A stretch of DNA of 64,000 bases from Pseudomonas sp. B21-056 (GTDB taxonomy: Bacteria; Pseudomonadota; Gammaproteobacteria; Pseudomonadales; Pseudomonadaceae): positions 3,472,001-3,536,000 of the forward strand of contig NZ_CP087203.1 in assembly GCF_026016325.1 (NCBI RefSeq), given 5' to 3'. This document shows positions 1 to 64,000 of this stretch, in pieces. Below the pieces are notes generated by a model. That model was not told where the DNA came from. It made no database searches and was given only the letters and a program-made list of their open reading frames with translations. How positions within the stretch are numbered: the stretch's first letter is position 1; each line of letters begins with the position of its first letter. The position numbers were made by a program, and so were the translations under genes.

Positions 1-412
1 TCTGCCCGGTGCGCAGGATGCTGTAGGTCTGGTAGGTCGCCAGGAACAGCAGCGCGGCAATCACACCGATACGCCGCCCCCACAAGCGCCGGCCCAGGTC
101 ATACAAGCAAGCCGTGGTCACGCTGCCGGCCAACAGCGCAGGCAAGTACAGGGCGACTTTTGGCAGTTGGGTCAGTTGCACGAACAGCGCCACGGTCCAC
201 ATGAACAGGGGTGGCTTGTCCGCGTAGATTTCCCCGGCTCGATGGGGAATGAACCATGAGCCGTTCTGGAGCATTTCCAGGGCGACACCGAGGAAGCGTT
301 CTTCATCGACATTCAGCGGTTGCCGCCAGCCGAGCCCGGCCCCCACCATGACCAACGCCAGTAGCGCAAAACCCAGCAATTCCAGCCGAGGGGAAGACAA
401 TCGTATCCGCAC
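1..412 (-). CDS. GT39/ArnT-like glycosyltransferase, partial (N-terminal 137 residues)
   Basis: Only the N-terminus is in the window; the gene runs off the left edge. A GTG at 410-412, 4 bases past the stop of the upstream gene, gives a protein with a membrane segment at about residues 12-29, followed by NVDEERF with the Asp-Glu pair at 36-37. That acidic pair in the first periplasmic loop, followed by ADKPPL, is typical of ArnT/PMT-type (GT39) transferases, which move a sugar from a polyprenyl-phosphate carrier onto lipid A or LPS in the periplasm. It is last in an operon with an epimerase, a GT2 enzyme and a LAB_N protein, which fits a lipid-linked sugar pathway. Sugar and acceptor are not known from sequence. 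Confidence 0.8.
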   Translation of the reverse strand, partial: MRIRLSSPRLELLGFALLALVMVGAGLGWRQPLNVDEERFLGVALEMLQNGSWFIPHRAGEIYADKPPLFMWTVALFVQLTQLPKVALYLPALLAGSVTTACLYDLGRRLWGRRIGVIAALLFLATYQTYSILRTGQ

Positions 413-416
413 CGTT

Positions 417-710
417 TCAGCCCCTTTTGTCCAGCTCGAGGCCTTTGTGTTCATGCTGCCTGGCGATCAATTGCAGGTTGCGCAGGTACACGATGAAGCC
501 GAAGGACTGGCCGAGGATGAAGACCGGGTCTTCACGATAAATGGCGTACGCCAGCAGCAACGCACTGCCGGCAATGCTCAGGTACCAGAACCCCACCGGG
601 ATCATGCTGCGCTTCTTGTATTCACTGTAGAGCCACTGCAGGGCAAAGCGCCCGGTAAAGACCAACTGGCCCATGAAACCCACGGCCAGCCACATCGATT
701 CCCTGCCCAT
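417..710 (-). CDS. Small membrane protein, lipid A biosynthesis N-terminal (LAB_N) domain
   Basis: 97 residues with three hydrophobic stretches. The pattern of GQLVFTGRFALQWLYSEYKK, then a glycine/aromatic middle helix, then DPVFILGQSFGFIVYLRNL is that of LAB_N proteins, a small MtN3/SWEET-like membrane fold named for occurring beside lipid A genes. It starts 1 base after the stop of the GT2 gene and ends just before the GT39 gene, so the three are surely cotranscribed. The biochemical role of stand-alone LAB_N proteins is not settled; in this context it may help flip or present the lipid-linked sugar (inference). Confidence 0.8.
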   Translation of the reverse strand: MGRESMWLAVGFMGQLVFTGRFALQWLYSEYKKRSMIPVGFWYLSIAGSALLLAYAIYREDPVFILGQSFGFIVYLRNLQLIARQHEHKGLELDKRG

Positions 711-711
711 G

Positions 712-1455
712 TCAGGCCTCGCTTTCTTGTGCGTTGACGTCCAGGCGGGTGCGTTTTATCAACCACCACACCCCCAACAGATCGACGATGCCCACCAGGG
801 CACGGTCCAGGTTTCCATAGTTGGACACCCCTGCCCCACGCTCACGGTGGTTGACCGGCTGAACCAGCATCCGACCATTGTGACGGCGGATCAGGGCCGG
901 GATGAAGCGGTGCATGTGATCGAAGTATGGCAAGCGCAGAAACGCCTCGCGCTCGATCAGTTTGATGCCGCAACCGGTGTCCGGGGTCTGGTCTTTCAGC
1001 AGACTGGCCCGCAGCTTGTTGGCAAATCGCGAAGCCCAGCGCTTGCTCGCCGTGTCCCGACGGTTCACCCGATGCCCCGCCACCAGCTTGACGCCCGCGG
1101 GTTTGCCCTCCGAACCGCGCACCAGCTCGAGCATTTTCGGCAAATCGGCCGGGTCGTTCTGGCCATCGCCGTCCAGGGTCGCCAACCAGTGCCCACGTGC
1201 GACCACAGCGGCGTGGTGAATGGAAGTACTCTGCCCCAGGGAACGGGCATGGCTGAGCACCCGCAATTGAGGGTAACCCTGGCCTTGCAGTGTGCGCAGT
1301 TCGGCCGCGGTGGCATCGGTGCTGCCATCGTCCACCACGATCACTTCAAAGGCCTCGTTGACCAGTGCTGCACGCACCTCCTCCAACAATGGAATGAGGT
1401 TGCCTGCTTCGTTCTTCGCCGGGATCAAGACCGATACATAAGGGCTTTCGTGCAT
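712..1455 (-). CDS. Glycosyltransferase family 2 (polyprenyl-phosphate sugar synthase type)
   Basis: 247 residues from the ATG at 1455, where similarity to GT2 enzymes begins (YVSVLIPAKNEAGN). The nucleotide-sugar and metal motifs are DDGSTD at 42-47 and DGDGQND from 95. C-terminal hydrophobic residues (VGIVDLLGVWWLI) suggest membrane anchoring. Enzymes of this class (Dpm1, ArnC, RgtE) transfer a sugar from UDP or GDP to undecaprenyl or dolichyl phosphate on the cytosolic face. The gene lies between the epimerase and the LAB_N gene, suggesting it loads the sugar made by the epimerase onto the lipid carrier. A longer upstream reading frame overlaps the epimerase and is not supported. Confidence 0.85.
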   Translation of the reverse strand: MHESPYVSVLIPAKNEAGNLIPLLEEVRAALVNEAFEVIVVDDGSTDATAAELRTLQGQGYPQLRVLSHARSLGQSTSIHHAAVVARGHWLATLDGDGQNDPADLPKMLELVRGSEGKPAGVKLVAGHRVNRRDTASKRWASRFANKLRASLLKDQTPDTGCGIKLIEREAFLRLPYFDHMHRFIPALIRRHNGRMLVQPVNHRERGAGVSNYGNLDRALVGIVDLLGVWWLIKRTRLDVNAQESEA

Positions 1456-1486
1456 GACGTTCCTATAGACATTCGAGATTGCGCGC

Positions 1487-2458
1487 TTAAACGCGGTAAT
1501 AGTCGCGGTACCAATCGACAAACGACCGTACGCCGCTGGACACCGGAACCTGCGGACGAAAATCCACCCGTTCTTCCAGGTCACGGGTATCCGCCCAGGT
1601 GTTGACCACGTCGCCTGACTGCAACGGCAAGAGGTTCTTGATGGCGCGGATGCCTGTCGCTTCTTCGATGCATTCGACAAAGTGCAGAAGCTGCACCGGC
1701 GAACCACGTCCAATGTTGTAGACCTTGTTCGGCGCGCCGCGCTCATCGGTAGGCGGGCGTGGTATCAAACGCACCAGGCCTTCGACGATGTCGTCGATGT
1801 AGGTGAAATCCCGAGACATCGCGCCGTCGTTGTACACATCGATGGCGCGGCCGTTCAAGATGGCGTCAGTGAACTTGAACAGCGCCATGTCGGGTCGGCC
1901 CCACGGCCCATACACGGTAAAAAAGCGCAGGCCGGTGGTGGGGATGCCGTAGAGATGGGCGTAGGAATGCGCCATCAACTCGTTGGCCCGCTTGGTCGCG
2001 GCATAGAACGACATGGGCCGATCGACCGGGTCGGTCGTGGCATACGGCAGATGGTCGTTCAACCCATACACCGAGCTGCTCGATGCATAGATCAGGTGCG
2101 CCGGCTCATGGGCACGGCAGGCTTCGAGGATGTTGAGGAATCCCACCAGATTGCTCTGGGCATAGGTGTCCGGATGGTCGATGGAATAACGCACACCCGC
2201 CTGGGCGGCGAGATGAACGACGTGTTTGAAAGCGTGTTCGGCAAACAGATCCTGCAGCGCCTGCTTGTCGGCCACGTCGAGCCACTGGAACTGAAAGTTG
2301 GAGTACCCGTCCAACTGTGCAAGCCGGGCCTGTTTCAACTCGACGCTGTAGTAGCTGTTGAGGTTATCGACGCCAATCACCTGGTGGCCATCGCTGCATA
2401 AGCGCTTGACGGTATGGAAACCGATGAAACCGGCGGCGCCGGTGACCAATATCCTCAT
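1487..2458 (-). CDS. NAD-dependent epimerase, UDP-glucuronate 4-epimerase-like
   Basis: 323 residues. Start chosen at the ATG at 2458, directly before the Rossmann motif MRILVTGAAGFIG. The extended-SDR catalytic pair YxxxK is Tyr152/Lys156, and AAQAGVRYSIDHP near 84-96 is the signature of UDP-glucuronate 4-epimerases (UDP-GlcA to UDP-GalA). It is the first gene of the minus-strand operon. A UDP-galacturonate supply followed by a GT2 lipid-phosphate transferase and a GT39 transferase resembles the LpsL/RgtE/RgtA-D logic of rhizobial galacturonate decoration. A dTDP- or UDP-glucose epimerase remains possible. Confidence 0.85.
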   Translation of the reverse strand: MRILVTGAAGFIGFHTVKRLCSDGHQVIGVDNLNSYYSVELKQARLAQLDGYSNFQFQWLDVADKQALQDLFAEHAFKHVVHLAAQAGVRYSIDHPDTYAQSNLVGFLNILEACRAHEPAHLIYASSSSVYGLNDHLPYATTDPVDRPMSFYAATKRANELMAHSYAHLYGIPTTGLRFFTVYGPWGRPDMALFKFTDAILNGRAIDVYNDGAMSRDFTYIDDIVEGLVRLIPRPPTDERGAPNKVYNIGRGSPVQLLHFVECIEEATGIRAIKNLLPLQSGDVVNTWADTRDLEERVDFRPQVPVSSGVRSFVDWYRDYYRV

Positions 2459-2645
2459 CGCGTCAGCCCTGGCGCAGAGCCAGCCAACACACCGCAGGAC
2501 ACCGCCCGCAAACTGACACAATGGCTACCCACAACGGTCACTTCCATACACTACTCTGTCTGATGGCCTGTTTTTCTGTACCTGAAGGCTTATATCAAAG
2601 AGAAATGACAGATTTGTGAGGAGGCAAACCGCTAACGGCGCTTAT

Positions 2646-2749
2646 TGTAGGAGCTGGCGAAGCCTGCGATCTTTTGATTTTGACCTTTCGCTCGCGACTC
2701 AATTGTCTGGGGCAAGATCGCAGCCTCGTTGCACTCGGCAGCTCCTACA
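2646..2749. repeat. REP-like inverted pair (GTAGGAGCTG family)
   Basis: Two arms, TGTAGGAGCTGGCGAAGCCT at 2646 and its near inverse ending in GGCAGCTCCTACA at 2749, with GCGATC cores facing each other. This is a Pseudomonas REP-type palindrome, different from the two commoner families in this window. It occupies most of the 329-base gap between the epimerase start (2458) and the AraC gene end (2788). The rest of that gap should hold the epimerase operon promoter, but no confident -35/-10 was identified. Confidence 0.75.
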
Positions 2750-2787
2750 TCGTCCAACGTGGATCAATCTCATCACCGCCGTTGTGC

Positions 2788-3804
2788 TCAGTTGGGATCG
2801 TTGAGAATCAGGCTGCGATAATGCCCCGGATTGGACCCGGACCACTTGCGGAACGCCTTGTAGAACGAGCTGGCATCGGCAAAGCCCAGGCGCGACGCGA
2901 TCTCGACGAAGCTGATGGAGGGTTCGGCGAGCCAGGTGATGGCCAGCTCCTTGCGCACGCTGTCCTTGAGCCCCTGGTAGGTCTGCCCTTCCTCCGCCAG
3001 GCGCCGGCGCAGGGTCGACGCCGACACACACAACCGCTGGGCCAGGGCTTCGGTTTCCGGCCATTGTTCGGCAGGCAACTGGCGCAGGTCCTGGCGGATC
3101 CGGCTGGCAAGGCTTTGCGGGTCGCGGTATTTGACCAGGATATTGGCCGGTGCCCGGGCGAGGAAACGCTTGAGTTCCTCGGCACTGCGGCGGATGGGCA
3201 GGTCCAGGTGCTCGGCGGCGAAGATCATCCGGGTGCGCGGCCGGTCGAAGCGCAGGTTCTGGGAGAACATCACCCGGTAGTCGTCGCAGAAATCCGGCGC
3301 CGCGCAGCGCAGTTCGACGGACAGGATGGGAATGCGCCGTCCTGCCAGCCAGCAGGCCACGCCATGGACGATCATCCAATAGGTGAAGTAGGTAAAGGCC
3401 CGCCGTGGTGCCTGATCGTCTTCCAGCAGGACGATCTCTGCCAGGCTCTGCTGGCGGACCCACTGGGCCGGTAACTGTTCAAGCATCAGCGACAGGAACC
3501 CCAGCCCCGCCGTCAGCCCGGCCGCCAGCGTTGGCTGGGCCATGGCGCACTGGCACAGGAAGGCCAGGCTGCCGGACTTGAGCTTGCGCGGGTCCATGCC
3601 GAAAAACTCATCGTCCAGGCGTCTTGCGAGCAAGCGCCACAGCCGCGCATAGGCCGCCGCCGGCACCCGCGCCTCGGGGTTGTCGAACCACGCGGGGTCG
3701 ATGCCGACCTTGCTCAACACCTCATCGGTTGCCGGGCCTGGGGCGCAGCTTTGCAGCAGCGCCTCACGCACCAACTGGATGGAGATGGTGTCTTTTTCGG
3801 CCAT
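2788..3804 (-). CDS. AraC-family transcriptional regulator (OruR/ArgR-like two-domain type)
   Basis: 338 residues from the ATG at 3804. A GTG at 3819 would extend it by five residues and overlap the stop of pssA. The N-terminal two-thirds look like the Arabinose_bd/OruR sensor domain. The C-terminal 100 residues hold two helix-turn-helices, around LAQRLCVSASTLRRRLAEEG and FVEIASRLGFADASSFYKAF, ending in the typical GSNPGHYR. Its target cannot be told from sequence. It follows pssA by 11 bases on the same strand, which may be only positional. Regulators of this architecture often control amino-acid or lipid catabolism. Confidence 0.85.
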   Translation of the reverse strand: MAEKDTISIQLVREALLQSCAPGPATDEVLSKVGIDPAWFDNPEARVPAAAYARLWRLLARRLDDEFFGMDPRKLKSGSLAFLCQCAMAQPTLAAGLTAGLGFLSLMLEQLPAQWVRQQSLAEIVLLEDDQAPRRAFTYFTYWMIVHGVACWLAGRRIPILSVELRCAAPDFCDDYRVMFSQNLRFDRPRTRMIFAAEHLDLPIRRSAEELKRFLARAPANILVKYRDPQSLASRIRQDLRQLPAEQWPETEALAQRLCVSASTLRRRLAEEGQTYQGLKDSVRKELAITWLAEPSISFVEIASRLGFADASSFYKAFRKWSGSNPGHYRSLILNDPN

Positions 3805-3815
3805 GGCACCGGTGT

Positions 3816-5159
3816 TCACAGGATCCGGTAAAGCAGCCGCTCGATGCGCACCCGACTGACCCGCTTCAGGAACTTGGCCACCGCCGCCGGGTAGTCCGGC
3901 AGCGCTTCCAGGTCCAGGTAGCGTTCGATCCGGCGGGTGTGCCGGTAGATCTGCTCGAGCTCGGCCTGGCGGGGTTCCAGCAACTCACCCTTGGGGTCGT
4001 CCAGCAGCAGGGCGTTCTCCAGGTCCAGGCGGAAAGCCCGCGGGTTGAGGTTGTTGCCGGTCAGCAAGGTGTAGCGCTCGTCCACCCACATGCCCTTGAG
4101 GTGATAGCTGTTGTCGCCGTCACGCCACAAGTGCAGGTTCAACTGGCCGCTGTCGATGTAGCGCTGATGCCGCTTGGCGAAGCGACGCAGGCTGATTTCA
4201 TACAGGTAAGGCAGCGCCGCGATGATCTTGAACGGTTCGCTCGGCGGGATGAAGAAGTCGTTGGCGGTCTTGTCGCCGACGATGATATCGATCCTGACCC
4301 CACGGGCCAGGGCGCGGTTGAGCTCCCGGGTCACCGCCAGGGGCAGGTTGAAGTACGGCGTGCAAATGGTCAGTTGCCGGCGGCTGCTGGCGATCAGTTC
4401 GCCGATCGCCCGGCTCAGCGGGTTGTTCTTGCCGACGCCCAGCAACGGGCTCACCGACAGGCCAGTCTTGTCGAGGCTACCGGCCGTGGTGTCATAGGCC
4501 GCGTACTTGAGCCGGCTGCGCAGGTCGCCAATGTCCTTGCGCAAACTGCGGGTGCTGGGCAGGTTCGGCAGGTCCAGGCGATGCACGGCCTTGGAGGTGA
4601 CCAGCCCGTGTTGCACCAGGTGATGCATCGAATCGGCCAACGCGGTGTTCTGCAGCAGGTGATAGCGGTCGTAACGATACTTGTCGAACTTGTGCAGGTA
4701 GACGTTGTTCAGGCTTGCGCCGCTGTAGAGCACACAGTCGTCGATCACGAAGCCTTTGAGGTGCAGCACGCCGAACAGCTCGCGGGTCTGCACCGGCACC
4801 CCGTAGATCGGCACTTCGCTGGCGTGGAGGCGCGTCTGCTCCTGGTACCACGCCGAGTTGCCCGGCTGCTTCTTGGCGCCGATCAGCCCGCGCTGGGCCC
4901 GCAGCCAGTCCACCACCACGACCACATCCAGTTCCGGACGCGCCGCTTTGGCGGCATGCAAGGCATCGAGGATTTCCTGGCCGGCTTCGTCCTGTTGCAG
5001 ATACAGGGCGACGATATAGATGCGCTGGGTGGCCTGGGCGATTTTCTCCAGCAGGCAACGGCGGAACTCGGCGGCGCCATCGAGGATGGTCACGGCGTCA
5101 GCGGTCAGTGCAAAGCTGCGCAGCTTGGGCAGCAGGGAGCGTTTGAAAAGCGACGGCAT
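3816..5159 (-). CDS. pssA: CDP-diacylglycerol-serine O-phosphatidyltransferase
   Basis: 447 residues from the ATG at 5159, close to the 451 of E. coli PssA. It has the duplicated phospholipase D-type HxK motifs of this peripheral-membrane enzyme: HLKGFVIDD (His133, Lys135, Asp140) and HLKGMWVDE (His353, Lys355), the second followed by TGNNLNPRAFRLDLENAL. It makes phosphatidylserine from CDP-diacylglycerol and serine, the precursor of phosphatidylethanolamine. An upstream in-frame extension to 5324 has no such similarity. The AraC gene follows 11 bases downstream on the same strand. Confidence 0.93.
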   Translation of the reverse strand: MPSLFKRSLLPKLRSFALTADAVTILDGAAEFRRCLLEKIAQATQRIYIVALYLQQDEAGQEILDALHAAKAARPELDVVVVVDWLRAQRGLIGAKKQPGNSAWYQEQTRLHASEVPIYGVPVQTRELFGVLHLKGFVIDDCVLYSGASLNNVYLHKFDKYRYDRYHLLQNTALADSMHHLVQHGLVTSKAVHRLDLPNLPSTRSLRKDIGDLRSRLKYAAYDTTAGSLDKTGLSVSPLLGVGKNNPLSRAIGELIASSRRQLTICTPYFNLPLAVTRELNRALARGVRIDIIVGDKTANDFFIPPSEPFKIIAALPYLYEISLRRFAKRHQRYIDSGQLNLHLWRDGDNSYHLKGMWVDERYTLLTGNNLNPRAFRLDLENALLLDDPKGELLEPRQAELEQIYRHTRRIERYLDLEALPDYPAAVAKFLKRVSRVRIERLLYRIL

Positions 5160-5316
5160 AGGGCTCGCAAAAGGTCGATTCCGAAGAGCCGCTGAGCTTA
5201 CACCATGGCGGATGGGTTTGGGACTCTGTGGGAGTACAGCTTGTTGGCGATGACGATGCCGGGGACACCATCGCCAGGAAGCTGAGCACCCGAAAGTGCA
5301 GTTACAGGAAAAACAT

Positions 5317-5345
5317 TTGACCAAGGAGAACGATCGTTCTACTGT
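5317..5345 (+). promoter_or_regulatory. Promoter with embedded TetR operator
   Basis: TTGACC at 5317-5322 and TACTGT at 5340-5345 are separated by 17 bases and form a plausible sigma-70 promoter. The spacer is almost filled by the perfect 14-base palindrome AGAACGATCGTTCT (5327-5340), a typical place for an autoregulatory TetR-family operator. The predicted transcript start falls at about 5352, directly at the ATG of the regulator at 5353. Confidence 0.65.
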
Positions 5346-5352
5346 TCACGCC

Positions 5353-5922
5353 ATGAACGAAATCATAAGCAACGACACCCGAGACATCATCCTCGATGTC
5401 GCCGAAAAGCTGATCTATAAAAGTGGCATTGCAGCCACCGGCATGGATCTGCTGGTGAAAACCGCCGGCGTCTCCAGGAAAAGCGTCTACCGCTATTTCG
5501 CCAACAAGGACGACCTGATCCTGGCCGCCCTCAAGCGCCGGGACGAGCGCTGGATGCACTGGTTCAGCACCGAGGTCGACAAAGCCCCTACCCCGGCCGC
5601 CCGGCTCTATCACCTGTTCACCGTGCTCAAGGGCTGGTTTGACAGCGACGGCTTTCGCGGCTGTGCGTTCATCAACACCAGTGGTGAAACCGGAGACCCA
5701 CAGGACCCGGTCCGCCAATTGGCGAAATTGCATAAACAGAAGCTGCTCGATTACGTCACCCGGTTGTGCACTGAACAAGGGGTCGAAAATCCCGATGCCC
5801 TGGCCCGGCAGTTACTGATCCTGATCGAGGGTGCCATTACCGTCGCACTGATCATGGGTGATCACAGTGCCGCCGACCATGCCCAGGACATGTTGAATGT
5901 GTTGTTGGTTGAAAAGAAGTAA
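5353..5922 (+). CDS. TetR/AcrR-family transcriptional repressor
   Basis: 189 residues. N-terminal HTH (residues about 8-55) with GIAATGMDLLVKTAGVSRKS and VYRYFANKDDL, the hallmark of TetR proteins. The C-terminal ligand domain contains FRGCAFINTSGE, seen in YcdC/TetR_C-type members. Start at the ATG at 5353; a GTG at 5296 would put the operator inside the coding sequence. No Shine-Dalgarno is well spaced, and the promoter placement suggests a leaderless message. It probably represses itself and perhaps the following NTF2-fold gene, 57 bases downstream on the same strand. Confidence 0.88.
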   Translation: MNEIISNDTRDIILDVAEKLIYKSGIAATGMDLLVKTAGVSRKSVYRYFANKDDLILAALKRRDERWMHWFSTEVDKAPTPAARLYHLFTVLKGWFDSDGFRGCAFINTSGETGDPQDPVRQLAKLHKQKLLDYVTRLCTEQGVENPDALARQLLILIEGAITVALIMGDHSAADHAQDMLNVLLVEKK

Positions 5923-5979
5923 AACGCCTGCCCCGTTGAACGTCGTGAAACTTAATTCATCACTCGCTGGAGAATTGCC

Positions 5980-6459
5980 ATGTCGTCCCCTGCTGAAGTT
6001 CGCCCACCCTTGCCGCCTTTCACCCGTGAAACGGCTATCGAAAAAGTTCGCCTGGCCGAAGATGGCTGGAACTCCCGTGACCCACAGCGAGTGTCCCTGG
6101 CCTATACCCTGGACACCCAATGGCGCAACCGCGCCGAGTTCGTCCATAACCGCGAAGAAGCCAAGGCGTTCCTGACCCGCAAATGGGCCAAGGAGCTGGA
6201 TTACCGGCTGATCAAGGAACTCTGGGCGTTCACCGACAACCGCATCGCCGTGCGCTATGCCTATGAATGGCACGATGATTCGGGCAACTGGTTCCGCTCC
6301 TACGGCAATGAGAACTGGGAATTCGACGAACAAGGCCTGATGTCCAACCGCTACGCCTGCATCAACGACCTGCCGATCAAGGAAAGCGAACGCAAATACC
6401 ATTGGCCGCTGGGGCGCCGGCCGGATGATCATCCTGGGTTGTCCGAGTTGGGGTTGTAG
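5980..6459 (+). CDS. NTF2-fold protein of the DUF1348 family
   Basis: 159 residues. The pattern [21 protein letters not shown], then [41 protein letters not shown] and [13 protein letters not shown] is that of the DUF1348 branch of the nuclear transport factor 2-like superfamily, small cone-shaped proteins often with a hydrophobic pocket. No signal peptide, so cytosolic. It follows the TetR gene and is likely in the same transcript, so it may act on the TetR ligand. The substrate is unknown. The family name is solid; any catalytic role would be speculation. Confidence 0.85.
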
Positions 6460-6488
6460 ACACACCACCCGCCAAGCCCTTGACCCAA

Positions 6489-6840
6489 TGTGGGAGCGAG
6501 CCTGCTCGCGATAGCGGTGGACCTGCTTGCTTCAGTGTTGAATGTGCCGCCGCCATCGCGAGCAGGCTCGCTCCCACAGGGGGTCGATGGTGGACACAGC
6601 TTCTGCCAGCACCTTGGCCCCAATGTGGGAGCCTGCTCGCGATAGCGGTGGACTTGCTTGCTTCAGTGTTGAATGTGCCGCCGTCATCGCGAGCAGGCTC
6701 GCTCCCACAGGGGGTCGATGGTGGACACAGCTTCTGCCAGCACCTTGGCCCCAATGTGGGAGCCTGCTCGCGATAGCGGTGGACTTGCTTGCTTCAGTGT
6801 TGAATGTGCCGCCGTCATCGCGAGCAGGCTCGCTCCCACA
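6489..6840. repeat. Tandem array of three REPIN units
   Basis: Three copies of an inverted REP pair (arms built on GTGGGAGCGAGCCTGCTCGC) separated by the same unique spacer. The first bases of the left arms are at 6490, 6625 and 6756, giving periods of 135 and 131 bases. Copies 2 and 3 are nearly identical and share a 4-base deletion (GAGC) in the left arm that copy 1 lacks. The array fills the 410-base gap between the DUF1348 gene and the M42 peptidase gene; the two genes are convergent. Confidence 0.92.
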
Positions 6841-6869
6841 GGGGGTCAGCGATCACAGGGGCTTTAGCG

Positions 6870-7943
6870 CTACTCACCCTCGGCCCGATTGAGCAGGAAC
6901 TCCAGCAATGTCCCCGCGCAGGCTTCAATGCTGCCCTCCAGGATCAGCTCGAACCCATGGGTGTTCTCGGTGGGTATCGCGATGCAGCCTCCCATGGCCG
7001 ACACCCCGCTGCCCATGACCGCACTGGCATCACTGGCGAAGTCCACCAGCAGTGCGAATTGCGGCTCCAGGTCGATGCTTTTGCCGGCGCGGTAGAGCTG
7101 GTCGACGACCTTGCGGCTGTAGCAGCCTTTTTCATCTCCCGTGTTGATGATCGGGTTGACGCTCAACCGGGTTCCATACTCCTGCACCACCGGCCCGACC
7201 TCGACGGCAACGGTCACCTCGCCCGGCAGGTGAGCTGCGGCATACAGCGCCCCGGCATTGGATTCTTCTTCCTGGGTGGTGAACACGAAATACACCTCAC
7301 CGGCCAGTTCCGCCCGGCGCTCGGCCAACAGTGCGGCGGCCTGCAGGGTCGCGACCATCGGTGCACGGTCGTCGAGAAAGTGTGCGGCAATGGCGTCGCC
7401 CACCCGAAACGGTCGGCGCCAGTGCTGGCTCAACACCACCCGCGTACCGGGGCGCACGCCATGCTTGTGCAATTGTTCCCGTGAACAGCGGGTAATCACA
7501 TGGACGTCCTCCCAATGCACATTCCCGGACAGGACATCCGCGCCCTGATGGGTTTGCGCCGTGCAGTGCATCGACCCGAACGACAAGACGCCAGGAATGA
7601 AATCCCGGTCGCCGAGGATGTCCACGGGGCACACGCCAAAGTTGATCGGGTTGGCGCCCCCCAAGGCCACCACCCGCAACGTGCCATCGGGTTCGACGCG
7701 TTTGACCAGCATGGCGATTTCATCCAGATGCGCCATGACCCGGACCGGTGCTTGGGTGGCGCTACCGCTGGCCGCTCCCTGGATCAGCCCGATCACGTTG
7801 CCGGCCGGGTCGCCCCAGGTCTTGTCGCAATGGGGCTCCAGCTCCCGTAGGCAGATTTGCCGGACTTCGTCTTCCTGCCCGCCCGGTCCGCGGGCCATCA
7901 GCAATTCTTCCAGCAACGGTAATGTAGACAGGTTCGCTTGCAT
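6870..7943 (-). CDS. M42-family metallo-aminopeptidase
   Basis: 357 residues from the ATG at 7943, with AAGGAGAG 12 bases upstream. M42 signatures: MAHLDEIAMLV with His72 and Asp74 as the first metal and catalytic residues, DDRAPMVATLQ, the catalytic Glu pair in FTTQEEESNAGA, VAVEVGP and the C-terminal metal region near IPTENTHGFE. M42 enzymes (FrvX/YsdC/TET type) are cobalt- or zinc-dependent aminopeptidases, often dodecameric, in the cytosol. It stands alone between the REPIN array and a divergent small gene. Substrate unknown. The long frame upstream of 7943 is not supported. Confidence 0.88.
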   Translation of the reverse strand: MQANLSTLPLLEELLMARGPGGQEDEVRQICLRELEPHCDKTWGDPAGNVIGLIQGAASGSATQAPVRVMAHLDEIAMLVKRVEPDGTLRVVALGGANPINFGVCPVDILGDRDFIPGVLSFGSMHCTAQTHQGADVLSGNVHWEDVHVITRCSREQLHKHGVRPGTRVVLSQHWRRPFRVGDAIAAHFLDDRAPMVATLQAAALLAERRAELAGEVYFVFTTQEEESNAGALYAAAHLPGEVTVAVEVGPVVQEYGTRLSVNPIINTGDEKGCYSRKVVDQLYRAGKSIDLEPQFALLVDFASDASAVMGSGVSAMGGCIAIPTENTHGFELILEGSIEACAGTLLEFLLNRAEGE

Positions 7944-8203
7944 CGATCGGACTCTCCTTATGCTTGTCACGAGGGCCGTCGTCATAGCGATGACGGAGCG
8001 GACCGCAACGTGCCTGTCTTTCTTGAGGGTGCCTGCCTGGAAAAATTTGATCGGATCGACGGATAAGCAGACGAGCGGGCCATGCCAGGTGACAGACCGA
8101 CGGCCATATGACAGGGTTGACCCCACTATCGCCAGGCATCACATTGCCTGGGCCGCCGACGGACTCAAGGGCGGCTTCGTCGTACCCCAGACCTGTGGAG
8201 CTC

Positions 8204-8605
8204 ATGACCGCGTCGATTCCGATCCGTCCCCCCTGCCCGCCTGGCGTCTGCGATTGCGGGCGTGATGCCTTGCTGGAAACGGCGGGCAGCGACCTGCGCA
8301 TCCTTTGCCTGAATCGCCAGGAAGAAAAGCGCCTGCTCGAACGGCTGGAAAACATCCAGGACCTGGCCGAACTTGAACGGTTGCAGCAGCGGCTCTACGA
8401 AAACCTGGGCATCCGCCTGACCATCGAGCCGGGCTACAACGAAGTCCGGACCATGCGCGGTATCGCCATCGAGTTCCAGGCGCAACCCGGCCTCTGTCGC
8501 AAGATTCGCCAGTCGATCCCGGCCGCCATTCGCCGCGGCCTGGAAAGACGTCCGGAAATCGCCTGGCGCCTGCTGGATGCTCACGACCTGTTTCGCGACG
8601 CCTGA
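8204..8605 (+). CDS. Conserved-looking small protein of unknown function, N-terminal Cys cluster
   Basis: 133 residues from the ATG at 8204, with TGGAG four bases ahead. The N-terminus holds CPPGVCDCG (Cys11, Cys16, Cys18), which could bind metal or an Fe-S cluster. The rest is charged and helical (NRQEEKRLLERLENIQDLAELERLQQ) and ends basic-acidic. No signal peptide or membrane segment. It is convergent with, and only 3 bases from, the end of the achromobactin operon. I do not recognise a family. Codon-like composition and a good ribosome site support it as a real gene. Confidence 0.65.
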   Translation: MTASIPIRPPCPPGVCDCGRDALLETAGSDLRILCLNRQEEKRLLERLENIQDLAELERLQQRLYENLGIRLTIEPGYNEVRTMRGIAIEFQAQPGLCRKIRQSIPAAIRRGLERRPEIAWRLLDAHDLFRDA

Positions 8606-8608
8606 CGT

Positions 8609-9220
8609 TCAGCGCTGGATCCGTTGCAGGAACTCGGCTCTCTTAAGCTGATCCGCCTGCTCTTTCGCCAGCAGCTTGGGCAGCAGATCGCTGGCCTGTC
8701 GCACCCCGAGGATGAATACACCGTCGTCATCACCAATGGCAATATCACCCGGATGCACGGTGACACCCGACACCCGGATCGGCTGATTGACTTCGCCGCC
8801 AAGCCCAAGGCTGCGGGTGGTGAAAGCGCTGACACCGCGACTGAACACCGGCAGGCGATGGGTCCGCAAGGCAGCCACGTCGGTCACCGCGCCGCACACC
8901 ACGACACCGGCCAGGCCTTTGATCAGCCCGGCCAGGGTGCGCAGCTCTCCCCAGCAGGCACAATCGGGATCCCCCACGCATTCCACCACCAGCACATCTC
9001 CTGGCTCGCTCAGCAGCAAGGCTTCGCGCAAGACACTACCGTCAGGCGTGAACAGCCTGACCGTGACCACCTTGCCGAGCATGCGCAGGTTATCGAACAG
9101 CGGGCGGATGCCCCGCAGGTAACCGCTGTCGGTGAAATGCCCCAGGGTGGACGAAGCGATACCCCGGTACTGTGCCAGCAGCGAATCAGTGACGTCCGCT
9201 GGTGCGATTGAATCATTCAT
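8609..9220 (-). CDS. RraA-fold protein (HMG/CHA aldolase-like) with altered active site
   Basis: 203 residues from the ATG at 9220. The fold is that of RraA/4-hydroxy-4-methyl-2-oxoglutarate aldolases: VVECVGDPDCACWGELRTLA, GVVVCGAVTDVAALR and HPGDIAIGDDDGV. The usual GAVRD is GAVTD here: the metal-binding Asp is kept, but the Arg that holds the oxo-acid is Thr and the acidic residue after it is Ala. It overlaps the FhuF-type gene by 8 bases (9213-9220), so it belongs to the achromobactin operon as its last gene. A role in making or breaking oxo-acid units of the siderophore is possible but unproven. Confidence 0.82.
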   Translation of the reverse strand: MNDSIAPADVTDSLLAQYRGIASSTLGHFTDSGYLRGIRPLFDNLRMLGKVVTVRLFTPDGSVLREALLLSEPGDVLVVECVGDPDCACWGELRTLAGLIKGLAGVVVCGAVTDVAALRTHRLPVFSRGVSAFTTRSLGLGGEVNQPIRVSGVTVHPGDIAIGDDDGVFILGVRQASDLLPKLLAKEQADQLKRAEFLQRIQR

Positions 9221-10034
9221 GTCGTGTTCTCTTTCGCAGCAACGGGCAGGCCGAACAGTATTCGACCGGGTTGCTGGCCTGGTAATAGAAACAGCAGGTC
9301 CGCCGCAGCCGACGGCAACCGCCGTTGGCAAGGGGCATGGGCGCGCGGCGAAAATGCCGCAGCGGGTTGTAATCCAGGCCGAACAACCCGGGATCGGCCT
9401 GGTTCAGCAACCAGTCAAAGTCAGCATCGATGCGCTGGCGCATGGACGGATCCTGCAGGCTGTCCATGCGTTTTTCATACAGCGAATAGACCCGCACCGC
9501 GGTGTTTTCCCAGAGGATGCGCCGGGAGATGCCGCTGACCTGGGCGAACAGGTCCCACAAAGGCTTGAGCAGCCCGGCGAACAGGCTGCCGACCAGTCTT
9601 TCGCGCCAGGCCTCTCGGCCACCGGCGGCATAGGCCTGCGGCTCGAGGTCCAGCAGCGGCATCGACGAGGTCCAGAGGCCCTCGTCGTGAGCGTATTCGA
9701 TGATGCAGTTGTCCAGGGACATCGGCAGCCCCTTGTCACACGCCGACAGCGCATACAGACAGGCGTTGGTGGTGAGGAACGAAATCCGCTTGCTCAACAG
9801 CGAGGCGGTGATTGCCCGGGACGGCGAGCCGAGAATCGGCGTCAACTCGTCCAGCAGCCGCAGGCACACGCCGCCATTCAACAGTTCATGGGCCGCCAGG
9901 GAACGCGACGAATCGCGCTCCCCTGCCGGTTTCAGCCGCAAGGGGCCGCTGAGCACCGCCCATTCGCCGGCCGTGAACCGGCAGGCCCCGTCGGCGAATG
10001 CCGGCTCAACCCCCAGCACGCGAGTGACCGCCAT
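9213..10034 (-). CDS. FhuF-type ferric-siderophore reductase
   Basis: 273 residues from the ATG at 10034, 4 bases after the acsA stop. The C-terminus RRTCCFYYQASNPVEYCSAC carries CC-x10-C-x2-C, the unusual 2Fe-2S motif of FhuF-family cytosolic reductases that release iron from hydroxamate or carboxylate siderophores. The middle (MPMS/LDNCIIEYAH, WENTAVRVYSLYEKRM) also fits the IucA/IucC-associated FhuF branch. It lies inside the achromobactin operon, so it most likely reduces imported ferric-achromobactin. Not reported by me as part of the classical acs set, so this may be a lineage-specific addition. Confidence 0.88.
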   Translation of the reverse strand: MAVTRVLGVEPAFADGACRFTAGEWAVLSGPLRLKPAGERDSSRSLAAHELLNGGVCLRLLDELTPILGSPSRAITASLLSKRISFLTTNACLYALSACDKGLPMSLDNCIIEYAHDEGLWTSSMPLLDLEPQAYAAGGREAWRERLVGSLFAGLLKPLWDLFAQVSGISRRILWENTAVRVYSLYEKRMDSLQDPSMRQRIDADFDWLLNQADPGLFGLDYNPLRHFRRAPMPLANGGCRRLRRTCCFYYQASNPVEYCSACPLLRKRTRHE

Positions 10035-10038
10035 GCCT

Positions 10039-11922
10039 TCAGGCCTCCAGCGACAGCCGGCGGAACGGGTTGACCACCTCGCCCTTGCCGAACGGCATGC
10101 TGCCCGGCCCACCGGCCCGTTCGATCATCGGCGTGAGCAACAGCTTCTGCGGCCAGTTCGGCGCTTCGAACAGTTGCGCCTTGATCATCGCCCGGGCCTC
10201 GGCGTCGAAGTCGATGGTCTCGATCAATTCGTCCAGCACGTCCCGCAGGGTCTGCCACAAACCGCTCACCGGCATCGAATAGACCTGCGCCAGGGTGTCC
10301 ATGATCGCGCGCATGTTGACCTGGATGCCCAGGGTCTGCAGCCAGAACAGCAGGTCTTCCGGACGCTCGTGATACAGCGTGTTGGCGTGGCCTTTCTTGA
10401 TCCGGTACACCGGGTCTGCCATGCCGTTGCGCTCCAGCCACGGCACGAAGATCCGCAGCGAGTCGTGGTCGCGCAGCAGCAGGCCTTCGGCATGGCCGTC
10501 CTTCCACACCAGCACCGCGTTCTGGCCGTGGACTTCCCCCAGCATGCCGAGGCGGAACATGCGCAGGTTGATGTCGAAGAAGCTGCGGGCCAGTTCGCGG
10601 AACAGGGTCATGACCGACTCGGCGTCGGCCGGCAGGTTGCGGTACTGCATCCAGTCATCGAAGAAGTGACGGTTGCTGCCCAGCAGCGGCGTGCCCAGGG
10701 CGGCCATCGGCAGCAGGCGGGTGTCGGCGTCGTTGAGCAGCGCGCTCGGGTACCCGCGGACCATGGCCGACAGGTGCCGTGGCGCCTCGTCGAACAGCGT
10801 GGCCTCGGGTGGCATGAACGCCCACCACTTGCCCTCGTCGCACAGGTGCAGCGACTGGCGCAGGGTCGCGTCTTTGTCCAGCACCTCGTGGAGCAAGGCT
10901 TCACTCAGGCCGCCGTTGATCATTTTCACTGCCGGCAGGTAGCGCGACGCACCCAGGGAATGGATGGCCATCGGCAGCTTGAGGTAATCGGCGCTGTCGA
11001 AGCACGGCGTCATGGAGCGCAGCGACGAGGTGGCGAAGAAATCGCCCTCATTGAAGCTCAGGCGCCGGCAATCGCCCTTGGCGAATGCCTCACCCAACTG
11101 TTTATCGAGTACGTGTTCCCACTGCCACGGATGGACCGGCAAGGCGATGTGGCTGTCGGCCAGGCCGTGGGCCTGCATTTCCCCGGCGAGCCGGGCCTGC
11201 AGAGGTTCAGGCAACAAATAGCGTGCCGGATAACACTGCGCCAGGTCCCCCACGCCTTCACCGCATTGCAGAAGCGTGCGGTCCACCGCGACCCAGTTCA
11301 AGGCCACCGGGCGAGCGAATTCGGCCTGGTAACGCAGGTACTCCTCATCGTCGAGCCCTTGCTTGGCTTTTGCTAACGGGTGATAGGGACGATCGCGCAG
11401 CGAGGCCCACTGCTCCATGGTGCGGAAGAACGTCGCCGGATCCTGGGCCAGCAGTTCACGCTCATCGACCGCGTGGGACAGGGACAACGCCGTCTGCTTC
11501 ACGCTGGTGTGCAGCACATCGAGAAACAGCGCCAGGCCTTTATCGTTGTCCTTGAAGCGCTCGGCCATCGAGGCGAACACCCGCTTGATGAAGTCCTCCG
11601 GCGCGAGCACGGTCCATTGCTCCTCCTGGCGCGCCAGCACCGGTGTGCCCGGCACTTTTTCCCACTGTTGGGTGATGCCCGCACGCAGGGCAATGCTGAT
11701 GAAGCGCTGCTCGGTCGGGTCGTAGCACCAATCCCAGATGCGTTGCTGCGCGGTCAACCCGGCGAGCACCGGGGCTTTCGGATGGGCCTGCTGCCAGGCG
11801 CCGATGCTGACCAGGGACAATGTCTCGCTGCCGAAGAAGTGTTCGGCCAACAGGCAGTCCACCAGGTCCTGCATGACGATATCGGCGGCTTGGGCCAGGG
11901 CTTGTGAGGTCAGGCTAGTCAT
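10039..11922 (-). CDS. acsA: Achromobactin synthetase AcsA (NIS synthetase, IucA/IucC family)
   Basis: 627 residues. NRPS-independent siderophore (NIS) synthetases adenylate a carboxylate and couple it to an amine or alcohol. Visible motifs are PVHPWQWEH, AIHSLGASRYLPAVKM (nucleotide and carboxylate site) and GMLGEVHGQNAVLVW, with the C-terminal FhuF-like domain. The identification as AcsA rests on gene order, which matches acsF-acsD-acsE-yhcA-acsC-acsB-acsA of Pseudomonas syringae. In achromobactin assembly AcsA is thought to add diaminobutyrate or a 2-oxoglutarate unit to the citryl core. The start overlaps acsB by 4 bases (ATGA). Confidence 0.88.
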   Translation of the reverse strand: MTSLTSQALAQAADIVMQDLVDCLLAEHFFGSETLSLVSIGAWQQAHPKAPVLAGLTAQQRIWDWCYDPTEQRFISIALRAGITQQWEKVPGTPVLARQEEQWTVLAPEDFIKRVFASMAERFKDNDKGLALFLDVLHTSVKQTALSLSHAVDERELLAQDPATFFRTMEQWASLRDRPYHPLAKAKQGLDDEEYLRYQAEFARPVALNWVAVDRTLLQCGEGVGDLAQCYPARYLLPEPLQARLAGEMQAHGLADSHIALPVHPWQWEHVLDKQLGEAFAKGDCRRLSFNEGDFFATSSLRSMTPCFDSADYLKLPMAIHSLGASRYLPAVKMINGGLSEALLHEVLDKDATLRQSLHLCDEGKWWAFMPPEATLFDEAPRHLSAMVRGYPSALLNDADTRLLPMAALGTPLLGSNRHFFDDWMQYRNLPADAESVMTLFRELARSFFDINLRMFRLGMLGEVHGQNAVLVWKDGHAEGLLLRDHDSLRIFVPWLERNGMADPVYRIKKGHANTLYHERPEDLLFWLQTLGIQVNMRAIMDTLAQVYSMPVSGLWQTLRDVLDELIETIDFDAEARAMIKAQLFEAPNWPQKLLLTPMIERAGGPGSMPFGKGEVVNPFRRLSLEA

Positions 11923-12701
11923 CTTGATTCATGTCCTTGTGAAGAAAGTGTGGCCAAGCGGCCCTGGAGGGCGCGGAACGCGATGCCGCGCTCGTCGCCC
12001 AGTACAAAGGTGTTCACCCCTCGGGCACGCCAGCGGGCGTGGTCGTCGGGTTGACGGGGAATGGCGCAGTACGGAATGCCAGCCTCGCGGGCGGCCTGCC
12101 AGGTGTCCAGCAGTGCCTGTTGCACCGGCGGCGTGTTGATCTGCCAGGGCGTGCCGAGGGACTGGGACAGGTCCGCCGCGCCTTCGAGGATCATGTCCAG
12201 GCCGGGCACCGCTGCGATGTCCGCTGCACGCCGTACGCCTTCGGCGCTTTCGATCATCGCCACCACCATGACCTGCTCGTTGGCCAGTCCCACGTACTCG
12301 GCAAGGCTGTGTTTGCCAAACGAACCGGGGCGCCCGGCATTCAGGCTGCGCCGCCCCAACGGGTGGTACTTGCACGCGGCAATCGCATCGGCCAGTTGCT
12401 CCGGGCTTTCGATCATCGGCAACACGATGCCCTGGGCGCCGCCGTCGAGCAGGCGCAGCAGGGTTTTCGGATTCAGGTCCGCGACCCGTACCAAGGGCGT
12501 AATGGCGTAGGCTTCGGCGATGCGGATCATGTGCTCCACGGTTTCCGGGTTGATCAGCACGTGCTCCATGTCGATGATCACGAAGTCATAGCCTGCCTCG
12601 GCGATCAGCTCGATCGCCATGGCCGACGGAATCGAACTGATCAGGCCGTAGGCGGCCTGCCCCGCGCCGAGCTTGAGCTTGAGTTGATTGGTTCTCAGCA
12701 T
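11919..12701 (-). CDS. acsB: AcsB, HpcH/HpaI-type aldolase/citrate-forming enzyme
   Basis: 260 residues, TIM-barrel HpcH/HpaI family. Motifs: IIDMEHVLINPE, the metal-binding Glu in MIESAEGVRRA and the Asp in GAADLSQSLG. The closest functional parallel is SbnG of staphyloferrin B, which condenses oxaloacetate and acetyl-CoA to citrate for the siderophore. By analogy AcsB would supply citrate independently of the TCA cycle (established for SbnG, inferred here). It overlaps acsC by 7 bases and acsA by 4, so translation is coupled across the three genes. Confidence 0.87.
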   Translation of the reverse strand: MLRTNQLKLKLGAGQAAYGLISSIPSAMAIELIAEAGYDFVIIDMEHVLINPETVEHMIRIAEAYAITPLVRVADLNPKTLLRLLDGGAQGIVLPMIESPEQLADAIAACKYHPLGRRSLNAGRPGSFGKHSLAEYVGLANEQVMVVAMIESAEGVRRAADIAAVPGLDMILEGAADLSQSLGTPWQINTPPVQQALLDTWQAAREAGIPYCAIPRQPDDHARWRARGVNTFVLGDERGIAFRALQGRLATLSSQGHESR

Positions 12702-14551
12702 GTCTGCGGCCGGAAGGCGTGCAGCGGATTGGGCACCGACTTGAAGCGCCGCTCGCCGTCACCCAGCAGGCGACGCTTGGTCAGTTCTTCCACTTCATAG
12801 GACGGTGCGAACACGTCGAACAGCCCGAAGCGCTCGCGGTGTTGCGGGTGCGCAGCCTGGTAAGCGGTGATGACGTCGGCAGTCATCTGCCAGAAGCGGG
12901 TTTCATCGAGCTGATAGTGCTGGCGCAGGAAGATCGCCATTTCCGCCAGGCAGATGAAGAAGAAACAGTCACAGGAGAAATCCCGCACCGCATTGACGTC
13001 ATCGGTAATGATGAATGAGTTGCGGTTCAGCTTTGCATGGCTGGCGGGCAACGGCACCAGGGTCGGGCACAGCTGCGGCCGCGCCAGGTGCGCCGGGGAG
13101 TACCGCACGCCATCATGGAAGTCCTTGAGGGCGATGCGTTGCGGCCAACCGTCCCGGGTAATCAGCACGATGTTCTGGCCGTGGGACTCCATGCCGATGC
13201 CTTCGGCGTAGAGCATGTGGATGATCGGCGGCACCGTGACTTCCAGCAGCCGCTGAGTCCAGGCCTGCAAACCGTACTGGGCAATCCAGGCATCGATGAA
13301 CGGCAACTGCTCGCCCTGGCCGTAGCGGTTTTCCACGTGGCTCAGGCCATTGAACGGCACCGCTTGTTCATCGGCCTTGAGATAGCCGTGAATGCTTTCC
13401 CGCCAGATGGCGCCGAGGGTGCCGTAGGCTTGAGGCGCACGGGAGGCCGGCAGGTGGTCGTAGCTGAAGCTGACCCCGGCCACCTCGCCGAGGATGACGA
13501 AGTCCAGGGCGCGGGCAGTGCTGTCGGTGGCGATCAGTTGTTGCAGCCAGTCGGTGATGATCGGGCCGTTCATCACCGTGTGCCGCGCCAGAATACGCGT
13601 GCTGGAGGTGTTGGTCATGCTCATCGCCAGCTTCACATACGGGCGCTCGGGAGCGCTGGCGTTGGCCAGGGTGCGGATCGATTGCTGGGCCTTGTACTGA
13701 TCCTGCGAGGTGCCCAGGTAGATCAGCTCGCCACGGAGCAGTTCAGGGTAGAACGTCGGGACAATGGTGTTTTCCCACTGCCACGGATGGACCGGAGTCA
13801 GCCAGAAATCATCCGGCGATTGACCACGGCTTTCGACGGTCGCGGCCAGCTGTTGCAGGCGCGTCTCCCCCGCTTCCTGGCGGATGAACGCGTCGAAATC
13901 CATCTTGCTGGAATGGTTCATCGCCCCGCAGGATTTGGCCACGGCCAGCCAGACGATGGCGATGGGCGTGGCGAACTCCGGCCCAAAGCGGGTGTTGTCA
14001 TGCAGGGTGAAACCGATCCGCGACTTGTAGCACGGGTGGTAGCTGTGGGCGTCCATGAAGTGCTGTTCCAGCGCGTCCATGTCCAGCCGATGGGCTGCAC
14101 GCGGCGCACGGTAGCCCTGGCTGCGCGATTGCAGATCCTTGAGCTGGGTCTGCTCCAGTTCCTGGATGAAGCGCGGCAGGTGAGCGCTGCCCTCGAACTC
14201 GCCGAGCAGTTCGGCCAGGGCCTGGTGCAGGTCCGGCGCCCGGGATTGTCCCGTGGCGTCGACTCGCTCAAGGCTGGCGTGATCCAGGCGGATCAGCTCG
14301 AAACTGCTGCTGCGCAAGCCGTTGCAGAGGTATTGCACCGGTTGTTGCGCGGCATCGGTGCCTTGCACGATGAAACGATACCGACCGTTCGCAAGCGGCT
14401 CGCACTGGTACGCCAGCACGTCTTCGTACAGCAGGGTTTGCAGCAGTTGACCGACCACCCGCTGTTGGACTTTGACCCGGACAGCGGCATCGGTGTCCGC
14501 CAGCCAGGCGCCTGGAGCGGTGGACTGTGGGGCTTGTTCAAAAATCGTCAT
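12695..14551 (-). CDS. acsC: Achromobactin synthetase AcsC (NIS synthetase, IucA/IucC family)
   Basis: 618 residues. NIS synthetase with TPVHPWQWEN, the KLAMSMTNTSSTRILARHTV block that binds ATP and carboxylate, and GIGMESHGQNIVLITRDG in the C-terminal FhuF-like domain. It is one of three such enzymes in the operon; AcsC is proposed to attach 2-oxoglutarate or diaminobutyrate units late in achromobactin assembly. The exact step cannot be read from sequence. It follows the MFS exporter gene by 16 bases and overlaps acsB. Confidence 0.88.
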   Translation of the reverse strand: MTIFEQAPQSTAPGAWLADTDAAVRVKVQQRVVGQLLQTLLYEDVLAYQCEPLANGRYRFIVQGTDAAQQPVQYLCNGLRSSSFELIRLDHASLERVDATGQSRAPDLHQALAELLGEFEGSAHLPRFIQELEQTQLKDLQSRSQGYRAPRAAHRLDMDALEQHFMDAHSYHPCYKSRIGFTLHDNTRFGPEFATPIAIVWLAVAKSCGAMNHSSKMDFDAFIRQEAGETRLQQLAATVESRGQSPDDFWLTPVHPWQWENTIVPTFYPELLRGELIYLGTSQDQYKAQQSIRTLANASAPERPYVKLAMSMTNTSSTRILARHTVMNGPIITDWLQQLIATDSTARALDFVILGEVAGVSFSYDHLPASRAPQAYGTLGAIWRESIHGYLKADEQAVPFNGLSHVENRYGQGEQLPFIDAWIAQYGLQAWTQRLLEVTVPPIIHMLYAEGIGMESHGQNIVLITRDGWPQRIALKDFHDGVRYSPAHLARPQLCPTLVPLPASHAKLNRNSFIITDDVNAVRDFSCDCFFFICLAEMAIFLRQHYQLDETRFWQMTADVITAYQAAHPQHRERFGLFDVFAPSYEVEELTKRRLLGDGERRFKSVPNPLHAFRPQTC

Positions 14552-14567
14552 GGGAATTCCTTATCAA

Positions 14568-15974
14568 TTAACGTTGTTCGAGGGCCACGGACGGCGCTTC
14601 GGCCGCCCGTTCCGGCACGGGGAAGCGCCAGGCACAGGGCAAGGCCAGCAGGATCAGCACGCCGGTGGCGATGAATACTTCGCTGATGGCGCCCGAGGTT
14701 TGCAGTGCGGAACCGACTTCGGCCCCCAGGCGCATTTCCAGCCAGAGCGAAGCGATGACGATGGCCAGCGAGGACACCAGGCGCCGGGAAATGTTGTTCA
14801 TCGCCGCGCCCTGGGTGACCATCGGCTCCGGCAAGGCATTGAGCCCGGCGGTGGTCACCGGCATGTAGGACAGCCCCAGCCCGGCACCGCGCACCATCAT
14901 CAAAACGAACACCGTGGTGATGGTGGCCTGGGACGTGAGCATGCCCAGGGCCAGGGTCGACGCACCGGTCAGCAGCATGCCCACCGACACCACGGCCCGA
15001 GGCCCGTGCCGGTCGAGCAGCTTGCCGCCCATCTGGCCGAACAGGCTGGCGAACCCGGCGGTACACAGCAACGCCAACCCGGTCCAGATCGCGCTGTAGC
15101 CCAGCACCATCTGCACCAGCAGCGGCACCAGCACCAGGCACTCGAACATGCCCACCGATTGCACCACGGCAATGATCACGCTCAGGCGGTAGCCGCGCAG
15201 GTTGAAGATCCGCAGGTTGAGCAGCGGCTCCGAACGGCTCAGCTCAACGCGCACGAAGGCGATCAGACACAGCACGCCCGCCGTCAGCATCGCCAGGTTG
15301 AGCGGATCCAGCAGGCCGTCGGCGTGGTGCAGGCGACTGGTGGCGACCATCAGCAAGCCAATGCCCGAGGCGATCAGCAGATACCCGGCGAAATCGAACC
15401 GCTTGCGCTCCGGCGGTTCGGAGGCCGGCAATACACCCAAGCCGAGGATCAGCGCCAGCAACCCGATGGGTACGTTCATCAGGAACAGCGAGCGCCAACT
15501 GAACCACTCCAGCAGCAGACTTCCGCACAGCGGCCCCACTGCCGGGGCGAGCATGACCACGGCACTCCACAGTCCCGTCACCCGCCCCCGCTCATCCTTG
15601 GCATACACCGAAAAAATGATCGCCAGGGACAACGGGATCATCAGCCCGCTGGCGATCCCCTGAACCACTCGCGCCGCGATCACCAGCGCGATCGAGTCAG
15701 CGACGGCGCCCATCAGCGAACCGCCGATGAACAACGCCACGCCCCACAGGTACAAGCGCTTGCGGCCCAGGCGCTGGCTCAGGAAGCTGGTCAGCGGCAT
15801 GGTCATGCCCATGGCGGTCATGAAGCCCGCAACGATCCAGGTCGCCATCAGCGGACCGATGGCAAACGCCTCCATGAACGCCGGCAGCGCCGGATTGAGC
15901 GAGCTGTTGTTGAGGCTGACCGTGAGCGTGCCCAACATCACGTTGAGCACCACCCAGTGACGCGACACCTTCAC
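14568..15974 (-). CDS. yhcA: MFS exporter of the achromobactin operon (DHA2/EmrB type)
   Basis: 468 residues with about 14 hydrophobic segments, as in DHA2-type drug:proton antiporters. Motif A-like sequence FLSQRLGRKRLYLWG follows TM2, and motif C-like LAPAVGPLCGSLLLEW lies in TM5. Its place between acsE and acsC matches yhcA of the P. syringae acs operon, where it is taken to export achromobactin through the inner membrane. The ATG overlaps the acsE stop by 4 bases. Start at 15974 directly precedes a basic stretch and TM1. Confidence 0.88.
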   Translation of the reverse strand: MKVSRHWVVLNVMLGTLTVSLNNSSLNPALPAFMEAFAIGPLMATWIVAGFMTAMGMTMPLTSFLSQRLGRKRLYLWGVALFIGGSLMGAVADSIALVIAARVVQGIASGLMIPLSLAIIFSVYAKDERGRVTGLWSAVVMLAPAVGPLCGSLLLEWFSWRSLFLMNVPIGLLALILGLGVLPASEPPERKRFDFAGYLLIASGIGLLMVATSRLHHADGLLDPLNLAMLTAGVLCLIAFVRVELSRSEPLLNLRIFNLRGYRLSVIIAVVQSVGMFECLVLVPLLVQMVLGYSAIWTGLALLCTAGFASLFGQMGGKLLDRHGPRAVVSVGMLLTGASTLALGMLTSQATITTVFVLMMVRGAGLGLSYMPVTTAGLNALPEPMVTQGAAMNNISRRLVSSLAIVIASLWLEMRLGAEVGSALQTSGAISEVFIATGVLILLALPCAWRFPVPERAAEAPSVALEQR

Positions 15975-17182
15975 AACAGCGCTCCCGACGTGGTGGCACT
16001 GACGAACTGTTGCAGCGGACGCGGGTGGCAGAGGAAGTCCGCGTGGGAGATGTTGTAGCCATAGGCGCCGGCCATGGGCAGCACCAACAGATCACCCACC
16101 TCGGCCCCTTGCAACTGACGGCCGCGGCTCAAGACATCCTTGGGCGTGCACAACTGGCCGACCACGGTCCAGGTCTGCGCGGTATCCGGCTGCGGCTTGC
16201 GCCGACGTGGCAGGTGAATGACCGGGTGATCGTGACTCTGGGCCGCCGGCAGACGGAACTGGTGGGTTCCGCCGCGACAGACCAGGAAGTGCTCGCCGTG
16301 GCTGGTCTTGGTGTCCAGCACTTCGATCACGTAATAGCCACAGAATGCACTGATGAAGCGCCCCGGCTCGAAACGCACCACCGGCGGCTGCTCATGGGAG
16401 GCCAGGGACTTGCCCAGATGCCGGCACAGCCGCTGCCAATCGAAGCGCTGCCCACTCAGGTAATCGACGCCGATGCCGCCGCCGACGTTCAAGTGGGTCG
16501 GTTGCTCATCGCCGGTCGCCAGTGCCTTCCATTCGGTCCAGCGGTGCAGGTAGAAATCCAGCAACTGCTCGTGACGTTCCACCGAGTTCTGGTGGGACAT
16601 GGCGTGCACATGGAAGCCCTTGAGGCTCAGGTGACTGAACGCCTGCACCCGCCGCACGGCTTCCGGCAGCTCGACTTCGTCGATGCCGAAAGGCGTTGCG
16701 GTGCCGGCCATCGCCAGTTTGCTCGACAGGGTCGATGGCAACTGCGGGTTGATGCGGATGAACACCGGCTGCACCCGGCCCGCCTGTTGCGCAAGACGTT
16801 GCAGGCGGTCGATTTCATTGAGGCTTTCCACGTGAATCGCCTCGACCCGGTTCTCCAGGGCCGCACGCAGGTCCGAATCGAGTTTGCCCGGGCCGGAAAA
16901 CACGTAGGGCTTGCGCGTCGGACACGCCACGACCCGCTCGATCTCGCCGCCCGAGGAAATCTCGAAACCGCTGACCAGCGGCGCCAGGGCCGCGAGCATC
17001 GGCGCTTCGCTGTTGGCCTTGATCGCGTAGTACAGCTCCACGCCGGCGGGCAGCGCGGCCATCACCTCACTGACGTGACGGGTCAGCGCCTCGAGGTCAT
17101 AGACAAACAGGGCCAGCGGGTCTTCGCTGTTGCGTCGGGCGGCATCGATGGCGGCCATTACCGTTTCGGGCAGGTCACGCAT
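15971..17182 (-). CDS. acsE: AcsE, PLP-dependent decarboxylase (fold type III)
   Basis: 403 residues, alanine-racemase-like barrel of the diaminopimelate/ornithine decarboxylase family. The PLP lysine lies in ELYYAIKANSE, the phosphate loop is VGGGIGVDY, then EPGRF and the catalytic-interface sequence QLCTPKDVL, with AGAYGYNISHADFLCHP closing the active site. In achromobactin synthesis AcsE is assigned to the serine-derived unit, giving the ethanolamine part by decarboxylation. It overlaps acsD by 8 bases and the exporter by 4. Confidence 0.88.
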   Translation of the reverse strand: MRDLPETVMAAIDAARRNSEDPLALFVYDLEALTRHVSEVMAALPAGVELYYAIKANSEAPMLAALAPLVSGFEISSGGEIERVVACPTRKPYVFSGPGKLDSDLRAALENRVEAIHVESLNEIDRLQRLAQQAGRVQPVFIRINPQLPSTLSSKLAMAGTATPFGIDEVELPEAVRRVQAFSHLSLKGFHVHAMSHQNSVERHEQLLDFYLHRWTEWKALATGDEQPTHLNVGGGIGVDYLSGQRFDWQRLCRHLGKSLASHEQPPVVRFEPGRFISAFCGYYVIEVLDTKTSHGEHFLVCRGGTHQFRLPAAQSHDHPVIHLPRRRKPQPDTAQTWTVVGQLCTPKDVLSRGRQLQGAEVGDLLVLPMAGAYGYNISHADFLCHPRPLQQFVSATTSGALL

Positions 17183-18959
17183 AACGCACCTCCTCGCCCC
17201 AAGGCGAACGCAGGTTGACGTAACCGGCCTGACGATCAGCCTTGGCGGCCAGACGCACCTTGAGATTGGTCTTGCAGGGAATCGAATCGCCCGCGATCAG
17301 CGCATCCAGTTCCGGTGCCGGCCGTACCAGTTCCTCGCGGATGCTGCGCAGTTGTCGCTCCACCCGCTCCCACATCAACGGCGCCAGGTGCGGACGTTCC
17401 CAGCTCAGGGCCAGCACCGCTTCGGACAGGTTATTGATCAGCAAGCAGTAACTGATGCGACTCCAGCCCTGTTCGCGGCTATAGGTCATCGACTGACGCA
17501 CGCGGGGATGCAGGCCGACGGCGATCCCGGACATACCCAGCTCTTCGGTCAGCTTGACCCCTTCGAAGTCCCGCAACAGCAGTTGCTGAGGCTGGCCGTC
17601 GTCGTGGATCAGCACGCTGTTCTGCAGGTGCGGTTCCATCACGACGCCGTGGTTGAAGAACAGCGCCAGCACCGGACGCAGCAACAACGCCTGGTAGCGG
17701 TCGAACCAGTCGAGCAGTTGCCCGTCGTCGAGTGCCCGGCCATTGAAGCCTTGCAGGAACTCATGGACCAGTGGTTGGGAGTGAATGTCCCGGGCGAACA
17801 GCGTACCGGCCATGACGCTGACATCGGCGCCGCCGCGACGGCAGAAGTTCTCCCGCAGGATCGCGCCGGTCTGCTCGCGGAACCAGTGGCTGTCGACTTC
17901 GCTCGCATGCCTGGGCGCCCAGCTCAACGAACCCGGCTCGGCCACGGTGGACAGGCCACCGAGGGTTTGCGGCTGGGTCTGCTGCAAGCGCTGGAACAAC
18001 TGGTCGATGATCAAAGTGCTTTCCAGCTCATACCAGGCGTTCTTGCGCACGCAGTTGGTGATGCGCACGTTCAACGATCCCTTGATGAAATAGTCATGCC
18101 CTTCGATGTACCAGGTGCGCATGGAGGCCGTCGGGCTGGCCAGCGCACCGGTGGTGCCCAGGTCCCGCAGTTCGCCCAGTTCCAGTTGCTGTTGCACCCG
18201 CCGATCCTGCACGAACAGCTGCGCCTGGACCGGGTGCAGGCAGATGATCGCCCGGCCCGGCCGTGCACGACTCTGGTCGGCGAACCCGGCCAGCACTTGT
18301 TCTTCGGTCAGCCCGTTGGCGGAGATCCGCAGCCCTTCGCGAGGGACCTCGAACAGGTGCAGTGCCGTGCGCGCCTGGAACTCCGGCGCATAGGTTTCCT
18401 GGGCCAGATGGGCCGGCCAGAGCCGCGCCTTGGGCGCCGGATGATTGGGATGACCAAACCACAGGCCTTGCTCGCTGGCCAGGTAGTTGCTCAGCGGCGC
18501 CGGACCCGCACCGTCGATGTTGTGGGCGACGATGGCGGCGGTCAGGGACTGGCTTTGCAGCACCTGTTCGAGCAACTCACCGTTGCTGGCGCGGGTCATG
18601 TGCTCACAGGCACCGAGCAGTTGCGCGACGAACTCGGGGAACGGCAGGTTGCTCCACGACGTATCGCCCTGACGCGCATACACATCGGACAGGTAGCGAT
18701 GGCTGCCGAGACGGTCGCAACGATCCACCAGCACGAAGAACTGTTGGCCGTTGGGCAGGCTGATCGTCAGGGGAATCCCCTTCGATTGCAGCCCTTCCAG
18801 ATAACTCCCGGGTGCAATGCCGCGCATATCCTGGGGCCAGTGATAATCCAGGCAGTTTTCCGGCAACGCGAACTCCTTGATCAAACAATTGAGCAAGGCG
18901 CGGGTGCTGGCCAATTCGCTGACGCGGTGGGATAAAGCAGTACGATCGGGATATTGCAT
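17175..18959 (-). CDS. acsD: Achromobactin synthetase AcsD (citrate-serine NIS synthetase)
   Basis: 594 residues from the ATG at 18959, preceded by ACGAGGAGCAACT with GAGGAG well placed. IucA/IucC family, with CLHPVQAQLF, GSLNVRITNCVRKNAWYELE and GVVMEPHLQNSVLIHDDG. The Dickeya AcsD homologue is known to adenylate citrate and couple it to L-serine, the first assembly step. It is preceded by a 171-base gap after acsF, the largest inside the biosynthetic genes, so a second promoter there is possible, though none is obvious. Confidence 0.9.
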   Translation of the reverse strand: MQYPDRTALSHRVSELASTRALLNCLIKEFALPENCLDYHWPQDMRGIAPGSYLEGLQSKGIPLTISLPNGQQFFVLVDRCDRLGSHRYLSDVYARQGDTSWSNLPFPEFVAQLLGACEHMTRASNGELLEQVLQSQSLTAAIVAHNIDGAGPAPLSNYLASEQGLWFGHPNHPAPKARLWPAHLAQETYAPEFQARTALHLFEVPREGLRISANGLTEEQVLAGFADQSRARPGRAIICLHPVQAQLFVQDRRVQQQLELGELRDLGTTGALASPTASMRTWYIEGHDYFIKGSLNVRITNCVRKNAWYELESTLIIDQLFQRLQQTQPQTLGGLSTVAEPGSLSWAPRHASEVDSHWFREQTGAILRENFCRRGGADVSVMAGTLFARDIHSQPLVHEFLQGFNGRALDDGQLLDWFDRYQALLLRPVLALFFNHGVVMEPHLQNSVLIHDDGQPQQLLLRDFEGVKLTEELGMSGIAVGLHPRVRQSMTYSREQGWSRISYCLLINNLSEAVLALSWERPHLAPLMWERVERQLRSIREELVRPAPELDALIAGDSIPCKTNLKVRLAAKADRQAGYVNLRSPWGEEVRYA

Positions 18960-19130
18960 AGTTGCTCCTCGTAACCTGCGGGTTACGGATGACTTCATGT
19001 CTGGGCAATACGTTTGTGTTCAGCGACAAGACAATAGGTGCCCGCCTCCCCAACTTCGGGAAAATTGTTTAGCGCTGTTTAGCAAGTGGCGGATATGACT
19101 TATATCGCCAGGTATATAACGGACAGTTGT

Positions 19131-20507
19131 TTAACCGCGTTCTTGCAAGAGTGCAGCCTGCAACGCTTGTTCAAATCGTTCCACTGCCAGGGCACATTGC
19201 TGGTCGTCGATGATCAACGGCGGCAACAACCGGATTACATTGCCCTGCCTTCCCCCTCGCTCCAGCAACAGCCCGTGGTCGAAGCAATGTTTCTGGATGG
19301 CCACGGCCAAGGTGGGGTCGCCCGGATAGCTGTTCAGGTGATCAGGGGCCTGGCGCTCGTCGACGATCTCGATGCCCAGCATCAACCCGCGGCCACGTAC
19401 CTGACCGAGGGCCGGATAACGTTGCTGCAGCTCCACCAGTCGCGCCTTGAGCCAGGCGCCACGACGCTCAGCCTGGGCCGGCAGGTCCTGTTGCTGCAAG
19501 GCGTTGAGCGTCGCCAGGCCCGTGGCCATGGCCATCTGGTTGCCGCGGAACGTCCCGGTGTGGGCGCCCGGCTGCCAGGCATCGAACTCACGCTTGAGGC
19601 CCAGCACGGCCAGCGGCAACCCGCCACCGACCGCCTTGGACATGACAATGATGTCCGGCTCGATGCCGGCGTGCTCGAAGGCAAACATCTTGCCGGTGCG
19701 GCCAAAGCCCGCCTGAACTTCATCGATGATCAGCAGGATACCGTGCCGCTGGGTGACCTCGCGGATGCGGCGCAACCATTGCGGTGGCGCACAATTGACA
19801 CCGCCCTCGCCCTGCACCGCCTCGAGGATCACCGCGGCGGGCAGTGAGACGCCGCTTTCCACATCCTCGATGAACTGGGTGAAGTAATAGCCCAGCGCTT
19901 CGATCCCGGCTTCGCCGCCAATGCCCAGCGGGCAGCGGTATTCATGGGGGTATGGCATGAACTGCACGCCCGGCATCAAGGACGCCACGGCATCTTTCGG
20001 CCCGGTGTTGCCTGTCACCGACAACGCACCATGGGTCATGCCGTGATAGCCACCGCTGAAGCTGATGATGCTGCTGCGTCCGGTGAACGTCTTGGCCAGC
20101 TTGAGCGCCGCCTCCACCGCGTCCGCTCCGGACGGCCCGCAGAATTGCAGGCAATAGTCGCGTCCCTGGCCCGGCAGCAGGCTCAAGAGCTTTTCGCTGA
20201 AAGCATCCTTCTGTGGCGTAGTGAGGTCCAAGGTGTGCATCGGCATGCCCGAGGACATGAACCGATCGATGCTCGCCATGATGTCTGGAGAGTTGTGGCC
20301 CAACGCCAGGGTGCCGGCCCCTGCCAGGCAATCGAGGTAGACCTTGCCCTCCACATCCGTTACCCATACACCATGGGCCTTGGCGATTGCCAGAGGCAAC
20401 TTGCGCGGGTAACTGCGAACATTGGATTCGAACCGGCCCTGGCGGCTCAGATAATGTGCATTGTCCTTTTGCAAAGAATCGATGCGTACAGCGCTTTCAT
20501 TCAACAT
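19131..20507 (-). CDS. acsF: AcsF, diaminobutyrate-2-oxoglutarate aminotransferase
   Basis: 458 residues, class III PLP aminotransferase. Clear motifs: [50 protein letters not shown] and the PLP lysine in [11 protein letters not shown], then [12 protein letters not shown]. It makes L-2,4-diaminobutyrate from aspartate semialdehyde and glutamate, a building block of achromobactin. No diaminobutyrate decarboxylase follows, which separates it from the rhizobactin-type pair. It is the first biosynthetic gene and is preceded by a Fur-box-like site at 20538-20556. Confidence 0.9.
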
Positions 20508-20825
20508 GAGTAATCAACCCTGATTAAGTCCCGACATGCAAATTATTCTCATTCGCTGATGAGTGCAATATTTAATTTCAAATAAATTGGAATTTCGCGG
20601 AGTCGGATTTTTATAAATGACGCGCAGGAAAGTTTCTCCGAAATGAATTGGAGATATTGGGATGGATATATCGAACAAGGCGCTTTGATATCAGCGCTAA
20701 AAGTCAGTGTGAATCAGTTTTTATATCGAACTGTATGCCTCAGTTAATTGCAGATTAATATCAAGTTGTATCAAAACGATATATGACAGTTTGAAAACGC
20801 TCCCTCCCTGGAGCTGTAGAGCAGC
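20508..20825. other. AT-rich promoter region of acsF
   Basis: This 318-base gap between the receptor stop and acsF has no gene and is strikingly AT-rich against its GC-rich neighbours, as expected for a regulated siderophore promoter. It holds the Fur-box-like site near acsF. The rest shows A/T runs such as AATTTCAAATAAATTGGAATTTC, but no further motif I can defend. The side nearest 20825 shows no convincing terminator hairpin for the receptor gene. Confidence 0.6.
20538..20556 (-). promoter_or_regulatory. Fur box upstream of acsF
   Basis: On the minus strand this reads GCGAATGAGAATAATTTGC, close to the Pseudomonas Fur box pattern AATGAGAATNATTATC. It ends 31 bases before the acsF ATG. It predicts repression of the biosynthetic operon by Fur-Fe(II) under iron sufficiency. 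Confidence 0.75.
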
Positions 20826-23249
20826 TTAGAAATCCACGGTAGCCGACAGAAGGTAGGTGCGCGGGGTCGACAGGGTCAGGCCCGGCTCGCTGTCATCCGA
20901 GGCGCCGGCCGAGGCCCAGTAGTTCTTGTTGGCCACGTTCTCGATGTTGGCGCGCAGGGTGATGTTCTTTTCATCGACCTTGAAGCCGTAGCGTGCACCT
21001 ACGTCGAAACGGACCCAGGAATCGATTTCCTTGTCGTTGGACTGGTCCAGGTACTGCGAACTGGAATAGATGCCGCGACTGGTCAGGGTCAGGCCTTGCA
21101 CTGTAGGCACATCCCACTCGGCGCCCAGGTTGACGTTGTATTTCGGCGTGGCTGGCGCACGGTTGCCATCGTAAGTGCCACCGGTGGTGTTGGTCAGCTC
21201 GCTGTCGATGTACATCACGCCACCGAGCAGGCGGGTACCTTTGAGGGGCTCACCGAACACGCTCAGTTCCACACCGGTATTTTCGCGCTTGCCGTTGGGG
21301 CCGAAGACCCGTGTGGTGGCGTCGGTCGCGTAGGCCGGCTGCTTGATCCGGAACAGAGCGGCAGTCAAGGCGAACGGACCGGCGTCGTACTTGGCCCCCA
21401 CCTCGACCTGACGGCTGATGAACGGCGGGAAAATCTCATCCTCGTTGATCGAGGTCGACGGCGCGATCTTGCCCTGGCTCAGGCCTTCCATGTAGTTGGC
21501 ATACAGAGACAGCTTGTCGGTGGCCTTGAACAGGACGCCGCCCGATGGCGAGACTTTTTCCTCGTCATAGGCAGTTGCACCTTTGACACCCGCAGTCCAG
21601 TCGTCCACTTCCACCCGTTGCCAGCGGGCGCCGAGGGTCAGCAGCAAACGGTCATCGAAGAACCCCAGGGTGTCGGATAACGCAACGCCGCTGAAGTGGT
21701 TCTCGGTGTAGACCTTGTCATCCTTGCGTGTAGGGGTACTTGGCGTCGTGGTTTCCACCGGGTCATACAGGTTGCTGAAGCCGTTGGCGTAGCGGGCGCC
21801 GCCGTTGGTGAAGTCCATGTAGAAATAACTGGCGGCCAGGTTGACCTCGTGGCTTACCGGCCCCGTATGAAACCAGTTGCGCACACCGGCATTGGCTGTA
21901 CGGACGCTTTCGTCCCGGGTGAAGTCCCGGGGAGAAACGGTGAAATCGCCAGCGTCATTGGTGATCGAAACGTTATGCCGGAGGAAGTCATGATGACTTT
22001 CACGCGCACCGACACCGCCGTACAGCATGGTCGAGTCACTGACATCGTACTCGGCGTTCACCATGCCGAAGGTGTCCTTGGTGCGTGCCTTGCTCCAGGG
22101 CTGGGCATAGTTGTTGCGCACATCACTGGCATGGGGAACCTGTGCATTGGCACCGACCTGCACGCGCTCCTGCGGCGCATCGGTATCGCGCTCGGTGTGG
22201 CCGATGTCCGTGGAGACACGCAGGCGCTCACCACGGAAGTCCAGGCCAACCACGGCCATCTCGCGGTCCACGCTCTGGTGATCCCATTCGGTATCGCCAG
22301 ACTGCTTCACGCCGTTGAAACGAATGCCGAACTGGTTGTCCTCGCCAAAGCGTCGACCGACATCCACGGCGCCGCCGAGCTGGTTGTTGGACGCGTAGCT
22401 ACCGGTGAACGAGGTGATGGGCTTGTCGGTGGCGCGCTTGGGCACCACGTTGATCCCGCCCCCTACGCTGCCCCGCGGTGAAATACCGTTGATGAGCTGG
22501 CTCGGTCCCTTGAGGATGTCGACGCGCTCGGCCATTTCCATGTCGATCGTATAGGTCGGCAGGATGCCGTAGAGGCCGTTGTAGGCAACATCGCTGTTGA
22601 ACAGGCTGAAACCGCGAATGGTGAACTGCTCGTACCGCCCACCCGCCGGGTTGGTCGCACGCACCGAAGGGTCGCTGTTGACCAGGTCGCCCAGGGTCCG
22701 GGCCTGCTGGTTCTTGACCGTCTCGCTGGTGTAGGTGGTCATGCTGAACGGCGTTTCCATGAAGTCTCGCGAGCCCAGCAAGCCCTGGGAACCACGCCGG
22801 GCGACCTGACCGCCGGCATACACCTCGCCCTCCTCCGAACCGGCGGCGCCAAGAATCGAGGTGGGCGCCAGTTGCACGCTGCCACCTTCCGGCGCCGGGG
22901 CCAGGATGTAGGCCTGTTCGCCCACCGGTTGCAGTTGCAGGCCGGAGCCCTGCAGCAACCGGGCAAAGCCCTCCTCCACGCCATATTCGCCCGAGAGCCC
23001 GGCGCTGTTGCGACCGCTCACCAGGGCCGGATCCACCGACAGGTTGACACCTGCCAGCCCGGCGAAGCGGGTCAATGCCGCGCTCAGGCTGCCGGCCGGC
23101 ACCTGGTAACTGCGCCGGGCCGCTTCTTCGGCGTGGCTGGATGAGATGAAGAACGGGCTGGCACTCAGGCTCAGCATGAGACTCAGGTTCAACAGCGGAC
23201 GCCAGCCGGCAAGGGCCGGGCGTAAACGCAAAGGTACTACTGCGGACAT
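20826..23249 (-). CDS. TonB-dependent siderophore receptor with signalling (STN) domain
   Basis: 807 residues from the ATG at 23249. A long signal peptide ends near SSSHAEE (about residues 38-42). It is followed by an STN domain (about 47-98: YQVPAGSLSAALTRFAGLAG), a plug (TLGDLVNSDPSVRA onward, RVDILKGPSQLINGI) and a 22-strand barrel that ends in the aromatic TVDF. STN-bearing receptors such as FecA both import ferric-siderophore and signal through FecR to a FecI sigma factor, both encoded just upstream. Ligand is inferred as ferric-achromobactin from the adjacent acs genes. Start at 23324 would add residues before the signal peptide and is rejected. Confidence 0.92.
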   Translation of the reverse strand: MSAVVPLRLRPALAGWRPLLNLSLMLSLSASPFFISSSHAEEAARRSYQVPAGSLSAALTRFAGLAGVNLSVDPALVSGRNSAGLSGEYGVEEGFARLLQGSGLQLQPVGEQAYILAPAPEGGSVQLAPTSILGAAGSEEGEVYAGGQVARRGSQGLLGSRDFMETPFSMTTYTSETVKNQQARTLGDLVNSDPSVRATNPAGGRYEQFTIRGFSLFNSDVAYNGLYGILPTYTIDMEMAERVDILKGPSQLINGISPRGSVGGGINVVPKRATDKPITSFTGSYASNNQLGGAVDVGRRFGEDNQFGIRFNGVKQSGDTEWDHQSVDREMAVVGLDFRGERLRVSTDIGHTERDTDAPQERVQVGANAQVPHASDVRNNYAQPWSKARTKDTFGMVNAEYDVSDSTMLYGGVGARESHHDFLRHNVSITNDAGDFTVSPRDFTRDESVRTANAGVRNWFHTGPVSHEVNLAASYFYMDFTNGGARYANGFSNLYDPVETTTPSTPTRKDDKVYTENHFSGVALSDTLGFFDDRLLLTLGARWQRVEVDDWTAGVKGATAYDEEKVSPSGGVLFKATDKLSLYANYMEGLSQGKIAPSTSINEDEIFPPFISRQVEVGAKYDAGPFALTAALFRIKQPAYATDATTRVFGPNGKRENTGVELSVFGEPLKGTRLLGGVMYIDSELTNTTGGTYDGNRAPATPKYNVNLGAEWDVPTVQGLTLTSRGIYSSSQYLDQSNDKEIDSWVRFDVGARYGFKVDEKNITLRANIENVANKNYWASAGASDDSEPGLTLSTPRTYLLSATVDF

Positions 23250-23316
23250 TGGAAGGCGCTCTCGTTTTTGTTCACTTGCCTTGAATGACAAGCGAGACAA
23301 AAAAAGGGGACAGGCA

Positions 23317-24264
23317 TCAGGCAATATTTTTGCGGAGCGTCAGGGTGACCCAATAACGGGTGCGCATCTGCACATCCAATGGCAGGCTGGCCGAGAGCAA
23401 AGCGAGGATTTTATCGGTGTTTTCCAGGCGGAAACTGCCGGTCACCCGGAGCGACTCCAGGGCGTCGTCCCAGCGCAGAACACCCGGGCGATAGCGACCC
23501 AGCTCGCGGAGAAAGTCCCCCAGCGGCTGGTTCTGCGCCACCAGCACCCCATCACGCCAACCCGGTTGCGTCAGGTCGAGGCGGGTCACCGGCCCGGCGC
23601 CTGCGGCGTGAAGGCTGACCTGCTGGCCCTCGTCCAGTTGCAGCACGGGCCCGTGCAACGGTTGCAGGTGTGCCGAGCCGCTGACCACCGAGACCCGACA
23701 GCCTCGCTCGTCCAAGCGCACGCAGACTTCGCCGCGACTGACGGTAATCAGCCCGTAGGGAGCCTGGACGGCCAATGGCGTGACGCCGCTGACCTTCAGC
23801 GCCATTTCGCCTTGCACCAGCACCAGGCGCCGGGCCTTGAGGTCCAGGTTCACGGCGCTGTCGGTGTTCAGTTGCAAAAGGCTGCCATCCACCAGCGACC
23901 AACGCCGCTGTTCACCGATGGCGGTGTGCAGATCGGCGTGCCAGGCTTCCAGGGGCAACTCGCGGCCCAGCATCCAGGCCGTCGGAACCAACGCGGCGAC
24001 GCTCAGTGCGCGCTTGAGTACGGCACGCCGGGGCAAGGCCGGACGATCCAGGGTTGCCATGCCCAACGAAGGCGGCACCCCGGCGAAGCGCTGGCGCAGG
24101 CGCTGGGCCTTTTGCCAGGCCGCCTCATGATGGGCGCTGCTGTCGCGCCAGCGTTGCAGGGCGGCGGCGTCGAACTCGTTGCCGCCGAACTCCATCATGG
24201 TCAGCCAGCGGGCAGCCGCCCGGGCGACGTCCCGAGCCTCGGACGACGGCGCCGGGCGAATCAA
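23317..24264 (-). CDS. FecR-family anti-sigma/signal transducer
   Basis: 315 residues if translation starts at TTG 24264, whose TTGA overlaps the stop of the sigma gene and which has GGTGGA 6 to 7 bases ahead; another TTG at 24282 is also open. It shows the FecR layout: a cytoplasmic N-terminal region with AARWLTMMEFGGNEFDAAAL and WRDSSAHHEAAWQ, a membrane segment around ALSVAALVPTAWMLG, a periplasmic FecR domain (GEQRRWSLVDGSLLQLNTDS) and a C-terminal STN-interacting part. It would hold the FecI-like sigma until the receptor signals. Confidence 0.88.
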   Translation of the reverse strand: MIRPAPSSEARDVARAAARWLTMMEFGGNEFDAAALQRWRDSSAHHEAAWQKAQRLRQRFAGVPPSLGMATLDRPALPRRAVLKRALSVAALVPTAWMLGRELPLEAWHADLHTAIGEQRRWSLVDGSLLQLNTDSAVNLDLKARRLVLVQGEMALKVSGVTPLAVQAPYGLITVSRGEVCVRLDERGCRVSVVSGSAHLQPLHGPVLQLDEGQQVSLHAAGAGPVTRLDLTQPGWRDGVLVAQNQPLGDFLRELGRYRPGVLRWDDALESLRVTGSFRLENTDKILALLSASLPLDVQMRTRYWVTLTLRKNIA

Positions 24265-24770
24265 AAGTCCACCAGCAGGCAATGCTCATAGGCCTGGGCC
24301 ATGTAGCGCTTGACGGTGCGTTCGGACACCTGCATGCGCTCGGCAATTTCCCGGTAGCCGAGGCCTTCGAGCTGACTCCACAAAAAAGCCCGCCGCACCT
24401 GGGGCGGCAGGCCATCGAGCAATTCGTCCAGGGCTTGCAGGGTTTCGAGCAGCAGCCAGCGTTGCTCCGGGGACGGTACGCACTCTTCGGGCAGACTTGC
24501 CAGGGCATCGAGGTAAGCCTGTTCCAGGTTGCGCCGGGTATAGAAATTGCTCAGCAGCCGCTTGCCGACCGTGAGCAGGTAGGCACGGGGTTCGTGCAGG
24601 TCCGCCAGGGGCTGGGCACTGGACAGGACCCGCAGGAAGGTATCCTGGCGCAGGTCCGCCGCATCCCAGGCATTGCCCATGCGCCGTCTCAACCAGCCTT
24701 CCAGCCAACCGCCATGATCACGGTACAACGCATGAAGGGAGTGCTCCGTCGGCGTAGCTGCATCAAACAT
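24261..24770 (-). CDS. FecI-type ECF sigma factor
   Basis: 169 residues. Region 2 is WLRRRMGNAWDAADLRQDTFLRVL with DLHEPRAYLLTVGKRLLSNF; region 4 is LPPQVRRAFLWSQLEGLGYREIAERMQVSERTVKRYM. This is the iron-starvation (FecI/PvdS) branch of ECF sigma factors. With the FecR-like and STN-receptor genes directly downstream it forms a complete cell-surface signalling unit. Its ATG at 24770 is preceded by a Fur-box-like site at 24803-24817, so it should be made only under iron shortage. Confidence 0.92.
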   Translation of the reverse strand: MFDAATPTEHSLHALYRDHGGWLEGWLRRRMGNAWDAADLRQDTFLRVLSSAQPLADLHEPRAYLLTVGKRLLSNFYTRRNLEQAYLDALASLPEECVPSPEQRWLLLETLQALDELLDGLPPQVRRAFLWSQLEGLGYREIAERMQVSERTVKRYMAQAYEHCLLVDF

Positions 24771-24802
24771 GTCAAGAAGCCCTGGGCATGGAATGTCTTA
24801 AA

Positions 24803-24817
24803 TGAGACTGATTCTAA
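24803..24817 (-). promoter_or_regulatory. Fur-box-like site upstream of the fecI-type gene
   Basis: TGAGACTGATTCTAA fits the 7-1-7 Fur consensus TGATAATNATTATCA at 11 of 14 positions and ends 33 bases ahead of the sigma gene start. Predicts iron repression. Confidence 0.62.
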
Positions 24818-24910
24818 TTAATGTTCGCGAGCTAATCCAAGTGCTTTATGCAGCGAGATGTGTAAAAGGGGGGAAACTGAGGGGGTGCGATGCAAGCTGA
24901 CCCACCGCTA

Positions 24911-25067
24911 TCGCGAGCAGGCTCGCTCCCACAGGGGATTGGCGGTCAGACGCAGAAAGTGGGTTCGCCGGGAACAATGTGGGAGCGAGCCTGCTCGCGA
25001 TGGCGGTGGCTCAGCTTGCATTTATGGTGACTGGTCGGGCGCTGTCGCGAGCAGGGCTCGCTCCCAC
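24911..25067. repeat. Cluster of three REP arms (GTGGGAGCGAG family)
   Basis: Arms at 24911-24933 (inverted), 24979-25000 (direct) and 25045-25067 (inverted, with one extra G). They fill the 344-base gap between the sigma gene and the NTF2-fold gene, together with the Fur site on one side and a terminator on the other. Confidence 0.85.
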
Positions 25068-25068
25068 G

Positions 25069-25098
25069 AAAAAAAAGCGCCCTTGAGATCAAGGGCGC
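25069..25098 (-). terminator. Rho-independent terminator of the secreted NTF2-fold gene
   Basis: Minus-strand hairpin with arms GCGCCCTT and AAGGGCGC around 25077-25098, followed by a run of eight T. It lies 16 bases past the stop of the gene ending at 25115. Confidence 0.85.
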
Positions 25099-25114
25099 CC
25101 GGGTAGCGAGGGTA

Positions 25115-25636
25115 TCAGTGGCTGGCGTGCAGGGCTTTCGGCACTTCCGGCATGGCCGAAGAGTGGTGGTTGATGATCTTCCACTGCCCGTTCAGGCGCT
25201 CATAGAGGTAGGTGTAGCGCGCCTGGACGTCCTTCTTGCTGCCATCGGCATTGGTCAGGGTGAAGGTGTAGACGCCACTGTCCATTGCCGCATCGGGACC
25301 CAGGTGGCGGATTTCCCGGTAGTTGATCTTCCCGACCGGCTTACCCGCCAGGAAGTGCTCGAAATAGTCCTGGATCTGTGCCGGCGTGGTACGCACCTTG
25401 TTGGAAAGAGTCGGTTGCAGGACCGCATCCGGCGCATAGAGGCTGCTCATCGCGGTGGCACTGCCGGTCTGCAGTGTCTTGTTCCACTGGTCGAACAGCG
25501 CAGCGATCTCCCGATCATTCACGTTCTTGGGTTGTTCGGCCACGGTGCGATACACGAAAGGCGTGGCATCGGCAGCATGGACAAAAGGCGTGGTCAGTAC
25601 AAAAAAAGTGGCAAGGGCCAGGGTTTTCATTTTCAT
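25115..25636 (-). CDS. Secreted NTF2-fold protein (SgcJ/EcaC-like)
   Basis: 173 residues. Signal peptide MKMKTLALATFFVLTTPFVHAA with a likely cut after HAA. The mature part starts a snoaL/SgcJ-type fold: DREIAALFDQWNKTLQTG, MSSLYAPDAVLQPTL, IQDYFEHFLAG and a C-terminal RYTYLYERLNGQWKIINHHSS. Such periplasmic proteins have no firmly assigned reaction. It is divergent from the sensor-kinase operon at 25822 and has its own terminator, so it is a single-gene unit. Confidence 0.85.
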   Translation of the reverse strand: MKMKTLALATFFVLTTPFVHAADATPFVYRTVAEQPKNVNDREIAALFDQWNKTLQTGSATAMSSLYAPDAVLQPTLSNKVRTTPAQIQDYFEHFLAGKPVGKINYREIRHLGPDAAMDSGVYTFTLTNADGSKKDVQARYTYLYERLNGQWKIINHHSSAMPEVPKALHASH

Positions 25637-25821
25637 CGTAGCGCTCCTTTCGGTATTAATAGCGTCGGTTTCAATGACCCCACTTTGCCGGTCGCGGCAG
25701 CCGCCGCCATCGGCCAACCGGAGCCAATCGACTATGCCGATCGGCAGATAGGCCCGGCGCCGATGACACGGTCTAATGACGGCATCGCGACCGGACCGGT
25801 CCCTTTCACGCTGGAGCCCCC

Positions 25822-27006
25822 ATGCAAAGCCCACCCCATGACCCCGGCAGCGCCCTGGCCATCCGCAGTCAGTATCGTCAGTCACAAAGCCGCGCCGCGC
25901 GCCTGGGCCTGTTGTTGGGGACCGGCCATGAACTGACCCGGTTGCCCTTGGCGCAAATGCGCCAGCGCGTCGTGCAGAGGGCCTGTGCGTTCGTCGCCAT
26001 GGACCATGGCTTGCTGCTGGAATGGGCGCCGGATCACCCGGCAAGCGCCCTCGCCAGCCATGGCAGTGGCGAACGACTCGATTGGCTCGCCAGCCTCGCT
26101 CAATCGCCCTCTCCCGGCCCGCAGTGGCTCGAATACCCCGGCAGCGCCCTGCCCCAGGTCCTCCGTGTGCCGCTGCGAGCCGCCGACGGGACGGTGTTCG
26201 GCGTACTGTTGCTGGGCAACAGCGTGGTCATCAGTGCGCCGGACAACGAAGACATCGAGTCCCTGCAACTGCTGACGACCCTGCTGGCTGCGCACCTGGA
26301 GAACCATCGGCTGCTCGAAGCGCTCCAGGCCCGCGAGCGCACCATGTCCGAGCTGGTCCACCGGTTGTTCACTGCCCAGGAGGACGAACGCAAGCGCGTG
26401 GCTTATGACCTGCATGACGGCCTGGCGCAAAACCTGGCCGGCCTGCACCAGCGCTTGCAGGGATTTGCCGGTCGCTGCCCGGTGTTGCCGCCAGACCTGG
26501 CGAACGAATTGCAGACCATCCTGGCGTTGGCCCAGGGCTGTGTCGGTGAAGGTCGGCAGTTGATCGGCGGCCTGCGTCCCCATGTGCTGGACGATTTCGG
26601 CCTGTACAAAGCGGTCGACAAGGAAGCTGATCGCCTGCGCGACGCCGGCCTGACGGTGGACTGGGTCGAACACAGTCCCGAGCGCCTGCCGGGCAGTACC
26701 GAAATCGCCCTGTTCCGTATTGCCCAGGAAGGCATCAACAATATCCTCAAGCACGCCCGGGCCAGCCACGCCTGCCTGGGGCTTTTGATCAGCGACGGCC
26801 AGGCCTCCCTGCGGGTCGAGGACAACGGTCGTGGCTTTGCCCTGGAGCAACCCATCGAAACCAACGGCACCCGCCATCTGGGCCTGGCTGCCATGCAGGA
26901 GCGAGCACTCCTGCTGGGAGGCCAGCTGACTTGTTCCAGCCAGCCCGGCGACGGCACCCGATTGCTGGCCAGCGTGCCGTTGCCCATCCACGGAGCACAC
27001 CCATGA
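25822..27006 (+). CDS. NarL-type sensor histidine kinase with GAF-like input domain
   Basis: 394 residues, soluble. A GAF-like N-terminal part (about 25-165), then a HisKA_3 helix with phospho-His in [17 protein letters not shown] and a HATPase domain with N-box [16 protein letters not shown] and G-box VEDNGRGF. No membrane segment, so it senses a cytosolic or diffusible cue. It overlaps the response regulator by ATGA. First gene of a four-gene operon (kinase, NarL regulator, hybrid kinase, single REC). The signal is not known. Confidence 0.88.
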
Positions 27007-27671
27007 CCCCACCTTTACGGCTGCTGCTGGCCGATGATCACGAAGTCACCCGCGCCGGCTTCATCGCCCTGCTGGCCGGCACCCCAGGGTTCGAGGTCGT
27101 CGGTCAGGCCCGCGACGGCCAGGAGGCCCTGGATCTGTGCGAGCGGTTGCAACCGGACATCGCCATTCTCGACATCCGCATGCCGGTTCTCAACGGCCTG
27201 GGCGCGGCGCGCATCCTGCAAAAGCGCCAACCGGGCATCAAAGTGATGATCTTCACTATGGACGACAGCACCGATCACCTGGAGGCAGCCATCAGTGCAG
27301 GAGCCGTAGGCTATCTGCTCAAGGATGCCAGCCGGGATGAGGTGCTGGACGCCCTCAAACGGGTCGCCCGGGGCGAGGAAGCGTTGAACAGTTCAGTCAG
27401 TGCGCGCCTGTTGCGGCGCATGACCGAACGTAGCGCCAGCGGCGCGTCGCCGCTCCAAGCCCTGACCGCGCGGGAACGCCAAGTGCTGGGCTTGGTGGCG
27501 AGCGGCTTCAGTAATCGTGAAATCGGCGAAAAACTCGGCATCGCCCCCGGCACCGCCAAGGCCCACGTGGAGCGGGTCATCGGCAAGCTGGGCGCCGCCG
27601 ACCGGACCCAGGCCGCCGTGCGCGGTATCGCCCTGGGACTGGTGGCGCAACCCGCCGGACAATGGCCATGA
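27003..27671 (+). CDS. NarL/LuxR-family response regulator
   Basis: 222 residues from the ATG at 27003, which overlaps the kinase stop. The REC domain has the acidic pair in LLLADDHEV, the phospho-Asp in [16 protein letters not shown] and KDAS near 105. The C-terminal LuxR HTH is [44 protein letters not shown]. It is the cognate DNA-binding partner of the kinase upstream; target genes not visible. Confidence 0.92.
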
Positions 27672-29980
27672 GGTACCTGGCGGCCCGCCGCTGGGCCGAC
27701 CTGCCGCTACGGGGCAAGGCATTGGTGGTGATTTCCCTGCCGCTGGTGGTGCTATTGCTGTCCCTGGTGCTCATCTACATCACCGAGCGCCAGACCGCCC
27801 GGGCCGAAGAAGATGTTCGTCGGGTACTGCGCGTCCAGGGCGATATCCAGACGGTGCATACCCTGCTGGCCGAGGCGGCAGCCAGCGTGCGCGGCTACCT
27901 GTTGACCCGGCGCGAGGATTTCCTGCCTGGCTATGAACAGGCCACGCCCTTGATCGAGGCGGCGTTGCAACGCCTGGACCACGACATCCGCGACGCCAGG
28001 GTGCGCGAACACCTGCAGACCATCACTCCGCTGATCGAAGAAAAAATCGGTGGACTGGTCGAATTGCGCAGCGGCGAGTTCGACAACCCGGAGGCGATCA
28101 CCGCGTTCCTGATCGAAAACAAGCAAGTGCTGGACATATTGCGCGAACAGATCAGCGCCATGCGCATCCGCGAAGATGCCCTGCTCGCCGAGCGCAGTGC
28201 CGCCGCCTCGGACATCCGCATGCGCCTGCTGCTCGCCACCCTGCTGGCGGCGTTATGCGGGCTGTTCGGCGCGATTGTCGCGGTGTTGTTCCTGTCCAAG
28301 GGCATTGTCGCCCGGGTGCAGCAGGTACAAGGCAACGCCCAGCGCCTGGCACTGGGCCAACCCTTGCTGCCACAACCGCCGGAGCAGGATGAAATCGGCC
28401 AGCTGGGCACCCGCCTGGTGGAAGCCGGACAGTTGCTGGCCGAACGCGAGCGGGCGCTGCGCGACAACGAGGAACGCCTGCGGCTGATCATCGATGGCGT
28501 GAGGGACTACGGGATCTTCGCCCTGGACGCCAAGGGTTATGTGATCACCTGGAATGCCGGCGCCGAGCGGATCAAGGGCTACACCGAGCAGGAAATCATC
28601 GGCCGGCATTTTTCCCTGTTCTACCTGGCAGAAGAATGCCCAGCGCACCCGGAGATGGCCCTGCGCGAAGCCACCCGCGACGGCCATTACATGGAAGAAG
28701 GCTGGCGTTGTCGCAAGGACGGCAGCCGCTTCTGGGCCAGCGTGGTCATCACCGCCCAATACGACAGCACCGGCGCCCTGCGCGGTTTCTCCAAGATCAC
28801 CCGCGACATCACTGACCGACGGGCCGCCGAGATCGCCCTGGGCACCGCCCGCGAAGAAGCGGAAAGCGCCAGCCGGGCCAAGAGCGAGTTTCTCTCGCGC
28901 ATGAGCCACGAACTGCGCACGCCATTGAATGCCATCCTCGGCTTCGCGCAACTGCTGGACATGGACTCCACGGCCGGCCAGCGTCCCCACGTCAGCCACA
29001 TCCTGCGCGCTGGGCAGCACCTGCTGGCGTTGATCAACGAGGTGCTGGACATTGCCCGGATCGAGGCTGGCCGCCTGCCGCTGAACATCGAGCCGATCGC
29101 CCTGGCGACGGTGTTGCACGAAGCCCTGACGCTGGTTTCACCCATGGCTGCCGACGCCGGCATTCGCCTGGTCGAGCTATCGCCACTGCCCGACGGCAGC
29201 GGCGTGCTGGCCGACCGTCAGCGCCTGGTCCAGGTGCTGCTCAACCTGTTGTCCAACGCCATCAAGTACAACCGGCCCGGTGGTGAAGTGCGCATTGAAG
29301 TGGCTGTCGTGGACAACCGGGTGGACATTGCCGTCAGCGATACCGGACGCGGCATTGCCCCGGAGCAGTTGGACCAGTTGTTCAAGCCGTTCGAACGCCT
29401 GGGCGCCGATCCCCAAGTGGAAGGCACCGGCCTCGGGCTGTCCTTGAGCAAGAGCCTGCTGGAGATGATGCAGGGCAATCTTCTGGTTCGCAGCGTGCCC
29501 GGTCAGGGTTGCTGTTTCACCTTGCAATTGCCGGGCGCCCAGGTCGTCGCCACGCAGTTGCCGCCCATCGCGGCCCTGACGGTCACCCGCCCGCCCGTTG
29601 AATACCACGGCAGGGTGTTGTGCATCGAGGACAACCTGTCGAGCCTGGCGTTGATCGAAACCCTGATGCAGCGCCGTCCCGGAATCCAGCTGTTGTCGAG
29701 CATGCAGGGCCAGATGGGCCTGGACCTGGCGCGGCAGCATGCGCCGCAACTGATCCTGCTGGATGTAACCTTGCCGGACCTGGAGGGGCTGGAGGTCTTG
29801 CGCCGCTTGCGCCAGTCCCCGGCCACTGCGTCCACTCCGGTGCTGATGATCACGGCCGACGCCAGCGACTTGACCCATCGGGCCCTGCAGGATGCCGGCG
29901 CCACGGCGATCCTGACCAAGCCCATTCATATCCAGGCCTTCCTGGCCCACCTTGAACGTTATTTACCGGAGCCCGCATGA
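27668..29980 (+). CDS. Hybrid sensor histidine kinase (CHASE3-HAMP-PAS-HisKA-HATPase-REC)
   Basis: About 770 residues. Two membrane segments (near 18-40 and 183-206) flank a periplasmic CHASE3-type helical domain. HAMP-like linker, then PAS with [22 protein letters not shown] and the PAC part. The HisKA phospho-His is in [17 protein letters not shown]; HATPase has [23 protein letters not shown] and [16 protein letters not shown]. The C-terminal REC has the phospho-Asp in [13 protein letters not shown]. Start 27668 (ATGA overlap, GGA 8 bases ahead); 27662 is an alternative. It likely phosphorylates itself and the single-REC protein that follows. Confidence 0.9.
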
Positions 29981-30438
29981 ATCGCGATTTGCGCATCCTG
30001 ATCATCGACGACCAGCGCCCCAACCTGGACCTGATGGAACAACTGCTGGCCCGCGAAGGGTTGCACAACGTGCTGAGCAGCACCGAGCCCCTGCGCACCC
30101 TGGACTTGTTCAACAGCTTCGAACCGGACCTGGTCATCCTCGACCTGCACATGCCGGCGTTCGACGGTTTCGCCGTGCTGGAGCAACTCAACCGGCGCAT
30201 CCCGGCCAACGATTACCTGCCGATCCTGGTGCTGACCGCCGACGCCACCCGGGATACCCGCCTGCGAGCCCTGGCCCTCGGCGCCCGGGATTTCATCAGC
30301 AAACCCCTCGATGCGCTGGAAACCATGCTGCGCATCTGGAACCTGCTGGAAACCCGGGCGCTCTACAAGGCGTTGCGCGAGTTGATTCCTGCCCAGCAGA
30401 TCGAGTTGTTGCGCCAGCATCGACCAGCTGCCGATTGA
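29977..30438 (+). CDS. Single-domain response regulator (REC only)
   Basis: 153 residues. REC domain: acidic IIDDQRPN, phospho-Asp in LVILDLHMPAFDGF, Thr and Lys of the switch in VLTADAT and FISKPLD. A short helical tail (YKALRELIPAQQIELLRQ) follows and no output domain is present, so it may act by protein contact or as a phosphate relay. The ATG overlaps the stop of the hybrid kinase. Last gene of the operon; a REPIN follows. Confidence 0.9.
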   Translation: MNRDLRILIIDDQRPNLDLMEQLLAREGLHNVLSSTEPLRTLDLFNSFEPDLVILDLHMPAFDGFAVLEQLNRRIPANDYLPILVLTADATRDTRLRALALGARDFISKPLDALETMLRIWNLLETRALYKALRELIPAQQIELLRQHRPAAD

Positions 30439-30453
30439 GAATTGAATATTACT

Positions 30454-30586
30454 TGTGGCGAGGGGATTTATCCCCGCTGGGCTGCAAAGCAGCCCTACAG
30501 CCTGGCAGCTCGGTGTAACAGATAAATCGAGGTTGCAGGTCTTGGGGCTGCTTTGCAGCCCAGCGGGGATAAATCCCCTCGCCACA
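30454..30586. repeat. REPIN, GTGGCGAGGGGAT family
   Basis: Inverted pair: TGTGGCGAGGGGATTTATCC at the left and its inverse ending at 30586, with secondary GGCTGCAAAGCAGCC hairpins inside. It separates the convergent REC gene and CBS gene and may also help end transcription. Confidence 0.9.
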
Positions 30587-30615
30587 GTATTCGATCCTGG
30601 ATATCGAACTTGGCA

Positions 30616-31056
30616 TCAATGCCCGCGAATGTAATGCTCCAACTGCCGGATCAGATCCGCCTGCTCGACAATCGCCTGCTTCACCAGGTCGCCAATCGAC
30701 AGCAGGCCGATCAACTGCCCGTTATCCAGCACCGGCAAGTGCCGCAGATGGCTGTCGGTCATGACTTCCATGCAGCGTTCGACGCTCTGCTGGCTGTCGG
30801 CGGTGATCACTGGCGCGCTCATGATGGTGCGTACCGCCGTGCCCACCGAGGAGCGCCCCTGAAGCACCAGCTTGCGCGCATAGTCCCGCTCGCTGAATAC
30901 ACCCACCACCTGGCCATCCTCGATCACCGGCAGCGCACCGACGTTCTTCTCGGCCATGATCCGCAGCGCTTCGAGCACTGTCTGGTCGGGTGCAATGCTA
31001 TGGACCTGCTGGTTCTGCACACTCTTGAGTTTCACCAGTTGAGCGGCGGTTTTCAT
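30616..31056 (-). CDS. Tandem CBS-domain protein
   Basis: 146 residues made of two CBS repeats: VHSIAPDQTVLEALRIMAEKNVGALPV and PVITADSQQSVERCMEVMTD, each ending in the usual DGQxxGxxSxxD (EDGQVVGVFSERD, DNGQLIGLLSIGD). Such small proteins bind adenine nucleotides and modulate other proteins. It stands alone between two REPINs. Partner not visible. Confidence 0.9.
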   Translation of the reverse strand: MKTAAQLVKLKSVQNQQVHSIAPDQTVLEALRIMAEKNVGALPVIEDGQVVGVFSERDYARKLVLQGRSSVGTAVRTIMSAPVITADSQQSVERCMEVMTDSHLRHLPVLDNGQLIGLLSIGDLVKQAIVEQADLIRQLEHYIRGH

Positions 31057-31115
31057 TGTCGATCCCCAACTTCAAATAAAGGGCAAACAGCAAAATTCGA
31101 TTCAGACACAATCCC

Positions 31116-31255
31116 TGTGGCGAGGGGATTTAGCGAAACGTCGCACCGCCCCGCTGGGCTGCGAAGCAGCCCCCTGCATTCCGATTGATACACCGCAGTG
31201 GCAAGAATATTTGGGGCTGCTGCGCAGCCCAGCGGGGATAAATCCCCTCGCCACA
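31116..31255. repeat. REPIN, GTGGCGAGGGGAT family
   Basis: Left arm at 31116 with an 18-base insertion-like difference after GGGGATTTA, right arm ending at 31255. It lies between the CBS gene and nirD. Confidence 0.88.
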
Positions 31256-31281
31256 AAAGCAGTGTTCCCGACGAGGCGCAA

Positions 31282-31659
31282 TCAATCCTCACCAATCTCC
31301 ACCACATCCCCATTCAACCGCACCGGCCACACCCGCAGGCGCTGTTCCGGGTATTCCAGACAGTGCCCGTCTTCCAGGCGGAAATGCTGTTTGTACATCG
31401 GCGAGGCAATCACCAGTTCACCCTTGATGCTGCCCAACAGGCCGCGGCCGATGACATTCGCACCCGACTTGGGGTCGCGATTGTCGATGGCGTACAGCGG
31501 CTTGTCCTGCTGTTCAGGCAGGTACAACAGCGCAACCTGACTGCCATCGTGCCAGGCGACCACGCCGGAATTGGCCACCAGGTCCTCGCGACTGCACAGG
31601 GCGCGCCATTGCACCTGGGCCTCGGCGGTAGGGATACGAACGACGTTTGACTGGCTCAT
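31282..31659 (-). CDS. nirD: Nitrite reductase small subunit NirD
   Basis: 125 residues, Rieske-like fold of NirD without cluster ligands: VQWRALCSREDLVANSGV, GSQVALLYLP and PLYAIDNRDPKSGANVIGRG, then SPMYKQHFRLEDGHCLEYP. Start ATG at 31659 touches the nirB stop (1-base overlap), so the two are coupled. NirD is needed for assimilatory nitrite reduction by NirB. Confidence 0.93.
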   Translation of the reverse strand: MSQSNVVRIPTAEAQVQWRALCSREDLVANSGVVAWHDGSQVALLYLPEQQDKPLYAIDNRDPKSGANVIGRGLLGSIKGELVIASPMYKQHFRLEDGHCLEYPEQRLRVWPVRLNGDVVEIGED

Positions 31660-34220
31660 CAGAGCACCTCCTCGGTAACGGGAATCAGGTGAAGTTCGCC
31701 GGCGTGAACCGGCCGGCGCTGGCCGCGCTCGCGGACGAAATGAACATCCGGGTCGCCGCGCTTGTCGTTGACGAAGGTGCGGAAACGCTTGAGTTTGTCC
31801 GGATCCTTGAGGGCGTTGGCCCATTCGCATTCATAGCGGTCGACCACCAGTTGCATCTGGGCTTCGAGTTCGGCCCCCAGGCCCAGGCTGTCGTCGATGA
31901 TCACGTCCTTGAGGTAGTCCAGGCCGCCCTCGAGGCTTTCACGCCAGACCGAGGTGCGCTGCAACTTGTCGGCGGTGCGGATGTAGAACATCAGGAAGCG
32001 GTCGATGTAGCGGATCAGGGTTTCGTCATCCAGGTCGGTGGCGAACAGCTCGGCGTGACGTGGACGCATGCCACCGTTGCCGGCGACATAAAGGTTCCAG
32101 CCCTTCTCCGTGGCAATCACGCCGACGTCCTTGCTCTGGGCCTCGGCGCATTCGCGGGTGCAACCGGATACCGCGAACTTGAGCTTGTGGGGCGAACGCA
32201 GGCCCTTGTAGCGATCCTCGAGGGTCAGGGCCATTTGCACGCTGTCCTGAACGCCGTAACGGCACCAAGTGCTGCCGACGCAGGACTTCACCGTACGGGT
32301 CGACTTGCCGTAGGCATGGCCCGTTTCGAAACCGGCCTCGATCAGCTCGGCCCAGATGTCCGGCAACTGGTGCAGTTGGGCGCCGAACAGGTCGATGCGC
32401 TGGCCGCCGGTGATCTTGGTGTAGAGGTCGTATTTCTTCGCCACCACGCCGATGGCGATCAGTTTGTCGGCGGTGATTTCCCCACCGGCGATACGCGGCA
32501 CCACCGAATAAGTGCCGTTCTTCTGCATGTTCGCCATGAAGGTGTCGTTGGTGTCCTGCAACGCCACCAGGGACGGATCCATGATCGGCTGGTTCCAGCA
32601 CGACGCCAGGATCGACCCCACCGCCGGTTTGCACAGGTCGCAACCGGTGTGCCCGCGACCGTGCTTGGCCAGCAGTTCGTCAAAGCTGATGATCCCTTCC
32701 ACCCGCACCAGGGCGTACAGCTCCTGACGGGTGTAGGCGAAGTGTTCGCACAGGCTCTTGTCGACGCTGACGCCACGGGCGACCAGCTCATGTTCGAACA
32801 CCTGCTTGACCAGCGCGGCGCAACCACCACAACCGGTACCGGCCTTGGTGTCGCACTTGAGTTGACCCAGATCCGTGCAACCACCGTCGATGGCCGAGCA
32901 GATCGAGCCTTTGGTGACGTTGTGGCAGGAACAGATGGTCGCCGCTGCGGGCAGCGCAGCCGGGCCCAGGGTCGGCGCGCCTTCGGAAGTGGGCAGGATC
33001 AGGCTGGCGGCATCCTTGGGCAAGGCGATGCCGTTCTGCATGTATTGCAGCAAGGTGTCGTAGTAACTGTTGTCGCCCACCAGCACCGCGCCGATCACGC
33101 GCTTGCCGTCGGCGTCCACCACCAGGCGCCGGTAGCTGGCGCTGGTTCCGTCGATGAACTGGAAGCTGCGCGAGCCCGGCGTGTTGCCGTGGGCGTCGCC
33201 GATGGAGCCGACGTCGACACCGAGCAACTTGAGCTTGGTGGACATGTCGGCACCGGTAAAGGCATCACCGCTTTCACCGCTCAGTTGTGCCGCGACGCTG
33301 CGGGCCATCTGGTAACCCGGTGCGACCAGACCGAAGATGCTGCCGTTCCAGGCCGCGCATTCACCGATGGCGTAGATGTCCGGGTCGCTGCTCAGGCATT
33401 GGTCATCGATGACCACGCCGCCGCGCGGACCGATCTGCAGATCGCTCTGCCGGGCCAGGGCATCCTGGGCGCGGATACCGGCGGAGAACACGATCAGGTC
33501 GGTTTCGAGGAAATCGTCGTTGCCGAAGTTCATTCGATAGCGGTAGTGCTCACCGGCGCTGATGGATTGGGTGCCTTTGGACAGATGCACGCCGACGCCG
33601 AGTTTTTCGATACGCGCCTTGAGGGCCAGGCCGCCCTGCTCGTCCAGTTGCACCGGCATCAGCCGTGGGGCGAATTCCACCACGTGGGCTTCCAGGCCCA
33701 GGCTCTTGAGGGCATTGGCCGCTTCCAGGCCCAGCAGGCCACCGCCGACTACCACGCCACGACGGGCATTGTTCGCGGCAGCGCGAATCGCGTCCAGGTC
33801 TTCCAGGGTGCGATAGACCAGGCGGGAGTCGCCTTCGGCGCCTTCGATGGAAGGCACGAACGGGTAGGAACCGGTGGCGAGCACCAGCTTGTCGTAGCTG
33901 ATCCGCTCCTGGCCGGTAACGACCTGACGGGCCTGGCGATCGATCTCCAGCACCGGCACGCCCAAGTGCAGCGTGACACCTGGGGTCTGGTACAACGAAG
34001 CTTCGCCGAGAGCCAGGGACTCGGCGTCACGGCCGGAGAAGTACTCGGACAGGTGCACGCGGTCATAGGCGCGCATCGGCTCTTCGCTGAACACATGCAG
34101 GTGGTAATGGTTGAGAGCACCGCGCTCGATCAGTTGTTCGACGCAGTGATGGCCGACCATGCCATTGCCGATCACAATCAGCGTTTGCAGCTTGTTCAGG
34201 GAAGCAACGTTGGAATTCAT
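31659..34220 (-). CDS. nirB: NAD(P)H nitrite reductase large subunit NirB
   Basis: 853 residues from the ATG at 34220, the family length. Order: FAD domain (TLIVIGNGMVGHH), NAD(P) domain, 2Fe-2S BFD domain near residue 427 (ATICSCHNVTKG and GTGCGGC) and the siroheme/4Fe-4S domain with Cys in CVGSTWCRYG (about 645) and CTRECAEAQ (about 685). It reduces nitrite to ammonium in the cytosol. A 200-base leader with a terminator and a sigma-54-type promoter precede it. A nitrate reductase gene is not in the window. Confidence 0.95.
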   Translation of the reverse strand: MNSNVASLNKLQTLIVIGNGMVGHHCVEQLIERGALNHYHLHVFSEEPMRAYDRVHLSEYFSGRDAESLALGEASLYQTPGVTLHLGVPVLEIDRQARQVVTGQERISYDKLVLATGSYPFVPSIEGAEGDSRLVYRTLEDLDAIRAAANNARRGVVVGGGLLGLEAANALKSLGLEAHVVEFAPRLMPVQLDEQGGLALKARIEKLGVGVHLSKGTQSISAGEHYRYRMNFGNDDFLETDLIVFSAGIRAQDALARQSDLQIGPRGGVVIDDQCLSSDPDIYAIGECAAWNGSIFGLVAPGYQMARSVAAQLSGESGDAFTGADMSTKLKLLGVDVGSIGDAHGNTPGSRSFQFIDGTSASYRRLVVDADGKRVIGAVLVGDNSYYDTLLQYMQNGIALPKDAASLILPTSEGAPTLGPAALPAAATICSCHNVTKGSICSAIDGGCTDLGQLKCDTKAGTGCGGCAALVKQVFEHELVARGVSVDKSLCEHFAYTRQELYALVRVEGIISFDELLAKHGRGHTGCDLCKPAVGSILASCWNQPIMDPSLVALQDTNDTFMANMQKNGTYSVVPRIAGGEITADKLIAIGVVAKKYDLYTKITGGQRIDLFGAQLHQLPDIWAELIEAGFETGHAYGKSTRTVKSCVGSTWCRYGVQDSVQMALTLEDRYKGLRSPHKLKFAVSGCTRECAEAQSKDVGVIATEKGWNLYVAGNGGMRPRHAELFATDLDDETLIRYIDRFLMFYIRTADKLQRTSVWRESLEGGLDYLKDVIIDDSLGLGAELEAQMQLVVDRYECEWANALKDPDKLKRFRTFVNDKRGDPDVHFVRERGQRRPVHAGELHLIPVTEEVL

Positions 34221-34259
34221 AGAAAGCACCCGACAAAAGCCCATCACGGTTTTGAAAGC

Positions 34260-34297
34260 AAAAAAAAGACGCCTGAAACCTTGCGGTTCCAGGCGTC
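34260..34297 (-). terminator. nirB leader: Attenuator-type terminator in the nirBD leader
   Basis: On the minus strand: stem GACGCCTGGAACC / GGTTTCAGGCGTC (about 13 pairs) with a GCAA tetraloop, then eight T. It sits 40 bases upstream of the nirB ATG and downstream of the promoter, so it must be bypassed for expression. The arrangement fits leaders controlled by NasT-type ANTAR antiterminators in Pseudomonas and Azotobacter nitrate assimilation. Confidence 0.8.
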
Positions 34298-34435
34298 TTT
34301 GCCTGTTCTGTGCGGTATCGACCCGGCGACTGCGCCCCGATCTACCGTTATCCCCCGGCCTGCTGGCGCTCGATCTTCGTTGACCGACGGGGCTGCCCAC
34401 TCGATTGTGTTCACGGTGGGCCTGAGAGCCCTCTT

Positions 34436-34450
34436 GCAGCGAGCGTGCCA
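34436..34450 (-). promoter_or_regulatory. Sigma-54-type (-24/-12) promoter of nirBD
   Basis: Minus strand TGGCAC-N5-CTGC, with GG and GC spaced by the required 12 bases and a single mismatch to TTGC. It predicts nitrogen-limited, NtrC-activated transcription that starts near 34424 and makes a leader of about 205 bases. I could not identify confident NtrC sites upstream. Confidence 0.7.
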
Positions 34451-34488
34451 ACCCTTAAATCCCAGAGGCTCGAACCAGCTCTACCCCT

Positions 34489-34755
34489 GTGGGAGCGGGC
34501 TTGCCCGCGAAGACGGCCGTTCAGTCACCGGGGAAATTCAGAGTCTGTGGCACCGGGGCAACTGCCTTCCCATGGTGCGATCCGATGCTGCCGGCTTCAT
34601 AAAAGTGCAGTGCTTCTTGCGGGGGGATCAATCGTTGCTGCGGTGGATTGGCCGGCCTCATCGCGAGCAGGCTCGCTCCCACAGGGTCTTGTGACGAACA
34701 CAGAAGCTGCGTCCGCCATGAATCCAATGTGGGAGCGAGCCAGCTCGCGATGGCG
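34489..34755. repeat. Three REP arms (GTGGGAGCG family) upstream of nirBD
   Basis: Arms at 34489-34515 (a diverged GTGGGAGCGGGCTTGCCCGC), 34659-34684 (inverted) and 34729-34755 (direct, with AGCCAGCTCGC). They occupy the part of the 549-base gap between the sigma-54 promoter and the end of the L,D-transpeptidase gene at 34770. Confidence 0.8.
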
Positions 34756-34769
34756 GTGGTCAGCCTGGC

Positions 34770-36341
34770 TCAGAGTGCTCGGCCGCGGGCAGCCGCCAGC
34801 TTCGTATCCCGCCCATAAACGTCCGGGATGTACACCGCCTGGCCCTGGCTGTCTGCCTGTACCGTCCAGTAGCCCAACAGGATCGGCATGGGCCTGGTCA
34901 GCCTGAACTCATGGGTCTGCCCATCGGCCAGCAGGGTATCGGTGCGCAGGCGTTCGGCCGGGGTCACCAGCAGGTCCCGCAGGTGCATCACCTGCTCGAT
35001 CCGCACACACCCCGAGCTGAACGCCCGCGGTCCTTTGCTGAACAACGCCTGGCTGGGCGTGTCGTGCAGGTACACGGAGAACGGGTTGGGGAAACGGATC
35101 ACCAGCTTGCCCAGCGGGTTCTTCGGCCCGGCATCCTGGCGCAGCATCAGATCGCCCGGATGATCCCAATCGATGTCCTCCGCCAGCAGCGGCAGGCCAT
35201 CGCGGTCGATGATCTTCAGGTTCTGGCGACTGAGGAACTCGGGGTCGCGGCGGATCTCCGGCAGTTTGTCTTCTTTGAGAATGGTCGGGGGGATGGTCCA
35301 GGTGGGGTTGAGGGTCAGACGCGTTACCCGGGATTTGAGCAATGGCGTTTCCCGCTCCGCACGGCCCACCTGGGTCCGGGTCTGCCAGACCGGCGCGCCG
35401 CCCTGGTACACCGTCAGTTGGGCCGCTGCCACGTTGACGAGCACGCTGTCAGGCTCCAGGTCCTGGGCCAGCCAGCGCATGCGTTCCAGATTGAGCCGCA
35501 ACTGTTCGCGGCGCATGGCCGGGCTGACATTCAATTCGGTGACGGTCCACGGCCCCACCACACCGTCAGCTTGCAGCGAATGCCGGAGCTGAAAACTCTT
35601 CATCGCCTCCACCACGCTGGGGCTGTAATGCTCATCGCCCTCGGCGGGCGGTGCACTCAGGTAGCCTTCGCTGAACAGCCGTCGCGCCAGGGCCGGTACC
35701 CGGGCGTCCTGTTTGTCCGGTTGCAACAGGGGCCCCCCGGGCACCGGTTGCCATTCGGACAAAGGCTGCTGCCGCTGCTGGGCATACAGCACACGCAGGT
35801 TGCGATATAGCTCCAGGCTCGGCCGGGCTTGTTCAAAGGCTGAGGCCAGGTTGTTCAGACCCGGCCCGGCAATCGCCAGGATCAGCGCCTGGCGGTCCTG
35901 GGGCTGCGGACTGGCCTTCCACACCGGCTCCAGGCGGTCCTGGGACAAGTAGCCGAAACGCAGTTCATGCAAGGCTTGCAGGTAGCGTTGACTGATGGCG
36001 ATGTCGGCACAGGCCGGGCTCGGGGCCGTACCTTCGGCCGGCAAGCTGTAGCGGGCCGGGTCCAGGCCGTCATCGGCCAGTTGCTGCAACTGGACCCGCA
36101 AGGCCGGCAACCGTTCGTCGTCCGACCAGACTTCCTGGCCGGCGTTTTGCTGGTAGAACGCCTGCAAGCTCAACATCGTCGGAAAGTCGACACCCGCCGC
36201 CAGCGCCGGGCAAGCCACCGATAACTGTGCCAGCGTGGCCTGTACCGGTGCCGGATCACCGAACGAAACGTCACCGGCCGTCGCGACCAATGGCGAAGCG
36301 AGCAATAAAAGGCTCAAGTAACATACGGGCTTTTTGAACAA
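34770..36341 (-). CDS. L,D-transpeptidase, YcbB/LdtD type
   Basis: About 523 residues from a TTG at 36341 with GGAG 8 bases ahead, giving the signal peptide FKKPVCYLSLLLLASPLVATAG. Longer reading to an upstream ATG at 36452 would spoil the signal. Layout: periplasmic helical part, a PG_binding domain (YSPSVVEAMKSFQLRHSLQADG) and the YkuD domain with catalytic Cys in FSSGCVRIEQVMHL and His upstream (YLHDTPSQALFSKG). Forms 3-3 peptidoglycan cross-links. Divergent from another L,D-transpeptidase-fold gene. Confidence 0.88.
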   Translation of the reverse strand: MFKKPVCYLSLLLLASPLVATAGDVSFGDPAPVQATLAQLSVACPALAAGVDFPTMLSLQAFYQQNAGQEVWSDDERLPALRVQLQQLADDGLDPARYSLPAEGTAPSPACADIAISQRYLQALHELRFGYLSQDRLEPVWKASPQPQDRQALILAIAGPGLNNLASAFEQARPSLELYRNLRVLYAQQRQQPLSEWQPVPGGPLLQPDKQDARVPALARRLFSEGYLSAPPAEGDEHYSPSVVEAMKSFQLRHSLQADGVVGPWTVTELNVSPAMRREQLRLNLERMRWLAQDLEPDSVLVNVAAAQLTVYQGGAPVWQTRTQVGRAERETPLLKSRVTRLTLNPTWTIPPTILKEDKLPEIRRDPEFLSRQNLKIIDRDGLPLLAEDIDWDHPGDLMLRQDAGPKNPLGKLVIRFPNPFSVYLHDTPSQALFSKGPRAFSSGCVRIEQVMHLRDLLVTPAERLRTDTLLADGQTHEFRLTRPMPILLGYWTVQADSQGQAVYIPDVYGRDTKLAAARGRAL

Positions 36342-36407
36342 CTGCTTTACTCCAATCCATGGCCGTCTCGTTGACGGTTGACTTTGCGACAGGTACGACC
36401 CGCCATC

Positions 36408-37199
36408 ATGATGCAAACGAACAGTTACGGACGGGATGCCGCAAACACACATCAGCCTGTAGACCCGCGTGGATTCTTTTCATCCTCGCTGACATTCATT
36501 CGCCGGCTCTGCCTGGCCATAGCAGCCCTGGGTGCGTTCTGTGCGCCGGCGCTGGCCCAGCAGGCAAATGCTCAATCGCTTTACAACAGCCTCGCCCACG
36601 CCGCGCCGGAACTCAATCCCCTGGCACTGAAAAGTGCCTTGAGCGCCATGCAATGCGCGGTCGCCAACGGAGCCCGCCAGGCCCGTCACCTGGCCGTGAT
36701 CGACTACTCGCAACCGTCCACGGCCCGGCGCCTGTGGATCTTCGACCTGCGGCAAAAGAAGCTGGTACTGCGCGACCTGGTGGCCCATGGGCAGAAATCC
36801 GGGGAGAACTTCGCCACGCAATTCTCCAATCGCCTGGGCAGCTACCAGTCCAGCCTGGGGCTGTTCCGCACGCAGGAAAGCTACCAGGGCACCCATGGCT
36901 ATTCGTTGCGCATGGATGGCCTGGAGCCCGGCTTCAATGACCAGGCCCGTGATCGCGCCATCGTGATCCACGCCGCCGACTATGTGAACCCGTTGTGGAG
37001 CCTGCGCCAGGGCCGTATCGGCCGTAGCCAGGGTTGCCCTGCCGTGCGCCCCCAGGTAGCGCGCCAGGTGATCGACAAGCTCAAGGGCGGGCAATTCATG
37101 TTTTCCTGGTACCCGGACCCGGGCTGGCTCAAGCGTTCGGCCTATCTCAACTGCCAGCCGCAGCAGGTGGCGAGTATTCTGGCTACCAGTGGTGGCTGA
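36408..37199 (+). CDS. Secreted L,D-transpeptidase catalytic-domain protein (YkuD_2 type)
   Basis: 263 residues from an ATG at 36408 (a second ATG follows at 36411; no strong ribosome site, so the start is unsure). A hydrophobic signal (FIRRLCLAIAALGAFCAPALAQ) is followed by a domain with VIDYSQPSTARRLWIFDL, DRAIVIHAADY (His) and GRSQGCPAVRP (Ser-x-Gly-Cys motif with the nucleophile Cys). This is the murein L,D-transpeptidase catalytic domain family. It is divergent from the YcbB-type gene, and the two share a promoter region of only about 66 bases. Confidence 0.82.
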   Translation: MMQTNSYGRDAANTHQPVDPRGFFSSSLTFIRRLCLAIAALGAFCAPALAQQANAQSLYNSLAHAAPELNPLALKSALSAMQCAVANGARQARHLAVIDYSQPSTARRLWIFDLRQKKLVLRDLVAHGQKSGENFATQFSNRLGSYQSSLGLFRTQESYQGTHGYSLRMDGLEPGFNDQARDRAIVIHAADYVNPLWSLRQGRIGRSQGCPAVRPQVARQVIDKLKGGQFMFSWYPDPGWLKRSAYLNCQPQQVASILATSGG

Positions 37200-37214
37200 A
37201 CACAGCGATAAACC

Positions 37215-37344
37215 TGTGGCGAGGGGATTCATCCCCGTTGGGCTGCGTAGCAGCCCCATTGCTGTGGACTCAGTATGTCTGACACACCGAGTTGGTGATT
37301 GAGGGCTGCTACGCAGCCCAACGGGGATAAATCCCCTCGCCACA
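37215..37344. repeat. REPIN, GTGGCGAGGGGAT family
   Basis: Left arm TGTGGCGAGGGGATTCATCC at 37215, right arm ending at 37344, with GGCTGCGTAGCAGCC-type inner hairpins. Lies between the transpeptidase gene and the methyltransferase gene. Confidence 0.9.
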
Positions 37345-37406
37345 AGGATTGCGCCTGATCAGCGGGTGGTTAAAATGCCGGCCTTTCGAATCGCCGGCGT
37401 TGCCTG

Positions 37407-38387
37407 ATGAACCCTGAAGCCCTTCAAACCCTGCAGACTCATTTACTGACCGCCCTGGCGTCCGTGCCTGAGGAAACCCGTCGTCTGTTTCATGGTCGCG
37501 GGCGCTGCTGGCCGGGGTTGGAGCAGGTCACCGTCGACTGGCTCCAGGGTGTGGTGCTGGTGTCCTTGTTCAAGGAGCCTGCGCCTGGGCAGTTGGACGA
37601 CTTGCTGTCGACCCTGCTCGCCATCACTGCGGCGCCGGCCTGGCAGCACAGCAAGGCTCATACCCTGGCCGTGCAGCATCGTTATCTTGCACAGAGCCTC
37701 ACCCAATGGCTGGTGGGCGAACCCATCGATGAATGGACCCTGACCGAAGGTGGCCTGCGTTACCGGATCGACCTGGGCAAGAAGCAGAACAACGGCCTGT
37801 TCCTCGACATGCGCTACGGCCGCGACTGGGTCCGGGCCAATGCCGCCGGCAAGCGTGTGCTGAACCTGTTCGCCTACACCTGCGGTTTCTCGGTAGCGGC
37901 CATCGCCGGTGGTGCACAGCACGTGGTCAATCTGGACATGTCCCGCGCGGCCCTGAGCCGGGGCCGCGACAACCATCGCTTGAACGGCCATGACCTGAGC
38001 CAGGTGAGTTTTCTCGGCCACGACCTGTTCAAGTCCTGGGGCAAGGTGATCAACGGCGGACCGTATGACTTGGTGATCATCGATCCGCCGACCTTCCAGA
38101 AAGGCAGTTTCCTGCTGACCAAGGACTACCAACGGGTGCTGCGTCGGTTGCCGGAATTGTTGACCGCCGACGGCACGGTGCTGGCCTGCAGCAACGACCC
38201 GGCCACCGGCCCGGACTTTCTCATCGATGGCGTCACCCGTGAGGCGCCTGGCTTGGCGTTCAAGCAACGCCTGGCCAACCCGCCGGAATTTCCTGATGTC
38301 GACAGTCAGTGCGGCCTGAAGGCGCTGGTCTTCACAGCGGTGACTCCGGCCACCAGGAAAGCGGTAGATCCGGCCACCAGGGAGTGA
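37407..38387 (+). CDS. Class I SAM-dependent methyltransferase (RlmI/RlmK-like)
   Basis: 326 residues. The Rossmann methyltransferase core is GKRVLNLFAYTCGFSVAAIAGG (motif I), VVNLDMSRAALSRGRDNHRLNG, and IIDPPTFQKGSF as motif IV (DPPxF). The preceding GKKQNNGLFLDMRYGRDWV is typical of RlmI/RlmK-type 23S rRNA methyltransferases, so an RNA substrate is likely, but the usual PUA or THUMP part is not evident. Its last 56 bases overlap the 3' end of the large LRR gene on the other strand, and its extreme C-terminus (TPATRKAVDPATRE) comes from a short duplicated sequence. Confidence 0.85.
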   Translation: MNPEALQTLQTHLLTALASVPEETRRLFHGRGRCWPGLEQVTVDWLQGVVLVSLFKEPAPGQLDDLLSTLLAITAAPAWQHSKAHTLAVQHRYLAQSLTQWLVGEPIDEWTLTEGGLRYRIDLGKKQNNGLFLDMRYGRDWVRANAAGKRVLNLFAYTCGFSVAAIAGGAQHVVNLDMSRAALSRGRDNHRLNGHDLSQVSFLGHDLFKSWGKVINGGPYDLVIIDPPTFQKGSFLLTKDYQRVLRRLPELLTADGTVLACSNDPATGPDFLIDGVTREAPGLAFKQRLANPPEFPDVDSQCGLKALVFTAVTPATRKAVDPATRE

Positions 38388-41300
38388 CCAGGCCCGTGGT
38401 CACCCGACGCACCAACGCCTCGATCTCCCGGCTCTTGACCGAGCGGTAGATGGCCATGGTGCGGCGCAGCTGATCCTCGGTGAGGGTCACAGGCTGGCCT
38501 GAAGTCCAATCCACATCCGCCACGGCCTCGAGCCCGACGCGGCGCCAGACGAGCCGCTCACCTTCCGTGACAGACTCCCAGGCACTGGGCAAGTCGGCGT
38601 CCGGCTGCTTCAGGTTATCCAGCATGACCTGGGGCCATCGGGACGGATCCACGGGCCCGCTGAAGGCGTCCACCAGATCCTCATCCACCGTCTCCCAGAG
38701 CGCCAGTCCTTCAGACCACTCATGGGACATCAGGCCCAGGTAGGGTCGCCAGGTCATTTCGCCCATGCGAGGGGTCTGATCGTTGCTGTTGAAGGTGTCC
38801 TGGGCTTCGCAGAGCCAGTCGATGAACGCCTCCCGGGTCATATGTATATGGCGCTGCAAGAGATCGGGATAGCGCTCCTGCAGCGCATGTTCCCAGTAGG
38901 TGTGCTGGTCAGCCATGAACAGCGCAAACGGCGGGCTGTTCCGGGCCAGTCGCGCACGCATGACCGACTCGAACATGGTGAAGTGCAACTCCAGCTCGGC
39001 GAGGTCGGGTGGCTGCCTGTCCAGGCTCCGCGCATTCACGCGCCCACGCAGTTGCCTCAGTTGCTGATCGAAATCCGTCAGCAGCGTCGGCAGGCGTCCA
39101 TGCACGTCTTGATAGCCGATATAGTGCTGCAACACGGTGGCAGCCCTCTGTCGCTCCTCGAAAGCCAGACCGGTAGGTAAACGAGCATCAGCGTCGCGGA
39201 TACTGGCAGAGAACCAGTCGATGAAACTGCGCATCCCGGGATCATCCCGGGCGACTTCCAATGCCCTCTGCAGCGAAGGAGAGGTGTACAGCCACTCGTC
39301 GACGCTGTAGTGAAAAACCTCGGGCATCAATGCACGAATGGCATCGATCTGGGCACTGGGCAGCGGATTGTCGTCAAGCCAGATCCCCAGCGTGTCCTGG
39401 TCCGATACGCGGCCCAGCGCAGGGATCAGGTCATCCTGGATATTGGTGATGCGGTTGCCCCTGAGATCGACGACAAACATATCGGACAGCGGCGCGTCGG
39501 ATTGACTGGTCAGCACTGACAAGACCAATGGGGGCACCCGATCGAGCCCGGTCCTGGCCAGTTCCAGTTCCATCAGGTTCGCCAGCTCCGGCAATTCGGG
39601 CAGGTCCCGGCAGTTGTTTTCCCTCAGGCGCAGCTCCTGTAATTGCGTGGCTGTTCGCAGGAATGCGCTGCCTTCTTCGTCCAGGCGCAGGCCACAGCGC
39701 TCCAGATTCAGCGCGCGCAAGCCCGGCAACGCGGTGGTCAGAGCCTGCAACTGCTCGGGTGTGAAGTTCACATTGTCGGACCAGATGACTTCATGCAGGG
39801 AGGGCAAGGTGGACAAGCTGTTGATGGCCGCGATCACTTCGGCGCTGGTGCCCGCCTCGGCGCCGCTGCTGATCCCTGACAGGTTCAAGGTCCATAACGG
39901 GATAGGCGTGCCGTTGCCAAGCAGAGGGGTGAATACATTCGCGTCCAGGTGCAACGGATTGCGGCCCAGTGACAGGTCCACCAACGCCCGCAACTCAGCC
40001 ACGGCTACGGGGACGGCGGTGAGATGATTGCCCTGCAGGTTCAACATATCGATGCCGGGGAACATTCGCAGGAAGTCCGAAGGGTCCTCGACCAGGCCCA
40101 TGTGGGTCAGGATCACCGATTCGATATGCTCGAAACGAACGGTGACAGGCGGCAGCCGGCCGATGTCGATACTGTCCAACCGTAACACTTGTTCGCTGCC
40201 CTCCCTGCCCGGATCAGGTGTGCGCTGCCAGGCCCGGCGGAGTTCCCTCGCGACGGCACGCCGTTGCCCAAGCAGCGCCTCCCGGTCCAGGGTCTGCTCG
40301 ACAGGATGGTGAAAACCTTCGTGGTCCACCCATTGATGCAACCCTTCATCCAGGGTGGCCCATTCGCTCTCCAGCCGGTAGAGCATATCTACCAGGCCAA
40401 TGCCCTGGCGTTCGGCCTGCCTCGTCAGGCGCAGCCGCATGCGTGTGAGGGCTTCCCCCGCGTGAGCGGGGAATAGCCGCTCCAGACGCTCATCGAGGCT
40501 GAAGAGCCAGTTCTCCAGCGCAAGCCGACCACGGCCGCTGAGGGGATAGACGAGGTGTCCGTTCAGCCATTGCGGACGCGACCCGATGCTGCCCAGGCTG
40601 CGCATCGACAGGTAGGGACGCAGGGCCTGCCGGTCGTCCAGGGCCTGTACCAACAATTGGTTGCGCAGCTTGTCCGCCTCCCAGATGTTCAAGCCCAGCG
40701 CGCTGCGGGCGTCGTCTGGCATGGCCCTCAGCAGCGCGTCCTCCAGGCTCAAGGCACCCGCCAGTTCTTCGCCGGTTTCGTCAAAGGGGCGATACCTTTC
40801 ACCTTCCTGGCGGACGACTTTGATCGGCCCGGAATCTCCCAGCTCAAGTGGCTCCGGCAGCTCGCGCAACCACAGGCGCACGCGCACCCGACCGCGTAGC
40901 CGGGGCATATTGGCCAGCAGACTCATGACAATGCGATCCCGATCGACACTGCTTTCGCCACGCTCCAGGGCACGCAGGGCACGGCTCAGGCGCAACTCTC
41001 GCAGGGCCTCGGCACTTCGCTTGCCGAGGTTCTCCGGCACCCGGCCTTCAAGCAAACGCTGTCGATCTTTACCTGAAACCCCACGGACAAGCTCGTTGGC
41101 GATGGATTCAGGCAAGCCGGGGAACGCTCGGGTCAGGGGAGCAGCCAATGGATCGAGCCTGGTTGACCGGGCCATGGCCATGGTCACCCGCCTGGCATCG
41201 CGCTCCAGGCCCGCGGCCCAACGCCCGCCCAACAGGCGACTGCGCTCCAGCGGGCGCAAGCCGAGACTGTTCTGGCCCAGCAGCGCGGTCTGTTCATCCA

Positions 41301-43479
41301 CCCTCAGGCCATCCAGGATCCGAGCGGCCCAGGTGTCGTGCACAAGGTCCGCCTGGCTCAACAGGATCGAGCGTGTGTCGGCCGCGTCGCCCACGGGGTA
41401 AAGCCTCACGCCATCGTGGTAGCGCAGCGTCATGTCCTCCGGCCAGCCCGGTAGCTCCGCGAGGGTCTGGACGATGCGAAAATGCAGCCCCTGCGCGGCT
41501 TCGCCACGGCGCAGGCGCTCGATCGTGTGCTGCACCGCTTGCCAGTTCCGTGCTTCGTCCAGGGCATCGGCCAAGATGGCCGGCATTGGCCGCGCCTCTA
41601 CTTGCAGGTAGCGCAAATGCGCTTCGCTGATACCGACCTGACGCTGCACGGCAAGGAGCGTAGGGTTGTCCAGTTCGGCAGGCGTCTCGGCGAACGTGCG
41701 CAACAGCTCCAGATTGCCGCGCTGCAACGGGTTGCGATGTGCCCACTGCCAGCCACGGGTGCGATTCCATTGCATCGGCGGCGTAACGCCTTTGTGCCCG
41801 GAAGGCAAACGCAAGCTCATATTGTCCCGTGTACCTTGTACTTCGAAGTAGCGCTCCTCGATCCGCACCCACGCCTCATCTGGTGTGCGCCAGACACCCC
41901 AGGCGTCCTGCTCGGCCGCCACGGGTGGCAAGCGCCGGGCTTCGAAGGGGCGAACGTCGCCATTCCACAGGCGGGTAGTGCCATCCGCCACGGGCATGGG
42001 CTCGATGGCGGAGCCGACAAAGCCCAGGTAAGCGCCTTGAGCGATCCCGAACAACACATTGAAAATATGCTCGATACCTTCCTGCGCGTGGCCTTCGTTG
42101 AATGCCTGGATACCTTCGAATATTTCATACACCAGGCGCACGCCACCCACCACCGCAGCGCCCATGCCGATGGGCGTGCAGAACGGGAAAAGGGTCGCGG
42201 CAATCATCAGCGAACGCTCGACCAGGCTTTCCCAGTATTCGATGCGAGCCAGCAGTGCCCGCCAGTCCTGATCCCGGGTCGGAACCATCAGCGCCGAGGC
42301 ATTGGCCAGCGCATGTCCACGCCATTCATGGTAGGCGCCGTGCCAATGATTCTCGCGCAGGTCATTCAGGCCCCAAGCCACCTTGGGAACAGGGATTCTA
42401 ATGCGCCGGTGATTACCGCCCTCACCCCGCTCGCCCTCGCGCCAATCGGTGATGCGCGCGTAGATTTCCTGGAAGAGATTGAGGTTGTCCGCGACCGTCC
42501 ACTCCACCTGATCGTGCAGAGCCGTCCCCAGGCGGGCCTGCAGGCGCAACGGAAAATATTGCGCCAGGCCTTGGCGATAACTGCGTTTACGGACCCGTTC
42601 GGTCAACTCTGCCGACAACGCCTGCAGGCTCGGAAACTGCTTGAGCGGTGCCACTGTATCGTGGGGCATGTGCAGGACCACCGGGCGAACCCCCTTGGCA
42701 TCGCCCGCCAGCCCCCAGTACACCCGAACGCCGAACAACGGCACGGACAGCAACTCCAGCGTCTTGACCTCACACGCCAGCGGCGCCACGGATGGCTCTT
42801 CGAGATGGACGCCAACGTAGGCCAGCAGCCGCTCGCCGGTGTTATCCAGACGCCCAGCCAGCTTCGCTTCGTAGGCATCATGCACCAACAGACTGCGTGC
42901 ATACGCCATGTGGGCCTTGGCCACGCCAGGGACTTCGCGGGTGATGCGAGGCAGCTTGCGCTCGAGCAACCGTTGATAAGCCCCACCGACATCCATGTGC
43001 CGACAGAGGCTGGCGAAACTGGCTGGGCTCATGGCCAGTGGCGCGGTAGACGATGGCGTATCGCCTCGGTAGAACTCTCCCCGCCTGCCCTGGATGAACA
43101 GCTCGCCCTTCTTGTCGAAGTCCCCTCCGGCGCCGGCGTCGGCGGGGGGATAATTGCCCATGGCGGCTTCGACCACCGACAGTGAGGGATCGATGACGGA
43201 AGGGCCACGCCTGACCCGTGCCCGGCGTATTGCATCCGCGACGCTACCGCCGCCATTCACCTGGTTCCAGCCCTGCAACTGCGGCTGCGCCTTGAGCCGA
43301 TCGAGGGTGAATGTATAAGGCGCCGGCAGATCGGTGAGCAACGCATTGAGTGCGTCGCTGTCGCGCTGCAGTTGCCGGGTCAGTACCTTGAAGCGTTCCT
43401 GCTGGGGCCGTGTGGCCCGCGTCAGCCAGGAAGGCAGCCTGGCCTTGATGAACTCGACATGGGTATCGAGGGTAGACAT
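38332..43479 (-). CDS. Giant LRR toxin/effector-like protein (1715 residues)
   Basis: 1715 residues, no signal peptide. The N-terminal 1000 residues resemble the dermonecrotic-toxin-like region (DUF6543 type) of Pseudomonas LRR effectors, with one clear hydrophobic helix around 430-460 (SLMIAATLFPFCTPIGMGAA). Residues about 1130-1350 hold leucine-rich repeats, e.g. MLNLQGNHLTAVPVAV, LRALNLERCGLRL and LQELRLRENNCRDLP. The C-terminal 360 residues would be where a NEL E3 ligase sits in relatives, but no CxD-type active site is visible: only one Cys, in DWLCEAQD. No secretion genes are nearby. Function unknown; effector or contact toxin are the best guesses. Confidence 0.82.
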   Translation of the reverse strand: MSTLDTHVEFIKARLPSWLTRATRPQQERFKVLTRQLQRDSDALNALLTDLPAPYTFTLDRLKAQPQLQGWNQVNGGGSVADAIRRARVRRGPSVIDPSLSVVEAAMGNYPPADAGAGGDFDKKGELFIQGRRGEFYRGDTPSSTAPLAMSPASFASLCRHMDVGGAYQRLLERKLPRITREVPGVAKAHMAYARSLLVHDAYEAKLAGRLDNTGERLLAYVGVHLEEPSVAPLACEVKTLELLSVPLFGVRVYWGLAGDAKGVRPVVLHMPHDTVAPLKQFPSLQALSAELTERVRKRSYRQGLAQYFPLRLQARLGTALHDQVEWTVADNLNLFQEIYARITDWREGERGEGGNHRRIRIPVPKVAWGLNDLRENHWHGAYHEWRGHALANASALMVPTRDQDWRALLARIEYWESLVERSLMIAATLFPFCTPIGMGAAVVGGVRLVYEIFEGIQAFNEGHAQEGIEHIFNVLFGIAQGAYLGFVGSAIEPMPVADGTTRLWNGDVRPFEARRLPPVAAEQDAWGVWRTPDEAWVRIEERYFEVQGTRDNMSLRLPSGHKGVTPPMQWNRTRGWQWAHRNPLQRGNLELLRTFAETPAELDNPTLLAVQRQVGISEAHLRYLQVEARPMPAILADALDEARNWQAVQHTIERLRRGEAAQGLHFRIVQTLAELPGWPEDMTLRYHDGVRLYPVGDAADTRSILLSQADLVHDTWAARILDGLRVDEQTALLGQNSLGLRPLERSRLLGGRWAAGLERDARRVTMAMARSTRLDPLAAPLTRAFPGLPESIANELVRGVSGKDRQRLLEGRVPENLGKRSAEALRELRLSRALRALERGESSVDRDRIVMSLLANMPRLRGRVRVRLWLRELPEPLELGDSGPIKVVRQEGERYRPFDETGEELAGALSLEDALLRAMPDDARSALGLNIWEADKLRNQLLVQALDDRQALRPYLSMRSLGSIGSRPQWLNGHLVYPLSGRGRLALENWLFSLDERLERLFPAHAGEALTRMRLRLTRQAERQGIGLVDMLYRLESEWATLDEGLHQWVDHEGFHHPVEQTLDREALLGQRRAVARELRRAWQRTPDPGREGSEQVLRLDSIDIGRLPPVTVRFEHIESVILTHMGLVEDPSDFLRMFPGIDMLNLQGNHLTAVPVAVAELRALVDLSLGRNPLHLDANVFTPLLGNGTPIPLWTLNLSGISSGAEAGTSAEVIAAINSLSTLPSLHEVIWSDNVNFTPEQLQALTTALPGLRALNLERCGLRLDEEGSAFLRTATQLQELRLRENNCRDLPELPELANLMELELARTGLDRVPPLVLSVLTSQSDAPLSDMFVVDLRGNRITNIQDDLIPALGRVSDQDTLGIWLDDNPLPSAQIDAIRALMPEVFHYSVDEWLYTSPSLQRALEVARDDPGMRSFIDWFSASIRDADARLPTGLAFEERQRAATVLQHYIGYQDVHGRLPTLLTDFDQQLRQLRGRVNARSLDRQPPDLAELELHFTMFESVMRARLARNSPPFALFMADQHTYWEHALQERYPDLLQRHIHMTREAFIDWLCEAQDTFNSNDQTPRMGEMTWRPYLGLMSHEWSEGLALWETVDEDLVDAFSGPVDPSRWPQVMLDNLKQPDADLPSAWESVTEGERLVWRRVGLEAVADVDWTSGQPVTLTEDQLRRTMAIYRSVKSREIEALVRRVTTGLVTPWWPDLPLSWWPESPL

Positions 43480-43618
43480 GGTGGACCTCCATCCTTGGGG
43501 GCGATTGGGAATTCGGGATGTAACCTGCGCTCAACCGGCGCGAGCCCGATGCTCCAAGAAATGCCGGTCTTTTGAAACCGTGCAACCGTTGCAAGGGGTT
43601 GCGGGTCCGTAGCCGCCC

Positions 43619-44221
43619 TCACACCAGCAACGTCAACCACGCCGACGCCAGCAGCAACACCGCCATACTCCGGTTGAACCGCCCCATCGCCACAGCGGAA
43701 CGGCAGAACCTGGCAGCGCCGAGGCCCAGGTACGCCCAGACGGTCATGCACGGGATCGAGATCGCAAAAAACGCCAGGGACAGCCACAGCACCCGCACGG
43801 TGCGGTCGGCTTCGGCGCCGGCAAACACGCTGACCACCGCCAGCGCCATCATCCAGGTCTTCGGGTTCACCAACTGCAAACCGGCCGCTCCAGCCAGGCC
43901 GAGCCTCGGGCCCTCAACAGGCTGATCGGGGTCGATGGCCTGGGCCGGCGCGCTGAAAATCTGCCAGGCCATCCAGCTCAGCCAGGCGATGCCGGCCCAG
44001 GACAGTGCCGTCTGAATCGTGGCGTGGCGGGCCAGTACATCCCCCAGCCCTGTGCCGACCAGCAACACCAGCAAAGCCGCCGCGGCACAGGCCCCCAGGA
44101 TGATCGGAAATGTAGTCGGCAGGCCAAAGCGCGAGCTATGGCTCAACACCAGGATATTGGTCGGGCCCGGCGTGATGGAGGCGACAAACGCGAACAGGGC
44201 AAATGGCAGTAACTGGTCCAT
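43619..44221 (-). CDS. LysE/RhtB-family exporter
   Basis: 200 residues, about six membrane segments. The family start FALFAFVASITPGPTNILVL carries the TPGPxN signature, and GAAGLQLVNPKTWMM is the second family motif (NPK). LysE/RhtB proteins export amino acids or homoserine-type compounds. An AraC regulator gene lies 53 bases upstream on the same strand and is likely its regulator. Confidence 0.92.
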   Translation of the reverse strand: MDQLLPFALFAFVASITPGPTNILVLSHSSRFGLPTTFPIILGACAAAALLVLLVGTGLGDVLARHATIQTALSWAGIAWLSWMAWQIFSAPAQAIDPDQPVEGPRLGLAGAAGLQLVNPKTWMMALAVVSVFAGAEADRTVRVLWLSLAFFAISIPCMTVWAYLGLGAARFCRSAVAMGRFNRSMAVLLLASAWLTLLV

Positions 44222-44274
44222 GGAGCAACGTCTCGATAGATGATCGTCACTTGATCATCCCCAGGCGGCCGCCC

Positions 44275-45111
44275 TTAGTCTGGAACGTTTGAGCAGCGTT
44301 TGCGGTAGTCCGCCGGGCTCATCCGATAGGCGCGCTGGAACCAGCGGCCCAAGTGGCTCTGATCGGAAAAGCCGAGCGATGCAGCCACCACCGCGGCACT
44401 CTCGCCACGCGCCAGCAACCGTCGCGCCCGGGCCAGTCGCAATTGGATCAGATAGGCGTGGGGTGCCAGGCCGAACGCTGCCTTGAACGCACGGGTCAGG
44501 CGGAACCGATCGACACCGGTGATCCGCGCCAGGTCATCCAGGCCAATGTCTTCGTTCAGGTGACTGTGCAGATAATCACGGGCCTGCTGCGCAACCAATG
44601 GCAGGCGCGGATCGGGGTTGATCCGGGCCCGCCAGTGCAGGTGTTGGGTCAGGTTGGCCAACAAGGTGTCGAGTGCCGTCTGGCGGACAATGCGGATTTC
44701 CTGGTCGTGCAGGCTCTGGAACGCCAGGGCCGTGGCGTTCGCCAACCGCGCATCATCGGCCAGGGTGGCGGCGAATCCCAACTGCCCGTTCTCAGGGGCG
44801 ACGTCGAACAACGAACGCAGCTCACGCTCCAGCCAGTGGGGCTCGAGGTACAAAGTGCGATAGGTGAAACCGCCGACCTGGGGGGCATGCCCGTCGTGGA
44901 GTTCGCCGGGCTCCAGCAGGAAGACCTTGCCCGGCGTGCTGTTGTGCTGCTGGCGGCGACAATGAAACTGCTGCACGCCCTCCTCGGTCACGCCGACCAG
45001 GTACGCGTCATGCCAATGGGGATCGTAGGCATGCCCTTCAAAATGCGCGCGCACGGTCTCGATACCGGACGTGGCGTCCTGCTTGAGATCGATCCAGTTG
45101 CGCGAGGTCAT
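44275..45111 (-). CDS. AraC-family regulator with cupin sensor domain
   Basis: 278 residues. The N-terminal AraC_binding cupin has HFEGHAYDPHWHDAYLVGV and FLLEPGELHDGHA, which suggests a small-molecule pocket. The C-terminal AraC HTH pair is LDDLARITGVDRFRLTRAFK and AAVVAASLGFSDQSHLGRWF, ending YRMSPADYRKRC. It lies upstream of and codirectional with the LysE gene, fitting control of amino-acid export. Confidence 0.92.
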   Translation of the reverse strand: MTSRNWIDLKQDATSGIETVRAHFEGHAYDPHWHDAYLVGVTEEGVQQFHCRRQQHNSTPGKVFLLEPGELHDGHAPQVGGFTYRTLYLEPHWLERELRSLFDVAPENGQLGFAATLADDARLANATALAFQSLHDQEIRIVRQTALDTLLANLTQHLHWRARINPDPRLPLVAQQARDYLHSHLNEDIGLDDLARITGVDRFRLTRAFKAAFGLAPHAYLIQLRLARARRLLARGESAAVVAASLGFSDQSHLGRWFQRAYRMSPADYRKRCSNVPD

Positions 45112-45215
45112 GGGTTGCCCTGTCTGATTTGTCCGCGTGGGCAGGTTAACTGCTCAAGGTGAGGACGGTCTGGAAGATTTGTGCAGCAAAATTCTGCAGG
45201 CCCTTCACAGATCCT

Positions 45216-45304
45216 TGTGGGAGCGAGCCTGCTCGCGATAGCGGTCTATCAGTCACTACAGTGTCGACTGATAGACCGCTATCGCGAGCAGGCTCGCTCC
45301 CACA
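45216..45304. repeat. REPIN with a 39-base perfect stem
   Basis: The two arms, each starting with TGTGGGAGCGAGCCTGCTCG, are perfect inverse copies over 39 bases and are separated by an 11-base loop (ACTACAGTGTC). The pairing runs past the REP arm into CGATAGCGGTCTATCAGTC. It lies between the AraC regulator gene and the GlcG-type gene. Confidence 0.93.
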
Positions 45305-45324
45305 TTGAATGCCCTCCTCCCCGG

Positions 45325-45750
45325 TCAAGGATCAGGAACCAGGGCCGGCAACACCGCCTCCAGCGCCAGTCGCGCCAGTTCGGCATCCTGCTCGGACTTG
45401 ACACCGGACACGCCGATGGCACCGATGCACTGTCCATCGTGGCGAATGCTCAAACCGCCTTCGAGCATGCCATGCAGATGTGGCGCACTGAGGAAGGCGT
45501 AGCGACCGCCGTTGATCATGTCTTCGAAAAACTTGCTGTCACGCCGGCCCATGGCCGCGGTGCGGGCTTTCTCGCTGGCGATGTAGGCCGATAGCGGCGA
45601 AGCACCGTCCAGCCGCAACAGACCAAGGGGATGGCCGCCATCGTCCACCACGCAGACCGACACGGCCCATTGACGCTGGTGCGCCAGCTCCTTGGCTGCC
45701 ACCAGCAACTGCGCGACGTCTTGTTCGGTAAGTACTGCCTTGGTTTTCAT
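45325..45750 (-). CDS. GlcG/HbpS-family (DUF336) protein
   Basis: 141 residues from the ATG at 45750, with GGAGGGATTG just ahead. The family signature is AKELAHQRQWAVSVCVVDDG followed by HPLGLLRLDGASPLSAYIAS/EKARTAA, ending GGLSIRHDGQCIGAIGVSG. These small proteins bind heme or cobalamin or act in aromatic and glycolate pathways; the role is not firm. A VanR-type operator lies in its upstream region (45853-45860), so it is probably coregulated with vanAB, from which it is divergent. Confidence 0.88.
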   Translation of the reverse strand: MKTKAVLTEQDVAQLLVAAKELAHQRQWAVSVCVVDDGGHPLGLLRLDGASPLSAYIASEKARTAAMGRRDSKFFEDMINGGRYAFLSAPHLHGMLEGGLSIRHDGQCIGAIGVSGVKSEQDAELARLALEAVLPALVPDP

Positions 45751-45852
45751 CAATCCCTCCGAGGTGCCATGAAAAAGCCCGTGCCGCAGTATGTCCTTCA
45801 CGACAGTTTGAGCCAACCCGTTCGAAATCCTGCCCTCGTGCGACAGCATCAG

Positions 45853-45860
45853 TGGATCCA
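45853..45860. promoter_or_regulatory. VanR operator, copy near the glcG-type gene
   Basis: Palindromic core TGGATCCA. On the minus strand it reads TTAATGGATCCACTG, matching the copy at 45927 on the plus strand. The Caulobacter VanR operator has the same GGATCC core (ATTGGATCCAAT). Placed 102 bases upstream of the ATG at 45750. Confidence 0.68.
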
Positions 45861-45897
45861 TTAAAAATGAAATACCAAGCAGCTCATCAATAATTCA

Positions 45898-45927
45898 TTG
45901 ACAACAAAACTAGTTAAGAGACTTAAT
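45898..45927 (+). promoter_or_regulatory. vanAB promoter
   Basis: -35 TTGACA at 45898-45903 and -10 CTTAAT at 45922-45927, spacing 18. The -10 abuts the VanR operator, so bound VanR would block the polymerase. The start of vanA is 39 bases further on. Confidence 0.6.
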
Positions 45928-45934
45928 GGATCCA
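45927..45934. promoter_or_regulatory. VanR operator at the vanAB promoter
   Basis: Core TGGATCCA within the 10-base palindrome ATGGATCCAT, read as TTAATGGATCCATAG. Its centre is 74 bases from the other copy. The gap from 45935 to the vanA ATG at 45966 carries a ribosome site (CCTGGAGACC). Confidence 0.72.
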
Positions 45935-45965
45935 TAGAAAAACAAAATCAGCCTGGAGACCCGTC

Positions 45966-47051
45966 ATGTATCCCAAGAATGCCTGGTACGTTGCCTGCAC
46001 CCCCGATGAAATCGCCGAGAAGCCACTGGGTCGCCAGATCTGCGGCGAGAAAATGGTTTTTTACCGTGGGCATGAAGGCAAGGTCGCTGCCGTCGAGGAC
46101 TTCTGCCCCCACCGTGGCGCCCCGCTCTCCCTGGGCTACGTCGAAAACGGCAACCTGGTGTGCGGCTATCACGGCCTGGTGATGGGGAGCGACGGCAAGA
46201 CGGTCGAGATGCCGGGGCAACGGGTTCGCGGATTTCCCTGCAACAAGACCTTCGCCGTGCAGGAACGCCACGGCTTCATCTGGGTCTGGCCCGGCGACCA
46301 GGCATTGGCCGACCCGGCGCTGATCCATCCTCTGGAATGGGCAGAGAACCAAGAATGGGCCTACGGCGGCGGCCTGTTCCACATCCAGTGCGACTACCGC
46401 CTGATGATCGACAACCTGATGGACCTGACCCACGAAACCTACGTGCATGCCTCCAGCATCGGCCAGAAGGAGATCGACGAGGCGCCACCGGTGACCACGG
46501 TCGAAGGCGACGAGGTGATCACCGCCCGGCACATGGAAAACATCATGGCCCCACCCTTCTGGCGCATGGCCCTGCGCGGCAACAACCTGGCCGACGACGT
46601 GCCGGTGGACCGCTGGCAGATCTGCCGCTTCACCCCGCCCAGCCATGTGATGATCGAAGTCGGCGTGGCCCATGCCGGCAATGGCGGCTATCACGCCGCG
46701 CCGCAGTTCAAGGCATCGAGCATCGTGGTGGATTTCATTACCCCGGAAACCGAAACGTCCATCTGGTATTTCTGGGGCATGGCCCGGCATTTCCAGCCCC
46801 AGGACGAAGCCCTGACCGCGACCATTCGCGAGGGCCAGGGCAAGATTTTCAGCGAAGACCTGGAAATGCTCGAGCGCCAGCAGCGCAACCTGCTGGACCA
46901 TCCGCAACGCAATCTGCTCAAGCTCAACATCGATGCCGGTGGCGTGCAGTCACGCCGGGTGCTGGAGCGCTGGCTTGCCCGTGAGCGCGAACCCCAGGCC
47001 GGGTTGATTGCCAGCACCCATCAGCCACAACCTGCGGAGCAACGGTCATGA
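45966..47051 (+). CDS. vanA: Vanillate O-demethylase oxygenase subunit VanA
   Basis: 361 residues. Rieske ligands Cys47, His49 (FCPHRG) and Cys66, His69 (CGYHG). The mononuclear iron ligands include His156 and His161 in DLTHETYVH. It oxidatively demethylates vanillate to protocatechuate and formaldehyde with electrons from VanB. Its ATG at 45966 follows CTGGAGACCCGTC, and the stop overlaps vanB (ATGA). Regulated by VanR, whose operator sits at its promoter. Confidence 0.93.
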   Translation: MYPKNAWYVACTPDEIAEKPLGRQICGEKMVFYRGHEGKVAAVEDFCPHRGAPLSLGYVENGNLVCGYHGLVMGSDGKTVEMPGQRVRGFPCNKTFAVQERHGFIWVWPGDQALADPALIHPLEWAENQEWAYGGGLFHIQCDYRLMIDNLMDLTHETYVHASSIGQKEIDEAPPVTTVEGDEVITARHMENIMAPPFWRMALRGNNLADDVPVDRWQICRFTPPSHVMIEVGVAHAGNGGYHAAPQFKASSIVVDFITPETETSIWYFWGMARHFQPQDEALTATIREGQGKIFSEDLEMLERQQRNLLDHPQRNLLKLNIDAGGVQSRRVLERWLAREREPQAGLIASTHQPQPAEQRS

Positions 47052-47998
47052 TCGAAGTCCAGGTCGCGGCGCGACATAACGAAGCCCTGGACATCTGCAG
47101 CTACGAGCTGACCCGTGTCGATGGCCAACCCCTGCCGGCGTTCACGGCCGGTGCCCATATCGATGTGCATTTGCCGGGTGGAGTGATTCGTCAGTATTCG
47201 CTGTGCAACCACCCCGAGGAACGGCACCGCTACCTGATCGGCGTGCTCAAGGATCCGGCGTCGCGTGGCGGTTCAAGCAGCCTGCATGAGCAGATCCAGC
47301 CCGGCGCACGGTTGCTCATCAGCGAACCGCGCAACCTGTTTCCCCTCGCCACACAAGCCCGACGCCATTTGCTGTTTGCCGGAGGCATCGGCATTACGCC
47401 GATCCTGGCCATGGCCGAGCACCTTGCGCAGACTGGCGCGGCGTTCGAACTGCATTACTGCGCCAGGTCGCTGGAGCGGGCCGCCTTCGTCGAGCGCCTG
47501 CGCCAGGCACCGTATGCCGACCGGGTGTTCCTGCATTTCGATGAAGCGCCCGAAACCGCACTGGATACCGCCCGGGTACTGGCGGCGCCCAGCGAAGACG
47601 TGCACCTCTATGTGTGCGGCCCGGGCGGTTTCATGCAGCATGTGCTGGACACTGCCAGGGCCCAGGGCTGGCAGGACGCCTGCCTGCACCGCGAATACTT
47701 CGCCGCCGCCCCCACCGACACCCGCGCCGATGGCAGTTTTTCGGTGAAGCTGGCCAGCAGCGGCCAGGTGTTCGAAGTGCCCAAGGACCGCAGCGTGGTG
47801 CAGGTGCTGGAAAGCCATGGCATCGAGATTCCGATCTCCTGCGAACAAGGCGTCTGCGGCACCTGCCTGACCCGCGTGCTGGAAGGCGTGCCGGAACACC
47901 GCGACATGTTCCTGACCGAGGCCGAACAGGCCTGCAACGACCAGTTCACACCGTGCTGCTCCAGGTCGAAGACGCCGGTGCTGGTGTTGGATCTCTAA
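47048..47998 (+). CDS. vanB: Vanillate O-demethylase reductase subunit VanB
   Basis: 316 residues. N-terminal FAD-type flavin domain (RQYSLCNHPEERHRYLIGV), NAD domain (LLFAGGIGITPILAMAEHL, YVCGPGGFMQHVL) and a C-terminal plant-type 2Fe-2S cluster with CEQGVCGTCLTRVL and a fourth Cys in the terminal CC. It passes electrons from NADH to VanA. The start overlaps vanA by 4 bases, so the two are coupled. Confidence 0.93.
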   Translation: MIEVQVAARHNEALDICSYELTRVDGQPLPAFTAGAHIDVHLPGGVIRQYSLCNHPEERHRYLIGVLKDPASRGGSSSLHEQIQPGARLLISEPRNLFPLATQARRHLLFAGGIGITPILAMAEHLAQTGAAFELHYCARSLERAAFVERLRQAPYADRVFLHFDEAPETALDTARVLAAPSEDVHLYVCGPGGFMQHVLDTARAQGWQDACLHREYFAAAPTDTRADGSFSVKLASSGQVFEVPKDRSVVQVLESHGIEIPISCEQGVCGTCLTRVLEGVPEHRDMFLTEAEQACNDQFTPCCSRSKTPVLVLDL

Positions 47999-48020
47999 TC
48001 TCTGAACAACACAAGAACCC

Positions 48021-48123
48021 TGTGGGAGCGAGCCTGCTCGCGATGGCGTTGTATCAGTTACAGGTCTTTCGCTGACACACCGCCATCGCGAGCAGGCTCG
48101 CTCCCACCAGGCTCGCTCCCACA
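48021..48123. repeat. REPIN with an extra partial arm (GTGGGAGCGAG family)
   Basis: Left arm at 48021, right arm ending near 48108, followed by a repeated fragment CCAGGCTCGCTCCCACA that ends at 48123. Between the convergent vanB and vanR genes. Confidence 0.88.
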
Positions 48124-48131
48124 ATGGATAT

Positions 48132-48845
48132 TCACTCGGAGCGCAAGATCACCGTCATTCGCTCATCCGCCAAGGTCGAGCCGAACACCTCGGCGTAGCG
48201 CAAGGTAGCGTTGGCATGCTCGCGCATGATCGCCTCGGCCCGTGCGCCCTGGCGATGGATCAGCGCGTCGAACACCGAGTGGTGCTGCATGTGGGCATAG
48301 TTGAAGCGCCGGAACTCGCCGGCCATGTTCTGCCGATCCACCGCCAGGGCGGTGACTGAGGCGAACGGCAGATGATCGTTGCGGGCCAGCGCATCGGCAA
48401 TCGCCGGGTTGTGGCTGCCTTCGACGATCACCTGGTGAAAACGCATGTTGAGGTCGTGATAGACCTCCAGGTCTTCCTCGGTCACGTAGCCCTTGGCAAA
48501 CAGTTCATCGCCCTGCACCAGGCAATGTTCGAGGGTGGCCCGAGCCTCTGCATCCAGGCCACGCTCAGCGGTCTGGCGTGCCGCCAGGCCTTCCAGCACA
48601 CCGCGCACCTCCACTGCACCGGCAATGTCCTCGGCGCTGACCGAACGCACCTGGAACCCGCGCCCGCCGAAGCGCACCAGCAACCCTTCCTGTTCCAGGG
48701 TCCTGAATGCCATGCGCACCGGCATCCGCGAAACACCGAACCGTTCCGCCGTGGGAATCTCCATCAACCGCTCGCCGGCCGCCAACTCGCCAGAGGCGAT
48801 CATCCTGCGCAACGCAACCAGCACCGTTTGGCCGGGCTTACTCAT
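48132..48845 (-). CDS. vanR: VanR, GntR-family (FCD) repressor of vanAB
   Basis: 237 residues from the ATG at 48845. The winged HTH is ALRRMIASGELAAGERLMEI/PTAERFGVSRMPVRMAFRTL. The C-terminal FCD domain has metal and ligand residues around LNMRFHQVIVEGSHN and FNYAHMQHHSVFDALI. It is convergent with vanB. VanR proteins of this type bind palindromes with a GGATCC core and release them on binding vanillate; such palindromes lie at 45853 and 45927. Confidence 0.88.
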   Translation of the reverse strand: MSKPGQTVLVALRRMIASGELAAGERLMEIPTAERFGVSRMPVRMAFRTLEQEGLLVRFGGRGFQVRSVSAEDIAGAVEVRGVLEGLAARQTAERGLDAEARATLEHCLVQGDELFAKGYVTEEDLEVYHDLNMRFHQVIVEGSHNPAIADALARNDHLPFASVTALAVDRQNMAGEFRRFNYAHMQHHSVFDALIHRQGARAEAIMREHANATLRYAEVFGSTLADERMTVILRSE

Positions 48846-48895
48846 CCGGGGCACTTCCAGGGAAAAAGACAGCCGCCATAGTAAAAGCAAAACCC

Positions 48896-48985
48896 TGTGG
48901 GAGCGAGCCTGCTCGCGATGGCGGTGGGTCCAGCCACTGCAGCGTCGACTGATAGACCGCTATCGCGAGCAGGCTCGCTCCCACA
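48896..48985. repeat. REPIN unit 1 of a tandem series (GTGGGAGCGAG family)
   Basis: Left arm from 48896, right arm to 48985. The sequence between it and the next unit (ATTGGTACCAGACGCAGAATG...) recurs after the right end of the insertion sequence, showing a tandem array of about 133-base units. Confidence 0.88.
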
Positions 48986-49028
48986 GCGGATTGGTACCAG
49001 ACGCAGAATGTGTCCACTGAAGAACCAG

Positions 49029-49112
49029 TGTGGGAGCGAGCTTGCTCGCGATGGCGATGGGTCCAGCCACTGCAGCGTCGACTGATAGACCGCTATCGCG
49101 AGCAGGCTCGCT
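49029..49112. repeat. REPIN unit 2, split by the IS110 element
   Basis: Left arm from 49029. The right arm runs GCGAGCAGGCTCGCT to 49112 and is then interrupted; its last bases (CCCACA) lie on the far side of the element at 50293-50298. Joining the two restores the arm exactly. Confidence 0.9.
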
Positions 49113-49318
49113 TGTATGGTAGGACTTGAAGGGAGGAGGAGGGACAAGGTTCGCTTCTGACTGTTAGCCGCAGTACAGACCGTGGGAGATTTTACCCCTC
49201 CTCCTTTCACACCCAAGCGCCGATAAAGAATGCATCTGGCCTAGACCGACGATAGGAACAAGCCTGCGTCTCTGGGTGAACCCTTCAAGTGTTCAAACCT
49301 TAGCCCGGAGAGTTTTCA
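49113..49318 (+). ncRNA. Candidate bridge RNA region of the IS110 element
   Basis: The 206-base non-coding left end, upstream of the recombinase, is where IS621-type elements encode their bridge RNA. GTTCGCT at 49149-49155 matches the left target (GCTCGCT, one pyrimidine difference). GTGGGAG at 49182-49188 is the reverse complement of the right target CTCCCAC. For the donor, AGAAT at 49227-49231 matches the left donor and ACAAG at 49258-49262 is complementary to CTTGT of the right donor. Exact RNA ends and folding not determined. Confidence 0.65.
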
Positions 49319-50287
49319 ATGGCAATGCCGGTTCCCCTCGTCAAGCCGATTGTAGGTGTGGATGTCGCCAAGGATGAGTTGGTGATGTATCACGCCGAAA
49401 CCGATCAGCTTGAGATAGTCCCCAATAACAAAACTGCGATTAAGAAGTGGCTCAAGGCCTTGTCCATGCAGGTGGATATTGCCATTGAGGCCACCAATAT
49501 CTATCACCTGGAGTTCGCCGATCTGGCTCACAAGGCCGGCTGCGTGATCTACATGGTCGGTGGCTATGAGCTTAGTCACTACCGCAAAGGCGTGAACGTG
49601 CGCGCCAAAACCGATGCACTGGATGCTCGCCTGTTGGCCCGTTACCTGAAGAACGAAGGCCAGGAACTGCATCCCTGGAACCCGCCATCGCCCTTGTATC
49701 GCCGGCTCGTAAGCCTTTTCCGGCGCCGTGCGGCTGTGGTCCAGGCCCGTGTCAGTCTGAGCCAAAGCTGGGCGAACGAGCCGTTACTCAAAGCCGCGTT
49801 CAAACGCCAGATAGGCGCGATGCAACGGCTGGAAACCCTGGTCGAAAAAAAGATCCAGGATGAGCTGAAGGACGCAGGCTTGCTGGGTCAGCTCAAGCGC
49901 TGCATGAAAGTTGAAGGCATTGGCCTGTTGACCGGCGCCCGGTTGCTCACCTCGTTTCAGCGGGGGGATTTCAAAAATGCCGATGCCTTCATCGCTTTTC
50001 TGGGGCTGGACCTGCGCATATCGCAATCAGGGCGAAAACAGGGTCGCCGCTGCTTGACCAAACGAGGTGATCCAGAAGCTCGCCGACTGCTGCACAACGC
50101 AGCGATGTCGGCAAGGCGCACGGAGCGATGGAAGGGGTTCTATGAGGCGTTGCTGGCACGGGGACTAAGTACAACTCAGGCCATGGTGGCGCTGTCGCGC
50201 AAGCTTGCCCGCGTAGTATTCGCTCTGCTGCAGAATCAGAGCGAATACCTGCCAGAAAGGCATTTGAAGGCTAGTCATGCACCATAG
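49319..50287 (+). CDS. IS110-family recombinase (DEDD transposase)
   Basis: 322 residues, similar in length to IS621 (326). RuvC-like DEDD residues: Asp15 (GVDVAKDEL), Glu57 (AIEATN), Asp99 and Asp102 (KTDALDARLLARYL). The Tnp domain has the likely nucleophile Ser237 in ISQSGRKQGRRCLTKRGD. An HTH-like part lies in KVEGIGLLTGARLL. Predicted to use a bridge RNA to recombine the element into REP sequences. Its stop TAG overlaps the right end of the element. Confidence 0.93.
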   Translation: MAMPVPLVKPIVGVDVAKDELVMYHAETDQLEIVPNNKTAIKKWLKALSMQVDIAIEATNIYHLEFADLAHKAGCVIYMVGGYELSHYRKGVNVRAKTDALDARLLARYLKNEGQELHPWNPPSPLYRRLVSLFRRRAAVVQARVSLSQSWANEPLLKAAFKRQIGAMQRLETLVEKKIQDELKDAGLLGQLKRCMKVEGIGLLTGARLLTSFQRGDFKNADAFIAFLGLDLRISQSGRKQGRRCLTKRGDPEARRLLHNAAMSARRTERWKGFYEALLARGLSTTQAMVALSRKLARVVFALLQNQSEYLPERHLKASHAP

Positions 50288-50343
50288 AATCTCCCACAGG
50301 GGATTGGTGCCAGACGCAGAATGTGTGTCCACTGAAGAACCAG

Positions 50344-50432
50344 TGTGGGAGCGAGCCTGCTCGCGATTGCGGTGGGTCAGCCACTGCAGCGTCGACTGAT
50401 AGACCGTCATCGCGAGCAGGCTCGCTCCCACA
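50344..50432. repeat. REPIN unit 3 (GTGGGAGCGAG family)
   Basis: Left arm from 50344, right arm to 50432. It is the third unit of the series around the IS, between the insertion sequence and the end of fcs. Confidence 0.9.
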
Positions 50433-50443
50433 GGGTTGGGTGT

Positions 50444-52327
50444 TTAACGGACGAGAGTTGCCCGCAGGATCGACTCATCCTCGCCGCGATACAGCGCCTC
50501 GACTTTCGCCGCTCGCCATTGCAACACCGTCCGCTGGTTGATGGAGCCCTTGTCGGTGATTTCGCCGCGATCAATGGACGCCGGTTCATCGAGCAGTGCG
50601 ATCCACTCGACCCGGCTGGCGTTGCCACTGGCGCCCTGGTTGAGGCGTTGCAGCCAGTCGGCGAACCATTGGCGTACCGGCGCGCTGGCGAGCACCTGGG
50701 CATCACTGGTGTCTGCGGGCAGGCCCGACAGACGTCGGCATTCCGGAAGCCGCGGGAACACCAGGGCCCCCAGGCATTCGCGATCCGGCGCGGTCACCAC
50801 CAGGTCCTGGACGTAGGGCGTGCCCTCCAGCACCGCACGGTTGCGCAGCGGCCCGACGCTGACGAACACGCCGGAGGACAGCTTGAAATCCTCGGCAATT
50901 CGCCCGTCGAACATCAGCCCCAACTGCGGATCAGCCGAATCGGCCAGCTTGATCGCATCGCCCGAGCAGTAGAAACCGTGCTCGTCGAACACCTCGGCCG
51001 TCTGCTGTGGCGAGCGCCAATAGCCGGGCATGATGTGTGGCCCGCGGAAGCGCCCTTCGAACTTGCCGTCCACCGGCACCAGTCGCACTTCGCAGCCTGG
51101 CGCCGGCAGGCCGATGTAGCCGGCCATGGACAACGGCCCGGTGGTAAAGGTGCAGGACGGAGACGCTTCGGTCATGCCCAGCCCGGCCATCATGCGGATC
51201 CGTTCGCCGCAATGCTGCTCGGCCACTTTGTCGAGCCGGTCCCAGGTGCTCTGCGACAGGCCCGCGGCGGCAAAGAAAAACAGGCTGACGCGCTCGAAGA
51301 AACGTTCGCGTAACTCGCCATCCTGCTCCAGGGCACTGACCAGTTCTTCCCAGCCCTTGGGCACGGTCAGGTAAGCGGTCGGCGAAATCTCCTTGAGGTT
51401 GCGCAAGGTTTCGGCGAAGCCCTGGGCGGTGGGTTTGCCGTCGTCCAGGTAGAACGTACCGCCGTTGTACAACACGATGCCGACGTTATGACTGCCACCA
51501 AAGGTGTGGTTCCACGGCAACCAGTCCACCAGCACCGGCGGTGCTTCGCCGAACACCGGAAAGGTCTGCAACAGCATCTGCTGGTTGGCACAGAGCATGC
51601 GTTGGGTGGTGATCACTGCCTTGGGCAGTTTGGTGGAACCTGAGGTGAAGAGGAACTTGGCGATGCTGTCAGGGCCGGTGGCGGCAAAGGCCCGTTCAGC
51701 CTCGGCACCGCCCGGTTGTGCCAACAGGCTGGCAAAGCTTGCCCTGGAGCGACCCGCCATCTCGCCATCCACGGTGATCAACGGCACATTCGCCGGCAAC
51801 ACCGCATTGACCGCACGCTCGAACGGCGCGGCCTTGCTGACGAACACCAGCCCCGGCTGCAACAGGTCGCAGACATGCCGCAGCTTGGCAAAATCCTGGG
51901 ACAACAAGGAATAGGCCGGCGACACCGGGCAATAGGGAATGCCGGCGTACATTGCGCCGAGGGCCATCTGCAGGTGTTCGATGTCATTGCCCGACAGCAG
52001 AGCCAGGGGTTTGTCGGCAGACAACCCATAAGCCAGCAGGCCCTGGGCAATGGCGCGGACGCTGTCGAGCATCTCGGCATAGCTGACCCGACGCCAGTCA
52101 CCGCCGTTCTGGCGGGCGGCGATAAAGGTCTGTTGCGGGCGCACGTCGGCCCAATGCACCAAACGATCGAGCAAGCGCGTCGGCAACGGCGCCAGGGCTT
52201 CCAGGGAGCGCATGTGCAGGATGCCCTGCTCCTCACTGACCTCAACCGCGGGGTGACCAATCGACACCTGGCGATAACGCCCAGGGCCGGGTTGGGAGGA
52301 CGATCTGAACTCGGAACTCACGTACAT
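50444..52327 (-). CDS. fcs: Feruloyl-CoA synthetase
   Basis: 627 residues from the ATG at 52327; a GTG at 52321 has better spacing to GGAGG and is an alternative. ANL family acyl-CoA ligase: AMP-binding P-loop FLFTSGSTKLPKAVI (about 226), LPWNHTFGGSHN, AGLGMTEASPSC and the hinge region CSGDAIKLAD/GRIAEDFKLSSG. It activates ferulate (and coumarate, caffeate) with ATP and CoA. It is third in the ech-vdh-fcs order on the minus strand, 140 bases past vdh. Confidence 0.9.
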   Translation of the reverse strand: MYVSSEFRSSSQPGPGRYRQVSIGHPAVEVSEEQGILHMRSLEALAPLPTRLLDRLVHWADVRPQQTFIAARQNGGDWRRVSYAEMLDSVRAIAQGLLAYGLSADKPLALLSGNDIEHLQMALGAMYAGIPYCPVSPAYSLLSQDFAKLRHVCDLLQPGLVFVSKAAPFERAVNAVLPANVPLITVDGEMAGRSRASFASLLAQPGGAEAERAFAATGPDSIAKFLFTSGSTKLPKAVITTQRMLCANQQMLLQTFPVFGEAPPVLVDWLPWNHTFGGSHNVGIVLYNGGTFYLDDGKPTAQGFAETLRNLKEISPTAYLTVPKGWEELVSALEQDGELRERFFERVSLFFFAAAGLSQSTWDRLDKVAEQHCGERIRMMAGLGMTEASPSCTFTTGPLSMAGYIGLPAPGCEVRLVPVDGKFEGRFRGPHIMPGYWRSPQQTAEVFDEHGFYCSGDAIKLADSADPQLGLMFDGRIAEDFKLSSGVFVSVGPLRNRAVLEGTPYVQDLVVTAPDRECLGALVFPRLPECRRLSGLPADTSDAQVLASAPVRQWFADWLQRLNQGASGNASRVEWIALLDEPASIDRGEITDKGSINQRTVLQWRAAKVEALYRGEDESILRATLVR

Positions 52328-52467
52328 TTCCTCCACCAAGGCACGCTCGGGTCGCGCGATGCGAGCGGAACGTGGCAGCGTCGGGCTGCGACCTTGTTAT
52401 TGTTATGTCTGGCCTGCACCGGGGCGACGTTCTTTTTGAGACTCAGCCGCCCGCCATGCAATGGATA

Positions 52468-53916
52468 TCAGATCGGGTAATGCCGGGGACCGTTCTGCAA
52501 GGTCACCCAACGCAACTGGGTGAAATGCTCGATGGACGCCTTGCCGCCAAAGCTGCCGTAACCGCTGGACTTGACCCCGCCGAAAGGCATCTGCGCCTCG
52601 TCGTGCACGGTCGGACCGTTGATATGGCAGATGCCCGACTCGATCCGTTGGGCCAGGGCCAATGCCCGGCTGGTGTCGCGACTGAAAATGGCCGCCGACA
52701 GGCCGAACTCGGAGTCGTTGGCCAGGCGCAGCAATTCTTCGTCGCCGCTCCCGCGCAGCAACACTGCCACCGGCCCAAAGGACTCCTCCCGGTACAGGCG
52801 CATGTCCGGCGTCACCCCATCGAGCAGGGTCGGTTGCAGGATGCTGCCCTCCAACTGACCGCCCGCTACCAGCGTAGCGCCTTTGGCCAGGGCGTCGTCG
52901 ATCATGGCCTTGATGCGTTGGCCGGCACTGACGTCGACCAGCGAGCCCAGCACCGAATCACCGCTGGCTGGATCACCGGCACGCAACGTGGCGATCTTCG
53001 CCTTCAATCGGGAAACGAAGGCGTCGGCCACGCTCGCGTCCACAATCAACCGCTCGGTGGACATGCAGATCTGCCCCTGGTTGAAATACGCCCCGAAGGC
53101 CGCCGCTTCCACCGCGGCGTCCAGGTCGGCGTCGGCCAGTACCAGGAATGGCGCCTTGCCGCCCAGTTCCAACAGCGCAGGCTTGAGGTGACGTGCCGAC
53201 AGCTCGCCCACGATACGCCCGACGTGGGTCGAGCCGGTGAAGTTGACACGGCGCACCGCCGGGTTGGCGATCAACCGTTCGACGATCACCGCAGCGTCCG
53301 CCGGCGCGTTGCAGATGACGTTGACCACGCCATCGCCCAGGCCGGCATCCTGCAGCACTTGGCCGATCAACCGGTGCACCGCCGGGCTGATCTCCGACGC
53401 CTTGAGCACCACGGTGTTGCCGCAGGCCAGGGGCATGGCGATTGCGCGGGTGGCAAGAATCACCGGGGCGTTCCACGGCGCAATCCCCAGCACCACACCG
53501 CAGGGCTGACGCAGGGCCATGGCAAAGCTGCCGGGCACGTCCGAAGGAATGATTTCGCCGTTGATCTGGGTGGTCATGGCAGCGGCTTCGCGCAGCATGT
53601 TCGCCGCCAGATGCACATTGAAGCCATACCAGTTGGCCATGGCGCCGGTTTCGCCGGCGGCAGCAATGAATTCACCGCTGCGGGCCTGCAACTGCTCGGC
53701 CGCCCGCAGCAGACGGGTGCGCCGTTCGTTGGGGGCCAGCGCGGCCCAGGCAGGAAACGCAGCTTGCGCGGCGGCCACGGCCGCGTCGGCGTCTTCCACC
53801 GTGGCTGCGGCCACGCGGGACACCACTTCTCCAGTCACCGGATTGCAACGCTCGAAAGTCCGACCGTCACGGGCGGGGCACGACTGGCCGCCGATCAACA
53901 GGGGCACGTCCAGCAT
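52468..53916 (-). CDS. vdh: Vanillin dehydrogenase (aldehyde dehydrogenase family)
   Basis: 482 residues. ALDH motifs: PWNAPV, VVLKASE, FTGSTHVGR, catalytic base Glu near 249 in ALLELGGKAPF and nucleophile Cys near 283 in NQGQICMSTERL. It oxidises vanillin from Ech to vanillate with NAD(P)+. It is located between ech and fcs, with 108 bases to ech, and its product feeds VanAB encoded 5 kb away. A benzaldehyde-type substrate range is likely. Confidence 0.9.
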   Translation of the reverse strand: MLDVPLLIGGQSCPARDGRTFERCNPVTGEVVSRVAAATVEDADAAVAAAQAAFPAWAALAPNERRTRLLRAAEQLQARSGEFIAAAGETGAMANWYGFNVHLAANMLREAAAMTTQINGEIIPSDVPGSFAMALRQPCGVVLGIAPWNAPVILATRAIAMPLACGNTVVLKASEISPAVHRLIGQVLQDAGLGDGVVNVICNAPADAAVIVERLIANPAVRRVNFTGSTHVGRIVGELSARHLKPALLELGGKAPFLVLADADLDAAVEAAAFGAYFNQGQICMSTERLIVDASVADAFVSRLKAKIATLRAGDPASGDSVLGSLVDVSAGQRIKAMIDDALAKGATLVAGGQLEGSILQPTLLDGVTPDMRLYREESFGPVAVLLRGSGDEELLRLANDSEFGLSAAIFSRDTSRALALAQRIESGICHINGPTVHDEAQMPFGGVKSSGYGSFGGKASIEHFTQLRWVTLQNGPRHYPI

Positions 53917-54024
53917 GGTGATTCCTCTTTATTGTCTTTATCGGGAACACATTCACAGTAGCGTCAGGGGCTTTGGGCGAACAGCCTGCGGGCGCGCTTT
54001 CGAGCCGCCCGCTGCGCCTTCGTC

Positions 54025-54855
54025 TCAGCGCTTGTAGGCTTGCAGGCCCGGCTTGATGCTCTTGTCGTCGAGGAACTGCTTCATGCCCTGCTCGCGACCG
54101 CCTTCTTTGTCCAGCAGGCGCGACTGGTCGAGTTTGGCGTACAGGTAATCCTCGTTCTGCTCCCAGGTCAGTTCGCGGCAGCGCTTGAACCCATGCTTGG
54201 CGGCCCGCAGTACCACCGGGTTCTTCTCCAGCAGGTTACGCGCCAGCTCTACCGTGACGTCACGCAGTTGCGCCAGGGGCACGCTTTCGTTGACCAGGCC
54301 CATCTCGGCGGCTTTCTGCCCACCGAAGGTCTTGCCGGTCATGATGTAGTACAGCGACTGGCGATGCCCCACGGTATCGGCCATGGCCTTGCTGACGAGG
54401 TTGCCGGGCGGGATGCCCCAGTTGATTTCCGACAGGCCGAACGTGGCTTCGTCGGCGCAGATCGCCAGGTCGCACGCCACCAGCGGGCTGAAACCGCCAC
54501 CGAAGCACCAGCCGTTGACCATGGCGATGGTCGGCTTGGCGTACATGCGCAGCAGTTTCCACTGCCATTGCGAGGCTTCGCGACGGATTTTTTCCTGGAG
54601 GATTTCCGGCCCGGCATCCACTTCGCGGAAATATTCCTTGAGGTCCATGCCAGCGGTCCAGGCATCACCGGCGCCAGTCAGCACGAGTACGCCAGCGGCC
54701 GGGTCCTGCTCCAGGGTTTCCAGCACGTCGACCATCTCGCGGTTGAGGGTCGGGCTCATGGCATTGCGTTTTTCCGGGCGATTGAGGGTGACCCAGGCGA
54801 TACCTTCCTCGACGTCGACCTTGACCGTTTTCCAGCGACCTTCGTAATTGCTCAT
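54025..54855 (-). CDS. ech: Hydroxycinnamoyl-CoA hydratase-lyase (enoyl-CoA hydratase/aldolase)
   Basis: 276 residues from the ATG at 54855, the length of known HCHL enzymes. Crotonase fold with EKRNAMSPTLNREMVDVLE, the oxyanion region AGDAWTAGMDLKEYF and MVNGWCFGGGFSPLVACDLA, and the family residue Glu in FGLSEINWGIPPGN. It hydrates feruloyl-CoA and cleaves it to vanillin and acetyl-CoA. A candidate MarR operator is 55 bases upstream. A longer start at 54906 is rejected. Confidence 0.92.
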   Translation of the reverse strand: MSNYEGRWKTVKVDVEEGIAWVTLNRPEKRNAMSPTLNREMVDVLETLEQDPAAGVLVLTGAGDAWTAGMDLKEYFREVDAGPEILQEKIRREASQWQWKLLRMYAKPTIAMVNGWCFGGGFSPLVACDLAICADEATFGLSEINWGIPPGNLVSKAMADTVGHRQSLYYIMTGKTFGGQKAAEMGLVNESVPLAQLRDVTVELARNLLEKNPVVLRAAKHGFKRCRELTWEQNEDYLYAKLDQSRLLDKEGGREQGMKQFLDDKSIKPGLQAYKR

Positions 54856-54909
54856 GACACGTGCTCTCTTGTTCTTGGCTGAAGATGAACAGAAGCTAAA
54901 CCGCAAAAC

Positions 54910-54928
54910 TAGTTATGTCAATTAACTA
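54910..54928. promoter_or_regulatory. Candidate MarR-type operator upstream of ech
   Basis: TAGTTATGTCAATTAACTA is a perfect inverted repeat (TAGTTA, 7-base spacer, TAACTA). On the minus strand it covers TTGACA, a likely -35 for ech, so bound repressor would block transcription. The MarR-family gene that starts at 55070 is divergent and likely encodes the repressor. Confidence 0.65.
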
Positions 54929-55069
54929 TTAACCGTTTTATCTGAATTCCTCATTTGCAGAAAATAAAGCTTTCAATCAATGAATGTGTGAGCGACCGTA
55001 GCCATCGCGGCATAACCCCGGCAAACTGGATAGCCTTGTTAATAATTCACCTTGAGGATGCTTTTTTCG

Positions 55070-55552
55070 ATGGCCAAGTCTTCCAAGCTTGCCGAACCCG
55101 CCGGGATCGTGACTGACGGCGACGCACCGGCGCCGCTGGACTCTGCGCTGGATGACCTGATCGGTTACGCCCTGCGTCGCGCCCAACTGAAACTGTTCCA
55201 GAACCTCATCGGCCAACTGGCCGTTCATGATCTGCGGCCGGCCCAGTTCTCGGCGCTGGCAATCATCGACCAGAACCCCGGCTTGATGCAGGCCGACCTG
55301 GCCAAGGCCCTGGCGATCGAACCGCCGCAAGTGGTGCCGCTGCTGAACAAGCTGGAAAGCCGGGCGCTGGCCGTGCGGGTACGCTGCAAACCGGACAAGC
55401 GCTCCTATGGGATATTCCTGAGCAAGAGCGGCGAAACCCTGCTCAAGGAACTCAAGCAGATCGCCGTCCAGAGCGACCTCGACTCCACGGCGACCCTCTC
55501 GGGTGCGGAGCGGGAAGAATTGTTGCGGTTGTTGAAGAAGGTCTATCAGTAA
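55070..55552 (+). CDS. MarR-family regulator of ferulate catabolism
   Basis: 160 residues from the ATG at 55070; a TTG at 55052 would extend it. The winged HTH is LRPAQFSALAIIDQNPGLMQADLAKALAIEPPQVVPLLNKL, with KPDKRSYGIFLSKSG in the wing. It is divergent from ech, the arrangement of FerC/FerR and HcaR/CouR, which release the operator upon binding hydroxycinnamoyl-CoA. The exact effector here is inferred. Confidence 0.87.
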   Translation: MAKSSKLAEPAGIVTDGDAPAPLDSALDDLIGYALRRAQLKLFQNLIGQLAVHDLRPAQFSALAIIDQNPGLMQADLAKALAIEPPQVVPLLNKLESRALAVRVRCKPDKRSYGIFLSKSGETLLKELKQIAVQSDLDSTATLSGAEREELLRLLKKVYQ

Positions 55553-55563
55553 CAGAATGCTTT

Positions 55564-55593
55564 TGTGGCGAGGGGATTTATCCCCTCGCCACA
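55564..55593. repeat. Single perfect REP hairpin
   Basis: Arms TGTGGCGAGGGGA and its inverse TCCCCTCGCCACA flank the 4-base loop TTTA. It sits directly between the MarR gene and the convergent porin gene and could stop transcription from both sides. Confidence 0.9.
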
Positions 55594-55616
55594 AGAGCCT
55601 TGGTCACGCCCATCCT

Positions 55617-56921
55617 TCACCAAATGGGTACGCTGTACGTCACCAGAAACCGCGTCTGGTTCTCGTCGCGAAACGCCGCACTGCCCGGAAAGTCATTGCG
55701 GTAGATCGACTTGCGCGCCAGCAACCCGACGTCCTTGAGCGGACCGCTCTGGATCACATACCCCAGCTCCATCTGGAATTCACGCTCCTTGCGGTCATCG
55801 GCGCCGAGGGCGGCCAGGTCGATGTGGTCACCGCGCACATAGCGCAGGCGCGTTCTCAAACCGGGCACGCCGACCGCCGCGAAGTCGTAGTCATGGATCG
55901 CCTGCCAGGTGCGCTCCCGGGCATTGAGGAAATCCGAACTCATGGTCATCTCGCTCAAGCCCATCAACTCGGTGCCGGACACATAAGGCGTGGCGGTATC
56001 GCCGCTGGCGTGCATGTAGCCCAGGCTGACCCGATGGCCGCCCCAGCGATAGCCGACCAGCGCCGAGACATTGCGGTTGTCCACCTTGCCGGCCTTGGCG
56101 GCGCCGTCTTCACGACTGAAGAAGCTGCGCAGGTCGGTGGTCAGTACGCCGTCACCCAGGGACAGGTTATGCAGCAACGCCAGGGTGTCCTGTTGATACA
56201 GGTCCGCCACTTCGGCGTGATAGGCGCGCAGGCTGAGTTCCTTGTTGACCTGGTAATCGCCGCCGGCATACGCCATGTGCGATGAAGTGGCCGCGCCGTC
56301 GAAGCGGCGATTGGGTGAGGCGATGCTCATCGGCTGGTAGTCGGTGGAGTCGCGTCGGTTGATGCGATCGATGTAGCCAGCGTTCAGCGTCAACCCCTCG
56401 ATGTCCTTGGAACTGAGGGTCGTGCCGCGGAAGGTCTGCGGCAGCAACCGTGACGGGCTGGCGAACGCGAACGGCAAGAAGATCGATACATCGCCGGTCT
56501 TTATCAGGGTCTTGCCGAAGCGCAGCTTGCCGGTCAGGGCCAGGCGTGAATACTCGTCCGCCGCGCGCTTGTCGCTGCTGGACACCGGCAGCAGTTCGGT
56601 ACCGCTGCGATCGGGCGAAGAGTCGAGCTTGATTCCCAGCAGTCCCCGGGCGTCGACGCCGAAACCTAGGGCTCCAGGAGTGAAGCCTGATTCCACGTTC
56701 ATGATCGCCCCCTGGGCCCATTCCCTGGCTGCCGTCTTGGCGCCGTCGTCCTTGTAATCGCGGTCCATGTAGTAGTTGCGCAGGGTCAGGGTGCCGTGGC
56801 TGTCATCGATGAAGCCCGCGGCCAACGCCGTGGTCGAGGACAGGCTCAGCCCCAGGGCCAGCAGATGGGCGAGACGTGTAGCTGGGGCTGCTGCACAAGC
56901 CCCCCGGACAAGGTTCGGCAT
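55617..56921 (-). CDS. OprD-family outer-membrane porin
   Basis: 434 residues, signal peptide ending near STTALAAG. An 18-strand OprD-type barrel: N-terminal GFIDDSHGTLTLRNYYMDRDYKD, the family-type YSRLALTGKLRFGKTLIKTGD, GTELMGLSEMTMSSDFLN and C-terminal FLVTYSVPIW. OprD-like channels take up aromatic acids and small nutrients. It is divergent from an AAHS-type MFS transporter and lies beside ech-vdh-fcs, so ferulate or vanillate is the likely substrate (the VanP/OpdK role). Confidence 0.87.
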   Translation of the reverse strand: MPNLVRGACAAAPATRLAHLLALGLSLSSTTALAAGFIDDSHGTLTLRNYYMDRDYKDDGAKTAAREWAQGAIMNVESGFTPGALGFGVDARGLLGIKLDSSPDRSGTELLPVSSSDKRAADEYSRLALTGKLRFGKTLIKTGDVSIFLPFAFASPSRLLPQTFRGTTLSSKDIEGLTLNAGYIDRINRRDSTDYQPMSIASPNRRFDGAATSSHMAYAGGDYQVNKELSLRAYHAEVADLYQQDTLALLHNLSLGDGVLTTDLRSFFSREDGAAKAGKVDNRNVSALVGYRWGGHRVSLGYMHASGDTATPYVSGTELMGLSEMTMSSDFLNARERTWQAIHDYDFAAVGVPGLRTRLRYVRGDHIDLAALGADDRKEREFQMELGYVIQSGPLKDVGLLARKSIYRNDFPGSAAFRDENQTRFLVTYSVPIW

Positions 56922-57229
56922 GTTCGAAAGTCCTTTTTATTGTTGTTTTTTAGCGGTCCCCAACGGTTGGAGGAGGACACCGGGCAGGAGAATGGAAACC
57001 GAGCCCCTCCTCGTCAATCCGCAATGACCGATAATCGAACATTAATATCATTAACCGTTTTTTCGATTCTTTTGCGATTAACCCTCAACACACTGTTTTT
57101 ATTAGTGATATTCGCTAGAAACCGCCACCGCTCGACACCATTCATTTTTTAGTTATGTTTGTTAATCTGAGTGGCGCTTTCCGGCTGGCTGAAAGCCGGG
57201 CCCTGACAAAAACAATAAGAGGACTTGTC
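56922..57229. other. Shared regulatory region of the porin and MFS genes
   Basis: This 308-base divergent intergenic region holds both promoters. It contains ATTAACCGTTTT at 57050-57061, also found next to the ech operator, and TAGTTATGTTTGTTAATCT at 57150-57168, which shares the left half and spacing of that operator but is imperfect. The last 20 bases include AAGAGGACTTGTC, the ribosome site of the MFS gene. Confidence 0.55.
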
Positions 57230-58441
57230 ATGAATCATCCGGCGCGTCGTGCGACGCTGACCATTGCCTTGTGTTTCATCGTTGCGTTGATCGAGGGTTT
57301 CGACCTGCAATCGGCCGGTACCGCTGCTGCCGGCCTGCGGCAGACCTTTGTGCTGGACCCGAAAATGATGGGCTGGGTGTTCAGCGCGGGAATCATCGGG
57401 CTGCTGCCCGGGGCCTTCTTCGGCGGCTGGATCGCGGATCGCATCGGCCGCAAGAAGATCCTTGTCGGCGCCGTACTGCTGTTCGGTGTGTTTTCCCTCA
57501 GTACCGCTTATGTCGAGCAATACGCCAGCCTGCTGCTGGTGCGATTCATGACGGGCCTGGGTCTTGGCGCCGCCCTGCCCAACCTCATCGCCCTGTGCGC
57601 CGAGGCCGTGGGCGAACAGCGACGGGGCACGGCCATCAGCGTGATGTACGCGGGCGTGCCATTGGGAGGTGCGTTGGCGGCCGTGGTCGCGATGCTGTTT
57701 GGTGAACATTGGCAAATCACGTTCTTCATCGGCGGCCTGGCGCCATTGCTGGTGGTGCCGCTGATGCTGCTGTGGCTGCCGGAGTCCAGCGCCTTTCGCC
57801 AGGCCCGGGATGTCGGCGCAGAGGCGCGTGCCTCGACGGGCCAGGCACTGTTCGGTGACGGTCGAAGCCGCACGACCCTCGCGCTCTGGATGAGTTATTT
57901 CTTCACCCTGACGGTCATGTACATGCTGCTCAATTGGCTGCCGTCGTTGCTGCTGGAACAGGGCTTCAGCAAGCCCCAGGCCGGGCTGGTACAGATGCTG
58001 TTCAACATCGGCGGGACCCTCGGCTCGTTGCTCGGCGGCTTGTTGCTGGACCGCTGCAATGGCATCAAGGTGGTGCTGTTCGTCTATGCCGGGTTGTTGA
58101 GCGCCCTGGCCGGGGTCGGCTTGTCGGTCGGCATCGTACCAATGGCCATCGCCGGGTTCTGCGCCGGGCTGTTTGTCATGGCGGCCCAGCTGGTGCTCTA
58201 CGCCTTGGCGCCGCCCTCTTATCCAACGGCCGTGCGTGCCACCGGCGTCGGCGCGGCGGTTGCCATCGGCCGGCTGGGTTCGGTCGCAGGCCCCCTGGCT
58301 GCCGGACAGATCCTGGCTGCCGGGGCGGGAACCACGGGGGTATTGCTGGCGACGTCGCCGGGTTTGCTGATCGCGGCATTGGCGGCGATCAGCGTGATGG
58401 TTCGTTCGGTGCCGGTGGGTGGGGTGCACGCAGCGCGTTGA
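57230..58441 (+). CDS. MFS aromatic-acid transporter (AAHS family)
   Basis: 403 residues from the ATG at 57230. About 12 membrane segments. AAHS-type features: an acidic residue in TM1 (EGFDLQSAG), the loop 2-3 motif GWIADRIGRKKILV and ALPNLIALCAEAV. This branch (PcaK, MhpT, VanK-like) imports protonated aromatic acids. In this cluster ferulate or vanillate is likely. Divergent from the porin gene, so both permeability steps share one control region. Ends near a REPIN. Confidence 0.88.
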   Translation: MNHPARRATLTIALCFIVALIEGFDLQSAGTAAAGLRQTFVLDPKMMGWVFSAGIIGLLPGAFFGGWIADRIGRKKILVGAVLLFGVFSLSTAYVEQYASLLLVRFMTGLGLGAALPNLIALCAEAVGEQRRGTAISVMYAGVPLGGALAAVVAMLFGEHWQITFFIGGLAPLLVVPLMLLWLPESSAFRQARDVGAEARASTGQALFGDGRSRTTLALWMSYFFTLTVMYMLLNWLPSLLLEQGFSKPQAGLVQMLFNIGGTLGSLLGGLLLDRCNGIKVVLFVYAGLLSALAGVGLSVGIVPMAIAGFCAGLFVMAAQLVLYALAPPSYPTAVRATGVGAAVAIGRLGSVAGPLAAGQILAAGAGTTGVLLATSPGLLIAALAAISVMVRSVPVGGVHAAR

Positions 58442-58472
58442 TTGCCTCAATCTTTCGTGGCGCAGGTGTTTT

Positions 58473-58566
58473 TGTGGCGAGGCAGCTTGCTCCCGCAGGG
58501 GCGCGAAGCGGCCCTTCTTTTTTGGGTCTGCTTCGCAGCCCAACGGGAGCAAGCTCCCTCGCCACA
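58473..58566. repeat. Diverged REPIN, GTGGCGAGG family
   Basis: Arms TGTGGCGAGGCAGCTTGCTC at 58473 and its imperfect inverse ending at 58566. It replaces the GGGATTTATCC arm by a CAGCTTGCTCC type, with GGGTCTGCTTCGCAGCCC inside. Confidence 0.8.
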
Positions 58567-58593
58567 GGTTATTTCACACTCACATATCCCGTT

Positions 58594-58758
58594 CTACAGC
58601 TCCTCCAGGGCTCGCGACTGTTCAATCCGTGGTACTGGCCGCCAGCACGCTGAGTGTCCGGCGTCGGGGGCGAGGACGATGAATTCAAAGGCGCACCCGG
58701 CCTCCTCCATCCGCTGGCGCAGCGATGCGCTGCCTTGTCGCTCGATCACTTTCAACAT
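58594..58758 (-). CDS. Small hypothetical protein (54 residues)
   Basis: Reads from the ATG at 58758, with GGAG 8 bases ahead: MLKVIERQGSASLRQRMEEA then GCAFEFIVLAPDAGHSACWR. No membrane segment or recognised motif. It lies between the MFS gene and the CAP-domain gene. The coding look is modest but the ribosome site and composition support it. It could be a chance frame. Confidence 0.4.
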   Translation of the reverse strand: MLKVIERQGSASLRQRMEEAGCAFEFIVLAPDAGHSACWRPVPRIEQSRALEEL

Positions 58759-58993
58759 GACGGGCTCCGCAACCTTCGAGGCCCCCCCTGGCGCCGGGCG
58801 ATACTTCCGGATTTTATGGCTTTGAAACGACAATCGTGGACCTATTTGGCAGAAAACTGATCCCACTACATGAGGATTGTCCCAAACGGTACCAGACGGT
58901 ACTGTCCTGGGGCTTCAAAAGAGCGTGAATACCGTTGCCCCAGCGGGGCAAAAATTGCGCATCATAGGCGCCGTCCGCTCAAGGGAGATTTAC

Positions 58994-59845
58994 ATGCGTG
59001 CCATTTCATCCATCCTGCGCCTGGCCATGCTGTCGCTGGGGCTGGCGTTCACCGTCGGCGCCGTGGCTACCGAAGAGACGCAACTGGTCGAATCCATCAA
59101 CCTTTATCGCAGCCAGTCCCAAAGCTGCTCGGGCCAGGCCTCCCTGGAGCTGCCGCCGCTGGCGATGGACTCGCGGCTGATCCTGTCGGCCAACGGCATT
59201 GGCGATCTGCAGCAAGCGCTGGCACGCGCGGCTTATCCAATGGTCAACGTGCAGGCAATCAGTCTGTCCGGGCCGCGCGACGCGCAATCGGCGATGAAAG
59301 CCGTGCAGGAAAGCTTCTGCCAAGTGGTGCTGGACCCCCAATTCGTCGACATCGGCGTCAGCCGCCTGGACCGCGAATGGCGCATCGTGCTGGCGCGGCC
59401 CCTGTTGTCGGCTCGCCTGGCAGACTGGCAAGCCGAAGGCCAGAAGCTGCTGAAGCTGATCAATAGCGCCCGTGCCCAGCCCCGTCGGTGCGGGAGCGAG
59501 GCTTTCGCGGCGACCACGGCACTTTCCTGGAACGCCACCCTGGCCCTCGCCGCCGAGACGCACACCCGGGCCATGGCCAACAACAACTTCTTCGACCACA
59601 AGGACCGCGACGGCCGTATGCCGGGCGACCGCGCCGAGCTGGCCGGCTACCTTGGCCAGTTGATCGGCGAGAACATCGCCGCCGGGCAGGACACCGCCCT
59701 GAAGGTGGTGGACGGTTGGCTGGCGAGCCCTGGGCATTGCGCCAACCTGATGAACCCGCAGTTCCACGAACTGGGTGCCGGTTATGCCGTGGACCCGAAG
59801 AGCGATGCAGGAATCTATTGGACGGCGATGTTCGGTACGCAGTGA
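58994..59845 (+). CDS. Secreted CAP-domain (SCP/PR1-like) protein
   Basis: 283 residues from the ATG at 58994, with AAGGGAGA ahead. Signal peptide up to about residue 26 (LAFTVGAVATE). C-terminal CAP domain: LLKLINSARAQPRRCGSEAF, AETHTRAMANNNFFDHKDRD, GENIAAGQDTALKVVDGWLASPGHCANLMN and PQFHELGAGYAVD. The His and Glu of the CAP cleft are present. The N-terminal half is not a recognised domain. Function of bacterial CAP proteins is largely unknown. Confidence 0.88.
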   Translation: MRAISSILRLAMLSLGLAFTVGAVATEETQLVESINLYRSQSQSCSGQASLELPPLAMDSRLILSANGIGDLQQALARAAYPMVNVQAISLSGPRDAQSAMKAVQESFCQVVLDPQFVDIGVSRLDREWRIVLARPLLSARLADWQAEGQKLLKLINSARAQPRRCGSEAFAATTALSWNATLALAAETHTRAMANNNFFDHKDRDGRMPGDRAELAGYLGQLIGENIAAGQDTALKVVDGWLASPGHCANLMNPQFHELGAGYAVDPKSDAGIYWTAMFGTQ

Positions 59846-59918
59846 CCGTTGACTGAACCACCGGGGCATCCACAGGAGCCCCGGTTGCTTGCAAACTCCT
59901 GATCCACTGCAGGTCGAA

Positions 59919-60008
59919 TGTGGGAGTGAGCCTGCTCGCGATAGCGATGGTCCAGCCGACAGAGATGCTGAATGTGCCGCCGTCATCGCGAGCAGGCTCG
60001 CTCCCACA
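59919..60008. repeat. REPIN (GTGGGAGCGAG family)
   Basis: Left arm from 59919 (with GTGGGAGTGAG, one change), right arm to 60008. Between the convergent CAP gene and mqo. Confidence 0.9.
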
Positions 60009-60042
60009 GGGCTCCGGTTGGCCTCAGGTCTTTAGTGCAATC

Positions 60043-60070
60043 AAAAAAACGCCGCTCAATGAGCGGCGTT
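60043..60070 (-). terminator. Terminator of mqo
   Basis: Minus-strand hairpin AACGCCGCTC / GAGCGGCGTT with a 3-base loop, followed by a run of T. It lies 27 bases past the mqo stop. Confidence 0.88.
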
Positions 60071-60097
60071 CTTGTGCATCACCAGACAGGATCCGGT

Positions 60098-61741
60098 TTA
60101 CAGCGCCATGTCGGCCGCCGGGTTGCCGTCGCTTTTGGCTGCCGGCTTGGCCGGTGCCGCAGGGGTGCCTGGCTTGCCGATGACCGGCGGAGTGTCCAGT
60201 TGCAGGACTTCGCTGGTGTAAGCCCACTCCTGAGCCACGCGCTCAGGACTGTCGTTGAGCTTGGTGCCGTAGCTTGGCACGATCTGGTGCAGTTTTTCCT
60301 GCCAGGCCGGGCTCGCGACCTTGTCCTTGAAGACCTTCTCCAGCACGGTCAACATGATCGGCGCAGCGGTCGAGGCGCCTGGCGAGGCACCCAGCAGGCC
60401 GGCGATGCTGCCGTCCTGTGCGGCGACCACTTCGGTGCCGAGTTTCAGGACACCGCCCTTCTCTTCGTCACGCTTGATGATCTGCACGCGCTGGCCGGCC
60501 TGCCACAGGCGCCAGTCTTCCTGCTTGGCTTCCGGGAAGTATTCCTTCAGCGCGTTGAAACGATCTTCATCCGACAGCATCAACTGGCCGGCCAGGTACT
60601 CGACCAGTGGGTACTGTTCGATACCGACCTTGGTCATCGGCCAGACGTTGTGGGTCGTGGTGCTGGTCAGCAGGTCGAAGTACGAACCGTTCTTCAGGAA
60701 CTTGGTGGAGAAGGTTGCGAACGGGCCAAACAGGATCACGCGCTTGCCATCGAGCACGCGGGTGTCCAGGTGCGGAACCGACATCGGCGGTGCGCCAACC
60801 GAAGCCTTGCCGTAGGCCTTCGCCAGGTGCAGTTGGGCGACGGTCGGGTTTTCGGTCACCAGGAACGAACCTCCCACCGGGAAACCGGCGTATTCACGGG
60901 CTTCCGGGATGTCGGACTTCTGCAGCAGGTGCAAGGCACCGCCGCCGGCGCCAATGAACACGAACTTGGCGTCGGTCTCGGTTTCGGTACCGTCCTTCAG
61001 GTTCTTGTAGGAAACGCGCCAGGTGCCGTCTTCGTTGCGGGTGATGTCTTCCACTTCGCTGGACAGCTTCAGCGAGAAGTTCGGCTTGGTTTGCAGGTAA
61101 GCGGCGAATTGGCGAGTGATTTCGCCGAAGTTCACGTCAGTACCCAGCGGGCTCCAGGTGGCCGCGACTTTCTGGCTCGGATCACGCCCTTGCATCATCA
61201 GCGGAACCCATTTGCTGATCTGCGCGGGATCTTCGGAGTACTGCATGCCGGCGAACAACGGGCTGGCCTGAAGGGCTTCGTAGCGCTTCTTCAGGAAGGC
61301 AATGTTGTCGTCGCCCCACAGGAAGCTCATGTGCGGTGTGGAGTTGATGAACGAGCGCGGGTTCTTCAGTACGCCGTTCTTGACCTGCCAGGACCAGAAC
61401 TGACGGGAGATCTGGAAGGCTTCGTTGATCTCGATGGCCTTGGAGATGTCGACCTTGCCGTTCTTGTCTTCCGGCGTGTAGTTCAGTTCGGCCAGCGCGG
61501 AGTGGCCGGTACCGGCGTTGTTCCAGCCGTTGGAGCTCTCTTCGGCAACACCGTCCAGGCGCTCGACCATTTCCATGGTCCAGCCCGGCTCCAGCTCATT
61601 GAGCCAGACGCCGAGTGTCGAGCTCATGATGCCCCCACCAATGAGCAGGACGTCCACTTTTTTTGCCTCGGCGGCGTGCGTGGTCGCAAGACCCATCGCC
61701 ATCGCCAGGCCCAGCAGCGCCGTGTGTGTTTTCTTCAACAT
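60098..61741 (-). CDS. mqo: Malate:quinone oxidoreductase
   Basis: 547 residues. The FAD-binding motif [19 protein letters not shown] is near residue 30 after an Ala-rich start ([18 protein letters not shown]) that looks like a signal-type extension. [22 protein letters not shown] and [17 protein letters not shown] motifs are present. It oxidises malate to oxaloacetate and reduces quinone at the membrane, replacing NAD malate dehydrogenase in the TCA cycle. Single-gene unit with its own terminator. Confidence 0.95.
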
Positions 61742-62126
61742 GTGTGTATCCCTAGGATGAACGCCATTTCCGCCCTCCGGTCCTGTTCAAGGATAGACCA
61801 CGCCCATGGCCGGCAACGCCAGCGTGACTGGTTCGAATGGACTGGAGGATGGACCTACAGGGGCCGCGCAATACAGCGGCCTCGTTTATGTCTCTCCGGC
61901 ACTGACTTCTTGTAGGTCTTGGCTTCAGCTGGGTGAGGGACACTGCAAAACGGTCTTGATCGGGGCTGGCGTGGCCGTGCCCGATTGTCGCAGCGGGGGG
62001 AGTTTACATAATGAAATAACCAGACCGAAGCCTCTTTTTACATTCGGGGCGAAAACGCCGACCAAATGGCGGCGTTTTGATGGCGCAGAGCGCCACCCAG
62101 CAGGCGGTCTCGGCACCCTGCAGGCC
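61742..62126. other. 385-base gap upstream of mqo
   Basis: No gene, repeat or clear operator was recognised. It should hold the mqo promoter; the end near 62127 is the 3' side of the acyltransferase-like gene and may carry its terminator, but no strong hairpin with a T run is visible. Confidence 0.5.
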
Positions 62127-63332
62127 TCAGAAATATTTGAGGAGCGCGATGTCCCAGCGACGTTGTTTCAGATCGGCAAACCAGCGCGTCGGGAAGTACA
62201 GCGCCACGCCCAGCATCACGCTCCACAACCACACCATCGGCAGATGATCGAAGCCGAAATAGGTCCCCTGGTTGGTACCCCAGATGGCGACCGCGACGAG
62301 GTACATGATCTTCAGCACGTAAAGATGCAGCAGGTAGAAAAACATCGGGGCACCACCGTAGATCGCCAACTGCGCAATCGTCCAGCGCTGCTGGGCTTTC
62401 TCGAAGAGTGCCAGCAGGATCAGCCCTAACCCCAGGGTCGGCATCAGGAACATCAACGAGGGTGGGTACTTCTTCGCGCTCATGAAACTCATGAGCGTGC
62501 GCAGCCCGTCGCCGGTCTGTACCCAGGGTTTGTCACCGTACACATTCAGGTAGCGAATGAACACGAAGGCCACCAGCAAGCCTATGCCGACCTGGAGCAG
62601 TCGACGTAATCGCACAGTAGGCTCCATGTCCTTACCAAACCAGGGGCCGCTGGCCCAGCCCAGCAGAATCACGCCGATCCACGGCAGCACCGGATAAGTG
62701 GTGCGGGCCCGGGTGAACTCGGTAATGTCGATAAACGCCCTCTGATGAAGAATCGACCATGGCACAAAGAACGGGGACTCAGGCCCCAGCACTACACCGT
62801 CCAGCAGGTTATGACCGGCAACAATGGCAATCCCCAGGACGACCAGCCAACTGCGCTTGATGTGCAGCAGCGCGGCCAGCACGATCATGCAGATGCCGAT
62901 GCACCAGATCACCTGCAGCCACAGGGTCTTGGGCGGAAACTCGGCGTTCCAGGCAAAACAGACAAAGGTGATTTCCAGCAGGACCAGGAACAGGCCGCGC
63001 TTGAGCAGAAACAGCGAGGTTTCGCCGGCGCTGTGTTTCTGGCTGTAGAGCCAGGCCGATAAACCGGTGAGGAAGATGAATACAGGCGCGCAGAGGGTGC
63101 TGAGCAGACGGGTGAAATACAGGTCCGGCGTCACGCTCAGTGCATCGATGGGGTCACTGACCTGCCGATGCAGCAGGAACGTCTCGCGAACATGATCCAC
63201 CAGCATCAGCAACATGACGAAACCCCGCAAAGCATCGATGGCGAGCATTCGCATAGGGGTGGTTGTTGCATGGGTCGCAAGTGCAGGAGCGATGACGCCG
63301 GGCGGGCTCGTCACGCTTGGGGATGAGATCAT
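62127..63332 (-). CDS. DUF1624/heparan-alpha-glucosaminide N-acetyltransferase-like membrane protein
   Basis: 401 residues from the ATG at 63332, weakly preceded by GAG. About ten hydrophobic segments. MRMLAIDALRGFVMLLMLVDHVRE is the family start (RxxxIDxxRG and the His). LLSTLCAPVFIFLTGLSAW and SPFFVPWSILHQR are the other recognisable blocks. Homologues move acetyl groups across membranes, but most bacterial members have no known substrate. Isolated gene between mqo and a REPIN. Confidence 0.8.
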   Translation of the reverse strand: MISSPSVTSPPGVIAPALATHATTTPMRMLAIDALRGFVMLLMLVDHVRETFLLHRQVSDPIDALSVTPDLYFTRLLSTLCAPVFIFLTGLSAWLYSQKHSAGETSLFLLKRGLFLVLLEITFVCFAWNAEFPPKTLWLQVIWCIGICMIVLAALLHIKRSWLVVLGIAIVAGHNLLDGVVLGPESPFFVPWSILHQRAFIDITEFTRARTTYPVLPWIGVILLGWASGPWFGKDMEPTVRLRRLLQVGIGLLVAFVFIRYLNVYGDKPWVQTGDGLRTLMSFMSAKKYPPSLMFLMPTLGLGLILLALFEKAQQRWTIAQLAIYGGAPMFFYLLHLYVLKIMYLVAVAIWGTNQGTYFGFDHLPMVWLWSVMLGVALYFPTRWFADLKQRRWDIALLKYF

Positions 63333-63463
63333 GGCAATACTCGGGGTGAAAGTCGTCGGTCCGTGCAAGGCAAGGATGAGAATCCCTGCCAAACGAGATC
63401 GGATAACATAACACAAATCACCTTCGAGAGCAGGCCCATCACCCTGGAGTCAGCGCAAAACCT

Positions 63464-63553
63464 TGTGGGAGCGAGCCTGCTCGCGATAGCGGTATGTCAG
63501 CTTGCATCCCTGTCGAATGGGCCACCCTCATCGCGAGCTGGCTCGCTCCCACA
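63464..63553. repeat. REPIN (GTGGGAGCGAG family)
   Basis: Left arm from 63464, right arm (with GAGCTGGCTC) to 63553. Between the acyltransferase-like gene and the glucarate-dehydratase-type gene. Confidence 0.88.
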
Positions 63554-63595
63554 GGGTTTGCCGCTGGCCTGTGCAGCAGGCCCCTTCCCCTCCAC

Positions 63596-64000
63596 TCAGA
63601 ACCTCGGCTTGACGGTCTTCCACTCCGGCCGGTAACGCTGCATCTGCCGCACATCGTCGCGCTGGCGAATGCCGCAACGCAGGAACTGTTCATGCAGCAT
63701 GCCCAGTTGATCCCGGTCCAGTTCCAGCCCGAGCCCCGGTGCCCGGGTGATCTTCACGCAGCCATCGACAATCGGCAGCTTGCCGCCCTTGATCACCTCT
63801 TCATCCGGCTCCTGCCACGGGTAGTGGGTGTCGCAGGCATAGTCGAGGTTCGGCACCGCCGCCGCCACATGGGCCATGGCCATGAGGCTGATGCCCAAGT
63901 GCGAGTTCGAATGCATCGACACCCCGAGGCCAAAGGTGTCGCACATTTTCGCCAGCGCCTGGGTGTCCCGCAGGCCGCCCCAGTAATGGTGGTCGGCCAA
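63596..64000 (-). CDS. gudD: Glucarate dehydratase-type enolase-superfamily protein, C-terminal part
   Basis: The last 134 residues of a gene that starts beyond the right edge. ADHHYWGGLRDTQALAKMCD and GVSMHSNSHLGISLMAMAH are the C-terminal barrel of the glucarate dehydratase branch (HSNSHLG carries the catalytic His). The end EWKTVKPRF is the normal terminus. It would dehydrate D-glucarate to 5-keto-4-deoxyglucarate. No neighbouring glucarate genes are visible. Confidence 0.85.
   Translation of the reverse strand: MADHHYWGGLRDTQALAKMCDTFGLGVSMHSNSHLGISLMAMAHVAAAVPNLDYACDTHYPWQEPDEEVIKGGKLPIVDGCVKITRAPGLGLELDRDQLGMLHEQFLRCGIRQRDDVRQMQRYRPEWKTVKPRF

What the first reader, a model, noticed from the sequence alone, without database searches (positions are those of the whole stretch)
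49113..50292. IS110-family element with readable bridge-RNA guides, inserted in a REP arm
Seen directly: the element interrupts a REP right arm exactly at a CT dinucleotide, and joining the flanks restores the arm. Its 206-base left non-coding end contains GTTCGCT (49149-49155), close to the left target GCTCGCT, and GTGGGAG (49182-49188), the reverse complement of the right target CTCCCAC. AGAAT and ACAAG further on fit the left and right donor ends. Known for IS621: a bridge RNA from the left end has target- and donor-binding loops with such guides and a CT core. Inference: this is a REP-programmed bridge-RNA recombinase not necessarily described.
Basis: partly seen in the sequence, partly recalled or inferred. 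Interest (0 to 1): 0.8.

Follow-up and report, generated by a model that had tools for sequence, protein, structure and literature searches.

The report
REP-targeting jumping gene with tracking guide
This mobile DNA element carries a short stretch that closely matches the repeated DNA in which all 11 of its insertions in this genome sit, and across 47 genomes that stretch varies together with the repeat, so the element likely makes a guide RNA that picks its landing sites by base pairing, as known for the relative IS621.

Summary
The element (49113-50290 plus one CT) is an IS110-group insertion sequence interrupting a REP arm at a CT core. Joining the flanks restores a unit nearly identical to its intact tandem neighbour. 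All 11 insertions in the genome sit at AGGCTCG|CT|CCCAC, of which 1162 intact 14-base copies remain.

The left end holds guide-like stretches in IS621 order: left target guide AGGTTCG (49147-49153), right target guide GTGGGAG (49182-49188), donor guides AGAAT and ACAAG. Both target guides occur together in order in 1 of 20,000 shuffles.

The decisive test was comparative. In 113 copies from 47 genomes the left guide follows the left target (0 of 20,000 permutations as good); among 220 window tests only the guide gives a strong signal. It predicts the chosen REP dialect beyond host abundance (93 of 116 copies testable; 0 of 20,000 simulations). Donor ends stay constant.

Caveats: no RNA was measured; folding does not clearly open the guides; several copies mismatch; tree-corrected tests are underpowered. 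The kind is known (IS621, ISPpu10, ISPa11). New here, as far as the papers searched show, is the series of guides following host REP dialects.

The parts
49029..49112 (.). Left part of the interrupted BIME/REP unit; left target AGGCTCG 49104-49110 and CT core 49111-49112
49113..50290 (+). IS110-group insertion sequence (1180 bp counted with one CT)
49113..49120 (+). Right-donor end TGTATGGT; TGTATG found in 113 of 113 copies examined (the extraction was anchored on it)
49124..49133 (+). 5' arm ACTTGAAGGG of predicted outer RNA stem (3' arm 49281-49290)
49134..49143 (+). 5' arm AGGAGGAGGG of predicted target-loop stem (3' arm 49196-49205); covaries in relatives
49147..49153 (+). Predicted left target guide AGGTTCG, followed by CT 49154-49155
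49156..49179 (+). Predicted hairpin between the two target guides
49182..49188 (+). Predicted right target guide GTGGGAG, reverse complement of CTCCCAC
49196..49205 (+). 3' arm of target-loop stem
49217..49268 (+). Predicted donor-binding loop, strongly conserved in 44 left ends
49227..49231 (+). Predicted left donor guide AGAAT
49258..49262 (+). Predicted right donor guide ACAAG (would pair with CT|TGT)
49281..49290 (+). 3' arm of outer stem
49319..50287 (+). Recombinase gene, 322 aa; D15 E57 D99 D102 and S237 invariant in the 27 proteins of A3 (residue roles taken from IS621)
50283..50290 (+). Left-donor end CATAGAAT, overlapping the stop codon
50291..50297 (.). CT core and right target CTCCCAC, rest of the REP arm

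Best explanation
This is an IS110-group insertion sequence whose left end likely makes a bridge RNA that is predicted to steer its recombinase, by base pairing, into one arm of REP repeats at a CT core. [quoted passage not shown] A second, conserved loop (AGAAT, ACAAG) would hold the element's own joined ends CATAGAAT|CT|TGTATG. Shown here: the insertion, its precision, the protein family, the guide sequences, their covariation with targets over relatives, and the constant donor ends. Inferred from IS621: the RNA, the circular intermediate, the pairing and the strand exchange. Among relatives the left guide has changed many times and tends to match a common REP variant of the host.
For: Target precision: 11 of 11 insertions in this genome (10 complete, 1 read as split by a later insert) are in AGGCTCG|CT|CCCAC; 1162 intact copies of this 14-mer remain, 0 of the reversed control. 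Covariation: 113 copies, 47 genomes, mean 5.84 of 7 identities against 4.71 (sd 0.12) when targets are permuted among genomes, 0 of 20,000 as high; also 0 of 20,000 within the close (21 genomes) and the distant (26) group. Register control: 110 of 234 seven-column windows had few enough gaps to test, in both directions (220 tests, 44 sequences, 2,000 permutations each); only the guide window stands out, z 8.97, next 3.6. Abundance control: 93 copies in 39 genomes, 6.09 against 5.71 expected (sd 0.065) if copies took host dialects by abundance, 0 of 20,000; 33 of 39 genomes above expectation. Examples: strain DTU12.3, guide AAGCCAG, 3 of 4 copies in AAGCCAG, which is 42 of 909 counted sites; G254, guide AGACTCG, 2 of 2 in AGGCTCG, 45 of 1345. 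Right guide: GTAGGAG with CTCCTAC in 4 of 4 copies, GTGGGAG with CTCCCAC in 104 of 106. RNA: left end folds better than 200 of 200 shuffles, z -2.68; the target-loop stem changes in a compensated way, AGGAGG/CCTCCT, GGTGGG/CCCACC, GGCGGG/CCCGCC. Protein.
Against: No transcript, circle or recombination was measured. Only 47 of 113 copies match 7 of 7 exactly, 64 with wobble, 97 at 6 or more with wobble. Wobble-compatible mismatches are not clearly enriched (26 against 19 non-wobble transitions in 100 copies; 38 against 29 in all 113). G128 and G383 have a one-base shift in the guide and match at most 2 of 7 without wobble in the fixed register. G139 and G004 carry AAGCCCG in hosts rich in AAGCCCC (231 and 439 sites), and 2 of 3 and 1 of 1 copies sit there. 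The three G080 copies have right guide GTGAGAG with right target CTCCCAC, one mismatch. 23 of 116 copies were left out of the abundance test (15 target outside the five dialects, 8 host with fewer than 20 sites). Tree-based independent-pair tests go mostly the right way, with one contrary pair at guide position 5, but have too few pairs for significance. The guides are not clearly more open than the rest of the RNA in single-sequence folding. Seven of 44 target-loop stems pair poorly by my arm-matching rule. No sigma-70-like promoter was found around the right end.
Confidence: 0.93

Rival explanations
1. The recombinase protein itself reads the REP arm (sequence or hairpin) and the left-end match is incidental.
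For: The protein and the target could co-evolve; related elements share both. Tree-corrected tests are underpowered.
Against: The left-end stretch is nearly identical in letters to the target, not merely correlated with it, in the one register that the bridge-RNA model predicts. Sister elements differing in the guide differ in target the same way: DTU12.3 AAGCCAG against G252 AAGCCCG.
Confidence: 0.04
2. Guide and target agree only because each host has mostly one REP type and elements simply land where sites are many.
For: In 18 of 28 testable genomes the guide equals the host's commonest dialect.
Against: With host abundance held fixed the guide still predicts the landing dialect, 0 of 20,000 simulations.
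Confidence: 0.02
3. The structured left end is a regulatory leader or antisense-RNA region controlling recombinase expression, as proposed for ISPpu9, with no guiding role.
For: ISPpu9 has a 244-nt 5' untranslated region and two small RNAs that were found experimentally to tune its expression (PMC8450116, passages).
Against: Regulation does not explain why a 7-base island varies with the insertion site while its neighbours are conserved. The two roles need not exclude each other.
Confidence: 0.03

Closest known systems
IS621 (E. coli) bridge-RNA recombinase, PMC11208160 and PMC11208158
   Same: IS110 group, RNA region in the left end, two guides per loop in the same order and strand sense, CT core, REP targets, ATA/TAT subterminal repeat of the group, DEDD plus serine protein
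   Different: Recombinase 26% identical in the Foldseek alignment; other REP sequence; here an outer stem encloses both loops in the predicted fold, against a separate 5' stem-loop there; RNA not demonstrated
ISPpu10 and ISPpu9 (P. putida KT2440)
   Same: IS110-family elements in Pseudomonas, 7 of 7 copies each in REPs (PMC1525189, passages); a bridge RNA was predicted for ISPpu10 (PMC11208160, figure legend seen)
   Different: Sequences not compared here; ISPpu9 copies are flanked by an AG repeat (PMC8450116, passages)
ISPa11 (P. aeruginosa), IS1111 group with seekRNA, PMC11187229
   Same: REP target chosen by an element-encoded RNA
   Different: RNA lies downstream of the gene and the guide order is reversed
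ISEc11 / ISXne4 natural redirection, PMC11187229
   Same: Related elements with changed guides use changed targets
   Different: One pair of IS1111 elements in the passages seen; here 47 elements with small steps among REP variants and an abundance control

Membership tests
IS110 family, IS110 group | DEDD (PF01548) and Tnp (PF02371) domains with conserved serine | tested here: met
   D15 E57 D99 D102 S237 invariant in 27 proteins; residue roles from PMC11208158 passages
IS110 family, IS110 group | Long left and short right non-coding end | tested here: met
   206 nt against 3 nt before the CT
IS110 family, IS110 group | Short core shared by both junctions | tested here: met
   CT
IS110 family, IS110 group | Short ATA/TAT subterminal repeat | tested here: met
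   CATAGAAT and TGTATG in all 47 elements examined (extraction anchored on these motifs); here the exact inverted match is TATGGT/ACCATA, 6 bases; motif definition from PMC11208160
Bridge-RNA elements | Left-end RNA with target and donor internal loops | tested here: inconclusive
   Consensus of 44 supports stems and an open left guide; single-sequence folding does not clearly open the guides
Bridge-RNA elements | Guide sequences that covary with the target | tested here: met
Bridge-RNA elements | Transcribed RNA bound by the recombinase | not testable with these tools
   needs small-RNA sequencing and binding assays
Bridge-RNA elements | Promoter rebuilt at the circle junction | tested here: inconclusive
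   scan of 50150-50450, the right end as integrated, found none; the joined junction was not scanned; TAGAAT next to the core is invariant in 47 but may be donor sequence
IS1111 group | Subterminal inverted repeats of 7-17 bp and long right end | tested here: not met
   right non-coding end 3 nt; longest exact inverted match between the first and last 45 bases is 6

The most novel reading that the evidence does not exclude
This clade is a REP-tracking parasite: its recombinase type, donor loop and ends stay put while the seven-base left guide has been rewritten at least 24 times over 47 elements to follow the REP dialect of each host, so that insertion-sequence guides and REP families evolve together.
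Probability: 0.45. Interest if true: 0.65.

Novelty: new member of a known kind. Interest (0 to 1): 0.5.

Why it matters
It supplies a natural series of one recombinase type with many guide-target pairs differing by a few bases and a constant donor half, inside genomes that often offer hundreds of near-matching sites. That makes questions about mismatch tolerance, natural retargeting and REP evolution directly testable, and shows how such an element has more than a thousand repeat sites open to it in one genome. It also gives genome-based support for the bridge-RNA model that does not rest on the published alignments.

Tried and rejected
Rfam scan of the region gave no relevant family; all nine hits are under their gathering scores. 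Wobble as the route of guide change: not clearly supported, 26 against 19. Extended 13-base complementarity of the right-guide region to the right junction (pair I13): by eye not kept in relatives, which share the 7 target bases plus up to about three more, so not counted. Tree-corrected independent pairs: mostly the same direction, too few pairs. Phage and plasmid carriage: no match of 60% or more identity in 72,556 plasmid or 50,697 phage records; a pattern scan of viral contigs gave no relative. Structure model of moderate to low confidence (mean pLDDT 67.9), used only as support. Six of the 51 genomes with a relative were not used (G005, G009, G125, G237, G283, G390): one match partial, the others below the listing. 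A third named strain (L022) was not used, its match being partial. G091 was left out of the RNA alignment because its donor loop is missing; two further left ends were identical to others.

Full report
The sequence. The element lies at 49113-50290, with a CT dinucleotide at both junctions, 49111-49112 and 50291-50292. It interrupts the second of three tandem BIME units. The flanks joined make a 135-nt unit that aligns with the intact neighbour 48896-49028 except for four substitutions and a 2-nt gap, with a single CT. The one gene, 49319-50287, encodes 322 aa with the DEDD and Transposase_20 domains, above the cut-off of NCBI's IS110 RNA-guided transposase model (169.2 against 140 bits). Its best solved relatives are IS621 (E 1.6e-21) and ISCro4. 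A model of moderate to low confidence (mean pLDDT 67.9) finds chains of the same two first by Foldseek.

Copies in the genome. Twelve matches are read as eleven insertions: ten complete copies, and one copy cut into bases 1-51 and 44-1180 by a later insert of about 39 kb. All ten complete copies are flanked by AGGCTCG|CT and CT|CCCAC in the same orientation; the two halves of the cut one keep one such flank each. The genome still holds 1162 intact AGGCTCGCTCCCAC sites and 1317 GCTCGCTCCCACA sites, with none of the reversed controls. Ten of the eleven reading frames are full length.

The guides. In the left end, AGGTTCG (49147-49153) and GTGGGAG (49182-49188) stand in the order and strand sense of IS621's left and right target guides (PMC11208160, sections 5 and 6 read). 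Both together, in order within 80 nt, occur in 1 of 20,000 dinucleotide shuffles.

Relatives. A protein search of 398 genomes of the genus found relatives at E 1e-60 or better in 51, this genome included. I used 45 of these, with up to three copies each, plus two named strains (P. zanjanensis SWRI12, Pseudomonas sp. DTU12.3): 113 copies from 47 genomes. The left end is much conserved around a seven-base variable island at the left guide (alignment of 44). That island follows the target: mean 5.84 of 7 identities, permuted mean 4.71, sd 0.12, 0 of 20,000 as high, and likewise inside the close and the distant group. Sliding a seven-column window along the left end, 110 of 234 windows had few enough gaps to test, each in two directions; of these 220 tests only the guide window stands out, z 8.97, the next 3.6. 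Examples of guide and commonest target: G160 AAGCTCG and AAGCTCG; G233 AAGCCCG and AAGCCCG; DTU12.3 AAGCCAG and AAGCCAG; G070 AAGCCGG and AAGCCGG; G080 AGCCGCC and AGCCGCC; G094 TAGTTCG and AAGTTCG. The right guide varies little: GTAGGAG goes with CTCCTAC in 4 of 4 copies, GTGGGAG with CTCCCAC in 104 of 106 and with CTCCTAC in 2; the other 3 of 113 are G080, right guide GTGAGAG and right target CTCCCAC.

Is it only abundance? I counted five REP dialects in the 47 genomes. With each copy drawing a dialect by host abundance, the expected match is 5.71 of 7 (sd 0.065); observed is 6.09 in 93 copies of 39 genomes, 0 of 20,000 simulations as high; 33 of 39 genomes lie above expectation, six below. 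With wobble counted as a match: 6.46 against 6.30, 0 of 20,000; 28 above, 9 equal, 2 below. Of 116 copies (the 113 and three more of the named strains) 23 were left out: 15 with a target outside the five, 8 in a host with fewer than 20 sites. Only 3 of this genome's 11 insertions entered the tests. The guide equals the host's commonest dialect in 18 of 28 genomes where it is exactly one of the five; permuted mean 7.6, maximum 16, 0 of 20,000 as high. On the recombinase tree the guide changes at least 24 times. Independent-pair tests have at most six pairs on supported branches; they agree mostly in direction, with one contrary pair at guide position 5, and none is significant. So shared ancestry is not fully excluded for the host-tracking claim.

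Results against. Exact 7 of 7 matches are 47 of 113; with wobble 64; six or more with wobble 97. G128 and G383 carry a shifted guide. G139 and G004 carry AAGCCCG in hosts rich in AAGCCCC. G334, G385, G290, G267, G100 and G139 fall below expectation. Wobble-type mismatches are not clearly enriched. G186 has a non-REP left flank.

The RNA. The left end folds better than 200 of 200 shuffles. Consensus folding gives an outer stem around two stem-loops, an open left guide and a weak hairpin over part of the right guide. The target-loop stem shows compensated changes; by my arm-matching rule 37 of 44 sequences form six or more pairs in a row there and seven do not. The outer stem pairs 10 of 10 in 22 of 44 and 7 to 9 in the rest; in G356 it is rebuilt with other bases, 10 of 10. 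In this sequence alone the best fold pairs the left guide; opening both target guides costs 6.8 of 72.9 kcal/mol, and over the 44 sequences the guides are hardly more open than the RNA as a whole. The donor ends CATAGAAT|CT|TGTATG are the same in all 47 elements (the extraction was anchored on parts of these motifs and no copy lacked them, the three G080 copies having the right one 200 bases after the stop codon). No promoter-like site was found around the right end.

What is known. REP targeting by ISPpu9, ISPpu10 and ISPa11 (PMC1525189, passages), bridge RNAs over the IS110 family with guide-target covariation in 5,511 pairs and a predicted ISPpu10 bridge RNA (PMC11208160, sections 5 and 6 and passages), the structural mechanism (PMC11208158, passages), and a natural redirection of ISEc11/ISXne4 (PMC11187229, passages and section 13) are in print. 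Searches of open-licence papers listed none that by title or abstract start treats this clade or guides following REP dialects; most subscription papers and bioRxiv preprints are not held.

Verdict. An ordinary kind of element by type, with unusually clean genome evidence that its predicted bridge RNA chooses the site, and a natural retargeting series worth testing at the bench.

Noticed in passing
L011 (bases 44-1180 of the element) and L012 (bases 1-51); insert in L121 and L122: One copy of the element is split by an insert of about 39 kb flanked by the same 8 bases (CAGTCAGA). Of 29 frames of 220 aa or more, ten were scanned: an AAA ATPase, a phage minor tail protein, baseplate J and a tail-fibre domain pass Pfam's cut-off, an integrase-core match lies just under it: likely a transposable prophage sitting inside the guide region.
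   Followed up: partly
L050 (genome G091): A relative whose left end is only 125 nt: the target guides are present but the donor-loop region is missing; a natural donor-loop deletion.
   Followed up: no
L038 (genome G186): Left flank is not a REP arm but repeats the right flank (CTCCCACATTTGGTAG on both sides), suggesting a secondary rearrangement.
   Followed up: no
L091-L093 (genome G080): The CT at the right end lies 200 bases after the stop codon, against 5 in this element, in all three copies examined, and the guide reads an AGCCGCC target.
   Followed up: partly
L044/L079 (genome G066): Two copies lie in tandem, 404 bases between the two gene matches.
   Followed up: no
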